Part shown: piece by piece, positions 1-44,539 of the stretch | Numbering within the stretch: position 1 is the stretch's first letter | How the letters are laid out: every line of letters begins with the position of its first letter | Assembly (NCBI GenBank): GCA_002869895.2 | Contig: NEWP02000027.1 | Span: 31,545 to 76,083, forward strand | DNA length: 44,539 bases | Direction: 5' to 3' | From: Nitrospira sp. CG24E | GTDB taxonomy: Bacteria; Nitrospirota; Nitrospiria; Nitrospirales; Nitrospiraceae | Position numbers and translations under genes: made by a program | Notes under the pieces: model-generated | What the model saw: the letters and a program-made list of their open reading frames with translations, nothing else | Database searches by the model: none | Told to the model about the DNA's origin: nothing

Positions 1-17
1 CTCCGGTTTCGATTCAC

Positions 18-55
18 CTGCGGCCTTGCTGGACGACTCCTTTGAACGTCCTGCG
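18..55 (+). repeat. Right end of the ~125-bp hairpin repeat, cut by the window edge
   Basis: The block CTGCGGCCTTGCTGGACG followed by a T-rich stretch and GAACGTCCTGCG matches the right ends of the full copies at 23104-23227 and 37192-37317. The left half is either outside the window or degenerate between 1 and 17. The terminal sequence AACGTCCTGC differs from the AGCATCCTGC and AACAGCCTGC ends of the other copies, so if this copy is complete its left arm should read GCAGGACGTT. Confidence 0.6.
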
Positions 56-109
56 AGAAAATCGTCTGGCACTTGCTTTGGCATCGCATTGCCACATTGA
101 GGAGGTATC

Positions 110-886
110 ATGGATTCACATGAACGAGCCATGGAACGCAGGCAGTTTCTGAAGGGGACGTTGGGAGCCGCAAGTCTTGTGGCCCTTGCAGGCTGCGATA
201 ACTTGTCGCAGAGCAGTTGGTTCCCTTCGATCTTGAGCAAGGCCGAGAAATTGACCGAGCGGGCGCAACGGGCTATCACACCGGCCAATGCGCTGGCGAA
301 AGAATATGGGGAGGCCGACATCTCGAAGGTGTTTCCGGCGAACGGTAATACGGACCCGGGCACGGGTGAGTATGCCGAGCATGTTGCGCAGAAGTTTGCG
401 AACTGGACGGTCATGGTCGGTGGCTTGGTTCAGACCCCTACGAGTTGGACACTCGCGGCGCTCAAAGAGTTGCCGTCGCGGACGCAGATTACCCGGCATG
501 ATTGTGTCGAAGGCTGGAGCGCAATCGGCAAGTGGACGGGGGTCCCGCTCGGCGATCTCATACGCCAGGTTCAACCCTTGCCGAATGCCCGCTATGCGGT
601 CCTCTATTGTGCAGACGTGGATGAAGACGGGGTGCCCTACTACGAGAGCATGGCTCTTGCCGACTGTTTTCACCCACAGACGATTCTAGCCTACGAATTG
701 AACAGCGCTCCCCTGGATATTCCCCATGGTGCGCCGATTCGCCTCCGTTTTGAACGCCAGCTTGGATACAAACAGGCGAAGTATCTGACGATGATCGAGT
801 TGGTGGAGACATTGTCCGGCATTAGAGGCGGGAAGGGCGGGTATTGGGAGGATGATCAGGGGTACGAGTGGTATGCGGGAATCTAG
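110..886 (+). CDS. Tat-exported molybdopterin-dependent oxidoreductase, sulfite oxidase/MsrP-like
   Basis: 258 aa, start set by a GAGGAGG ribosome site at 99-105. The N-terminus carries a twin-arginine motif (ERRQFLKG, residues 9-16) followed by a hydrophobic stretch ending in LAGC (C29), so it may be a Tat-exported lipoprotein. The body resembles the oxidoreductase molybdopterin-binding domain of the sulfite oxidase/YedY family: a conserved cysteine in TRHDCVEGWSAIGKW (C132) is in the position of the Mo-coordinating cysteine, followed by GVPLGDLI and a C-terminal GYKQAKYL block. Family members reduce oxidised methionine or oxidise sulfite-like substrates in the periplasm; the substrate here is unknown. 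No MsrQ-type haem membrane partner lies next to it, so the electron partner is not visible. The family is clear, the specific MsrP assignment is not. Confidence 0.85.
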   Translation: MDSHERAMERRQFLKGTLGAASLVALAGCDNLSQSSWFPSILSKAEKLTERAQRAITPANALAKEYGEADISKVFPANGNTDPGTGEYAEHVAQKFANWTVMVGGLVQTPTSWTLAALKELPSRTQITRHDCVEGWSAIGKWTGVPLGDLIRQVQPLPNARYAVLYCADVDEDGVPYYESMALADCFHPQTILAYELNSAPLDIPHGAPIRLRFERQLGYKQAKYLTMIELVETLSGIRGGKGGYWEDDQGYEWYAGI

Positions 887-889
887 GAA

Positions 890-1042
890 GTAGAAAGTAG
901 TCAGTAGGACGTAGGTTGAGGTTAAGGCTGTGGAAGGACAATGTGGAATCAGAGAAAAGGCATCATAGGTAAGCAACTCAATCTGTCACGACTGATCTAC
1001 ACAGCCTTAACCTCAACCTCAGCCTTCATAGGCGTCCTACTC
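890..1042. repeat. 7-nt-periodic inverted array spanning the start of the next gene
   Basis: The left arm reads in 7-mers from 890: GTAGAAA, GTAGTCA, GTAGGAC, GTAGGTT, GAGGTTA, AGGCTGT. The right arm (1001-1042) is its inverted form: ACAGCCT, TAACCTC, AACCTCA, GCCTTCA, TAGGCGT, CCTACTC. Positions 913-931 and 1001-1019 are perfect 19-bp inverted repeats, and 904-910 pairs with 1034-1040. The 69-nt loop holds the ribosome site and start codon of the lipoprotein gene at 941, and the right arm lies inside that gene's signal peptide. Confidence 0.85.
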
Positions 1043-2206
1043 CTTACCGGTTGCTTGTCGCCGATTGCCATTCATCGGGCGGTGATCGAGTATGATCGGA
1101 CGGTGAGTTATGTTGAAGCGGATCTCTTGCTCCTGAACATCGCACGTGCCCGTCACCATCGACCGGTGCACTTCACCGCGGTATCCAGCGTGGCTGCCAC
1201 GTTCGATTTTCGTACGAGCGCTGGGATCCGCGGTGGATTCGGACCTACGATCGCCTCGCGCGATCGGCCCTTGAATCTCGAATACAGCGCCAGCATCGCC
1301 GAGAATCCGACGATCACCATCGTCCCGATTACAGGAGAGGAGTTTACGAAACGTATTCTGCAGCCGCTGGATGAAGGCAAGTTCGAATTTCTCGTCCGGC
1401 AGGGCTACGATATCAACATGGTTCTGCGCCTCATGGCGCGCGGGATTGCGATCGACGATGAGAGCGGGCATGCCGTTTCGTTCAATGCGCCTTCGCAAGG
1501 CGAGGGCTACCTGGAATTTCGTCGCCGCCTCCTGCATCTGGCCGGGTTGGATGCGGAGCGAGCACTCTATGTCGGGCCGATCCTCTTCGAAGAGAGTCAC
1601 GCGGTCCGAACGAATCGCGCGCCGAATCCGGACGAAGTCGTAGCAGCCCTGGAAAAGGGCTTTCGCTGGGAAGGAGACAGAGAGGGAATGATCCACACGG
1701 TTCGTCGAAAAGCGGTCGGTCGATTGTTGGTTGCTAACTATGACCCGGCTCGCCTCTCGAACGAAGAACGGCGGTTGCTCCACGAAGAAGCGCAACGAGT
1801 CCCATTGGATTCTGTGTTGGTAGATATTCGTCCTGGCTCTCCGGGAGGCGAATACCCTCTACATGGATCGATCCTGCTTCGCAGTATGAACGCGATCATC
1901 GGATTCGTGGCCAAAAGCATCGAAGAGGAGATAGAAATGATGGTCGAACCTGACCCACGAACCAAGACGGTAGTGAGAAATCCTTCCAGAACGCTCGAAA
2001 TCGAAGAGTCCGATTCGAAGCCTGGCGACTTTGAATTTTCAGTGCTGTTCGACAGCCGGCACTATTCGATCCGCAAGTATCCTGTAAGCCAGGGTATGGT
2101 TCCGAGCTGGAACCAGGAGGCCTTTGCGGTCCTGTCGAACCTGTTCCAAATGACCGTGGCGGATCTCACCAAGTATCCGACACCGGCGATTGCAATTGCC
2201 AAATAG
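941..2206 (+). CDS. Predicted lipoprotein of unknown function
   Basis: 421 aa. The N-terminus is a lipoprotein signal (KQLNLSR n-region, hydrophobic core, LLTGC lipobox with C38). I recognise no catalytic domain. The remainder is soluble and mixed alpha/beta, with a conserved-looking early segment (YVEADLLLLNIARARHHRPVH, about residues 56-76) and a C-terminal region rich in charged residues. It is probably anchored in the periplasm or outer membrane. The only in-frame ATG start before the signal is 941, but its purine-rich site GGAAGGA ends 2 nt upstream, which is too close to be ideal. The start codon also sits in the loop of a 19-bp inverted repeat, so translation could be sensitive to RNA folding. 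The stretch encoding TALTSTSAFIGVLL in the hydrophobic core is the right arm of that repeat. Confidence 0.75.
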   Translation: MWNQRKGIIGKQLNLSRLIYTALTSTSAFIGVLLLTGCLSPIAIHRAVIEYDRTVSYVEADLLLLNIARARHHRPVHFTAVSSVAATFDFRTSAGIRGGFGPTIASRDRPLNLEYSASIAENPTITIVPITGEEFTKRILQPLDEGKFEFLVRQGYDINMVLRLMARGIAIDDESGHAVSFNAPSQGEGYLEFRRRLLHLAGLDAERALYVGPILFEESHAVRTNRAPNPDEVVAALEKGFRWEGDREGMIHTVRRKAVGRLLVANYDPARLSNEERRLLHEEAQRVPLDSVLVDIRPGSPGGEYPLHGSILLRSMNAIIGFVAKSIEEEIEMMVEPDPRTKTVVRNPSRTLEIEESDSKPGDFEFSVLFDSRHYSIRKYPVSQGMVPSWNQEAFAVLSNLFQMTVADLTKYPTPAIAIAK

Positions 2207-2262
2207 ATCCGCGCTTGATCCGGGGCCGTATGATACATGAAGTCGTGCATAAGGAGGGGGCC

Positions 2263-2781
2263 ATGGTACAGCGAATGTTGATCGGCATCAGCGCCTTCTT
2301 GATCGGGGTGCTCGTCACCTGGTTTGTAGCCAATGCGGCGGTCGGCACGAAGGCGCCGGACATTACAAATGAAACTTGGTTGAACAGCGCGCCCCTGCAT
2401 CTGTCTGACCTAAAGGGCAAGGTGGTGATGGTCGAGTTCTGGACCTTCGGCTGTTACAACTGTCGCAACGTCGAACCCTATGTGAAGCAATGGCATGAGA
2501 AGTATGAGGATAAAGGGTTCGTGATTATCGGCGTCCATTCGCCGGAATTTTCCTACGAACAGGACCTTACGAAGGTGAAACAATATATCCGAGAACACGA
2601 TATCCGCTTTCCGATCTCCATCGACAACGACTTCTCGACATGGAATCGTTATGGCAACCGGTACTGGCCTGCGATGTATCTGATCGACAAGCAGGGTGTG
2701 ATTCGCTACGTACGGATCGGCGAAGGCGGATATCAGGAGACGGAACGATTGATCCAATCGCTGCTGGCTGAGACATTCTAG
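2263..2781 (+). CDS. Membrane-anchored thioredoxin-like protein (TlpA/ResA type)
   Basis: 172 aa from the ATG at 2263, chosen because AAGGAGG lies at 2251-2257; an earlier in-frame ATG at 2215 lacks a site and would add 16 residues before the membrane segment. Residues 5-25 form an uncleaved signal anchor, followed by a periplasmic thioredoxin fold of the AhpC/TSA-Redoxin class. The redox motif is WTFGCYNC (C64 and C67, CYNC), and the cis-proline loop is visible as RYWPAMYLID. It probably reduces or oxidises periplasmic cysteines, for example in cytochrome c maturation or peroxide handling. It stands alone between the lipoprotein and the MarR gene, so its partner is not shown by context. Confidence 0.88.
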   Translation: MVQRMLIGISAFLIGVLVTWFVANAAVGTKAPDITNETWLNSAPLHLSDLKGKVVMVEFWTFGCYNCRNVEPYVKQWHEKYEDKGFVIIGVHSPEFSYEQDLTKVKQYIREHDIRFPISIDNDFSTWNRYGNRYWPAMYLIDKQGVIRYVRIGEGGYQETERLIQSLLAETF

Positions 2782-2995
2782 GCAGTGGTGGCCTCGCAAT
2801 GGTGCTTGGGTATCTATTCTGATCGGTTACTCTCGGTTGTGACTCGTTACTGAAGTATCTCCTGGTCCATCCGATATGTCGGTGGTGACCGTTCGGTCTC
2901 TGCTTCAATATTATTAGGTAGGGCTGGTCGGCACCGTCCGATTGCTCCTTCTCCGTCCTTTTCATTGTGGATATTGTAAATGTGATTCCGGAATC

Positions 2996-3025
2996 TTGAC
3001 GAGAGGCTCTTGTGCGCACTACACT
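2996..3025 (+). promoter_or_regulatory. Candidate sigma-70 promoter of the MarR-family gene
   Basis: TTGACG at 2996-3001 and TACACT at 3020-3025 are separated by 18 nt and lie 33 nt upstream of the MarR start codon. The rest of the 2782-3057 gap shows no open frame that I trust. Confidence 0.45.
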
Positions 3026-3057
3026 AACGAAATACTGGTATTTGGAGGGGAGCTTCT

Positions 3058-3750
3058 ATGGCTGAATTGCGCGTGCTGAATAAAGATAAAAAGTCGTCGA
3101 CAGTAAAAGATTCGGCTGCATTGACTACTCAATTGGCGGCCGGTCTCGAAAAAATCGGACTTGCCATGAAAAGCCGGACATGGCGCCGGGAAGGTCGAGC
3201 AGGCCTTGGTCCGTTACAACGGCAGGTTCTCATGCTGCTTCAGTCCAAGCCTGAGCAACGCGCACGAGTCTCTACCGTGGCGAACGAGTTGGCTGTCCGG
3301 CTCCCGACTGCTTCGGAAGTCATCGCGACGCTTGAACGGAAGCAGTTGGTTCGGCGGCGTCATGACATGAGCGATCGACGAGTTGTGGTGGCACAGTTGA
3401 CAGCCAAAGGGAATCGAGCCTGCACTCCGACGTCCCGTATGCCGGATCGGCTGGCAACTGCGACGGAGGCACTGTCTGAGCCGGAGCAGGTCATACTCCT
3501 CACGTCCCTTGTGAAGATGATTCGTAGCCTCCAAGAGCAGGGAGAGATTTCTGCCACGAGGATGTGCGTGTCCTGTCAGTTCTTTCGCCCGAATCAACAT
3601 GATAATGTCGAGCGGCCACATCACTGTGACTATCTGAAGGTTCCGTTCAGTGACAGTTCGCTCCGTCTTAATTGCCAGGTATACGAACCGGCGTCGACCG
3701 CACAGGTCAATCAGACGTGGGCGAGCTTTATCGGGTCCCGTACCGCCTAG
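3058..3750 (+). CDS. MarR-family regulator with a C-terminal four-cysteine domain
   Basis: 230 aa, start supported by GGAGGGG shortly upstream. Residues 20-160 form a MarR-type winged helix: helix-turn-helix around LGPLQRQVLMLLQSK to VSTVANELAVRLPTASEV, and the wing with the family signature DMSDRRVVVAQLTAKG (residues 103-118). After the dimerisation helices comes a tail of about 65 residues with C170, C173 (CVSC), H188-H189, C190 and C206, which could bind zinc or an iron-sulfur cluster. MarR proteins repress genes and release DNA when they bind a ligand or are oxidised; the cysteine tail suggests redox or metal sensing, which is inference. No obvious co-regulated partner is adjacent; the small membrane protein gene follows after 57 bp. 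Confidence 0.85.
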   Translation: MAELRVLNKDKKSSTVKDSAALTTQLAAGLEKIGLAMKSRTWRREGRAGLGPLQRQVLMLLQSKPEQRARVSTVANELAVRLPTASEVIATLERKQLVRRRHDMSDRRVVVAQLTAKGNRACTPTSRMPDRLATATEALSEPEQVILLTSLVKMIRSLQEQGEISATRMCVSCQFFRPNQHDNVERPHHCDYLKVPFSDSSLRLNCQVYEPASTAQVNQTWASFIGSRTA

Positions 3751-3807
3751 GGTCAGCGTTCCATTGCTTGGACCGGACTCTAGGAGGGCTTGGGGAAAGG
3801 GGGAATC

Positions 3808-4032
3808 ATGAGTAACGGAAAGACAGCCGCTCTGTTCAAGAAAGGCTCAGGTCGATTGCCGGAGGATGAATGGCTCGGGCCGGAGTCCCATATGCCGAAT
3901 CTGAATCGGGAGCTTCGACGCCGTGAACCGAGGAGAATGGGTCTCTCCTCCGGTCTGATCGTTGGTGCGATGTTTGCCGCTGGTGTGGCGGCCGGATGCC
4001 TGGTCATGCGCCTCTTCGACCGACGGTCTTAA
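3808..4032 (+). CDS. Small membrane protein of unknown function
   Basis: 74 aa from ATG 3808, with a G-rich site AAAGGGGG at 3797-3804 upstream. A TTG at 3790 with AGGAGG at 3782-3787 would add six residues but has only 2 nt spacing. The N-terminal half is hydrophilic and positively charged (NRELRRREPRRMG), and a single transmembrane segment, GLIVGAMFAAGVAAGCLVM, lies near the C-terminus, followed by RLFDRRS. It looks like a tail-anchored inner-membrane protein. I recognise no family. It is close downstream of the MarR gene and on the same strand. Confidence 0.6.
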   Translation: MSNGKTAALFKKGSGRLPEDEWLGPESHMPNLNRELRRREPRRMGLSSGLIVGAMFAAGVAAGCLVMRLFDRRS

Positions 4033-4112
4033 CCACTCCTAGCAGAATCTTCGAAAAACCTGCGAGCGACATTCTCGACAACTGCGAAGCCTGCCCGGCA
4101 TTTTCAATTCGG

Positions 4113-4661
4113 TCATTTTCGATACAAGAGGTGGTCGGCCTCAATTTGAGTGAGTAGATCGTCCAGTGCCGCCTGGACAGCACCCGCAATGGGGCTCCGG
4201 TCTGAAGCTGTGATCCATCGAACGCTCGATCCCTCCGTTTCTTTGTCCACCAGATAGGACTTGATCGCTGGTTTTCCAGAAGGACCCAGGGTTGACTCCA
4301 GGCGTAGCCGATAGTGGTAGTTGCCGTGGGATCGCATCGCGAGCCAGGCTTTGACGGTGAGGGTGACGTCGGCCGGTCTGTCGCTTACCGAGGCAAAGGT
4401 CTGGCGCGATTGGATATAGTCGATCACAGCAGAACGAAGATCCTGCGCCGGCCAGTCAAGTAATGTGATGCCTTGTCTGTGATCGGCTCCTTCCAGTGCG
4501 AGTGAGGGGACGAGTACCTGCAGCGATTGTGTGATGAGGTCGGATGAAACAGCCGGAGGTGTAGGGGTAACATGAATTCGGTGGACACAACCCCAGCTGA
4601 GCAATAGCAGTCCACCGAGAAGTATTCGAGAAGAATAGCGCAGAAGGCCTGCGCCGTTCAC
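4113..4661 (-). CDS. Predicted lipoprotein of unknown function
   Basis: 182 aa. A lipoprotein signal peptide ends in LLSWGC (C25), followed by a proline/threonine-rich spacer and a domain with alternating beta-strand pattern (ADVTLTVKAWLAMRS, then NYHYRLRLESTLG), reminiscent of small periplasmic lipoproteins that modulate envelope complexes. The start is a GTG at 4661 that overlaps the stop of the upstream lipoprotein gene (GTGA), so the two are translationally coupled. I do not recognise a named family. Confidence 0.75.
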   Translation of the reverse strand: MNGAGLLRYSSRILLGGLLLLSWGCVHRIHVTPTPPAVSSDLITQSLQVLVPSLALEGADHRQGITLLDWPAQDLRSAVIDYIQSRQTFASVSDRPADVTLTVKAWLAMRSHGNYHYRLRLESTLGPSGKPAIKSYLVDKETEGSSVRWITASDRSPIAGAVQAALDDLLTQIEADHLLYRK

Positions 4662-5143
4662 GGATTCGTCGTGGGAGTCGGAGGATTCAGGATGTCCAAA
4701 TCTCTCAAGGCGCGCAGGGCCTGTTCACGGTGGGGCCGATCTGTGGGATTCGTATAGGTGTCGATGACACGGCGATAGGTCGTGCGGGCTTGGGGGTACT
4801 GGCGCTTGATGGTAAAGTATTGGCCCAGCGCGAGCCAGTTTGTGGCTGCGGCTTCGTTGGCGGTCTTCATCAAAGCAAATTCCCGTTCGACTGTCGTGGT
4901 GCCTTGTTGGCCTGCTCGTTTTCTAACCGTGTCTCCCATCTCGCTCGCCATGGCTTCAATCTGCTCATTGTCTCGGATCGCGGATTCCACCCGATTGGTT
5001 TTCAGGTTGTCATAGAACGCCTCGGCATGACTCTTAATCAGATTGGCCCGTTCTTGATAGGTGTCGTGGGCGCAATTCGCGAGTAGCAGGCTGCAGGCAA
5101 CGAGTAGCATGAATCTGTACGATGTAAATCGTGGTCTTGTCAT
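4658..5143 (-). CDS. Predicted TPR-like lipoprotein
   Basis: 161 aa, ATG 5143 with AAGGAG about 10 nt upstream. The lipobox is LLANC (C24). The mature part is all-helical; the C-terminal half (WLALGQYFTIKRQYPQARTTYRRVIDTY) reads like one or two tetratricopeptide-type helical hairpins, and the tail is proline/threonine-rich. It overlaps the next lipoprotein gene by 4 bp, so the two products probably work together at the envelope. Function is unknown. Confidence 0.75.
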   Translation of the reverse strand: MTRPRFTSYRFMLLVACSLLLANCAHDTYQERANLIKSHAEAFYDNLKTNRVESAIRDNEQIEAMASEMGDTVRKRAGQQGTTTVEREFALMKTANEAAATNWLALGQYFTIKRQYPQARTTYRRVIDTYTNPTDRPHREQALRALRDLDILNPPTPTTNP

Positions 5144-5257
5144 GAACCTTGCTCCTTAAGTCCTGCCAGGTGAGATTGCATGCCGCTCAATGGAGATCAT
5201 CCTACCGAATTCGGAGAAGAAACGCGACCTGGTGCTGTGGACCTCTCATGTCCTCTA

Positions 5258-5286
5258 GTGACACATGCGTCTGAAGTATGGTAATA
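5258..5286 (+). promoter_or_regulatory. Possible promoter of tRNA-Glu
   Basis: GTGACA at 5258-5263 and GTAATA at 5281-5286 are 17 nt apart, with the tRNA starting 28 nt after the -10 element. The match to consensus is moderate. Confidence 0.3.
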
Positions 5287-5314
5287 ACCCACCGCATTCT
5301 ACAAGCCCTGTTTT

Positions 5315-5392
5315 GTCCCCATCGTCTAGCCTGGCCTAGGACATTGCCCTTTCAAGGCAGTAACACGGGTTCAAATCCCGTTGGGGACACCA
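5315..5392 (+). tRNA. tRNA-Glu (anticodon TTC)
   Basis: The acceptor stem GTCCCC (5315-5320) pairs with GGGGAC (5383-5388). The anticodon loop CTTTCAA at 5349-5355 gives anticodon TTC at 5351-5353, closed by TTGCC/GGCAG. The T arm carries ACGGGTTCAAATCCCGT. The 3' CCA (5390-5392) is encoded. The D arm has TAGCCTGGCCTAGGA, as in other tRNA-Glu genes. No integrase or repeated tRNA 3' end was seen downstream. Confidence 0.96.
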
Positions 5393-5798
5393 ACCTTAGA
5401 CCCTTCCTACCAGTTCGAAGTCACGCGAGATCTTACCCTTGCCGTAGAAACGCTTGAAATGTCTCATGGTTGGTAGCGCCTTGGCAGATCTGAATCGGCC
5501 GTAGACTTTTCGAAGGGGGCTCTACCCCTCCAAAGCTGCATAGATTCCTCGCGTCTTCCACAGTATTTTTACAACAAGCAGCAGTATTCATGGGGTGCCT
5601 ATGGTGCGATGCCATAGACGGAATTTTGTACGACTTTCTAGTGGGAGGTTTCCAGGACGAAGGCAGCGGCAAGCCTGGACGAGGCATTGTCCCTCCTGCG
5701 GACGTTGGTTGATAAAGCAGGACCCCACGGCACCCTGGGTCTGTTTCTGTGGATGGCTGAGTGGATAGGCGCATCGTCAACAAGGGGAGGAGCGCATC
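5393..5798. other. Gap without a convincing gene
   Basis: Open frames here lack ribosome sites and family features. A short hairpin AGGGGG-CTCT-ACCCCT lies around 5515-5528. TTGTCC followed after 17 nt by TGATAA (about 5688-5716) could be a weak promoter for the 48-aa gene at 5799. Confidence 0.4.
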
Positions 5799-5945
5799 AT
5801 GAGTCACGCAGTCCTCAACGATTTCCGGGCTGGATTTTTTCTGATGGTGGGCTTGGCCCTATTGGTCTTCATCTGTGCGATTGCGGCGGTAAGTGCCGTC
5901 ATGCGCCCGGCTCGATGGGCCGATCGAAAGCTGGCCCAATTCTAA
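5799..5945 (+). CDS. 48-aa single-pass membrane peptide
   Basis: A short frame with a strong ribosome site (AAGGGGAGG, 5782-5790, 8 nt before ATG 5799). The product starts MSHAVLNDFRAGFF, continues with a long hydrophobic helix (LMVGLALLVFICAIAAVSAV) and ends with a basic tail (RPARWADRKLAQF), so its C-terminus is probably cytoplasmic by the positive-inside rule. No family is recognised. Being under 60 codons it is easily missed by gene callers. The ribosome site and coherent membrane topology argue that it is real. Confidence 0.65.
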   Translation: MSHAVLNDFRAGFFLMVGLALLVFICAIAAVSAVMRPARWADRKLAQF

Positions 5946-6420
5946 CCTGGACCCCCTGTGTCTTGGAGTGGAGCTTAGAGCCTTGCGAGACTCACAGGTT
6001 CTTCTCGATTCGCCCCTTCCATCTCTTCCCTGGCTGGCGTCCTCTGATCTGCCGAGGGTCTGCGTGAGAACCACGGTATTCTCTGAGAGCTTTCGGTGAC
6101 GGTGGAACCTCTCGGGAGATGTGCCACTCTGATTCTGGTAAACCTGTTTCTTGACCAAGGGGATTATGTACGAGTCCCTGTAGGGTTTTTCTGATCGCCG
6201 TATCTGTCCCCCTACAGGCCCCAATCCAAAACTGCAAATCTGCGCTCGTCCAACTGTATGATTTCCAGACTCTTGACGTTCTACGCCCGCTCGGCATGAG
6301 GGTTGCTTATGTACTAGTACGTATAGCAAGGCAGGGTGAAGAAGAGACACCTGCGCCAAGAGAATAGGTTTGGTTGTCTGAATTGTGCCAGGCCTGTTCG
6401 ATAAACCGCGGGAGGGTACG
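5946..6420. other. Gap upstream of the ankyrin gene
   Basis: No convincing gene. A perfect 10-bp palindrome GTACTAGTAC at 6311-6320, inside a longer near-palindrome (6308-6325), could be an operator. It lies about 100 nt before the ankyrin start. Confidence 0.4.
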
Positions 6421-7455
6421 ATGTCACAACGGTGGATGGTGCTGATGGCGACGTTCGGACTGGTGCCGATACTCCTAGCTATGAGGCCGGTGGATGATGC
6501 GTTGCTCAAGGCATCGTTCAAGGGGGATCTTGGCGAGGTGAGCACGCTTCTCAAGAATGAGGCCGACGTCAATGCGGCGAATGCCGGCGGCTTCACTCCG
6601 CTCTATGTTGCAGCTGAGAAGGGGCATCGGAAGGCTGTCACGCTGCTGCTGGACAAGGGTGCAGAGGTGACGCAGACGACGATAGCCGGCGCGACTCCAC
6701 TCTACGTTGCGGCTGAAAAGGGACATTGGGAGATCGTGGCGCTGTTGCTGGCCCATGGCGCGGACATGATGCAGGCGACGACATCCGGCGCGACCCCGCT
6801 CATCATCGCATCCGAGCAGGGGCATCGGGATATTGTCGAACTGCTGTTGAGCCGCGGCGCAGAGGTGGGACAGGCAAAAGTGGATGGCACAACGTCGCTC
6901 TTTATGGCGGCCCAGCAGGGGCATCGGAACATTGCATCGCTGCTGCTGGCCCATAGTGCAGATGTGGAACAGGCAAGAAAGGACGGTGAGACTCCGCTCT
7001 TCGTCGCGACTCAGAACGGGCATCGAGATACTGTGGCACTGTTGTTGGGCAGTGGCGCTGACGTGAAGAAGAGCAGGAAGAACGATGGTGCAACTCCGCT
7101 CTTCATCGCGGCCCAGAATGGGCATCGAGGTACCGTGGGACTGTTGTTGAACAACGGCGCCGACGTAAGGCAGGCAAAAACGGATGGCACAACCCCGCTT
7201 ATCGTGGCGGCCGAGCAGGGGCATCTGGATATTGTTGCGATGCTGTTGGAGCGCGGCGCGGAGGTGAAGCAGGCAACGGTGGACAACAGCATGACCGCCT
7301 TGCATGTCGCCGCGTTACATGGGCATCGAAAGATCGTGGCGTTGCTGCTCAAGCATGGAGCGGACAAATCGATCAAGGCAACAACGGGGCATCGATCGGT
7401 GGATCTTGCTCGGCAGCAAGGCCACAGTGCCTTGCTGCGGATGCTGGAGCCGTGA
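6421..7455 (+). CDS. Secreted ankyrin-repeat protein (ten repeats)
   Basis: 344 aa from ATG 6421, chosen for the GGGAGGG site at 6410-6416; a GTG at 6385 would add 12 residues without a site. A signal peptide (residues 1-20, MVLMATFGLVPILLA) is followed by ten ankyrin units of 33-34 residues from about residue 24. Each centres on TPLxxAAExGHxxIVxLLLxxGA. Units 2-8 are also very similar at the DNA level (repeated GGGCATCG and CTGTTG blocks about 99 bp apart), which points to recent tandem duplication. Ankyrin repeats bind proteins; the export signal suggests a periplasmic or surface partner, unknown here. No enzyme domain is fused. It stands alone with long gaps on both sides. Confidence 0.9.
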   Translation: MSQRWMVLMATFGLVPILLAMRPVDDALLKASFKGDLGEVSTLLKNEADVNAANAGGFTPLYVAAEKGHRKAVTLLLDKGAEVTQTTIAGATPLYVAAEKGHWEIVALLLAHGADMMQATTSGATPLIIASEQGHRDIVELLLSRGAEVGQAKVDGTTSLFMAAQQGHRNIASLLLAHSADVEQARKDGETPLFVATQNGHRDTVALLLGSGADVKKSRKNDGATPLFIAAQNGHRGTVGLLLNNGADVRQAKTDGTTPLIVAAEQGHLDIVAMLLERGAEVKQATVDNSMTALHVAALHGHRKIVALLLKHGADKSIKATTGHRSVDLARQQGHSALLRMLEP

Positions 7456-7688
7456 GCCCATCGACTATTGTGAAAGAGGCGCACTTGTAGGGGCTCTGAC
7501 GCAGCTGGGCCGTATCGTAGACGGTGTCTCACCTCTTGTGGATAGTCGTCTCATACAGCGTAGCGGTCTGTTCCGGATTTTGCCGATGGCGACGCAAATC
7601 CTGTTGGCCTGCCCGGTACTTTTTCTTTGCTTCTTGAGGTTAAGGCGAGAGAGACGAAGGCAGGCTTGCGGCAAGACCAAGGGGAAAG

Positions 7689-8012
7689 CTAACCGGGCTG
7701 CTGCGGTGGTGGGTGAGGGAGTGGGGTTTCTACTTTATGCTGGAGTCCGATCTGATGGCGCAGCAGGTTGGACGCTTCTGCATTTTTGCCCATAGCGACG
7801 TCATGAGGAATAAGTGGAACTTCGAGGAAGAGAGACAGCGTACTCTCCGGCAGCGTAAGCGGACGGCGCAGCACCCACTTCCCTTTCGTGGGCGGGGTGT
7901 CGTTGGAGAAGGGGATTACCTCTCCCGTGCCGGCATTGAGTAGCATGGGGATGGTGGCTTTCTTCCATCGCTGAAAATTCCACAACCGTCGCCACATCTG
8001 AGATATCGCCAT
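7689..8012 (-). CDS. Small hypothetical protein, 107 aa
   Basis: The start ATG at 8012 has AAGGA six nt upstream on the minus strand. The product (MAISQMWRRLWNFQRWKKAT, then a central segment with GKWVLRRPLTLPE, ending PLPHPPPQQPG) shows a plausible codon pattern. It has no membrane segment, signal or known motif. The opposite strand also has open frames, but without ribosome sites. The rest of 7456-7688 holds nothing I can assign. Confidence 0.5.
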   Translation of the reverse strand: MAISQMWRRLWNFQRWKKATIPMLLNAGTGEVIPFSNDTPPTKGKWVLRRPLTLPESTLSLFLEVPLIPHDVAMGKNAEASNLLRHQIGLQHKVETPLPHPPPQQPG

Positions 8013-8408
8013 ATACAGTCCTTCAAGAGTTTTGAGCGGTTGAGGTCACTCGACTCATAATGAAAGGGTGGGCCAGTGGTTCTCCGCCACATGGTAATGG
8101 CTATGAGCAACTACGATGCCACCCAGGCCTGTTGGGTTCCGTCACCCAAAGGAGGTTGCCACTGCATGAGATTTATTGATGGGGGCTTACGGATCCTTCT
8201 TCATGCAGTCCGTGATCGTAGATGAGGCTGTATCCATTGGGCATCAGCCGGTGCACTCCTGTGCAGAGTCAGGTCAGAAGAGTTTGGGTCGTTCTGGCTC
8301 TAAGACCGATCTAACCTCCTCCTTTCGTTGAGTTTGTTTCGTGACCTGGATACACTGGCCGGCAGCAGCTGGATTGTGTCTTGCTCAAGGCTGCGGACGG
8401 AAGTGGAA
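8013..8408. other. Gap between the hypothetical gene and the SUMF1-like gene
   Basis: No convincing gene. An inverted pair ACTGCATGA (8161-8169) and TCATGCAGT (about 8202-8210) is present after an AGGAGG. A 19-codon frame starts there, too short to call. Confidence 0.35.
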
Positions 8409-9269
8409 ATGCGCGAACTGCAAAGGATGTTGTGGGCAGGGATCAGCCTGGTGGTAGGGGTAGTCTGTCTTGGGGCGGCAGAGCCACGGCTTTCGAATCC
8501 TGGGCAGGTTGCTTCGCCGATTGAGGCCGGTGGAGGGCGGGATGGCGCCCCGATGGTTTTTATCGCTGCAGGTCCCTTTATCATGGGTAGTAACGAGGGC
8601 CTCCCAAATGAACGGCCTGAACATACTGTGGTGCTGGATGCCTATTACATCGATACGTATGAAGTGACGCTCAACCTCTATCGGAAGTTTCTGGAAGTGA
8701 AAAAACAGGAGTCTCCGCCGACATGGGACGATACGGCGGCGACAATGGTTGGAGACCGTCCGGTCGTTGGGATGACATGGACTGCGGCAGACGCCTATTG
8801 CCGATGGGCGGGGAAGCGGCTTCCGACGGAGGCTGAGTGGGAGAAGGCGGCACGGGGGAACGACGGGCGCCGATATCCATGGGGAGACATGCAACCGTTT
8901 GTCGATATTGCAAACTATAATCGAGGGGTATGGGTAAGCGAAGCCATTACATTGGTGGCGGTCACCAGTGGCATCGAGGGAATGAGTGTGCGGCATGGGC
9001 TCAAAGAGGGTGGGAAGAGTCCATTTGGCGCTTTTCACATGGCGGGAAATGCAGCAGAGTGGGTGGCGGATTGGTATGATCGCGACTATTATCGGAAAAG
9101 TGATGAAACGAATCCAACCGGCCCGTCCAATGGTGACAAGCGAGTATTGCGAGGCGGGTCATGGGCGGATTTACCCTCTGCGTTGCGGGTGACGGCACGG
9201 TTCTCAGCTGAGCCTGATTTCGAAGATCGGACGATGGGATTTCGCTGTGCGATGAACGCGATGAAGTAA
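8409..9269 (+). CDS. SUMF1/formylglycine-generating-enzyme-like protein, exported
   Basis: 286 aa from ATG 8409, chosen because it puts a standard signal peptide (LWAGISLVVGVVCLGAAE) at the N-terminus; the frame stays open upstream to 8328. From about residue 47 it is a complete FGE-sulfatase (SUMF1) fold: MVFIAAGPFIMGSN, the YEVTLNLYRKFL strand, RLPTEAEWEKAARG, YPWGD, FHMAGNAAEWVADWY, RVLRGGSWAD and the terminal MGFRCAMN. Real formylglycine-generating enzymes use a cysteine pair near the C-terminus; only one cysteine is seen in that area here, so it is more likely a structural or carbohydrate-binding relative. A cytochrome c gene follows 50 nt later on the same strand, suggesting joint expression. 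Confidence 0.88.
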   Translation: MRELQRMLWAGISLVVGVVCLGAAEPRLSNPGQVASPIEAGGGRDGAPMVFIAAGPFIMGSNEGLPNERPEHTVVLDAYYIDTYEVTLNLYRKFLEVKKQESPPTWDDTAATMVGDRPVVGMTWTAADAYCRWAGKRLPTEAEWEKAARGNDGRRYPWGDMQPFVDIANYNRGVWVSEAITLVAVTSGIEGMSVRHGLKEGGKSPFGAFHMAGNAAEWVADWYDRDYYRKSDETNPTGPSNGDKRVLRGGSWADLPSALRVTARFSAEPDFEDRTMGFRCAMNAMK

Positions 9270-9319
9270 GCGGCATTGGTCTGTTGCCGGATGGAGACTA
9301 TTACCGAAGATCCTGTTCC

Positions 9320-9799
9320 ATGTCTGAACGATCTATCACCCCTCTCATCGTGGTCGTATTGCTGCTGGGGACACTCTTGGCCCTCCGTTCCCTCAATCCT
9401 CCTGCTCCGCCGCCGTTGCCCGTGTCACCGGTGACGGTGCTTGCCCCTGAGATGGTTCCACTGGTTACCGGAAACGAACCGATCGCAGAGATCTTTACGA
9501 GAGCCGGCTGCCCGGTGTGCCACCTAGTTCCAGGTATCCCGGGGGCCGATGGGCGTGTAGGTCCCCCTCTTTTGCTGGCGACGACGGGACCTGTGCGATT
9601 GGCCGATCCGTCTTACCGGGGCCAGGCGAAGACGGTGCATGATTATGTGGTCGAGTCGGTTCTCGAACCGGGACTCTTCATCGCTCCGGGGTATCCGTCC
9701 GACACAATGCCCACCTGGTATGGTGCGAAACTCAGTGCCCGCGCGCTGGAGAAGATTGCGTCCTATCTTGAGCGGCAAGGGATGTCTGCGACTCAGTAA
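9320..9799 (+). CDS. Membrane-anchored monohaem cytochrome c
   Basis: 159 aa from ATG 9320; an upstream TTG at 9284 would add 12 polar residues. A transmembrane anchor (residues 7-22, TPLIVVVLLLGTLLAL) is followed by a proline-rich linker and a class I cytochrome c domain. The haem site is GCPVCH (C64, C67, H68), and a methionine in YPSDTMPTW is the likely sixth ligand. It faces the periplasm and should carry electrons. The partner is unknown. The SUMF1-like gene lies just upstream, and a small cytochrome next to a SUMF1-like protein could be part of a copper-enzyme or respiratory module, but no oxidase subunit is in the window. Confidence 0.88.
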   Translation: MSERSITPLIVVVLLLGTLLALRSLNPPAPPPLPVSPVTVLAPEMVPLVTGNEPIAEIFTRAGCPVCHLVPGIPGADGRVGPPLLLATTGPVRLADPSYRGQAKTVHDYVVESVLEPGLFIAPGYPSDTMPTWYGAKLSARALEKIASYLERQGMSATQ

Positions 9800-9850
9800 G
9801 CGAGAAGGCCTTCGCCGGTAAGCGTCAGGGCTCATGGTGGCGATGGCGGG

Positions 9851-11026
9851 CTATCGTTTACGTAGGGGGGTCACGTTTCCTGAGGCGTGTCCTTGGATCT
9901 TAAAGGCATCGGTCGAGGAGGTGCCGGGTTTTTTATCGAGGAGCGCGTTGATCGCGTCGTCCCCTCGCAGCCCTTCGATCTTGATCTTGAGGCGGAGATT
10001 GTTGGCGCTATCGGCGTTAATCAGAGCTTGCTCGAGGGAAATCCTGTCATCCTTAAACAGGTGGAATAGGACATGGTCGAATGTCTGACAGCCTTCGTTC
10101 ACCCCTTGTTCCATCGCCTCTTTGAGTGAGTCGACCTCTGCTTTTTTGATCAGATCCTTTATGCGGGGGGTATCCAGCATGATTTCTAATGCCGGGGCTC
10201 GCTTTCCGTCCAGAGATGGTACGAGCCGCTGGGAGATGATGGCACGAAGATTCAGCGATAATTGGAGATAGATTTGGGCGTGCCGCTCCACCGGGAAAAA
10301 GTTCATGATGCGTTCAATGGCCTGGTTCGCATTGTTCGAGTGGAGGGTGCCGATGCAGAGGTGGCCGGTTTCTGCGAAGGTGATTGCGGCTTCCATCGTT
10401 TCCGTGTCTCGAACTTCGCCGATCAGAATCACATCCGGCGCCTGCCGCAGCGTATTTTTGAGTGCGTTTTGAAATGAGAGGGTGTCGAAGCCCACTTCTC
10501 GCTGCGTCACGAGCGATCGCTTATGAGGGTGGACGAACTCGATCGGATCTTCTACGGTCACGATATGGCCGGGATGGATAGTGTTACGGTGATCGATCAT
10601 GGCTGCCAGGGTCGTGGATTTTCCAGAGCCGGTCGCTCCGACCACCAGAACAAGCCCTCGCTTTGTCATGGCGATGTCTTTCACAATCGGAGGCAAACCC
10701 AGTTGCTCGACGGTCTGGATCTCGGCTTTGATATGCCGAAAGACCAGGCCGACATTGCCTCTCTGTCGAAAAATATTCACACGGAAACGGCCGAGCTCCT
10801 TGTAGTAGAGGGCCAGGTTCATTTCCATTTTTTCTTCGAATTCTCCGCGCTGCTGGCCGCGCATCAGCGCCAAGGCAAGGGCTTCGAGTTGTTCGTTGCT
10901 AAACGGCGGTGCGTCGGTCTGTTGTGTCGAACCATGGACGCGGTAGGCGGGAGCGGAATCGACGGTCAGGTACAGGTCTGACGCTTCTTGATCCACCATG
11001 ACCTTCAAAAGACTGCGAACGTCCAT
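9851..11026 (-). CDS. pilU: Type IV pilus retraction ATPase, PilU-like
   Basis: 391 aa, GGAGGG 6-7 nt before ATG 11026. PilT/PilU family ATPase: N-terminal PAS-like domain, Walker A GATGSGKST (residues 130-138), Asp box, Walker B near DVILIGEVRDTETMEAA and a His box around GHLCIGTLHSNN. The C-terminal tail (KKPGTSSTDAFKIQG onwards) extends past the PilT core, as in PilU. PilU assists PilT in depolymerising pili at the inner membrane. It follows pilT by 30 bp, so the two form an operon. It lacks the exact AIRNLIRE motif of PilT (here PRIKDLIKKAEVDSL), which supports the PilU label. Confidence 0.88.
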   Translation of the reverse strand: MDVRSLLKVMVDQEASDLYLTVDSAPAYRVHGSTQQTDAPPFSNEQLEALALALMRGQQRGEFEEKMEMNLALYYKELGRFRVNIFRQRGNVGLVFRHIKAEIQTVEQLGLPPIVKDIAMTKRGLVLVVGATGSGKSTTLAAMIDHRNTIHPGHIVTVEDPIEFVHPHKRSLVTQREVGFDTLSFQNALKNTLRQAPDVILIGEVRDTETMEAAITFAETGHLCIGTLHSNNANQAIERIMNFFPVERHAQIYLQLSLNLRAIISQRLVPSLDGKRAPALEIMLDTPRIKDLIKKAEVDSLKEAMEQGVNEGCQTFDHVLFHLFKDDRISLEQALINADSANNLRLKIKIEGLRGDDAINALLDKKPGTSSTDAFKIQGHASGNVTPLRKR

Positions 11027-11056
11027 CGCTACCCTCCATGTATCCTGTCGGATATA

Positions 11057-12115
11057 TTAGGCCGCGCCGCCCATTGAGACACCGAACAGATTGGGATTCA
11101 TGCTGCGCGATTGAGCCTCGCTTTTCGTGACGACCCCGCGGGTTGCCAATTCGAACAGTGCCATGTCCATCGTTTGCATGCCGTCTTTCTGACTGGCCTG
11201 CATGATTCCGGGGATCTGGTGCAGTTTGCCCTCTCGGATGAGATTTCGGACGGCAGTCGTGGCGACCATGATTTCGAGGGCGGCAACGCGCCCGCCGGCT
11301 TTTTTCTTCAGCAAGGTCTGCGTGAGGACCGCTTCTAAGGCTTCTGCGAGCTGTGTGCGAATCTGGGATTGCTGGTTTGGAGGAAAGGCGTCGATGATGC
11401 GGTCGATGGTTTTCGGCGCGCTGGAGGTGTGGAGTGTGCCAAAAACCAAGTGGCCTGTTTCTGCCGCCGTCAGCGCGAGTTGGATGGTTTCCAGATCGCG
11501 CATTTCACCCACGAGGATGATGTCCGGGTCTTCACGGAGCGCAGCTCTCAGCGCATTCGCAAAGGAGAGTGTATGAACGCCTAGTTCCCGCTGATTGACC
11601 AGGCACTTCTTTGACTTGTGGACGAATTCGACCGGATCTTCGATGGTGAGGATGTGGCCCTCGAACGTGTTGTTCAAATAATCGACCATGGAGGCCAGCG
11701 TCGTCGATTTTCCGGATCCGGTTGGGCCGGTCACAAGGACCAATCCCTTTTCCCGATCGCAAAGCTGTCGTACGATCGGAGGCATGCCGAGCTTTTCCAT
11801 CGGAATGATTTCGGTGGGAATGTTTCGGAAGACAGCGCCAAGCCCGCGGCTTTGGACGAAGACATTCACACGGAATCTCGCGATGTCGCCCAGTTCGAAC
11901 GAAAAATCGCACTCGCGTTTTTCCTCAAAGTTCTTTCGCTGGGTGTCGCTCATCATGTCGTAGATCAGCGAGTGAGTCTCTTCCGTGGTGAGCGTCGGAT
12001 GGTCGAGCTTCTTGAGGTCTCCGTTCACGCGGATCATCGGTGGCTCGCCGGCGCTGATGTGACAATCCGATGCGCCCTCCTTTGCCGTGAAGGTGAGGAG
12101 CTTCGAAATATCCAT
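11057..12115 (-). CDS. pilT: Type IV pilus twitching motility ATPase PilT
   Basis: 352 aa, AAGGAG upstream of ATG 12115. Walker A GPTGSGKST (residues 130-138), Walker B DIILVGEMRDLETI, His box GHLVFGTLHT and the PilT signature VRNLIREGKLHQI near the C-terminus. PilT hexamers drive pilus retraction from the cytoplasmic face of the inner membrane. First gene of the pilT-pilU pair. The pilin gene pilA lies 13 kb away at 25671, on the opposite strand. Confidence 0.95.
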   Translation of the reverse strand: MDISKLLTFTAKEGASDCHISAGEPPMIRVNGDLKKLDHPTLTTEETHSLIYDMMSDTQRKNFEEKRECDFSFELGDIARFRVNVFVQSRGLGAVFRNIPTEIIPMEKLGMPPIVRQLCDREKGLVLVTGPTGSGKSTTLASMVDYLNNTFEGHILTIEDPVEFVHKSKKCLVNQRELGVHTLSFANALRAALREDPDIILVGEMRDLETIQLALTAAETGHLVFGTLHTSSAPKTIDRIIDAFPPNQQSQIRTQLAEALEAVLTQTLLKKKAGGRVAALEIMVATTAVRNLIREGKLHQIPGIMQASQKDGMQTMDMALFELATRGVVTKSEAQSRSMNPNLFGVSMGGAA

Positions 12116-12277
12116 GAAGAGAACTCCTTAGTAGAGAAATATTGCGAAAGGGTGTGTGTCAGACCTCAAGGCTACGTGGGAGCATATTGCCACAGGGAGA
12201 TGAAAAAGCAAGGAAATAGCCGGAAGCGGCTGCGCAAATTCCCTGGTGGGTGACTGTCGTATAGATGAGAAGTCCGA

Positions 12278-13438
12278 TCAGATCAGTCCCGACGACTGAC
12301 CTGCGCGCTGAAATGCGGTGAGCGCGTGATCGATATGGCTGAGGGTGTGCTCGGATGTCACTGTCACCCGGATTCGGCTGGTGGCGTCCGGAACGGTGGG
12401 AGGCCTGATCGCAGGAGCATAGACACCCTCTATGAGCAGACACTCCGCAAACGAGAGGGCCCGTTCGGCATTGCCGACGAGAATCGGCATGATCGGACTC
12501 ACGCTGGGAGATAGATTGAATCCCAATCGTGTCAAGCCCGAGAAGAGTCGTTCACGGTTCGCCCACAAGCGCGCACGTCGTTCCGGCTCCCGTTCTATGA
12601 CACGGATCGCTGCCGTGGCTGCAGCGGCAGAACTTGGAGGAGGCGCCGTGGTAAAGATGAAGGACCGGCTTGTGTTTATAAGATAGTGGATCAATGTCGA
12701 GGAGCCTGCGATGTAGGCGCCGCTGCTGCCAAGGGCCTTGCCCAAGGTTCCCATTTGAAAGGGGATCTGTGATTCGATGCCGAAGTGTTCGGCCGTTCCT
12801 CGTCCCTGTGGCCCCATCACACCTGTGCCATGGGCATCATCGATATAGAGGTCTGCGTCATATTCCCGGGCTAACCGACTGAGTTCCGGCAGAGGCGCGA
12901 GGTCTCCATCCATGCTGAACAGCCCGTCGGTGACAATCAGGGTCCGTCGCTTTTTACGCCTTGCTGCCAGAAGGGACTGTAGATGGCAGGTATCGTTGTG
13001 GCGATAGACTCGAAAGTCGGCTGCACTTAGACGGCAGCCGTCGATCAGGCTCGCGTGGCACAAACGGTCGGCCAGGATCAAGCCACCTCGTCCGATAAGC
13101 GCGGGGATGGTTCCAATGTTGGCAAGGTAGCCTGAGCTAAAAATCAGAGCGGATTCGGTTTTCTTGAATTGTGCCAGGACAGACTCTAACTCTTGATGCG
13201 GTGGCAACGATCCTGAGACCAGCCGAGCGGCGCCGGCGCCGGCGCCAAACTGTTGTGTCGCCTCGACAGCGGATTGAATCACTTCCGGATGCATGGCCAG
13301 TCCCAAATAGTCGTTCGAGGCCAGTAGGAGAATCGGGCGTCCCGCCATTTCAACCACCGGCCCGATACCGGAGTGAAGCGGAGTGAGGCGTCTGTTTAGA
13401 TGCCGCGCAGTCAATTCCTGTAGTCGTTTTTCAAACAT
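12278..13438 (-). CDS. bioF: 8-amino-7-oxononanoate synthase (biotin synthesis)
   Basis: 386 aa from ATG 13438; an in-frame GTG at 13489 would add 17 residues, and neither start has a strong ribosome site. It is an alpha-oxoamine synthase of the fold-type I PLP enzymes: LASNDYLGLA near the N-terminus, SGYLANIG, IDDAHGTGVMGPQGRG, and the PLP lysine in MGTLGKALGSSG. BioF condenses pimeloyl-ACP with alanine in the cytoplasm, the first step of biotin ring assembly. Glycine C-acetyltransferase (Kbl) is a close relative, but the length and the TLGKALGSSGAY block fit BioF. No other bio gene is in the window. Confidence 0.87.
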   Translation of the reverse strand: MFEKRLQELTARHLNRRLTPLHSGIGPVVEMAGRPILLLASNDYLGLAMHPEVIQSAVEATQQFGAGAGAARLVSGSLPPHQELESVLAQFKKTESALIFSSGYLANIGTIPALIGRGGLILADRLCHASLIDGCRLSAADFRVYRHNDTCHLQSLLAARRKKRRTLIVTDGLFSMDGDLAPLPELSRLAREYDADLYIDDAHGTGVMGPQGRGTAEHFGIESQIPFQMGTLGKALGSSGAYIAGSSTLIHYLINTSRSFIFTTAPPPSSAAAATAAIRVIEREPERRARLWANRERLFSGLTRLGFNLSPSVSPIMPILVGNAERALSFAECLLIEGVYAPAIRPPTVPDATSRIRVTVTSEHTLSHIDHALTAFQRAGQSSGLI

Positions 13439-13507
13439 GAAGCGGTGTCTGTCCCTATAGAGAGAAGAAGTTGTGCCTATGAGAATCACCAGGTAGTAGT
13501 TGCCTCA

Positions 13508-13537
13508 TTGACAAAATCGTGACATCCTTAGTATAAG
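13508..13537 (+). promoter_or_regulatory. Promoter of the YfgM-like gene
   Basis: TTGACA at 13508-13513 and TATAAG at 13532-13537, 18 nt apart, about 50 nt before ATG 13589. This is a strong sigma-70 match in the divergent gap between bioF and the TPR gene. Confidence 0.65.
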
Positions 13538-13588
13538 CGCGCACACAATTCGAGGAAACAGGCCTCACTCTCTCCAACGAATCCATCC

Positions 13589-14401
13589 ATGAGCTACCGT
13601 ATCAAGGTTCCGGCGAAAACTCTTCCGATCGATGAAGCTCATATGATGAGCTGGGTTGACCAGACGCTTCATGGGCCGCAAAATTATGTACGCCCCCTGC
13701 TGGTCGGTCTGGGCGTATTGGTGCTTGCGGCCGCTGTGGTAGGAGGGGTGTTTTACCTCGACCGCCAAGCTGTGGAGAAAGCGCAAGAGCTCGAGCGTGA
13801 GGCGATGCGCTTCTTGACGGCGCCGTCTGCGAACGACCCTCAGAAGGTCGACCACGCGATCAAGGAAGCGACTGCGCGATATCGGCAAATTGTCGATCAA
13901 TACCCACGAACCCCCATGGCGCCACTTGCCTTGTATCATTTGGCCAATATGTTGGTCCAGGCCAACGACCTGAGCGCAGCGGTTGAGGCCTATCAGCGAT
14001 TTCTTTCATCCTATAGCTCGAATCCTGCATTGGCCGGGTTGGTGCAACAACGTCTGGCCTACGTGTATCTGCTCAAAGGTGATCGGGAGCAAGCAGTACA
14101 GGCGCTGAGCAGTATCTTGGAGACTCCAGGAACGTTGAACCGAGATCAGGCGTTATTTGAGTTGGCGCGTTTGGAGGAGTCTCAATCGCGCACTGAGGCG
14201 GCCGGGGCTCGTTATCAAGAACTGATCAAGACCTATCCAAACTCTCCCTTTACCAGTGAAGCGACGATTCGGACCAAGATCATGGATGTCAAGAAGTCGC
14301 AAGAATCAATGCCCGCCTCGACATCACCTGCTCCGGCTACTACTCCGTTACAAAAGAGTCCTCCCGCTGCTCCTTCCTCCACGGGTAAGAAGAACCCTTA
14401 G
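13589..14401 (+). CDS. YfgM-like single-pass TPR protein
   Basis: 270 aa. A short cytoplasmic N-terminus (about 35 residues), one transmembrane helix (LLVGLGVLVLAAAVVGGVFY, about 37-56), then a periplasmic helical region with several tetratricopeptide-like repeats (APLALYHLANMLVQANDLSA, LAYVYLLKGDREQAVQAL, and ARLEESQSRTEAAGARYQEL). It ends in a low-complexity proline/serine tail. This layout matches YfgM/YbgF-type ancillary proteins that act with periplasmic chaperones or the Tol-Pal system. A good promoter lies upstream, but no clear ribosome site is seen before ATG 13589. Confidence 0.75.
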   Translation: MSYRIKVPAKTLPIDEAHMMSWVDQTLHGPQNYVRPLLVGLGVLVLAAAVVGGVFYLDRQAVEKAQELEREAMRFLTAPSANDPQKVDHAIKEATARYRQIVDQYPRTPMAPLALYHLANMLVQANDLSAAVEAYQRFLSSYSSNPALAGLVQQRLAYVYLLKGDREQAVQALSSILETPGTLNRDQALFELARLEESQSRTEAAGARYQELIKTYPNSPFTSEATIRTKIMDVKKSQESMPASTSPAPATTPLQKSPPAAPSSTGKKNP

Positions 14402-14422
14402 CAAGATAGCCGCGATAGGCTG

Positions 14423-14530
14423 GTTCATTTGGTTTGTTTAGTTTGTCTGGTTGGTCTTGTTAACCAAATGAACGAGACAAACCTGACAAGCTAGATAACG
14501 GTGTTCTTGGGTTGACGGACTATTCCAGCT
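14423..14530. repeat. 9-nt-periodic inverted array between convergent genes
   Basis: The array reads in 9-mers: GTTCATTTG, GTTTGTTTA, GTTTGTCTG, GTTGGTCTT (14423-14458), then the inverted half GTTAACCAA, ATGAACGAG, ACAAACCTG, ACAAGCTAG (14459-14494). The outer 12 bp (14423-14434 against 14462-14473) are perfectly complementary. The flank ATAACGGTGTTCTTGGGTTG (14495-14514) and the following GACGGACTATTCCAGC closely match the flank of the array at 34202-34331. It lies between the ends of the YfgM-like gene and the transglycosylase gene, where a two-way terminator could act. Confidence 0.85.
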
Positions 14531-14534
14531 CCGG

Positions 14535-15947
14535 TTAGCGGCTGATGACGAGAAAGTCGCCTGGTCGAATGGTCGGGCTGGAGAGGCTATTCTTCGTTCT
14601 GAGTGTCTTAATCGGGACGCCAAATCGTTTCGACACCTTTCCCAGCGTGTCCCCGATGCGGACTTTATACCAGCGAGAGGGCCCGGCATTGACAAGCTGA
14701 GCCTTTGCCGGAAGTGGCGGGAACTTGTAGGTCGGGATACGGTCAACCAGTTGCTCCACTTTCGCTTTCGTTCCTACCGGCACCTTGAGGTGATAGGTCT
14801 CATCACCGGGGGGAGTCGCGTCTCGACGCAACTCGGGATTTAAGAGGCGGAGCTCTTCGTAGGGAATGCCGGTGGCGTTAGAGATCGCACGGAAATGAAG
14901 GGGTCTTGTGATGATCGCTTCATCGAATTGATGCGGCTCAGCAGCTTCCTGAGTAAAGCCATATCGATCGGGGTTTCTCGCGATAATCGTCGCAGCCATA
15001 AATCTCGGCACGTATTCCTTTGTCTCGCGGCGAATCAAACGTGTCTTTGAAATCTCGGAAAAACTTTCGACCTGGGCCTTGTGGAGCGCGCGCATCACTT
15101 TGCCTTCTCCGGCATTGTAGGCAGCCATCGCAAGCGGCCAGGCGCCGAAGAGATCATAGAGATCACGGAGGTAGCGGGCCGCTGCAACCGTTGATTTGAT
15201 GGGATCCCGACGTTCGTCGACGTACGAGTCAACGCGGAGCCCATAGACCTTGGCCGTACCCTTCATGAACTGCCAGGGGCCTGTGGCCTTGGCGCGTGAA
15301 TAGGCGTAGGGGTTGAACCCGCTTTCTACCAGTGAGAGGTAGACCAGATCGCTGGGGAGTTGAAATTCCGTGAAGATTGTCTCGACGAGGGGCCTATAAC
15401 GGCTGAGCCGGAAGAGCCATTGTTCGAAGCGGCCATGGATCGATGTATTGAAGTAGCGAATGTGGGCCTGGACCGAGGGATCCATCACGATGGGAACATT
15501 GTAACTCTCATATTCTGTCTGGTCTGAGGCATTTCTCAAGATGTCCTGCGTCTGCGTAAGCTCAGCAGGAGGATTCAAGGCGTCTGCAAACCGCGCGGTG
15601 GCGGGTGAATTTTCTGCCGGATTCAACTGTAAGAGGTCTTCGGCCCTCGGAACAAGGCTCGTCGAAGTTTTCAATTGGGTAGTGGTATCCGGTGTCGGGT
15701 CTTCGGTATCAAGTGGGACTAGATTTTGGTCTGGATCGTCTTCGGCTGTTGCATCCTCGCTGGCATGTGTAACTGGGGGAACCGCAGTGGGCTCGGTAGG
15801 AGGTGCAGCCTCCGCGACCACAATTATAGGAGTGGAGAAGCTGAACCAGATTCCAAGAAGGAGCGCCAAAGGAAATATGGCATGCCCTGGCCTGAGATTC
15901 GGCCTCAAGGTCTGGTGGTGATTGATATTGTGCAGGAAGTTTTTCAT
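14535..15947 (-). CDS. mltD: LysM-containing membrane-bound lytic transglycosylase, MltD-like
   Basis: 470 aa from ATG 15947. The frame is open upstream to a TTG at 15989, but that codon lies in a -35 box, so the ATG is preferred. A signal sequence (FPLALLLGIWFSF) is followed by a low-complexity acidic/Thr/Pro region, then an SLT family 1 domain with catalytic glutamate in LSLVESGFNPYAYS (E208), ATGPWQFM and AMAAYNAGEG. A degenerate LysM-like region follows (about 365-410), then a clear C-terminal LysM (YKVRIGDTLGKVSKRFGVP, about 425-470). The enzyme cleaves peptidoglycan glycan strands to 1,6-anhydro products at the outer membrane or periplasm. It ends by a 9-nt inverted array. Confidence 0.92.
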   Translation of the reverse strand: MKNFLHNINHHQTLRPNLRPGHAIFPLALLLGIWFSFSTPIIVVAEAAPPTEPTAVPPVTHASEDATAEDDPDQNLVPLDTEDPTPDTTTQLKTSTSLVPRAEDLLQLNPAENSPATARFADALNPPAELTQTQDILRNASDQTEYESYNVPIVMDPSVQAHIRYFNTSIHGRFEQWLFRLSRYRPLVETIFTEFQLPSDLVYLSLVESGFNPYAYSRAKATGPWQFMKGTAKVYGLRVDSYVDERRDPIKSTVAAARYLRDLYDLFGAWPLAMAAYNAGEGKVMRALHKAQVESFSEISKTRLIRRETKEYVPRFMAATIIARNPDRYGFTQEAAEPHQFDEAIITRPLHFRAISNATGIPYEELRLLNPELRRDATPPGDETYHLKVPVGTKAKVEQLVDRIPTYKFPPLPAKAQLVNAGPSRWYKVRIGDTLGKVSKRFGVPIKTLRTKNSLSSPTIRPGDFLVISR

Positions 15948-15960
15948 ATTCTGTGAGGCT

Positions 15961-15989
15961 AGACTATCGATGGGCTGTGCGCTTGTCAA
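15961..15989 (-). promoter_or_regulatory. Promoter of the transglycosylase gene
   Basis: On the minus strand TTGACA (15989-15984) and TAGTCT (15966-15961) are 17 nt apart. Transcription from it would start only about 7 nt before ATG 15947. Confidence 0.6.
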
Positions 15990-16132
15990 GGAATCGTAAA
16001 GGAGAGGACGTCCCCCTCTTCTGTAGCACAGAGGCCAGCCGCAGCATTCGCGTAAAAATAGTCAGTGGAAATCGTGTCGTCTCAAGCGGTCATAATCATC
16101 TGAAAACACACGCATCTACAAGGTTCTTCGCC

Positions 16133-16162
16133 TTGACAGCTTTTGGGAGGCAATGGTATCGT
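16133..16162 (+). promoter_or_regulatory. Promoter of the class V aminotransferase gene
   Basis: TTGACA at 16133-16138 and TATCGT at 16157-16162 are 18 nt apart, 51 nt before ATG 16214. The 15990-16132 stretch holds no gene I can support. Confidence 0.6.
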
Positions 16163-16213
16163 CCCACGTCCCGCGTAAGACTTTCCACGTCCATCGGTGA
16201 GGAGGATCAGTCG

Positions 16214-17353
16214 ATGTTGAAACAGTACTTGCTCGCTCCCGGCCCCACGCCCGTACCACCAGAAGTCCTGTTGGCTATGGCACGGCCCATGTTCCACCAT
16301 CGTGCTCCTGAGTTCGATAAGGTGTTTGCGGAGGTCCGCGATGGACTGAAGTGGCTGTTCCAAACAAAAAACAATGTCCTCATGCTGGCGGCTTCCGGCA
16401 CCGGAGGCATGGAAGGTTCAGTGTCTAACTTTCTTTCTCCCGGTGACAAGGCCCTCACCATTAATGGGGGGAAGTTTGGTGAACGATGGACCAAGCTCTG
16501 CAGGACATTCGGCGCAGAAGTGACAGAACTCAAGGTGGAATGGGGGCGAGCGGTCAATCCCCAAGCGGTGGCAGACGCGCTGAAAAAAGATCCGGGAATC
16601 AAAGCGGTGTATGTGCAGGCGAGTGAAACATCCACGGGCGTAGCGCATGACGTCAAGGCCCTTGCGCAGGTCGTGAAGCCCTATGCCGAGACCATTCTGG
16701 TGGTGGATGCCATTACCGCTCTCGGCGTGTTCGACATCAAGACCGATGAGTGGGGGGTCGATGTCGTGATTACCGGGTCGCAAAAGGCCCTGATGCTTCC
16801 GCCTGGCCTGGCATTCGTGAGTGTGAGCGATAAGGCCTGGAAGTTGGCAGAAAAAGTGAAGAACACGGCGTTCTATTTTAACTTTAAGAGAGAGCAGGAA
16901 AATCAGCTGAAAGATCAGACAGCCTATACGCCGGCCGTATCTCTCATCATCGGGTTGCAGGAAGTATTGAAGATGATGAAGGCAGAGGGGCTTGCGGGGT
17001 TGTTCGGTCGCCAGGCCATGCTTGCGAAGGCGATGCGTGAAGGGGTGCAAGGAGCTGGGCTCTCGTTGTTTCCAAAAGAGTCGCCCAGCGATGCCCTCAC
17101 TGCCGTTTCAGCTCCGGAAGGAGTTGACGGGCAGGCCATCTATAAGAATCTTCGTGTCCAATACGGCTTTACGGCGGCGGGTGGGCAAGATCATTTGAAG
17201 GGAAAGATTTTCCGGGTCTCACACATGGGTTATATGGACCGTTTCGACATCATCATGGCGGTGGCTGCTATCGAAATGGTGCTCAAGGGATTGGGCCATC
17301 CTGTGAAGCTTGGGAGCGGTGTTGCGAAGGCGCAAGAAGTGCTCATGGCCTAA
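16214..17353 (+). CDS. Class V aminotransferase (alanine/serine-glyoxylate aminotransferase)
   Basis: 379 aa, with GAGGAGG at 16199-16205 fixing ATG 16214; the frame continues open to 15953 but lacks a site. PLP-dependent fold-type I class V enzyme: APGPTPVPPEVL at the N-terminus, SGTGGMEGSVSN, VVDAITALG and the PLP lysine in TGSQKALMLPPG (K191). The family moves amino groups between alanine or serine and glyoxylate or hydroxypyruvate. With serA 80 bp downstream it probably works in serine/glycine synthesis or glyoxylate recycling, in some bacteria replacing SerC. Cytoplasmic. Confidence 0.93.
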   Translation: MLKQYLLAPGPTPVPPEVLLAMARPMFHHRAPEFDKVFAEVRDGLKWLFQTKNNVLMLAASGTGGMEGSVSNFLSPGDKALTINGGKFGERWTKLCRTFGAEVTELKVEWGRAVNPQAVADALKKDPGIKAVYVQASETSTGVAHDVKALAQVVKPYAETILVVDAITALGVFDIKTDEWGVDVVITGSQKALMLPPGLAFVSVSDKAWKLAEKVKNTAFYFNFKREQENQLKDQTAYTPAVSLIIGLQEVLKMMKAEGLAGLFGRQAMLAKAMREGVQGAGLSLFPKESPSDALTAVSAPEGVDGQAIYKNLRVQYGFTAAGGQDHLKGKIFRVSHMGYMDRFDIIMAVAAIEMVLKGLGHPVKLGSGVAKAQEVLMA

Positions 17354-17433
17354 GTGTCTGTCGATCATCTTCTCAACAGTTTCGTTGTCTCGCAAGGGGT
17401 GACGTCTCAACATTCTTACGATAGGGCAGCACA

Positions 17434-19023
17434 ATGGGCATGAAGATTCTCATCAGCGATAGTCTGTCGAAGCAGGGCGTGGAGCTTCTGGAAAAGGCTG
17501 GATTCACGGTAGTGGTGAAGTCCAAGATGCCGAAGGAAGAATTATTCAAAGAGATCAAGGATGCTGATGGACTGATCGTCCGCTCCGGCACCAAGGTGAC
17601 GGAGGAACTGATTGCGGCGGCCGAGAAATTAAAAGTCGTCGGGCGGGCCGGGTCAGGGTTGGATAATGTCGATACCCCTGCGGCTACCAGACGCGGTATC
17701 GTAGTCATGAATACGCCCGGCGGCAATACGGTCACGACTGCCGAGCATACGATGTCGATGATCTGTGCGATGAGTCGAAGGATTCCGCAAGCGACGGCTT
17801 CGGTAAAGGCCGGCAAGTGGGAAAAAGATAAATTCATGGGCGTCGAGCTCTATAATAAGGTGCTTGGCATCGTCGGCGTAGGGCAAATCGGCAGTCATAT
17901 CACAAAACTGGCGCAGGGAATCGGCATGACGGTGGTCGCCTATGATCCCTATTTGGCCGAAGAGCGGGCGCAGAAGATGGGCGTGAATATGATGCCGCTG
18001 GATGAGCTCTTCAAGCGCGCCGATATCATCTCGGTTCACACCCCGTTGACGCCCGAGACCAGAGGCCTCATCAATGCGCAAGTGATCGCGACGATGAAGC
18101 CGGGGGTGATGATCGTGAATTGCGCCCGTGGCGGGATTATTCATGAAGGAGATTTGTTTGAAGCCTTGAAGGTCAAGCGCGTGGCTGCCGCCGCGTTCGA
18201 CGTGTTTGAAGAAGAGCCGGTGAAGGCGGATCATCCGTTGTTGACGCTGGATAACTTTATCTGCACCCCGCACATCGGGGCTCAGACGACGGAGGCGCAA
18301 GAGAATGTGGCCGTCGGGATCGCGGAGCAGATCGTCGATTATTTTACGAAAGGGATAGCTCGCGGAGCAGTCAATATCCCTTCTGTCTCTCCTGAATTGC
18401 TGCCGAGGCTTCAGCCGTATCTCTCGCTGGCCGAACAACTTGGGAAGTTGCAAACGCAACTTTGTGAGGGTGGTATTGAGTCTGTCACGGTCGAGTACAG
18501 TGGAGAAGTGGCCGCACTTTCAGTGGCGTCGCTGACGATTGCGGTTTTGAAGGGATTACTGAATCCGATCATGGAAGCCCCGGTCAATTACGTGAACGCG
18601 CCAATCATTGCCAAAGAACGGGGGATCCAAGTCAAGGAAGTAAAGAGCTCCGACGCGGGGGACTTCACGAGCTTGATCCGAGTGCGAGTGGAGGCTGGGA
18701 AGAAGTCGCACCAGGTAGCCGGCACGCTCTATCATAAAAAAGATCCACGTGTCGTAGAGATCGACCAGTTCAAAGTAGAAGTTGTACCGGAAGGCCACAT
18801 GCTGCTGATCCTCAACATCGATCGCCCTGGGGTGATCGGGATGGTGGGAAAAGTGCTTGGCGATAACCAGATCAATATCGTGCGGATGCAGTGCGCGCTC
18901 GAGAAGCGGGGAGGGAATGCTCTCCTCATCATTGGATCCGACGCGGTCTTCCCGGAAAAGGTGCTTGAATCGATCACATCCAGCAAGGATATTCTCTCAG
19001 TCAAAGTCGCGGCTCTGTCCTAA
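17434..19023 (+). CDS. serA: D-3-phosphoglycerate dehydrogenase
   Basis: 529 aa, the typical size of long-form SerA. Catalytic domain with NAD motif GVGQIGSH (GxGxxG at 148-153), and the D-2-hydroxyacid dehydrogenase triad: Arg in NCARGGII (R232), Glu in VFEEEPV, and His in TPHIGAQT (H280). An allosteric substrate-binding (ASB) domain spans about 320-450 and a C-terminal ACT domain (MLLILNIDRPGVIGMVGKVL) binds serine for feedback inhibition. It oxidises 3-phosphoglycerate to 3-phosphohydroxypyruvate in the cytoplasm, opening serine synthesis. ATG 17434 and ATG 17440 are both possible starts. Likely co-transcribed with the upstream aminotransferase. Confidence 0.96.
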   Translation: MGMKILISDSLSKQGVELLEKAGFTVVVKSKMPKEELFKEIKDADGLIVRSGTKVTEELIAAAEKLKVVGRAGSGLDNVDTPAATRRGIVVMNTPGGNTVTTAEHTMSMICAMSRRIPQATASVKAGKWEKDKFMGVELYNKVLGIVGVGQIGSHITKLAQGIGMTVVAYDPYLAEERAQKMGVNMMPLDELFKRADIISVHTPLTPETRGLINAQVIATMKPGVMIVNCARGGIIHEGDLFEALKVKRVAAAAFDVFEEEPVKADHPLLTLDNFICTPHIGAQTTEAQENVAVGIAEQIVDYFTKGIARGAVNIPSVSPELLPRLQPYLSLAEQLGKLQTQLCEGGIESVTVEYSGEVAALSVASLTIAVLKGLLNPIMEAPVNYVNAPIIAKERGIQVKEVKSSDAGDFTSLIRVRVEAGKKSHQVAGTLYHKKDPRVVEIDQFKVEVVPEGHMLLILNIDRPGVIGMVGKVLGDNQINIVRMQCALEKRGGNALLIIGSDAVFPEKVLESITSSKDILSVKVAALS

Positions 19024-19051
19024 TCCCGCGCGCCAATCCATTAGGTCTACC

Positions 19052-20458
19052 ATGGTCTCCGCTTCTCCGAAGCCACGCTCCTCTTCGGGACAGGCCGCCT
19101 CGCCCCGCGAGCGTTCGCTTGTTCCTGTCGGTATGGCGACGATTCTTCCCCACGCGGCGAAGCAGGTCCGCCGCCTTGAAGAAGAGTTGCTCGATCAAGT
19201 CAATCGGTGGGGCTACGACGAAATCATCCTTCCCACATTCGAGTATCTCGACGTCTTGGCTCCGGGGCTTGAGCCTGAACTGATCGAACACTGCTATCAA
19301 TTCGTCGACCGTACGACAGGGCGGACATTGCTGCTCCGTCCCGATGCGACGGCCCAGATTGCCAGGACGGTCGCCATGGGGCTTACAGGAGAGTCGTTGC
19401 CGTTGCGTCTCTCCTATCGAACGTCGGTCTTCCGCTATGAGCAGGAACATGCCGGCCGCGGTCGAGAAATTTTTCAGGTCGGCGCGGAGTTGATCGGCCT
19501 GGACGATGTGACGAGCGACAGCGAAGTCATCGGCGTGATGATCGAGTGTCTCCACCGGATCGGTCTTCAGTCCTTCAAAGTGTCTCTTGGACATGTGGGT
19601 TTTATTAAGGGGCTCCTCCTGCGTTCAGGGCTGTCGGCGCGGGGGCAGAAGTTGGCGGAGCAGGCAGCGGCTCGAAAAGATCTGCCGAGGCTTGAAGAAG
19701 TCCTTGCGAGCGAGCGTATCGCCAAGAACACGGCGCGCGCGATTCGGGAAGCGCCTGAGCTGTACGGTCAAGAGGAAGTGCTGGCGCGTGGAAGAGTCCT
19801 CGCGGCCGGCGATCCGGCATTGACGGCTCCTCTCGAACGTCTGACGCAGGTCTACCGAGTCCTTTGCGAGGCAGGCCACCGGGATTCATTGCTGTTGGAT
19901 CTCGGAGAGTTCCGCGGATTCGACTATTACGATGGCGTTGTCTTCGATGTGTTCGCCGAAGGGATGGGGGCTGAGTTAGGCGGTGGCGGACGGTACGATC
20001 ACTTGATCGGTCGATTCGGTCGGCCATTGCCATCAACCGGCTTCGGCTTGGATGTCGATCGCCTCTTTCGCACTGTAGCATTTCCCGATGAGGCATCAGT
20101 CTCAGCGAGGGTGGATTATCTGGTTGCCGCGCCAGGCAGGGCGACTCGATTGTTGACGGATGTTGCGGCCCAGTTGCGTCGGACTCGATCCAGAGTGGTG
20201 CAGCAGACGATCAAGGGGAGCGACGCAGGTCTGCTATCCGGCGCAGTGGAAGCGGGGTTGGCCCAGCAGGCAGCAGCTGTGGTGGTGGTCGGCGCGCCTG
20301 GAATGGGTCATGAGGACGTGCTAGTGATCGAATCCCTCAAGACTCATGCGCCTGGCCGCAGATCGGGCGATCTGAGCCGTCTTTCGAAGAAAATGGCGCT
20401 TGCCGATCTGGTTACCGAAGCTCGTCGATCTCGAAGACAGGGGAAGGAACGGTCATGA
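19052..20458 (+). CDS. hisZ: ATP phosphoribosyltransferase regulatory subunit, HisZ-like, with extra C-terminal domain
   Basis: 468 aa from ATG 19052; the frame upstream overlaps serA and is not coding. A class II synthetase-like catalytic core: motif 2 region RPDATAQIARTVA, YRTSVFRYEQEHAGRGREIF, later RGFDYYDGVVFDVF and GGGGRYDHLIGRFG, and motif 3 as STGFGLDVDRLF. HisZ pairs with short HisG to make the first enzyme of histidine synthesis and has lost tRNA charging. It is longer than the roughly 390 aa I expect for HisZ: after residue 350 there is an alpha/beta domain (VDYLVAAPGRATRLL onward) resembling the HisRS anticodon-binding fold. It could therefore be a HisRS paralogue; the RPDATAQIAR block favours HisZ. 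Its stop overlaps the dnaB start (ATGA). Confidence 0.8.
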   Translation: MVSASPKPRSSSGQAASPRERSLVPVGMATILPHAAKQVRRLEEELLDQVNRWGYDEIILPTFEYLDVLAPGLEPELIEHCYQFVDRTTGRTLLLRPDATAQIARTVAMGLTGESLPLRLSYRTSVFRYEQEHAGRGREIFQVGAELIGLDDVTSDSEVIGVMIECLHRIGLQSFKVSLGHVGFIKGLLLRSGLSARGQKLAEQAAARKDLPRLEEVLASERIAKNTARAIREAPELYGQEEVLARGRVLAAGDPALTAPLERLTQVYRVLCEAGHRDSLLLDLGEFRGFDYYDGVVFDVFAEGMGAELGGGGRYDHLIGRFGRPLPSTGFGLDVDRLFRTVAFPDEASVSARVDYLVAAPGRATRLLTDVAAQLRRTRSRVVQQTIKGSDAGLLSGAVEAGLAQQAAAVVVVGAPGMGHEDVLVIESLKTHAPGRRSGDLSRLSKKMALADLVTEARRSRRQGKERS

Positions 20459-23073
20459 AATCCATGTCGTCCGCCGATCTGTCCCAGCCAAAATTACCTC
20501 CTCAGAATCTGGAGGCTGAGCAATCGGTTCTCGGTGCAGTACTCCTCGACAATAGCGCGATGGCTAAGGCAAGTGAATTGCTAGTCGAAGAGAACTTCTA
20601 CCGCACGTCGCATCGGAAGATCTACCGTGCGATGGAGGAGTTGTCGGCAACGGGAGAAGTCATCGATCAGATTACATTGACGGAGCGGTTGAAGGCGCAG
20701 GGTGACATTGAAGCCATCGGGGGCGCTGCTTATTTAGCGGAGCTCGTGCAGGGTGTGGCCAGCTCCGCCAATATTCGCTACCACTGCAAGATCGTGCGTG
20801 ACAAGGCATTGCTGCGAGAGCTGATCCATTCTTCCACAGAAGTTCTCACGCGTGGGTACGAAGGCACCTCTTCTGTCGACGACCTGCTCGATTTTGCGGA
20901 GCAGTCTGTATTCAGCATCGCCCAGGGCAAATTGGACAAGTCGTTCACTCCCCTGAACTCCATCATAAAAGAAAGTCTCGACCTCGTCGACAAACTCTCG
21001 AAGCGAAAAGAACATATCACGGGTGTTCCCACCGGATTTTACGACCTGGACGACATCACAGCCGGGCTTCAACCCTCCGATCTCGTGGTGATCGCGGGGA
21101 GGCCCAGCATGGGGAAGACCAGTCTGGCGCTGGGGATGGCCGTGCATGCTGCCATCCACGCGGGCAGCGTGGTTGGAATCTTTAGCCTGGAAATGTCGAA
21201 GCCACAGATCGTCCTCCGCATGTTGAGTTCGGAAGCGCGAGTCGATTCGCACGGCCTCCGAACCGGCAAACTTCAGAAGGAAGACTGGTGGCGTCTGGCG
21301 GAGGCGGCAGGGCGACTGGAACAGGCGCCGATCTATATCGACGATACCGGCGGCATCACCGTGCAACAAATGCGTGGTAAAGCGCGTCGGCTCAAGGCTG
21401 AAAAGGGGTTAGATCTCTTGATAGTCGATTACCTGCAGCTGATGCAGGGGCGGAGTGATTCGGAATCCCGGCAACAGGAGATCTCCGATATTTCTCGCTC
21501 GCTGAAAGCCTTGGCCAAGGAACTCAACGTGCCGGTTGTCGCACTGTCGCAGCTCAGCCGTGCGGTGGAAGCCCGGAAACCACCGGTTCCGATGCTGGCC
21601 GACCTGAGAGAGTGCGTGACCGGCGAGACCCTTGTAAGCCTGAGTGACGGGCGGCGGGTGCCTGTCAAAGACCTCGTCGAATCATCTCCGGATGTTCTTG
21701 CCGTTTCTGAGGAAGGACGCGTGATTCACGCCCAGAGTGACAAGGTCTGGCGCGTGGGCAGTCGACCTATTTTCAGCGTAAGACTTGCCAGTGGGCGAAC
21801 GATTCGTGCGACGGCGGAACATCGCCTGCTCGGAGCCGGTGGGTGGAAGCGTATCAAGGAGATGAATGTCGGCGACAGACTGGCGGTCGCAAGGGAGCTT
21901 CCGGAGCCGTCAACCATTGAACGATGGCCTGATCGCCGTATCGCTCTCCTTGGACAGCTCATTGGCGACGGGAGTTATCTTCGCCATCAGCCCATGCGAT
22001 ACACGACAAGCTCTGAGGAGAATAGCGAAATCGTGGCTGAGGCGGCCCGAGAAGAGTTTGGCGCCGAAGTGAAGAGATATAAGGGGAGAAGAACCTGGCA
22101 TCAACTCTTGATCAGTAGAAACGGTAATCGCTGGCACCCTGCCGGTGTGAACCTGTGGCTGCGGGAATTCGGTATCTTCGGGCAACGATCGTATGAGAAG
22201 CGGATTCCCGGATGTGCATTTCGCCTGGGCAATGCGCAGATCGGTCTCCTGCTTCGTCACCTCTGGGCTACAGATGGCAGCATTACGCCAAGAGCGAAGG
22301 GGCGAGGGGACCATGCGGTGTTCTTCAGCACGAACAGCCTCGGGCTTGCCCAGGATGTGGCCGCGCTGTTACTCAGGCTCGGCATCGTGGCTCGGCTCCA
22401 ACAGGTTCAGCAGGGCAAGTATCGCCCCATGCACATTGTGCGTGTTTCCGGCGGAGCGGATCAGCAGCGTTTCCTCGATCGCGTGGGCGCGTTTGGACCC
22501 CGGAAGGCGGGCGCAGAAAAGTTGGCCGACGCGCTCAAGGGGAAGGCCCACAATACCAATGTAGATACAGTCCCTATTGAGGTGTTCTCAGACGTGAAGC
22601 GGGCTATGCGCGAGAGGGGTATTTCGCAGCGCCAGATAGCGAGTCTCAGAGGAACCTCCTACGGTGGCGCGTCACACTTCCAATTCGCCCCCTCACGCAG
22701 CATGCTGGCCGAGTACGCGACAATCCTCGAAGACGGGGCCCTTGCCTCGCAAGCCACGAGTGACCTCTTCTGGGACCGTATCGTGAGCATTGAACCGGAC
22801 GGGATGGAAGAGGTCTTCGATCTGACGGTTCCAGGACCGGCATCGTGGCTGGCGGACGGGATAGTCAGTCACAACTCCGGCGCCATCGAGCAGGATGCAG
22901 ATGTCGTCATGTTCATTTATCGTGAAGATGTCTACGACCAGAACTCCGAACGGAAGGGCATCGCCGATATCCTTGTGAGTAAACACCGTAACGGCCCGAT
23001 CGGAAGAAAAGAACTTTTTTTCCATGACCGCTTCGCGAAGTTTGAAAGCCTCGATAATCGCGAAGTCGTTTGA
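20455..23073 (+). CDS. dnaB: Replicative DNA helicase DnaB with an intein
   Basis: 872 codons, of which 421 are an intein; the spliced protein would be 451 aa, normal for DnaB. The N-terminal domain (PQNLEAEQSVLGAVLLDN) binds primase; the RecA-like domain has Walker A AGRPSMGKTS (GRPSMGKT at 215-222), Walker B LLIVDYLQLM and ALSQLSRAVE. The intein interrupts the conserved block DLRE/SGAIEQDADVVMF, and the C-extein resumes with Ser. DnaB unwinds DNA ahead of the replication fork as a hexamer. The start overlaps the hisZ-like stop by 4 bp, so translation is coupled. The gene is followed at once by the 125-bp hairpin repeat. Confidence 0.96.
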   Translation: MKSMSSADLSQPKLPPQNLEAEQSVLGAVLLDNSAMAKASELLVEENFYRTSHRKIYRAMEELSATGEVIDQITLTERLKAQGDIEAIGGAAYLAELVQGVASSANIRYHCKIVRDKALLRELIHSSTEVLTRGYEGTSSVDDLLDFAEQSVFSIAQGKLDKSFTPLNSIIKESLDLVDKLSKRKEHITGVPTGFYDLDDITAGLQPSDLVVIAGRPSMGKTSLALGMAVHAAIHAGSVVGIFSLEMSKPQIVLRMLSSEARVDSHGLRTGKLQKEDWWRLAEAAGRLEQAPIYIDDTGGITVQQMRGKARRLKAEKGLDLLIVDYLQLMQGRSDSESRQQEISDISRSLKALAKELNVPVVALSQLSRAVEARKPPVPMLADLRECVTGETLVSLSDGRRVPVKDLVESSPDVLAVSEEGRVIHAQSDKVWRVGSRPIFSVRLASGRTIRATAEHRLLGAGGWKRIKEMNVGDRLAVARELPEPSTIERWPDRRIALLGQLIGDGSYLRHQPMRYTTSSEENSEIVAEAAREEFGAEVKRYKGRRTWHQLLISRNGNRWHPAGVNLWLREFGIFGQRSYEKRIPGCAFRLGNAQIGLLLRHLWATDGSITPRAKGRGDHAVFFSTNSLGLAQDVAALLLRLGIVARLQQVQQGKYRPMHIVRVSGGADQQRFLDRVGAFGPRKAGAEKLADALKGKAHNTNVDTVPIEVFSDVKRAMRERGISQRQIASLRGTSYGGASHFQFAPSRSMLAEYATILEDGALASQATSDLFWDRIVSIEPDGMEEVFDLTVPGPASWLADGIVSHNSGAIEQDADVVMFIYREDVYDQNSERKGIADILVSKHRNGPIGRKELFFHDRFAKFESLDNREVV
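21613..22875 (+). other. DnaB intein with LAGLIDADG homing endonuclease
   Basis: 421 residues, starting with Cys (codon 387 of the precursor, CVTGETLVSL) and ending VSHN before extein Ser. Splicing block B is GRTIRATAEH (the TxxH at intein residues 67-70), block F is EVFDLTVPG, and the terminal HN with a following Ser is canonical. Two LAGLIDADG-type motifs, LLGQLIGDG (112-120) and LRHLWATDG (214-222), indicate a homing endonuclease that still has both acidic residues. A helix-turn-helix-like segment, ISQRQIASLRGTS (337-349), follows. The insert is in frame and uncorrupted, so it is probably active in splicing and perhaps in homing. Confidence 0.95.
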
Positions 23074-23103
23074 CCCTGCCTAACCCCTTTCGTATAATCT
23101 CTA

Positions 23104-23227
23104 GCAGGATGCTGAAAAAGTCCGCCAGCTTCGTTCTCGCGTCGTTCAGGGGCTCAACGTACCGAAGCGTACGCCTCGCCTCTTCGCTCGCTGCGGCCTT
23201 GCTGGTCGGCCATTTTGAGCATCCTGC
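23104..23227. repeat. ~125-bp hairpin repeat, full copy 1
   Basis: 124 bp with perfect 10-bp terminal inverted repeats GCAGGATGCT (23104-23113) and AGCATCCTGC (23218-23227). Inside them, CCGCCAGC (23122-23129) pairs with GCTGGTCGG with a one-base bulge, and a small inner stem CGTAC/GTACG lies around 23158-23173. The whole element can fold into one long hairpin. It sits 30 bp after dnaB. A second full copy is at 37192-37317 and a truncated one at 18-55. Confidence 0.9.
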
Positions 23228-23352
23228 GTGGATATCTCTCTGTCGTCCCACAGGTTTCAGTTTGCTGACTTCGAGGAGATTCAAACTAGTTTTCCGCAAC
23301 CTGCTAGGCGTCAGCACTTGTCTGTATCACCGGTCCCAGCCTGTATGTACTT

Positions 23353-25182
23353 ATGACACTGTCGTTTTTTAATCCTCATTCATTCAAACTGACAAGGTTG
23401 TGGCGCATAGCCTCTGTTCCCTGCCTGATCCTGATTCTGACGGCAGCCTGTGCCGGCCCCTCCAAGGCGCCGGAGGCCCCCAAGTCATCCCTAGATGTGA
23501 AAGCGCCAGTATCTTCTCAGCGTCCTCTCGATGCAGCAGCGTCCTATCACTTTATGTTGGGATATCAAGCAGAGCTCGCGCAGGACATGGATCGTGCGAT
23601 TCAGGAATATCAGGCCGCGCTGAAAGCAGATCCGGCATCTCAATCTGTGAAGGCCAGGCTGGCCGGTCTGTATTTTTCGTTGGGCGACATGCCCAATGCC
23701 GTACGGTATGCGGACCAAGTAGCTGAGGGACAGGGCCAAGATGGTCAGCTGCTCACACAGATGGCAGGCATATTGGCCAGCGCAGGGCAAGGGGAGCGGG
23801 CCGTGAAACTCTTGGATCGTGCGATCGCTGCGGATCCGACATCCGGGGACCCCTATTTTACAAAGGGTCTGTTGCTCCTGAATCTCAAGCGGCAGGCTGA
23901 GGCAGAGCAGGCTATGAGGACAGGCTTGGCGAAGGCTCCTGACTCTGCCGTAGGCCATTACCACTTGGGACGATTGCTTCTTGAGGCGGGGAAAGGAGAT
24001 GAGGCGGCGGCGAGTTTTGAACGGGCAATTGCGGCCAATACATCGTTTGAACCGGCCTACCATGCGCTTGCCTCGCTCTATGAGACTCGGCAGACGCAGG
24101 ATCGCGCGATCGCCATATTACGGAAATATCTTCAGACTGTGAACTCACGAAATCGAGCGATCCGGCACCAGTTGGTTCGGGTCTATATGGTGGCAAAGGA
24201 TTATCAGGGGGCCAGACATGAATTGAATGAGTTGCTGGCGGAGGATCCTTCTGACCTCGATGCTCAGCTTCGGATGGCGCTGCTGTATGGGGAAGAGAAG
24301 CAATATCCCAAGGCCATCGATCAATTGACCCAAGTCCTCAAGGCGCGCCCGACGGAGCTGAAGATCAGAGATTATCTCGGATTTCTCTACGAGGAGTCCA
24401 AGGACACGAAGAAGGCCATTGAGACCTACACATTTAACATCCATCTTGAGCCCTCTTACTTCGAGGGACAACTGCACCTTGGTCTGTTGTACTATCGATT
24501 GAAGCAATTCCCTGAGGCTGTCACCCACTTGACCCAAGCCCGTAAGATCAATCCAAAACAGCCTGAGGCCCACATCGTGCTGGGGCTGACCTATTTGCAG
24601 CAGGAACAGTTCAACGACGCGGTAGCGGCCTTGGAGGAAGGCATCAGCCAGAATCCCAAGAGTGCCGATCTGCATTTCAATCTTGGCACGGCCTACGACA
24701 AGCTCAATCGATTCGATGATGTCGAGCGTGTCATGGGGACCGCCATTAAGCTGGACCCCCACCATGCCGATGCGCTCAATTATCTGGGGTATAGTTATGC
24801 GGAACGGGGGGTCAAGATTGACGAAGCGCTTTCCCTGACCAAACGGGCAGTCGCGCTCAAACCCAGCAATGGGTACTACATTGATAGTCTCGCCTGGGCT
24901 CTATACAAATCCGGCTTGTTCAATGAGGCCTTGACGGAAATCAAGCGCGCTGTTGCCCTTGCCGGGGATGACCCGGTGCTCTATGAACATCTGGGTGATA
25001 TTTACGCCAAGCAACGGAACTTGTCAGAGGCGCGCGAGGCTTGGCTCCGTGCATTGGAACTGGACCCCTCCAATAATAAGCTGATGGACCGATTCCGCGA
25101 GTCAGGGATGGGTGACCCGGCGCAAGAAGAACGTATCCAGCAGGCCAAACAGCGCGTATCTGAGAAGATACACGCTCAGTAA
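23353..25182 (+). CDS. Large tetratricopeptide-repeat lipoprotein
   Basis: 609 aa. A signal peptide with lipobox LTAAC (C33) is followed by a short Pro/Ala linker and, from about residue 60 to the end, some 14-15 tandem TPR units (examples: AIQEYQAALKADPASQSVKA, AVTHLTQARKINPKQPEAHI, ALTEIKRAVALAGDDPVLYE). TPR superhelices are protein-binding scaffolds. Similar lipoproteins are often tied to secretion, pilus or outer-membrane assembly, and the nearby pilA cluster fits, but that is inference. ATG 23353 has only a weak ribosome site. Confidence 0.9.
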   Translation: MTLSFFNPHSFKLTRLWRIASVPCLILILTAACAGPSKAPEAPKSSLDVKAPVSSQRPLDAAASYHFMLGYQAELAQDMDRAIQEYQAALKADPASQSVKARLAGLYFSLGDMPNAVRYADQVAEGQGQDGQLLTQMAGILASAGQGERAVKLLDRAIAADPTSGDPYFTKGLLLLNLKRQAEAEQAMRTGLAKAPDSAVGHYHLGRLLLEAGKGDEAAASFERAIAANTSFEPAYHALASLYETRQTQDRAIAILRKYLQTVNSRNRAIRHQLVRVYMVAKDYQGARHELNELLAEDPSDLDAQLRMALLYGEEKQYPKAIDQLTQVLKARPTELKIRDYLGFLYEESKDTKKAIETYTFNIHLEPSYFEGQLHLGLLYYRLKQFPEAVTHLTQARKINPKQPEAHIVLGLTYLQQEQFNDAVAALEEGISQNPKSADLHFNLGTAYDKLNRFDDVERVMGTAIKLDPHHADALNYLGYSYAERGVKIDEALSLTKRAVALKPSNGYYIDSLAWALYKSGLFNEALTEIKRAVALAGDDPVLYEHLGDIYAKQRNLSEAREAWLRALELDPSNNKLMDRFRESGMGDPAQEERIQQAKQRVSEKIHAQ

Positions 25183-25556
25183 CCGCAGCTCTTCTCTCCT
25201 CACAACAGCTCTGATCATCCATTGTCTCTTCTGCTCTTAAGCCGGTCACACTGATTTCCCTCTCCCTGAGTCTTCTCTACAGAACCTAATAGACTGATTC
25301 CCTTCAGCTCATTCACGCTAAGCGCGTGTTTTGACAAGTTGCTTCCATCGCGCAGAGAGCAAAGCCTCCAGACCTTCCTCCTATCGTAATTAACGATAGA
25401 TCGAGTCAGGTCCGGTACAGAAGACGACAAATATTGGCAGATCCTAGCAAAAGATGGATTCATATCCTCTAACCATGGACTGCTGCATAGGAGGAGAATG
25501 ATCATAACCATTTGAAATTTCTATGACTCATCCTTTCATGGCCTTGAGCGCTTACT
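25183..25556. other. Gap upstream of pilA with an operator-like dyad
   Basis: No gene that I trust; a minus-strand frame at 25215-25511 has no ribosome site or family features. CTATCGT-AATTA-ACGATAG at 25381-25399 is a perfect 7-bp dyad in an AT-rich setting and could be a regulator site, about 180 nt upstream of the putative sigma-54 promoter, a usual distance for an enhancer. Confidence 0.45.
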
Positions 25557-25572
25557 CGGCATCGAACCTGCT
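25557..25572 (+). promoter_or_regulatory. Candidate sigma-54 promoter of pilA
   Basis: CGGCATCGAACCTGCT has the GG (-24) and GC (-12) elements with exactly 10 nt between them, plus CA and TGCT context of the consensus. Transcription would start near 25585, leaving a leader of about 85 nt. Pilin genes in several phyla are driven by sigma-54 with PilR; no pilS/pilR is in the window. Confidence 0.45.
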
Positions 25573-25670
25573 ATAGGGGTAGGTAACAGAAATCGGATAC
25601 AAGTTCCGATGAGAAAGAAGCAAGGATGTGGAGGGGCGAGTCGGTGAACCATCAACAAGGAGGCAGTACG

Positions 25671-26312
25671 ATGTTGAAGTCATTTCGGAAACCATTGCGG
25701 AAACAAGGGGGTTTCACCCTCATCGAGTTGATGATCGTCGTGGCGATCATCGGGATCTTGGCGGCCATCGCCATCCCGAATTTCTTGCGGTATCAGGCGA
25801 AGTCGCGGCAGTCCGAGGCCAAGGCGAATCTGATGGCGATCAAGACCTCTGAAGTTGCCTGGCAAGGTGAGCGCGGGTGTTTTCTGACTGTTACCGCTGC
25901 ACCGACTACTACTCCGCCAGCGGTTGCAGTTAAAGCTTCGCCGAACAACTGGAACTTGGCCGGAGCGGCTTGGCTTATACCCACCCCTGCAGCAGCAACT
26001 GGATGGTGCGTCGCTCCGGCTGGTGCAGGATCTACTATTGGGACTTTTGCCAGCCTTGGTTTCCAGGCTACAGGCAACGTCTTGTATCAATATGCGACCG
26101 GAACCTACGCAGCTTCGCATACATCGTGTTTTGGACCAACGGCAGCCCCTGTGGCACTGATCACACAAGAGCCTGGAACCGTGGATGCTGGCATTGGTGC
26201 GGCTGGGTTTAGGGCCACAGCATTTAGTAACTTAGATGGAGATGCTGTCTTGTCTGTCTGGGCATCGGCCGATAGCACTGGTGCAACAGAGTGCACGCCG
26301 GGTCTGTTCTAG
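25671..26312 (+). CDS. pilA: Type IV major pilin PilA
   Basis: 213 aa, with AAGGAGG at 25657-25663 seven nt before ATG 25671. Class III signal: a short basic leader (MLKSFRKPLRKQGG), cleavage after G14, then FTLIELMIVVAIIGILAAIA with Glu at mature position 5 (E19). The globular head is larger than in minimal pilins, rich in Ala/Thr/Pro/Gly, and holds four cysteines (GERGCFL, GWCVAP, HTSCFG, TECTPG), enough for two disulfides. It polymerises into the pilus in the periplasm after cleavage by PilD. A terminator follows, and a PilGHI-like set lies just downstream. Confidence 0.94.
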   Translation: MLKSFRKPLRKQGGFTLIELMIVVAIIGILAAIAIPNFLRYQAKSRQSEAKANLMAIKTSEVAWQGERGCFLTVTAAPTTTPPAVAVKASPNNWNLAGAAWLIPTPAAATGWCVAPAGAGSTIGTFASLGFQATGNVLYQYATGTYAASHTSCFGPTAAPVALITQEPGTVDAGIGAAGFRATAFSNLDGDAVLSVWASADSTGATECTPGLF

Positions 26313-26343
26313 TAGACAGAGAGATATCTGTTGTCAACGAGGA

Positions 26344-26371
26344 GTCCCGCCGACTATCAATAGTCGGCGGG
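26344..26371 (+). terminator. Terminator after pilA
   Basis: A perfect 12-bp stem TCCCGCCGACTA / TAGTCGGCGGGA with loop TCAA, followed by TCTTGTGCGTT. The T-run is poor, but the stem is very stable and placed 32 nt after the pilA stop. Confidence 0.75.
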
Positions 26372-26406
26372 ATCTTGTGCGTTAAAAGCCTCTTTGATAT
26401 CACCGT

Positions 26407-27342
26407 ATGAATGGGGTGCTCCTCTTTCGGGCATCAACCGCAAACGTCATGTTTGTACGAACGAAACTCGTGTCATTGGCGCTCGTTGGCGCACTTCTTA
26501 CTCTCGTGACCCTTGTCACGTGGCTTCAGCACAGTCTGGATCGTCAGCTAGATCAACGAGCCATGAGAATCGAAGAGTTGGCGCAATTGCCTCGCGGTGA
26601 ATATCTCAAACCTGCCTTACTGGGGTATCATCATCTTGGTGCGGATATCCTGTGGATGAGGATGCTTCAGGTCTTTGGCAAGAAGCATAATTCGGCTGAT
26701 GAGTATGCATGGATCTATCATGCACTAGATGTCGTCACCACTCTCGACCCTCAGTATGCATACCCGTATTATGTGGGTGGGGTGGTGCTCACAAATCTGG
26801 CCGATCGAGTGGACCTGAGCAATCGCCTTCTGGAGAAGGGACATAGAGAAAATCCGAACGAATGGAATCTCCCGTTTCTGTTGGGATACAACCATTATTT
26901 CCTTCTTGGCGATGCGGCAAAGGGGGCTGAATACATTGGGCGTGCGACACGAGCCACCGGGGCGCCAACTTTCTTGTCCGGCTTAGCGACCCGTATGTAT
27001 GCCGAAGCGGGAAATCCGGATGTGGCATTAGAATTCCTTGAAGCCCTCTGGAAAGATAACCCCGACCTAGCAGTTCGCGAGAATCTGGCCATTCGCGTGA
27101 AGGAAGTGATGGTCGAGCGAGATATTAGAAACCTTGAGGTAGGGATTGATCGGTATCGTCAAAAACACAATAGGTTGCCGACACGCTTATTGGATTTGGC
27201 GAGTGAAGGCATCTTGCCGCAGATTCCTGAGGAGCCATTTGGAGGGGTGTACGAGATAAATTCCGATACCGGAGAAGTATCGAGTAGCACGCATCCGACC
27301 AGGCTCAAGGTGTTTCGGCTGGATAAGGACATTCAGGGCTAG
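26407..27342 (+). CDS. Membrane-anchored TPR-like protein next to an ABC transporter (PilG-like position)
   Basis: 311 aa from ATG 26407; ATG 26449 (MFVRTKLVSLALVG) is an equally likely start, and neither has a clear ribosome site. One N-terminal transmembrane helix (LALVGALLTLVTLVTW) is followed by a helical TPR-like region (LKPALLGYHHLGADILWM, YPYYVGGVVLTNLADRVDLS, LEFLEALWKDNPDLA) and a C-terminal segment with PFGGVYEINSDTGEV, a pattern also seen at the end of pseudopilin-like proteins. In Myxococcus xanthus the pilA-pilG-pilH-pilI order encodes a membrane protein and an ABC transporter needed for pilus assembly; the same order here suggests the PilG role by context only. Confidence 0.7.
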   Translation: MNGVLLFRASTANVMFVRTKLVSLALVGALLTLVTLVTWLQHSLDRQLDQRAMRIEELAQLPRGEYLKPALLGYHHLGADILWMRMLQVFGKKHNSADEYAWIYHALDVVTTLDPQYAYPYYVGGVVLTNLADRVDLSNRLLEKGHRENPNEWNLPFLLGYNHYFLLGDAAKGAEYIGRATRATGAPTFLSGLATRMYAEAGNPDVALEFLEALWKDNPDLAVRENLAIRVKEVMVERDIRNLEVGIDRYRQKHNRLPTRLLDLASEGILPQIPEEPFGGVYEINSDTGEVSSSTHPTRLKVFRLDKDIQG

Positions 27343-27355
27343 GCAGGAGACGATC

Positions 27356-28321
27356 ATGGACCCTCGCACTGAGTCGATCGTTTGGATTGAAAATCTTAGT
27401 AAGATTTTCCGCGTGGGATTTTGGGGACGGCAAATGACGGCAGTTGACAGTCTGTCTCTCGATGTCCGTCAGGGGGAGGTCTTTGGGTTTCTCGGTCCTA
27501 ATGGTGCGGGAAAGACAACGACTATCAAAATTCTCATGGGGCTAATCTATCCGACTAGCGGGCAGGCTCGGTTATTTGGTCGTGGAGTGGGTGACCCAGT
27601 AGCGAAGGCCAAATTGGGGTTCCTTCCCGAGTCGCCGTATTTTTATGACTACCTCACCAGCCGAGAGTTTTTGGGATTTTACGGGCATCTGTTTGGGCTG
27701 CAGGGAAAGGTGCTCAATACACGTATCGATGCATTACTGGAACTTGTTGGAATGACTCATGCCAGAGACCTACAGCTCCGGAAGTTTTCAAAGGGCATGT
27801 TGCAGCGTGTAGGCATTGCCCAGGCGCTCATTAACGATCCTGAGTTGGTGGTGCTGGATGAGCCGATGTCGGGTCTCGATCCTGTCGGTCGGAAAGAGGT
27901 GCGCGATCTGATCCTGCGCCTCAAAGAATCAGGCAAGACGATCCTATTTAGCTCACATATCCTCCACGACGCAGAACTGTTGTGCGATCGGGTGGCTATG
28001 ATTCTAAAGGGGCGGCTTGTCGCAAGTGGGCATGTATCAGAGTTGATTGATCAAGGCACGACCCATTCGGTTGAGCTGGTGATCGATCATCTGTCGCCTG
28101 ATGGATTGGAGCATTTGCGGCCATTGATGGAGAAGGTGGTTGTGCAGGGGGATCGGCTGTTGGCTGTGCTCAGACATCCGGGTGATGTCGGTGCCGCTCT
28201 CGAAATCATTCGCGCGGCGAAAGCCACGCTCATCTCTCTGACTCCGCACAAGAGTTCCCTGGAGGATCTCTTTATCCGGATGGTCAAGGGGCAGCAAGTT
28301 GATGGGGGGCCTCGGCCATGA
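27356..28321 (+). CDS. ABC transporter ATP-binding protein (PilH-like position)
   Basis: 321 aa. A complete ABC ATPase domain: Walker A GPNGAGKT (47-54), Q-loop region [12 protein letters not shown], signature variant KFSKGMLQR, Walker [14 protein letters not shown], and switch histidine in [12 protein letters not shown]. The C-terminal ~90 residues form the extension common to ABC-2 exporter ATPases. It powers the membrane protein encoded next (ATGA overlap at 28318-28321) and follows the TPR-like gene by 13 bp, so the three form one operon behind pilA. Substrate unknown; a role in pilus biogenesis is inferred from the PilGHI-like order. Confidence 0.92.
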
Positions 28322-29079
28322 AGGTGCTGTCGATCGCGCTTAATACGTTTAGAGAAAATCTCAGGGACAAACTGTTGTATAACCTGCTGATCTTCGCATT
28401 ATTGATGATCGGTAGCTCTCTCCTCTTGATGAGGCTGACGCTGGGGGAGTTTCATCGGTTGATTTTGGATATAGGGCTGGGGAGTATCAATTTCTTCGGT
28501 GTACTGATCGCCATCTTTGTCGGCATTGGGCTTGTCAGCAAGGAAATCGAAAAGAAAACGATATATACCATCATCTCTAAGCCGGTCGCCCGATACCAGT
28601 TTCTTCTAGGGAAGTACCTGGGGCTAAGTCTCACGCTTTTGATCAATACTACGATCATGGCTGTGGGGTTGCTGGCTGTGCTCTATTTTCAAGATGTTCC
28701 GATCCAGATTGTGCTCTTCGAGGCGCTCGGCACGATCTTTCTCGAGTTGATGGTCGTGACGGCGGTGGCATTGCTCTTTTCGACGTTTACCAGCGCAACC
28801 TTGAGTGCCATCTTTACCTTGGCTATCTTCGTGATCGGTCATTTAACTGCAGACCTGAAAATGTTCGGTCAGAAGATGGAAGGAGTTGGCCGTGGCATTT
28901 TGGATGGCATCTACTATTTCTTGCCGAACTTGGAGCGATTTAATCTCAAAGGCCATGTGACCCATCGACTTGATGTCGCCGGAAACGACCTAGTTTTGAT
29001 CGTGGCCTATGGAGCAGTCTACATCACTCTTCTTCTCTTGCTGGCTTCTCTTATCTTCCAAAGACGAGATTTCCGCTAA
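28318..29079 (+). CDS. ABC-2 type transporter permease (PilI-like position)
   Basis: 253 aa with about six transmembrane helices: LLYNLLIFALLMIGSSLLLM, INFFGVLIAIFVGIGLV, LGLSLTLLINTTIMAVGLLA, LGTIFLELMVVTAVALLF, LSAIFTLAIFVIGHL and the C-terminal IVAYGAVYITLLLLLASLIF. A cytoplasmic loop with SKEIEKKTIYTIISKPVARY is the coupling-helix region typical of the family. It is the membrane half of the transporter with the preceding ATPase, whose gene it overlaps by 4 bp. Gram-negative homologues export polysaccharide, lipid or antibiotics, or serve pilus assembly; the substrate cannot be read from sequence. Confidence 0.9.
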   Translation: MKVLSIALNTFRENLRDKLLYNLLIFALLMIGSSLLLMRLTLGEFHRLILDIGLGSINFFGVLIAIFVGIGLVSKEIEKKTIYTIISKPVARYQFLLGKYLGLSLTLLINTTIMAVGLLAVLYFQDVPIQIVLFEALGTIFLELMVVTAVALLFSTFTSATLSAIFTLAIFVIGHLTADLKMFGQKMEGVGRGILDGIYYFLPNLERFNLKGHVTHRLDVAGNDLVLIVAYGAVYITLLLLLASLIFQRRDFR

Positions 29080-29196
29080 ACCATCTGCTGTTCCAATTCT
29101 CCACTTGCATTAAATCGATGGGCAAGGTATTGAAGGAGTGCCACGAAGGCTCCATTGGTTCTTCGTCTGTTGAGATTCATTAGGAGAGTATTTTCG

Positions 29197-30315
29197 ATGA
29201 ATGTACCGTTGCTTGATCTGAAAGCTCAGTTCCAGCCCCTCCGTGCTGAAATTCTGGCAGCGATGGAAACCGTCTGCGACGAACAGGGCTTTGTGCTGGG
29301 GCCGCGCGTCGTATCGTTTGAGGAATCCATCGCCCGGTACACCGGGTCTCGCTACGCGATCGGTTGCGCATCGGGCAGCGATGCGCTGTTGCTCTCTCTC
29401 ATGGCTATGGGGGTGAAGGCAGGAGATGAAGTCATCACCATTCCCTTTACGTTCTTTGCCACGGCAGGAGTGGTTTCACGGTTGGGCGCGAAGCCGGTGT
29501 TCGTGGACATTCAGCCGAATACGTTTAATATCGATCCGGCACTCATTGAGCAGGCGATCACGTCTCACACGAAAGCAATTATTCCCGTGCATCTCTTTGG
29601 GCAATGCGCCGATATGGCTGCGATCAATCGGATCGCGAGCGCGAAGCGGATTCCGGTGATTGAGGATGCTTGCCAAGCCATTGGGGCGGCACAGCAGGGG
29701 AAACGAGCCGGGGTATTGGGAGACACCGGCTGCTTTAGTTTTTTCCCTACCAAGAATTTAGGAGGTTTTGGCGACGGGGGGCTGATCACCACCAACGACC
29801 AAACCCTTGCCGACTCGATGGCGATGCTTCGTGTTCATGGAAGCAAGGTCCGCTATCTCCACGAAGCGGTAGGTATCAATAGTCGATTGGATGCGCTGCA
29901 GGCTGCCGTATTACAGGTCAAACTGAAGTATCTTGACCAGTGGACCGAAGGGCGACGTCGGAATGCCGAACGGTACCAGCAGTTGTTTGCCGGGACGAAG
30001 CATGCGGATTGCGTCACGCTTCCACCGACAGTGCCGGGGAATTATCACGTGTATAACCAATTTACCGTGCGGGCGCCGAAGCGAGATGAGTTGCGGGCTT
30101 TCCTCAAAGAGAAAGGCGTCGGCACAGAAGTATACTATCCGCTTCCGATGCATCTTCAAAATTGCTATCGGGATTTAGGACATCAGAAGGGGTCCTTCCC
30201 GCGGTCAGAACAGGCGGCCGAAGAGGTGATGTCCATTCCGATCTATGCCGAATTGACAGAAGCACAGCAGACCTACGTGGTTGAGATGATCGCGGAGTTC
30301 TATCGGCGTTCCTAG
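29197..30315 (+). CDS. DegT/DnrJ/EryC1 sugar aminotransferase
   Basis: 372 aa from ATG 29197 (AGGAGAG about 10 nt upstream); the frame is open to 29155 without a site. PLP-dependent fold-type I enzyme: MNVPLLDLKAQF, GFVLGPRVVSFEE, GCASGSDALLLSL, IEDACQAIGA, PLP lysine in FFPTKNLGGFGDGG, and the family's VGINSRLDALQAA. These enzymes transfer an amino group to nucleotide-linked keto-sugars used in surface polysaccharides or pilus/flagellar glycans. No partner dehydratase is adjacent. Its stop codon TAG (30313-30315) lies in the boundary motif of the following repeat element, suggesting the repeat trimmed or set the C-terminus. Confidence 0.92.
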   Translation: MNVPLLDLKAQFQPLRAEILAAMETVCDEQGFVLGPRVVSFEESIARYTGSRYAIGCASGSDALLLSLMAMGVKAGDEVITIPFTFFATAGVVSRLGAKPVFVDIQPNTFNIDPALIEQAITSHTKAIIPVHLFGQCADMAAINRIASAKRIPVIEDACQAIGAAQQGKRAGVLGDTGCFSFFPTKNLGGFGDGGLITTNDQTLADSMAMLRVHGSKVRYLHEAVGINSRLDALQAAVLQVKLKYLDQWTEGRRRNAERYQQLFAGTKHADCVTLPPTVPGNYHVYNQFTVRAPKRDELRAFLKEKGVGTEVYYPLPMHLQNCYRDLGHQKGSFPRSEQAAEEVMSIPIYAELTEAQQTYVVEMIAEFYRRS

Positions 30316-30460
30316 CAGGATGCTGAAAAAGTCCGCAAGCCTGACTTGTTCATTTGGTTTGTTTGGTTGAATGAAACTAACCAGATGAACCAAATTAACC
30401 AGATAAACGAAATAAACCAGATCAACCTGTCTCGCCAGTCTCGCTCAGCTGTTCTGCTAG
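30312..30460. repeat. 9-nt-periodic array flanked by both boundary motifs
   Basis: The left boundary CTAGCAGGATGCTGAAAAAG (30312-30331) is matched by an inverted right boundary CAGCTGTTCTGCTAG (30446-30460). Between them 9-mers run from 30348: GTTCATTTG, GTTTGTTTG, GTTGAATGA, AACTAACCA, GATGAACCA, AATTAACCA, GATAAACGA, AATAAACCA, GATCAACCT, GTCTCGCCA, GTCTCGCTC. The left units are TTGG-type, the right units AACC-type, so the array folds back on itself, and the last two units switch to a CTCGCC flavour also found at 33400-33426. This is the only element here with both ends intact. The ribosome site of the next gene starts 2 nt later. Confidence 0.88.
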
Positions 30461-30475
30461 AAGAAGGAGGCTATC

Positions 30476-31474
30476 ATGAGGTTGATGATATGGGGGACCT
30501 TGTTTGGGCTCTCCTTGATATTGAGCACGGTGGCCACCGGTAAGGAGCTCTCCCCTCGTGAGATCTACGAACAAGCCTCTCCAGCCGTGGTGATGGTGAT
30601 GGGTTATGCGGATGGCGGTAGGAAGGGGAGCGGCGGAACCGGTTCAGTCATTCAGTCGGATGGGCTGATTCTCACCAATGCTCACGTCGTGATCGAAGAA
30701 CGGACCGGGAAACCCTTCCCCCGCTTGTCGGTGTTTCTTAAGCCGGCCCGAGTCACAGGAGAGTCGACGAGCGATCTCTCCCGGATGGTTCGCGCCAAGG
30801 TGGCGGCCTATTCACAACCACTTGACCTAGCCCTGTTGAAACTCGAAGGCCTGGCCGGACAGCTGCCTGTCGTCGAGGTCAGTGAGTCTGGTCGGGCGAG
30901 GATCGGAGATCGAGTGGTGGCGATTGGCCATCCGGAGCAGGGTGGATTGTGGACCCTCACTACCGGGGTGATCAGCGCGGAAGTCGATAACTTTAACGGT
31001 GTGAAAGGCAAGCATGTGTTTCAGACCGAGACGGGATTGAACCGTGGAAACTCAGGTGGCCCCCTCTTAGATGGAGAGGGGCGGATGATTGGAGTCAATA
31101 CTGCGATTGCTCGTGTGGCTTCGGACGGTCTTCCCATCACAAGCATCAGTTTCTCGCTCAAGTCGAATGTCGCTGCTCAATGGTTGCGCGAGCAAGGAGC
31201 GGGGGCAGAGAGGCAGGTAGGGGGGAAGGGGGTAAACCGAATAGATCAGACAGAGCTGATCGACCAGCCTACTCCGTCGGTTCAGCCTCAAGCCAAACCA
31301 GCCCAGCCTCACTCATCTGATCTTTCGCTCAGGCCGACCATGAAACCAGATGTGGCTCAGCCGGCTCCACTGCGACCATATAACCTCGATCAATTGATCA
31401 ACGATCGTGCGAGGGCGGAAGCAGATCTCGACAGTATGATGTCAGAGATGCGTGGTCAGATGAAGGGGCGATAG
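30476..31474 (+). CDS. Trypsin-like serine protease, DegP-like without PDZ
   Basis: 332 aa, with AAGGAGG five nt before ATG 30476. A signal peptide (IWGTLFGLSLILSTVATG) is followed by a chymotrypsin-fold domain. The triad is visible: His in ILTNAHVV (H70), Asp in PLDLALLKL (D117) and Ser in NRGNSGGPL (S193). HtrA/DegP proteins carry PDZ domains after the protease; here the region from about 245 is a Pro/Gln-rich linker and a short helical tail (LINDRARAEADLDSMMSEM), with no PDZ. It probably degrades or processes misfolded periplasmic proteins. It stands alone, with repeat elements on both sides. Confidence 0.9.
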   Translation: MRLMIWGTLFGLSLILSTVATGKELSPREIYEQASPAVVMVMGYADGGRKGSGGTGSVIQSDGLILTNAHVVIEERTGKPFPRLSVFLKPARVTGESTSDLSRMVRAKVAAYSQPLDLALLKLEGLAGQLPVVEVSESGRARIGDRVVAIGHPEQGGLWTLTTGVISAEVDNFNGVKGKHVFQTETGLNRGNSGGPLLDGEGRMIGVNTAIARVASDGLPITSISFSLKSNVAAQWLREQGAGAERQVGGKGVNRIDQTELIDQPTPSVQPQAKPAQPHSSDLSLRPTMKPDVAQPAPLRPYNLDQLINDRARAEADLDSMMSEMRGQMKGR

Positions 31475-31481
31475 AATCGAG

Positions 31482-31529
31482 GTGCCTACTCAGGTGTTTA
31501 GGCTTCAGCCTAAACACCTGAGTAGGCAC
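31482..31529. terminator. Perfect 22-bp inverted repeat between convergent genes
   Basis: Arms 31482-31503 and 31508-31529 are perfectly complementary (begins GTGCCTACTCAGG, ends CCTGAGTAGGCAC) with a four-base loop TTCA, followed by GTTTCTTCT on the plus strand. It lies between the ends of the protease gene and ilvD and could terminate both. A 22-bp stem is unusually long for a terminator. Confidence 0.8.
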
Positions 31530-31547
31530 GTTTCTTCTAGCATCCGA

Positions 31548-33221
31548 CTATGTCGTAATGGCCCCTTCCGAGGCCGACGAAACGTGTCGCGCATACTTGC
31601 CCATTACGCCCGAGGTGTAGCGTGGCAGCGGCTGTTTCACTTTCTTGAGTCGGGGCTTGATCTCTTTCTGCGAGAGCTCTACGCTCAGTGTTCGTTTGGC
31701 GATATCGAAGACAATCATATCGCCGTTTTTCACAGCGCCGATCGGACCGCCTTTGATCGCTTCCGGCGCAACATGGCCTGCCATCAAGCCATGGGTGGCG
31801 CCGGAGAAACGGCCGTCGGTCAGCAGCGCGACGGAGTTGCCTAGGCCGGCGCCGACGATGGCCGCGGTTACACCGAGCATTTCTCTCATGCCTGGACCGC
31901 CGGACGGGCCTTCATAACGGATGACCACAACATCGCCCGCTTTGATTTGCCGGGATTGCACCGCGACAAACGCATCCTCTTCCCTGTTGTATACCTTTGC
32001 TGGACCGCGGAAGGTCATGATCGAGTGTCCCGCCACTTTCACGACGCAGCCATCCGGAGCGAGGTTCCCCTTTAAGATCACCAACCCGCCGGTCTTCTTA
32101 ATCGGGTTCGACAGGGGTCTCAGGACTTGTTGGCCGGCTGTTTCCTTGGCGCCCTGGGCCTCTTCTCCAATCGTCTTGCCTGTCACAGTCGGTTGGTTTG
32201 CGTGCAAGATACCGGCGTCGATCAGACGTTTGGCAACCAAGGTGGTCCCTCCAGCGGCATAGAGATCGGACGCCATAAATCGTCCACCTGGCTTCAGATC
32301 GGCGAGCAGAGGCACCTTTCGATTGATCTTGTCGAAGTCGTCGATGCTCAGTGTAATGCCTGCCTCGCGAGCGATGGCGAGCAGATGCAGCACGGCATTG
32401 GTCGAGCCGCCGGTCGTCGCGACTGCGGCAATCGCGTTCTCCAAAGATTTCCGTGTAATGATCTGGCGAGGTCTCAGGTCTCGTTTCAACAGATCCATGA
32501 CCATTTTCCCGCAATCGAAGGCGACATCGTCCTTTTTCTTATCCATGGCAGGCACACCGTTTCGTCCCATCGGGGAAATGCCGAGGAATTCGAAGGCGAT
32601 CGCCATGGTGTTGGCCGTGAATTGGCCTCCGCAGGCGCCAGGCCCTGGACAGGCATGGTCTTCCAGATCCTTGAGTTCGGAGCTGGTCATCTTGCCGGAC
32701 GCAAGTTTCCCGACCGCTTCGAACACGTCTTGAATGGTCACATCATGGCCTTGGAATTGGCCCGGCATGATCGAACCGCCGTAGAGCATCACCGACGGGA
32801 GATTCAAGCGAGCGAGGGCCATCACGGTGCCTGGAATAGTTTTGTCGCAGCCCGACAAGGCTACTACGCCGTCGAACAAATGTCCGCGGGCCACGAGCTC
32901 GATCGAATCGGCTATCACCTCCCGGCTGATCAACGAAGCCTTCATCCCCTCGGTTCCCATCGAAATGCCATCGGACACCGCAATAGTGTTGTACTCGATG
33001 GGAGTACCGCCCGCGGCTCTGATACCGGCCTTTACCCGTTCAGACAGGCGGCGCAGATGGAAGTTGCAGGGCATGACCTCAATCCAGGTGTTGGCGACAC
33101 CGATGATCGGGCGAGACAAGTCCTCATCCGTGAACCCAACTGCTTTCAACATTGCGCGGGCCGGGGCTCGATCGGGACCAGCCAACAGATCCCGGCTAGT
33201 GAGTTTCAACTCTTTCGGCAT
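31548..33221 (-). CDS. ilvD: Dihydroxy-acid dehydratase
   Basis: 557 aa, GAGGA just upstream of ATG 33221. Iron-sulfur dehydratase: cysteines in EVMPCNFH (C52), LSGCDKT (C125) and [15 protein letters not shown] (C197) match the three cluster ligands of the IlvD/Edd family, and the C-terminal half has the phosphate-like loop and GRFSGATHG motif. It converts 2,3-dihydroxy-isovalerate and dihydroxy-methylvalerate to the 2-oxo acids for valine, isoleucine and leucine. The ~557-aa length with three cluster cysteines fits the [2Fe-2S] type. No other ilv gene is in the window. The Edd (gluconate) branch is longer, so IlvD is firm. Confidence 0.96.
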
Positions 33222-33232
33222 GACATCCTCTT

Positions 33233-33426
33233 ACAGGCTGCTGAAAATGCCCTCATTCATCACCCTCGATTCCATCACAGGCGCGAGACTCGCGTAACGT
33301 GAGCGATGCGAGACGAGCGGGAAAGGCGGGACTGGCGAGAGGAGGAAGAGTTCGAGGTTTCCGGACCTTCGAATTTCGGATCGCGCTAGTCGCGCTTTTC
33401 CCGCCCGTCTCGCCTGTCTCGCTTCT
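33233..33426. repeat. GC-rich 9-nt-periodic inverted array upstream of ilvD
   Basis: It opens with a boundary-like ACAGGCTGCTGAAAATG (33232-33248). The left units are GCGAGACTC, GCGTAACGT, then after a 7-mer GCGAGACGA, GCGGGAAAG, GCGGGACTG, GCGAGAGGA (to 33343). The right units are CGCGCTAGT, CGCGCTTTT, CCCGCCCGT, CTCGCCTGT, CTCGCTTCT (33382-33426), the inverted counterparts. Arms of about 30 bp pair imperfectly around a 38-nt loop. Confidence 0.82.
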
Positions 33427-33444
33427 TGGATAGAACTACTGCAT

Positions 33445-34056
33445 CTACATGCCTGATGGAGTTGTCGGATGTGCAGAACTCCCGCCCATATGCGGATCGC
33501 CTTTCATCGCGCCGCCATGGGGGTTGCCATGTCCTTTGCCGGAATCCTTGTGCTGTTGCATCGCTTTCTCATGCTCGGTCTTTTCCTTGGCCCGCTGCTC
33601 CGGAGTCAGCACCGCGAGTACATCCCGCTTGGCCTTGATGGAGACCATGCGTAAACCGACTTGCAGGTCATGGCTCTGCTTCACCTTGGCTTCAACCGCT
33701 CCCAGGTCGGATTTCTCATTCTCGGTCAAGGCCTTCACTTCCCGCTCCGCGACCTGAATGTCGGCTTCGGTCCTGATACGGGTCTTGTCCAGATTGAGTT
33801 GCATCTCTTTCAGCTTTGCCACTTGCTCTGCCGTGAGCCCGATTTCCTGTTCGCGCTCAAGCAGATGCCGGATCAGGTGACCGGTGCCGCTGTGCTTCAT
33901 GCCTGCACCGTATCCACCCATCGAGCTATGCCCGCCGCCTCCGTGTCCTTCCTTACCATAGCCTGGCTCATTGGCCCAGACGGTGGGCAGCCCAACCGCC
34001 AGTGCGAATATCGATGCGACGCCCAGCGTCACGATGGTTCCTGTTCTCTGCTTCAT
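33445..34056 (-). CDS. Spy/CpxP-like periplasmic protein
   Basis: 203 aa, AAGGAGG just before ATG 34056. A signal peptide (IVTLGVASIFALAVGLPTVWA) is followed by a Gly/His-rich segment (GKEGHGGGGHSSMGGYG), then a helical region with LTAEQVAKLKEMQLNLDK and VLTPEQRAKEKTEHEKAM, the LTxxQ-type pattern of the Spy/CpxP and heavy-metal-resistance (CnrR/ZraP) family. The C-terminus is again His/Gly/Met-rich (HGNPHGGAMKGDPHMGGSS), likely metal-binding. It probably works as a periplasmic chaperone or metal-responsive sensor. No two-component system lies beside it. Confidence 0.8.
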   Translation of the reverse strand: MKQRTGTIVTLGVASIFALAVGLPTVWANEPGYGKEGHGGGGHSSMGGYGAGMKHSGTGHLIRHLLEREQEIGLTAEQVAKLKEMQLNLDKTRIRTEADIQVAEREVKALTENEKSDLGAVEAKVKQSHDLQVGLRMVSIKAKRDVLAVLTPEQRAKEKTEHEKAMQQHKDSGKGHGNPHGGAMKGDPHMGGSSAHPTTPSGM

Positions 34057-34201
34057 GTCTGCCTCCTTAGGTTGAACCGAATGAAGATGTTTCTTTCTAC
34101 GATGCGGACTGATCTATTTTGGTATCACACGCTTCAAGAACCAGTGGTTGTAGATTGCCAGATCGACCGAAACAACGCAAGCCAACAACGCAACGAGTGA
34201 G

Positions 34202-34331
34202 GTCTGTCTGGTTCATCTGGTTTGTTTATCTGGTTGAGTTGGTTAGTTTCGTTCAACCAAACAAACGAAATAGACCAAATAAACCAAATAACGGTTTTCT
34301 TGCGCTGGTGGACTTTTTCAGCATTCTGCTA
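34202..34331. repeat. 9-nt-periodic inverted array with boundary motif, overlapping the dnaJ-paralogue stop
   Basis: Units from 34202: GTCTGTCTG, GTTCATCTG, GTTTGTTTA, TCTGGTTGA, GTTGGTTAG, TTTCGTTCA, then the inverted half ACCAAACAA, ACGAAATAG, ACCAAATAA, ACCAAATAA (to 34291), strictly 9 nt apart. The flank 34288-34323 (ATAACGGTTTTCTTG) matches that of the array at 14495. The inverted boundary motif ends CAGCATTCTGCTAG (34318-34331), and its CTA is the TAG stop codon of the minus-strand gene. Confidence 0.87.
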
Positions 34332-35360
34332 GGGGTGCGATCGTCGTCGGGCTTGTTCAAGCAGCTCGGCACGGGGGTCTGGGTGTGGGATAGCCCTGAG
34401 TCGGTCGTACAGTGCTCGTTCCTCATCGGTCGAGGAGGGCGGCATGACGATTTGAATCGTCAGGAAGAGATCGCCGTGACCGCCGGTCGCTGCGGGAAGC
34501 CCCTTGCCTTTCAATCGAAGCTTACTGTCCGCTCTACTTCCAGGTGGAACTTTCACTCGAACCGGCTCCATCAAGGTGGGGGCCATCACATCGGCGCCCA
34601 AGGCCGCTTCCCATGGGAGAACTGGAAGGGAGACATGCAGGTCGCTGCCTTGCCGGCGAAAGATCTTGTCCGGAGCGATCGCCACCCTCATGTACAAGTC
34701 CCCGTGCTTGCCGCCGTTGGTTCCGGCCTGCCCCTTCCCGGCCACGCGAACCCTGCTTCCATTCTGTACTCCGGCGGGGATTCGCACTTCAATCGTATTG
34801 GGTTGCAGCGTCGCTCCGTGCCCCTGACAGGTTGGGCAGGTACGTCCACGAAGGGCTCCGCTGCCGTGGCAGGAGGAACAAGGCACTGGTTCCTGCAAGG
34901 TCACGCGCCTTGTCACGCCGGCCAATACCTCTGCCAGTGTCAGCTGCACTTCTGTCTCAAGGTCCTCACCCTGCATGGCAAATCCACGGCCATTGCCTGC
35001 CTGCCCACGCCCTTTGAACAGATTCTCGAAGATATCGGAGAAGCCTTCTCCGCCGAACGAAGGCTCTGGACCGCCTTGCCCACGGGCGCCGGCCTGTCTG
35101 CGCGCCTGCTCGTAGGCCTCTGCCTGCTCCCAGTTGGACCCATATTGATCGTACTTTTTTCGCTTGTCCTGATCGCTCAGGACTTCGTGCGCCGCGTTCA
35201 ACTCCTTGAACTTTTTTTCCATCTCCGTTTTCTTGGCGCCGCTGTGCATGTCGGGATGGAATTGGCGGGCCAGGCGACGATAGGCCTTCTTGATGTCGTC
35301 GGCCGAGGCAGACTTGGGGAGACCGAGTACCTGGTAGAAGTCGCGTTCTGTTGTTGCCAT
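34329..35360 (-). CDS. DnaJ/CbpA-type co-chaperone with a half zinc finger
   Basis: 343 aa. J domain at residues 4-70 with the HPD loop ([10 protein letters not shown]), then a Gly/Phe-rich linker ([18 protein letters not shown]), a short cysteine segment with only two CxxCxGxG motifs (CSSCHGSG and CPTCQGHG) instead of the usual four, and two C-terminal beta domains ending in a dimerisation-like region. It stimulates Hsp70 ATPase and hands over clients. DnaJ proper has two zinc sites; this one could hold one, intermediate between DnaJ and CbpA. Its stop codon is supplied by the repeat boundary motif at 34318-34331. No dnaK or grpE is adjacent. Confidence 0.9.
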
Positions 35361-35375
35361 TATTGAAAGTAGAGT

Positions 35376-35476
35376 GTGATGCGTGATGAGGAAACGACGT
35401 AGCCTATATCAAAAGTAACCGCTCGGCGCCCACCACCGATTCATTGGGCACTGTTCACTGATCACCCATCACTGTT
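35376..35476. repeat. 7-nt-periodic inverted array upstream of the dnaJ paralogue
   Basis: GTGATGC, GTGATGA (35376-35389) on the left; on the right CACTGTT, CACTGAT, CACCCAT, CACTGTT in exact 7-nt steps (35449-35476). GTGATGCGTGAT (35376-35387) pairs with ATCACCCATCAC (35461-35472) with one mismatch. The 60-nt loop has no gene. Confidence 0.7.
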
Positions 35477-35550
35477 TGTCCAGCAGCTTACGGGGTCGGT
35501 CCGGGCTTTTCAAGTGGAGAAGGGGAGCGGTGTCATGACGAATATAGCTG

Positions 35551-36489
35551 TCAGTGAGGAGCGACGGTCTTGGCTCGGGCCATCATTTTGCAGTAGGAGC
35601 AGACTTCAGCGGTGGTCGGCTGGCCGCAGGCCGAACAGGGATGCAGCACGGCTTGGTCCTTTTCAGTCATCGTGGTGGGCGCTGCCTCCGGCTTACGTTG
35701 CTTGTCGAGGAACCCGCAATAGAATGCCTGCTTGGTGCCGGGCGATTCCGTTTCCAGCCGATTCAAGACTTCCTTATAGAGCAGGGTCCGAGCGCCCTTC
35801 GCCATGGGACATTCTTCGACGATATAGTCGATCTGATTCAACACCGCGTAGGCGGCTAATTCGCGCTCGGATAGCCGATAGAGCGGTTTGACCTTCTTGG
35901 CGAAGCCTTCGACGGAGGCAGGCAAACTGGGAGACTGCTTGTCCAAGTATTCCTCTTGCCAGCGAAGCACGTTACCCAGGAGACGAGCTGCCTCATCGTC
36001 CAGATTGTGGCCTGTCGCCATCACATCGTAATGTTGTTCGATCGCCACGCGATTGAATTGATACCGTTTGATCGTGCCGCAAGTGGAGCAGGTCGGGCGA
36101 TGAATGAGTTGGGCCAGTTCCTTGATTCCCGCTCCGGCCTCTTCTTCGACTGTATGGAGGTGCAACACGGCCCCATGCGAGGCAGCGGCCGCCTCGGCAA
36201 ATTTCGTCACCTTGGCATGAGACTGTTCAGAATAGGTTCCGATGCCGAGGTTCACATAGAGCGCGTCGGCCTTGTAGCCGAGCTTGAGCAAAATGTCCCA
36301 GAGGGCCAGACTGTCTTTCCCGCCGGATACAGCCACCAGAATGCGATCGTCCTTCCCAAACATCTTCTCCGACTTGATCGCGCGCGCAACCTGATCGTGG
36401 ACGAAGCCATTGAAGCAGGTCTTGCAGAAGGCAGCATTGTGGCGGGGAAGACCGATCACCGCTTTAGTTTTGCATTTGGTGCAGTTCAT
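35551..36489 (-). CDS. ttuA: TtuA-type tRNA 2-thiolation enzyme (PP-loop ATPase)
   Basis: 312 aa. N-terminal zinc finger CTKC...CKTC (C3, C6, C22, C25), PP-loop SGGKDS (55-60), an iron-sulfur set TCSTC and ECP (C134, C137, C227) and a C-terminal zinc finger CSAC...CSYC (C285, C288, C297, C300). This arrangement is that of TtuA/Ncs6 (TtcA superfamily), which adenylates a tRNA uridine and replaces O2 by sulfur, using a ThiS-like carrier with C-terminal GG. In thermophiles TtuA thiolates T54; in eukaryotes and archaea Ncs6 thiolates U34. The position here is unknown. A ThiS-like carrier gene lies 1.2 kb downstream-strand neighbour at 37663-37857, with a tRNA nucleotidyltransferase beyond it. Confidence 0.86.
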   Translation of the reverse strand: MNCTKCKTKAVIGLPRHNAAFCKTCFNGFVHDQVARAIKSEKMFGKDDRILVAVSGGKDSLALWDILLKLGYKADALYVNLGIGTYSEQSHAKVTKFAEAAAASHGAVLHLHTVEEEAGAGIKELAQLIHRPTCSTCGTIKRYQFNRVAIEQHYDVMATGHNLDDEAARLLGNVLRWQEEYLDKQSPSLPASVEGFAKKVKPLYRLSERELAAYAVLNQIDYIVEECPMAKGARTLLYKEVLNRLETESPGTKQAFYCGFLDKQRKPEAAPTTMTEKDQAVLHPCSACGQPTTAEVCSYCKMMARAKTVAPH

Positions 36490-36571
36490 GAGCCGATCAT
36501 ACGGGCTGAATTAGCCAGAAAGCAAACGCGACGAGGGGGTGGTACGGTAGCCGATTTTTCGCAGAGTCTTC

Positions 36572-37144
36572 TTAGGATTGCAACTCGGGGATGGTTGTGA
36601 CGAACAGATCGAAGTGGGTGCCCTCTTTAGATGGACGCTCTTCGCATTTCGATACGAACTCGATGGGAATCTCGAACAGCGATGGAGATTTTTCCAATTG
36701 ATGTGGGGATGTGAGTATGTGAAAGTTTTTTTGACGGGTCAGGTATTTTTCTATGTGATCGTCAGAGGCATAGCCGACGTAGTACACGATTCCGTCATGG
36801 TGTTTATGAATCTCCAGCGAGAAGGTGGTGCCACGCTTGGCGCTTAACGAGACGACGTTGCACATTGAGAAGCCGTAGGTTCCATTCGGTAAATCTTGAA
36901 TCTTCGTCCCGTCTTCTGCGGTAGTCAGCTGTCTCAGTCCATGGTTTTTCCGCAGCGCCTGCACCTCTCTGGGAGCCGCTTCGGCAGCCGGCATCTTTCC
37001 AATATCGCTCTGCCTGTTTTTGGCCTGACTATCCCTGCTCAAAATATCGGGGAAGATCGTCGGTGCAAATAATTTGACGACAAGGTAGGCCACTGTTGCC
37101 AGCCCAAGTAGTATAGGTATCAGGAGCAGATACCACCGTTTCAT
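36572..37144 (-). CDS. Single-pass membrane protein of unknown function
   Basis: 190 aa from ATG 37144, chosen because the open frame upstream runs towards the 125-bp repeat. An N-terminal signal anchor (WYLLLIPILLGLATVAYLVV) is followed by a soluble region with a charged linker and a beta-rich domain (NGTYGFSMCNVVSLSAKRGT, IHKHHDGIVYYVGYASDDH). The long histidine/aspartate segment is notable but matches no motif I know. It sits between ttuA and the ThiS-like gene on the same strand. Confidence 0.65.
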   Translation of the reverse strand: MKRWYLLLIPILLGLATVAYLVVKLFAPTIFPDILSRDSQAKNRQSDIGKMPAAEAAPREVQALRKNHGLRQLTTAEDGTKIQDLPNGTYGFSMCNVVSLSAKRGTTFSLEIHKHHDGIVYYVGYASDDHIEKYLTRQKNFHILTSPHQLEKSPSLFEIPIEFVSKCEERPSKEGTHFDLFVTTIPELQS

Positions 37145-37191
37145 GTCCAGTAGGATACTCCTAATCCGTCCTTCAAGTAAGAAAATAGCTA

Positions 37192-37317
37192 ACAGGCTGT
37201 TGACAAAGTCCGCCAGCATCGTTCTCGCATCGTTCAGGCCCTCAACGTACCCCGAGGGTACGCCTCGGGACCTTCTCTCACTGCGGCCTTGCTGGACGGT
37301 CTTTCTGAACAGCCTGC
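37192..37317. repeat. ~125-bp hairpin repeat, full copy 2
   Basis: 126 bp. CAGGCTGTT (37193-37201) pairs with AACAGCCTG (37308-37316). CCGCCAGC and GCTGGACGG form the second stem, and the inner hairpin is GTACCC-CGA-GGGTAC. Compared with copy 1, the terminal arm reads CAGGCTGTT instead of CAGGATGCT, and the opposite arm changes to match, so pairing is preserved. Confidence 0.92.
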
Positions 37318-37662
37318 GATGGCTTCTGAATGAGTCTGTGGGGATCCAGGCTTTGCATTTTCATCATGCGTCAGCAGTTAACGCCCTGCTGGATGTTCGT
37401 GACATAGCCTAATGCAGGGTCAGATTGTGCAGCCTGGATTCGACAAGCACTGTCGAAGGGGGACGGACCCACGGGCAGTTAACCCCTGAGTCAAACTTGC
37501 GGCGGTGCAAAGGCTGGAGACTGGGAGCCGTTCTGGCCCTGAGATTGCTGGCAATTAACTCGATAAGTCATTGCAATGAGTAAGCGTTGAAGACTTCATG
37601 TTTATCTTCAGGTTAAAGCGGTTGGAGGAAATTACACAACCGTCGCCTTGTCTGCGACTTAA
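37318..37662. other. Gap with a small dyad
   Basis: No convincing gene. TTCGACA-AGCAC-TGTCGAA at 37439-37457 is a perfect 7-bp dyad in the middle of the gap. Confidence 0.4.
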
Positions 37663-37857
37663 CTATCCCCCGGAAATCACCGGGCGAATTTCAATCTGAT
37701 CTCCGTCATAGAGCATCTCGTCTTCGGTGACGAGATCGTCGCCTTTGATGACCAGATGGGCTTCGACGACGAGATTCAACTCGCGCAGAAGATCTTTGAC
37801 CTTCTTGGGGCCTTTGACTTCGACGGTTCTAGCTGGATGGCTCAGTTGGACTTGCAT
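37663..37857 (-). CDS. ThiS/MoaD-like sulfur carrier protein, TtuB-like
   Basis: 64 aa from ATG 37857. It begins MQVQLSHPARTVEVKG, continues with KVKDLLRELNLVVEAHLVIK and DGDQIEIRPVI, and ends in SGG, the beta-grasp fold with the C-terminal Gly-Gly that is adenylated and thiocarboxylated in ThiS, MoaD and TtuB. The open frame continues upstream, but that part is translated from a G-rich repeat and is not credible; no good ribosome site precedes the ATG. It lies on the same strand as ttuA and the tRNA nucleotidyltransferase, and no thi or moa gene is near, which favours a tRNA-thiolation role. Confidence 0.78.
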   Translation of the reverse strand: MQVQLSHPARTVEVKGPKKVKDLLRELNLVVEAHLVIKGDDLVTEDEMLYDGDQIEIRPVISGG

Positions 37858-37912
37858 GGGAGGATCATAAGCTGCCGCGTAAGCAGGGGGCAAGGGGCTT
37901 CTTACAGCAAGG

Positions 37913-38019
37913 GGTAAAGGGGTAGGGGGGTAAAGGGTATGGTGTAAGGCGTGAAACGTGAGGGGTGAAGGGTCAAGGGTCAAGGGGTAGGAGGTAGGAG
38001 AGAAGGGAGGACAGGAAGA
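37913..38019. repeat. Single-arm 7-nt-periodic G-rich array with a G-quadruplex motif
   Basis: 7-mers from 37951: GTGAAAC, GTGAGGG, GTGAAGG, GTCAAGG, GTCAAGG, GGTAGGA, GGTAGGA, GAGAAGG, GAGGACA, in strict register. Upstream, in another phase, GGTAAAG, GGGTAGG, GGGGTAA, AGGGTAT, GGTGTAA (37913-37947). The G-runs at 37911-37937 (GGGG, GGGG, GGGGGG, GGG with 2-4 nt loops) form a canonical G-quadruplex motif on the plus strand. No inverted arm is seen. It lies between the tRNA nucleotidyltransferase and ThiS-like genes. Confidence 0.75.
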
Positions 38020-38036
38020 TCTTGGGCTAATGGTTG

Positions 38037-39416
38037 CTAGATGGAGGGGAGTTTGCTTTTGGCGAAGGCAATGCCACCGTCGAGCGTCGAAAAAAGTCCA
38101 TCCAACTGGGCTTCGTAACAATCATCGAGCAGCCGTCCCATATCGGGGCCTGGCTGGACTCCCAGTTCTAGCAGATGACGGCCCATGACGAGCGAGATGG
38201 GGGCCTGATTTTCCACTTCCAGTTTGCGCGCTCGTTCCAGCAGCCACTCGCCGGCGGGAAATCCGTCAAAGGGTTTTGGCGGACGGCCCGCGTGATCGGC
38301 GCGCGCCACACGCACGAGCCGGTCGATCCGTTTGACCTGTCGGGCCAGTCGTCGCACGGCGCTGTCTGACGCATTCGCATCGTGCAGCGCGCGTGGACGG
38401 AGGTGGCAGAGCACAAGAGAAATCACCTCGTTTATGAGATCCTGTTGGTTCGTCAGCCGTTCGAGGAATCGTCTCGTCGGGGCCTCTCTTTCCGGTTCGT
38501 GGCCGCGGGACGTGATGCGCCCAAAGTCGGTGGTGGTCGTCGCTGGTTTGCCCAAATCGTGACAGAGGATGCCGAGACCGACGATCAGGTCGTCGTCGTG
38601 ATGGCCGGTGCGCTCCCCGGCAAACCAGTTCAAGCAGTGAAGCGTGTGGACCCATACATCGCCTTCCGGGTGCCAGATGGGATCTTGTTCGCAGCCTTGA
38701 AGCGATGCGAGTTCCGGGTAGAAGCGGAGCCAGCCGCAGTCGCTCAAGAACTGTAATCCCAAGGAGGGCGTGGCGCCGTGGAGTAGAAGCTTCTTCCATT
38801 CTTCCCAGAGCCGTTCACTCGGTTGCTCTTCTTGCGACAAAGTTTTGCAGAGCGCCACCGTCTCCGGCGCGGGGATCAGCCCGAATCGTGCGGCCAGTTG
38901 CATGCCGCGAAGAACACGCAAGGGGTCTTCACCAAAGCGATCCGAGGCATGGCGCAGCACATGCGCATCGAGGTCCGCTCGGCCGTTGAAGGGATCGCGG
39001 AATTCCAATGTATCCGGATCCCAGGCCATGGCATTCATGGTGAAGTCGCGCCGCGCCAGCGCTTCGTCGATGTCCATATCCGGCTCGGACTGTCTCAGCA
39101 GTCCTGAGACGGATGCCTGGTCGGTGAGCATGCGGGACGGAATAGAGATATCGACGGGCAGGCCCTGCAGCTTGAACACGCCGAAGGCCTTTCCGACGAA
39201 TTGTACGGTGAAGTGTTCTTCCAGCAGTGCGTGGAGCTGGCCTGGTTGCAGCCCGGAGATTTCGAGGTCCAGATCGCAGGGCTGCCGATCGAGCACGAGA
39301 TCGCGAAGGCAGCCTCCGACCAACCATGTGCGGCCGCCGGCGCGGCGAATCAGCTGTTCAATTTGGCGCAGTGGCCCGGCGAGCGCGGGGCTTTCGATGC
39401 GAAAACGAGCCGGCAC
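38037..39416 (-). CDS. tRNA nucleotidyltransferase/poly(A) polymerase family with HD domain
   Basis: 459 aa. GTG start at 39416, directly after the galT stop (39417-39419), so translation is coupled. Class II nucleotidyltransferase head: LVGGCLRDLVL (GG and RD), catalytic carboxylates in CDLDLEISG, then RRDFTMNAMAW and DPFNGRADL, followed by the arginine-rich RHASDRFGEDPLRVLRGMQL. An HD-type domain (GILCHDLGKP) follows. It adds or repairs CCA (or A) at RNA 3' ends; since the tRNA-Glu here already encodes CCA, a repair or A-adding role is possible. Neighbours include galT upstream and the ThiS-like and ttuA genes downstream. Confidence 0.9.
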   Translation of the reverse strand: MPARFRIESPALAGPLRQIEQLIRRAGGRTWLVGGCLRDLVLDRQPCDLDLEISGLQPGQLHALLEEHFTVQFVGKAFGVFKLQGLPVDISIPSRMLTDQASVSGLLRQSEPDMDIDEALARRDFTMNAMAWDPDTLEFRDPFNGRADLDAHVLRHASDRFGEDPLRVLRGMQLAARFGLIPAPETVALCKTLSQEEQPSERLWEEWKKLLLHGATPSLGLQFLSDCGWLRFYPELASLQGCEQDPIWHPEGDVWVHTLHCLNWFAGERTGHHDDDLIVGLGILCHDLGKPATTTTDFGRITSRGHEPEREAPTRRFLERLTNQQDLINEVISLVLCHLRPRALHDANASDSAVRRLARQVKRIDRLVRVARADHAGRPPKPFDGFPAGEWLLERARKLEVENQAPISLVMGRHLLELGVQPGPDMGRLLDDCYEAQLDGLFSTLDGGIAFAKSKLPSI

Positions 39417-40421
39417 CTACAGTGCCGCTTCCCGGAGAAACTTTGCCGACTCTTCCGGCGCCACAGGATTGATGTAGAACCCCGTGCCCCATTCGAAGCC
39501 GGCCACATGGGTCAGTTTCGGAATGATTTCGATGTGCCAGTGGTAAAAATCGCCGGTCTTCTCATGGAGGGGAGAACTATGGAGGATAAAGTTGTACGAA
39601 GGTCGAGCGAGGACCTTGTCCATTCGGCGCAATGCTTCGGAGAGAATCGGGGCGAGGAACTCGAATTGTAGTTTCTGGCTCTCTTCGAAATAGCCCGCAT
39701 GGCGTTTCGGAAGGATCCACATCTCGAAGGGAAAGCGAGGAGCATAAGGGGTGACGCAGAGGAACTCGGAATTTTCCGCCACGATGCGATCGCCGTCCGC
39801 GAGATCCTGCCGGAGGATATCGCAATAGATGCAGCGCTCTTTCTGCTCGAAATGGGCCCGGCAGCCCTCGATCTCATCCAGGACGCTGGTGGGGACGATC
39901 GGGAGGGCGATGAGCTGTGAGTGGCTGTGCTCGAGTGTGGCGCCGGCTGATGCGCCGTGGTTCTTGAAAATGAGGATGTACCGGAACCGCACGTCTTTCT
40001 TCAGATCGATCATGCGATCGCGATAGGCCCAGAGGACGTCTTCGATCCGCTTTGTCGGCATATCGCCCAAGCTATCGGTATGGCTTGGAGTCTCGATGAT
40101 GACTTCATGCGCGCCGATCCCATTCATGCGATCGTAGAGGCCGAGGCCCTGGCGGTCGAGATCGCCTTCGATTTGGAGCGCGGGGAACTTGTTGGGCACG
40201 ACACGTACGGTCCAGTTCGGGCCGTTGGGCGCCACCGGCTGAGGCCGGTAGGCCATGATTTCTCTCGGCGTCAGCCGCTCTTGTCCTGGACAAAAGGGGC
40301 AGAGGGTTGCCGTCAATGGCCGAGAGGCCTGTACGGGAATGAAGTCGTGGGGTCTGGCGTTCCGTTCCGTCGAAATAATCACCCACCGACCGACAATCGG
40401 ATCACGTCGTAAATCAGGCAT
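39417..40421 (-). CDS. galT: Galactose-1-phosphate uridylyltransferase
   Basis: 334 aa from ATG 40421, with GGAGGG about 6 nt upstream on the minus strand; the frame upstream passes through a repeat and is not used. HIT-superfamily GalT: MPDLRRDPIVGRWVIIS, zinc cysteines CPFC, the active-site histidine triad as LEHSHSQLIALP, and the second half with FYHWHIEIIPKL. It exchanges UMP between UDP-glucose and galactose-1-phosphate; relatives act on other sugar phosphates (ADP-glucose), which the variant HSHSQ in place of HPHGQ may hint at. The GH57 gene upstream on the same strand suggests a storage-polysaccharide setting. Confidence 0.9.
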   Translation of the reverse strand: MPDLRRDPIVGRWVIISTERNARPHDFIPVQASRPLTATLCPFCPGQERLTPREIMAYRPQPVAPNGPNWTVRVVPNKFPALQIEGDLDRQGLGLYDRMNGIGAHEVIIETPSHTDSLGDMPTKRIEDVLWAYRDRMIDLKKDVRFRYILIFKNHGASAGATLEHSHSQLIALPIVPTSVLDEIEGCRAHFEQKERCIYCDILRQDLADGDRIVAENSEFLCVTPYAPRFPFEMWILPKRHAGYFEESQKLQFEFLAPILSEALRRMDKVLARPSYNFILHSSPLHEKTGDFYHWHIEIIPKLTHVAGFEWGTGFYINPVAPEESAKFLREAAL

Positions 40422-40430
40422 CTTTCCCTC

Positions 40431-40547
40431 CGTGAAACGTGAAACGTGAACCGTGAAGCGCAAAACGTGTGGGGTTAGATGTAAGAAGGTAGTCCTTCTC
40501 CCGGCCCTGTTTCGTTTCACGTTTCACGACTAACGCCTCACGTCCGT
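40431..40547. repeat. 7-nt-periodic inverted array between GH57 and galT genes
   Basis: Left units CGTGAAA, CGTGAAA, CGTGAAC, CGTGAAG, CGCAAAA (40431-40465). Right units CGTTTCA, CGTTTCA, CGACTAA, CGCCTCA, CGTCCGT (40513-40547). 40431-40446 and 40513-40528 are a perfect 16-bp inverted repeat. The array lies 10 nt upstream of galT, in the leader of its transcript. Confidence 0.88.
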
Positions 40548-40549
40548 TA

Positions 40550-42751
40550 TCACACTCGCCATAGACTCGCTTCAAATTCCGGACCTGGAACGCTGAAGGT
40601 CGCAGGCTTGTGTTGCGGGTAGCGTGTGACTTCCAAACCATGTTCAATCACGAGAATGACTATGCGGAATTCTTGTCCTTCTGTGAGTTGTAAGTCCTTG
40701 AATGGCACCGCCAGTTCGACGATCTTCCTATGATAGATCGATTGATACGCGCCGATCTCTTGCCAGGATCGGCTGTCGAGTTTTTGCGCGAGTCGAAATT
40801 GGGCTGGCCCTGACGGCGCAAGAGAAAACGACAGGCGATAGAGCTGATTGGGTGTCTGCACCTGCAACTCGACCGTCAGCTCCGCTTGCCGCGCGTGCGA
40901 TTGCTCGTCCGGATCGAGCCGAAGGTAGAATTGCTCAAGACTCCAACCGAACCGGATATCGGTCAGCACCCCCGCGGCTTTCCACATCGCGCCAAGCGGC
41001 GGCTGAGTCGTGATTCTGCCTGCGCCGCGCCATTCGAAAAAGTCGGTCGCGAGTCCATCGATCGAGGGATTCAGCAAGGAGAGAGGCGCAGTGATGAGAT
41101 CTGCATCCGGCATGTTACGGGGACGACAGATCGGCTGATTCAACAGTTCCGGCGGGGTCAGTCCTGCGATCGTCCAGACGTTCCGAAGATGCGTGCGAAA
41201 GAGGCGATCGAACTCCTCTTTATAGTCGGTATCGAAGTCATCTCCATACCACCAGAACCAATCGCTGCCCTCGTCGGCATAGAGTTCATCCCAGGCTGCT
41301 TTCGCGCGATCCGCGGGGAGTGTGGCCGCGGTCTCTGCAAGAAGGGATCGGGCATGATTCACCAAATCCCATCCCTGATTGTCTTCCTGATGGCCGATCC
41401 AGATCTTATAGTCCTGATTGATCCAGGAGCCGGAATGGAGGTGGCTGATTCGATGCGCGGCAGGCGCGGCTGCGAGCGCTTCTGATATCGTCGCTGTAGT
41501 GGTGCTGGTTCCGTCAGTATCGAGCGCGCCGGTTGAGCAGGCTTTGTAGAGGAGTGAGAGAAACTCTTCGCCCCCCTCGTGGTAATGTTCCCATGGATTC
41601 TCACCATCGAGGACAATGGCGATCGTGACCTGTTCCTGTGGCGCATCGTAAATGATATGGCGCAGCCGACGGAGGACATCCTCGGCGGCTCGATCAGGAG
41701 TGGTCTTATGGTAGACGAACCCAAAGGCGTCGGAAATCTCCCGATCGCGAAACAGGATTGTGACGTCTTGGCCCTCCGGTCCGATCTGGTAAGGCTGATA
41801 CAGATCCCGGTGGCGCTGCCACGGTTGCTGGGCCGCCTCGAGTGAGCGAGCGAGGATGCCCTCGTCGGTCGCCAGCCAGCGCAGTCCAACCTTCGGCAAC
41901 ATGGGAATCAGTTCCGGACAGACGGAGCCCTCCGATGGCCAGAGGCCTGCTGGCGCCCGGCCAAATGTGGCGGTGTGAAACTCAACGGCCCGTTGTAGCT
42001 GGGTCTCTGCATCCTCCGGCGCACGGAATCGCGAGGGGAGCGGGAGATCCGGTCTGGCGCGCCGAGTGAAGTCTGTATCGATGACGAGCGGCAGGATCGG
42101 GTGAAAGAAGGGGGTTGTCGTCAGCTCGATTTGTTCCCGTTCCATGAGCCGTCGATAGAGCGGAACGATGTCCCGTACGGCAGAGAGTTGGAGGGCCAGC
42201 ACCTCCTGTTTATCTTCTTCCGTGAAGCCCCGGTTTTTTGCTCGTAGCGCAGCCAGGCGCGGATAGCGATTGACGGTGCCATATCCGAACCAGGCGAGGT
42301 TGTGCCAGGTCTGCAAATCCAGGAGATCTTGTGTGGAAAATTGCCGTGCAACCCGTTCCAAGTCGCGGCCCACGACGTCGGCCCCGCGTTTCACGAGCAA
42401 TTCATGATAGCGTGGGTAGGGGCGTACCATCGTAGCCCAATTGGCGGAGAAAAAGTGCCGGACAAGAAAGGCCTTCTCTTCCGGGCTCAAGTCCGCTGCG
42501 GGACGTTGCGCATACTCCAGGAAGAGGTCGCGCACCGTTCCTGATCCAATTTCTTGCAGCTGTCGCAAGAGTGAGGGCGTAAAGTTAAACGTGGCTTTGA
42601 CAGAGGGAAACTTCTCCAGCCCATAGGCCATATCATAGTAGGCCTTGGTGGCATGGAGACGCACCCAGGGCATACTGGCAGACCCCGCCACCGGGTCTGT
42701 GTAATAGGGCTGGTGCATGTGCCAGAGAAAACAGATGCGGGCAGTTTTCAT
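40550..42751 (-). CDS. GH57 family glycoside hydrolase
   Basis: 733 aa. GH57 signature HMHQPYY at 11-17 (conserved region 1), TTTPFFHPILP, then GLWPSEGSVCPEL with the nucleophile glutamate (E274), and LDGENPWEHY with the acid/base aspartate (D382). The C-terminal 280 residues form the helical and beta-sandwich extension of the long amylase-type members. GH57 enzymes act on alpha-glucans (amylase, branching, 4-alpha-glucanotransferase); the exact reaction cannot be told here. No signal peptide, so cytoplasmic. Followed on the same strand by galT, which suggests glycogen or maltodextrin metabolism. No strong ribosome site before ATG 42751. Confidence 0.92.
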   Translation of the reverse strand: MKTARICFLWHMHQPYYTDPVAGSASMPWVRLHATKAYYDMAYGLEKFPSVKATFNFTPSLLRQLQEIGSGTVRDLFLEYAQRPAADLSPEEKAFLVRHFFSANWATMVRPYPRYHELLVKRGADVVGRDLERVARQFSTQDLLDLQTWHNLAWFGYGTVNRYPRLAALRAKNRGFTEEDKQEVLALQLSAVRDIVPLYRRLMEREQIELTTTPFFHPILPLVIDTDFTRRARPDLPLPSRFRAPEDAETQLQRAVEFHTATFGRAPAGLWPSEGSVCPELIPMLPKVGLRWLATDEGILARSLEAAQQPWQRHRDLYQPYQIGPEGQDVTILFRDREISDAFGFVYHKTTPDRAAEDVLRRLRHIIYDAPQEQVTIAIVLDGENPWEHYHEGGEEFLSLLYKACSTGALDTDGTSTTTATISEALAAAPAAHRISHLHSGSWINQDYKIWIGHQEDNQGWDLVNHARSLLAETAATLPADRAKAAWDELYADEGSDWFWWYGDDFDTDYKEEFDRLFRTHLRNVWTIAGLTPPELLNQPICRPRNMPDADLITAPLSLLNPSIDGLATDFFEWRGAGRITTQPPLGAMWKAAGVLTDIRFGWSLEQFYLRLDPDEQSHARQAELTVELQVQTPNQLYRLSFSLAPSGPAQFRLAQKLDSRSWQEIGAYQSIYHRKIVELAVPFKDLQLTEGQEFRIVILVIEHGLEVTRYPQHKPATFSVPGPEFEASLWRV

Positions 42752-42851
42752 GGTCGAATGTTCGTTGAATGTTATTGAGGACTTTCAGTGAGTATGTCAT
42801 AGGGGTAAAGGGCCTGCAATAAAAAGGGTTCGCGATAAACAGGAAGAGATT

Positions 42852-43262
42852 ATGGAAGCGGTGCCTCACACAACTCGGCAAGGTGTAATGTTTCAGGTGT
42901 TTTGGTACTGGGTGCCGGTGGTTCTGTATGCCGGAGTGATTTTTTACTTTTCGGCGCAATCTCATCCGGACGATGGTCTGCCCTCGTTCTTGTTCGAAGA
43001 GATCAGCGACAAGGTGTTGCATGCGGTGGAGTACGCCGGCCTTGCGGCGCTCTGCTACCGGGCCTTCCGTTGGGGCGTGACCGGGCAGGCGGCGTCGCGT
43101 GCACTCATTTTCGCCATCGTGACGGCCTCCCTGTATGGGATAACGGATGAAGTGCACCAAATTTTTGTCCCCTTCCGCGAATCGGGCTGGCAGGATTGGC
43201 TGGCCGATACCATCGGCGCCATCATCGGAGCGACAAGCTGGCGGTTCATCAGGCCGAAATAA
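42852..43262 (+). CDS. VanZ-like membrane protein
   Basis: 136 aa, GGAAGAG upstream of ATG 42852. About four transmembrane helices: VFWYWVPVVLYAGVIFYFSA, VEYAGLAALCYRAF, ALIFAIVTASLYGITDEVHQ and WLADTIGAIIGATSW. The core VanZ-family pattern is visible: DKVLHAVEYAGLA and YGITDEVHQIFVPFRESGWQ followed by DWLADTIGA. The family includes VanZ of teicoplanin resistance, but most members have no proven role; none is implied here. It is followed by a 9-nt repeat array. Confidence 0.88.
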   Translation: MEAVPHTTRQGVMFQVFWYWVPVVLYAGVIFYFSAQSHPDDGLPSFLFEEISDKVLHAVEYAGLAALCYRAFRWGVTGQAASRALIFAIVTASLYGITDEVHQIFVPFRESGWQDWLADTIGAIIGATSWRFIRPK

Positions 43263-43269
43263 GCAACCG

Positions 43270-43388
43270 CGCGACGAGCGTGATGGGCGAGAAACGCGGG
43301 ACGGGTTGATCTGGTCTCTCTGGTCTTTCTGGTTTTTTCGGTCATCCGGTCCTGAGAACCAGACAGACTGAACGGACCAGATCAACTG
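43270..43388. repeat. 9-nt-periodic inverted array after the VanZ-like gene
   Basis: Units from 43270: GCGCGACGA, GCGTGATGG, GCGAGAAAC, GCGGGACGG, GTTGATCTG, then GTCTCTG (7 nt), GTCTTTCTG, GTTTTTTCG, two 8-nt units, and the inverted half AACCAGACA, GACTGAACG, GACCAGATC, AACTGAAG. GTTGATCTGGTC (43306-43317) and GACCAGATCAAC (43374-43385) are perfectly complementary. It combines the GC-rich flavour of 33283-33426 with the TTGG/AACC flavour of the other arrays. Confidence 0.83.
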
Positions 43389-43405
43389 AAGCCTGGAGAA
43401 ACGGT

Positions 43406-43618
43406 ATGGCCGAAAAATTAAAGGTCTGGTTTGATCCGGAGGCTGACTATCTTGAGGTACAGTTTCGTGAGGCGCCAGGTTTCATGCGCGCCACAGCACA
43501 TGATGCCGTCATGGAGCGGGTGGATGGACAGGGGCATGTGCTCGGGTTCAGCGTGCTAGGAGTCAGTCGGTTTCGCAAAGACCATCCGCTGGAAGCTGAA
43601 CTTGTCTCTGGGGAATAA
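43406..43618 (+). CDS. DUF2283 family protein
   Basis: 70 aa, GGAG 9 nt upstream of ATG 43406. The sequence (LKVWFDPEADYLEVQF, MERVDGQGHVLGFSVLGVS) matches the small DUF2283 fold, a short beta-rich domain often found near toxin-antitoxin or hypothetical genes. No function is established. It stands between two repeat or gap regions. Confidence 0.85.
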   Translation: MAEKLKVWFDPEADYLEVQFREAPGFMRATAHDAVMERVDGQGHVLGFSVLGVSRFRKDHPLEAELVSGE

Positions 43619-44150
43619 TTCCCTCATCGCCGCCTGAAAGGCGTGGGCTCCCGTCTATCGTTACCGCACCATTGAGCGTTGCCCCACACTGTGGGCCTTC
43701 TCTAATCGGTACTTCCTTCTCAAAGGCAGCCTGCTCGATCCTTGCGTGCGCGCGTCGAATGTGCACATTCCAATTATCTGCGCCTCTCTTTAGAAGGCGT
43801 GGTCGAGGCTGCCCTTTACGGCGCCTATAGTCTCTTCGTTTTTTCCAGCCCATTGGGAGGGTCGTCAGGGTGACTCCAACTGCGGACGTCGAACGAGATT
43901 GCAGCTGTTCCTTCCAAGCTCGCTTGTTACCTTTCAGGGATGGTGGCTGAGTGATCTTCCACTGCGCGCGACTTTCTCACCCGCCCACCCACTGGCATGC
44001 CGAGATATGCCATTAGCCCGTGCGAGGGCCTTCTCAGGCCGCGCGTTGCGCGAGCACGGAAGATCATCAGGCTCCATCCCCGCCCCCCTCTCGCCCTCAT
44101 CTCCATGATTGCAGTATGATACGACTCCTTATTCAAATCAGGAGCCCTGC
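43619..44150. other. Gap without a convincing gene
   Basis: About 530 bp. A minus-strand frame at 43563-43853 overlaps the DUF2283 gene and has no ribosome site. I see no RNA gene or known repeat; possibly eroded coding sequence. Confidence 0.4.
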
Positions 44151-44539
44151 ATGTTGGAACAACGTATCGAAGAAGTGAACAAGGCGAACCACGCGTTCTA
44201 TACTGCCTTTGGAAATCTCGACATCGGCGAGATGGATACGATTTGGGCGCACCAGGATTATGTGACCTGCATCCATCCAGGCTGGTCGTTGCGGTCTGGC
44301 TGGCCGTCCGTGCGCGACTCATGGGTACTAATTTTCAATAACACATTCTCGATGACCTTCGAGCTTACCGACGTCACGGTGCAGGTGGCAGGCGATATGG
44401 CTTGGGTTGTCTGCGTCGAGCACATCACCACCCAGCAATCTGATGAACCGCAGCAGGCGCAGGTGTTAGCCACGAATCTCTTCGAGTGGATCGGGGATGA
44501 GTGGTTGCTGATACATCATCATGGCAGTGCGGTCATGGG
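44151..44539 (+). CDS. SnoaL-like/DUF4440-type protein, truncated by the window edge
   Basis: 129 complete codons without a stop; it continues beyond the window. AGGAG lies 8-9 nt before ATG 44151. The product starts MLEQRIEEVNKANHAFYTAF, has LDIGEMDTIWAHQDYVTCIHP, and ends the visible part with EWLLIHHHGSAVM. This is the cone-shaped nuclear-transport-factor-2-like fold: a helix-rich N-terminus with a beta-sheet and the W-x-HHHxS C-terminal motif. Members are small ligand-binding or isomerase proteins of unclear role. Confidence 0.85.
   Translation, partial: MLEQRIEEVNKANHAFYTAFGNLDIGEMDTIWAHQDYVTCIHPGWSLRSGWPSVRDSWVLIFNNTFSMTFELTDVTVQVAGDMAWVVCVEHITTQQSDEPQQAQVLATNLFEWIGDEWLLIHHHGSAVM

Follow-up and report, generated by a model that had tools for sequence, protein, structure and literature searches.

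Paired heptamer arrays between genes of Nitrospira keep period, pairing and orientation while the repeated word changes

At one intergenic site of Nitrospira, the spacer between a GH57 glycosidase gene and a galT-like gene, about 27 species keep a 7-nt period and two matched inverted arms despite differing words. Intergenic heptamers recur in unrelated bacteria, and we have found no accepted answer to why the unit should be 7. Here, a single orthologous spacer can be followed through dozens of species in which the word is replaced and the period, pairing and orientation stay, so that slippage with template switching, selection on an RNA stem and a word-reading protein become separable by sequence data and simple constructs. 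A 9-nt class present in the same genomes behaves differently and provides a built-in contrast.

The stretch of DNA analysed (the window, 44,539 nt) corresponds to positions 31545–76083 of a contig from a Nitrospira MAG with an assembly of 3.45 Mb. Its galT-like gene is 99% identical to the counterpart in a Nitrospiraceae MAG, and nearly all of the following matches are from Nitrospira. A CGTGAAA-type heptamer hairpin at 40431–40547 occupies the gap from the stop codon of the GH57 gene to the ribosome-binding site of the galT-like gene (Table 1). In the sense order, the spacer reads stop, GGACGTGAGGCGTTAGT CGTGAAACGTGAAACG, loop, CGCTTCACGGTTCACGTTTCACGTTTCACG, GAGGGAAAG and ATG. The first-pass annotation had described this locus as a hairpin in 7-nt register, and we could confirm the description. 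The words CGTGAAA, CGTGAAA, CGTGAAC and CGTGAAG and the inverted CGTTTCA and CGTTTCA are present in register, TRF reported a period of 7, and the arms are perfect over 16 bp (40431–40446 and 40513–40528), 83% matched over 23 nt and about 30 bp long when extended. The sense RNA of this hairpin has a folding energy of −48.7 kcal/mol, compared with −33.9 ± 3.7 for shuffled sequences (z = −4.0).

Table 1. Repeat arrays, hairpins and flanking genes in the window
Feature	Coordinates	Strand	Remark
Weak-register hairpin, perfect 20-bp arms 913–932/1000–1019	890..1042	.	3′ arm inside lipoprotein gene 941–2206
9-nt class hairpin, convergent spacer	14420..14490	.	
9-nt class hairpin and A/C-rich array, composite spacer opening with TAGCAGGATGCTGAAAAAG repeat	30347..30444	.	
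9-nt class hairpin	34196..34293	.	common to G018 at the same site; MITE-like repeat instead in G019
7-nt hairpin (GTGATGC GTGATGA / CACTGAT CACCCAT CAC)	35376..35472	.	ttuA-like/dnaJ-like spacer
Single-arm array, 8-nt register 37909–37937 turning to 7-nt 37941–38000	37909..38005	.	TRF period 8 on first part
galT-like gene, GalP_UDP_transf domains	39417..40421	-	downstream neighbour of the hairpin; ATG at 40421
7-nt array, + strand G-rich (CGTGAAA x2, CGTGAAC, CGTGAAG, CGCAAAA), one hairpin arm	40431..40469	.	adjoins galT-like ribosome-binding site GGAGGGAAAG
Second hairpin arm (CGTTTCA CGTTTCA CGACTAA CGCCTCA CG)	40513..40543	.	7 bases short of GH57 gene end (40550)
GH57 glycosidase gene	40550..42751	-	upstream neighbour of the hairpin
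9-nt class hairpin	43301..43390	.	similarity to close relative L009 ends at hairpin edge (43261)

We compared this spacer in 37 Nitrospira orthologues. In a lag test pooled over the species whose spacer has at least 40 bases, the excess at lag 7 reached a z of 18.9 and was followed by lags 14 and 21, whereas lag 8 gave 1.4 and lag 9 gave −1.7. The words found at the site were GTGAAAC, GTAAGGG/GTGAGGG, GTGCTGA/GTATTGA, GTTCAAT/GATCAGT, TTGAATG/AATGATG and GGCAATA/GGCTATA, depending on the species. A second co-directional spacer had a lag-7 z of 9.0, and the neighbouring divergent promoter spacer gave no signal (z of −2.0). The two arms change together: on 27 distinct GH57–galT spacers, the co-variation of the 5′ arm with the reverse-complemented 3′ arm was 0.249 versus 0.000 ± 0.031 (0 of 20000 permutations), and it was 0.308 in the second spacer (1 of 20000 permutations). 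It was absent in the divergent spacer and in a single-arm spacer. The close relative L009 (95% identity across 4.9 kb) differs in a single arm, by an additional heptamer and a change of two bases; its other arm is unchanged.

Three further loci of the window had been assigned to the same 7-nt class, and they fared unequally. The hairpin at 35376–35476 stood, having GTGATGR words and arms of 20 nt matched at 80%. A GTGATGR-like hairpin is found in this ttuA–dnaJ spacer also in G024, G027, G028 and G030, G018 has a lone arm with a different word (GTGCTGA), and no array was found there in G012, G019, G020, G022 and G025. At 890–1042, the inverted arms are genuine (perfect, 20 bp), but the proposed 7-nt register (GTAGAAA, GTAGTCA, GTAGGAC, GTAGGTT) is weak and was called neither by TRF nor by the array scan. 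The 3′ arm of this hairpin encodes the hydrophobic stretch of the lipoprotein signal peptide (window 941–1060); in G019 a MITE-like repeat lies in place of the hairpin and the signal peptide differs. The array at 37913–38019 has a single arm as described; the accompanying statement that mixed or 8-nt dominated arrays are missing from the window does not hold strictly, since TRF detects an 8-nt start at 37909–37937 which then turns into a 7-nt register.

The period of the arrays was measured on 0.70 Mb of the own genome, on three congeners (about 0.4 Mb from each) and on 39 galT neighbourhoods of named Nitrospira, using a simple hexamer-based gene caller and a criterion of 75% identity at lag p across 28 positions. 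In the own genome we observed 34 arrays of period 7, 44 of period 9 and none of period 8, together with harmonics at 14, 18 and 21; any other period had at most 4 arrays, and shuffled spacers gave fewer than one array per period. The corresponding numbers for periods 7, 9 and 8 were 13, 22 and 0 in G007, 28, 33 and 0 in G019, 1, 3 and 0 in G028, and 22, 6 and 0 in the galT neighbourhoods. One half of the own-genome sample had been picked close to BLAST matches of the query; this half is rich in CGTGAAA and inflates the 7-nt count. The other, unbiased half had identical peaks at 7 and 9. Hence, in these samples, the two periods form sharp peaks instead of a smooth distribution, as the first-pass annotation had anticipated in postulating discrete types. 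An inverted repeat score of at least 12 was obtained for 171 of 835 spacers versus 2 in the shuffles. Arrays of period 8 do occur in Acidobacteria and Deltaproteobacteria loci alongside 7-nt arrays, some of them in inverted pairs, and therefore the lack of period 8 is a property of Nitrospira and not a general rule. Such 8-nt arrays, with GGGTAATC-type words among others and some in inverted pairs, were seen at L053, L055, L070, L078 and L082. The G007 sample also contained seven hairpin spacers with a best period of 15, a possible additional class.

The arrays have a near-fixed orientation. The G-rich array comes first (5′) in 34 of 35 paired 7-nt arrays and in 61 of 62 pairs of the 9-nt class. 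This order reads identically from both strands, and words of the TCAGCNN type reverse the G/C skew, yet keep the single order. Two arrays close together and convergent were counted as 35 pairs, and more than half of the spacer arrays in the own sample look single. In the 7-nt hairpins, the 5′ arm starts at a median of 5 nt past the stop codon and the 3′ arm ends 16 nt ahead of the next start; the medians for the 9-nt hairpins are 14 and 52 nt, respectively. Hairpins were found in 9% of the divergent spacers, compared with 15% and 16% of the co-directional and convergent ones. Hairpins and MITE-like repeats seem to use one permissive slot behind stop codons.

The 7-nt and 9-nt types had also been taken as parallel classes, and this view did not hold when their units, loops and arms were compared. 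The 9-nt class looks like a single dispersed family kept to a consensus. The own genome, G019 and G007 share its word GGTYTRTYT (the within-minus-between similarity of 0.011 is not significant). Unit positions 2, 3, 7 and 9 are about 90–100% invariant, positions 6 and 8 vary by transitions, and the profile is equal in the three genomes. Its loops are related, 45 of 61 being above the shuffled 99th percentile (in part as array remnants), and the apex GGTTGAACGAAACTAACC recurs among them. Its arms are interchangeable, own-copy pairing being only a little better than other-copy pairing (21.2 vs 18.7). The words of the 7-nt class, on the other hand, are genome-specific (0 of 2000 permutations), the main ones being CGTGAAA in the own genome, AGTGGTG in G019 and GTGCTGA among others in G007. 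Few loops of this class are related, 6 of 43 exceeding the shuffled 99th percentile, and each arm matches its own partner far better than it matches arms elsewhere in that genome (16.2 vs 8.2; 0 of 5000 permutations). Within the unit, CGTGA is firm and the last two bases are loose. Unequal conservation of the unit positions was observed for both the 7-nt (p = 3e-14) and the 9-nt units (p = 2e-59), where both p-values are too small, as the counts within an array are not independent.

The two classes also vary in copy number. Exact GTGCTGAGTGCTGA occurred 0 to 58 times per genome and GTGAAACGTGAAAC 1 to 45 times, and within the genus the reversed control word had zero matches; for the nonamer search such a control was unusable, since reversing the pattern nearly restores the repeat in another phase. 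Genomes with a completeness of 90% or more had 1–45 GTGAAAC pairs and 0–87 nonamer pairs. G017, with 10 matches to GTGAAAC, lacks the 9-nt pattern altogether, which indicates that the classes vary independently between species. In a phylum sample of 148 genomes, GTGAAACGTGAAAC is nearly restricted to the family Nitrospiraceae, only two genomes outside the family having it, and several of the outside families carry a few copies of the reversed control word (CAAAGTG)2, that is, of other heptamers. As to a spread of the arrays by plasmids, one weak, partial match was obtained among 72,556 records.

Several known identities were rejected for these hairpins. An intrinsic terminator is not indicated, as a U-tract (at least 5 T in the next 8 nt) followed 0 of 63 class-7 and 0 of 49 class-9 hairpins, and a known RNA family is not either, as among the window sequences only a tRNA exceeded the Rfam threshold. 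A G-quadruplex does not fit the main words CGTGAAA, GTGCTGA and AGTGGTG, which have no run of three G, though a few G-rich arrays exist. Provision of stop codons in all frames was considered because many words contain TGA or TAA, and it was set aside because several words and the 9-nt G/T arm do not have them. A coding function was discarded as well. Most arrays are in spacers, in line with their description as intergenic elements, and this description has to be qualified for some 7-nt arrays that overlap called genes and for the one window hairpin whose 3′ arm is coding.

Selection on an RNA stem would tolerate G.U and remove A.C mismatches. In co-directional spacers, the ratio of G.T to A.C stem mismatches was 90 : 92 for class 7 (0.49, CI 0.42–0.57) and 119 : 112 for class 9, and it was 209 : 204 when both classes were pooled. 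With such nearly equal counts, no selection on the RNA strand was detected. A small control of tRNA stems from the same DNA gave 5 : 0. In cleaner stems (at least 85% paired), the ratio of 16 : 8 was not significant and pointed towards RNA selection, and a real bias would be diluted by register errors in the repetitive arms; a weak effect of RNA selection may therefore exist. Convergent spacers had a deficit of G.T (23 : 45), which is taken as chance, the strand being arbitrary in this case.

The reading that we prefer, tentatively and at a little short of an even chance, is that these are palindromic heptamer repeats at the DNA level, growing by slippage of one unit, with arms matched by template switching, and tolerated behind stop codons. 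A short array would gain or lose whole 7-nt units by slippage. An inverted copy would adjoin the array. The match between the two arms would be maintained at the DNA level, and the most likely mechanism is template switching from one arm of the imperfect palindrome to the other, a process reported to homogenise inverted-repeat arms, imperfect ones included (PMC8604942 and PMC7202029, in their accessible parts). The pair would occupy the stretch that follows a stop codon and precedes the next ribosome-binding site, harmless to promoter and coding sequence. Drift of the word, followed by re-homogenisation within the genome, would produce the species dialects, while period, pairing and orientation would persist. 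We infer both mechanisms, as well as the lack of a dedicated function, from these patterns; the transcript would fold as a stem-loop, and no selection for that was detected. A functional stem-loop between cistrons in the mRNA, guarding the upstream 3′ end and the downstream 5′ end or insulating translation, with RNA selection keeping the pairing and leaving the word free, appears unlikely to us. In its favour, the galT-spacer hairpin takes up everything between the stop codon and the ribosome-binding site and is found in most species, hairpins are more frequent in co-directional and convergent (15 and 16%) than in divergent spacers (9%), and the genus-wide co-variation of the arms could come from selection instead of template switching. 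However, the 413 transition-type mismatches have no G.U excess (0.51, CI 0.46–0.56), no U-tract was found in the 112 hairpins of classes 7 and 9, the presence at the ttuA–dnaJ spacer is patchy, G028 is nearly empty of hairpins, and selection on a stem gives no reason for a period of exactly 7.

The slippage and template-switch model itself leaves unexplained why the unit is 7, why there is one orientation, why some positions are firmer and how a dialect spreads. The near-fixed orientation counts against template switching as the sole process, which would be expected to produce either order; uneven conservation of the unit positions counts against neutral slippage, which predicts none; and a dialect common to sites with unrelated loops requires some exchange between sites. 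These gaps leave room for a word-reading factor. In one version, each heptamer would be the site of a DNA- or RNA-binding protein, the inverted arrays giving avidity and the dialects following the protein. The unequal conservation of unit positions in both classes, the fixed orientation and the genome-wide dialect are consistent with this, as is the interpretation of the paired MTYCTGA heptamers of Geobacter as regulator sites in the accessible part of PMC2700814. Nevertheless, sites of the same genome differ at several word positions, which is odd for one protein, and no candidate protein was found, and we regard a binding array as decidedly improbable. We give only a slim chance to a trans-acting factor that would work in 7-nt steps, change its specificity between species and rewrite both arms, be it a protein that reads the word or an activity that adds heptamers from a template. 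Equally doubtful to us are REP-like palindromes moved by a Y1 (RAYT-type) transposase. The repeats are dispersed and variable in copy number, with sites vacant in some relatives, and the GTGAAAC count tracks the Y1_Tnp count (rho 0.74, n = 20; 0.77 when corrected for size), a correlation that has no phylogenetic correction and concerns one of three words tested. Among 32 Nitrospira genomes screened, neither GTGCTGA nor the 9-nt class followed Y1_Tnp in this way. Moreover, a 7- or 9-nt array lies near only 3 of 22 Y1_Tnp loci and at none of the three own-genome copies (flanks of about 1.5 kb), G018 has 57 nonamer matches without any Y1_Tnp hit, G017 lacks the nonamer despite its four Y1_Tnp hits, and the 7-nt loops are mainly unrelated. 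At the hairpin foot there is no conserved tetranucleotide: of the 282 arm ends, 13 carry GTAG and 7 carry CGTC, where about 7–8 of each are expected by chance. Membership of REP/RAYT was rejected on this ground and on the few adjoining loci. The correlation thus is a lead only, with no physical linkage. With regard to a MITE, the arms extend to the stop codon and the ribosome-binding site, and no clean insertion junction could be aligned.

Repeats of this kind are already known. Heptamers that often face each other in pairs have been described from Xanthomonas, whose repeats come closest to those of Nitrospira, and from Geobacter; Beggiatoaceae and cyanobacteria have heptamers in direct repetition. 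According to the accessible part of the Xanthomonas report (Rehm et al. 2015, PMC4692102), X. campestris and X. axonopodis have about 185 intergenic GGGAATC heptamers per genome, with 70–75 inverted pairs each, 16% of the repeats being convergent and 7–8% divergent, 28 nt behind the upstream gene; these are shares of repeats and ours are shares of spacers, so that the comparison is approximate. The Nitrospira 7-nt class likewise has 7-nt units, convergent pairs and a post-stop, rarely divergent placement, but not G-tracts. Both have unequal conservation of the unit, and the Xanthomonas loci are not at the same genes in the two species. The Xanthomonas repeats are one G-rich word read as G-quadruplex-forming, and the same part of that report describes no turnover, co-variation or 9-nt class. 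In Geobacter metallireducens, the accessible text describes sixteen intergenic copies of a class of tandem heptamers (MTYCTGA x5), mostly in facing pairs, as one word interpreted as regulator sites, with no comparison between species (PMC2700814). TAACTGA repeats of Beggiatoaceae, cyanobacteria and Bacteroidetes are many intergenic tandem heptamers per genome with no known function; unlike those of Nitrospira, they are nearly always direct, with one indirect case, are placed shortly before start codons and have one fixed word (PMC4679880). The STRR heptamers of Calothrix and Nostoc are intergenic with several words per genome, as far as they are cited in the accessible part of PMC4692102, with copies such as ttgtcagttgtcagttgtca (PMC2408588). 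REP/REPIN elements are dispersed intergenic palindromes of fixed orientation and variable copy number, with conserved sequence on the scale of a 16-mer, adjoining RAYT genes (PMC3116915); those of Nitrospira differ in having arms made of heptamer arrays, changing words and no RAYT linkage. What is new here is the turnover of words at a fixed site, the co-changing arms, the genome dialects and the separate 9-nt family of Nitrospira; our search of the openly accessible literature gave no report of fixed-site word turnover, co-changing arms or such a 9-nt family.

The sites of the 9-nt class in the window are variably occupied. At 30347–30444, G019 also has a 9-nt array, different inserts are present in G012, G028 and G030, and G018, G020, G022 and G025 are without such a repeat. 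The spacer 34056–34329 contains what is left of a gene (about 600 bp), with the 9-nt hairpin located at the deletion; this gene appears intact, with the same neighbours, in G020, G024, G025, G027, G028 and G030.

Other dispersed repeats were observed beside the arrays. A MITE-like repeat of about 200 bp with inverted ends TAGCAGGATGCTSAAAAAG and CTTTTTSAGCATCCTGCTA is at 23073–23353 of the window, with half copies at 30315 and 34300, and its end motif has 40 matches in 0.74 Mb. It often opens at a stop codon and, in relatives, fills spacers that hold 7- or 9-nt hairpins here; such repeats or their halves are also found at two 9-nt sites. A dispersed repeat of about 130 bp lies at 37189–37320, with copies 80–90% identical across many Nitrospira genomes, and a further family of the own genome, with the core GTGCTCGCGCAACGCGCGG, occupies about 20 spacers.
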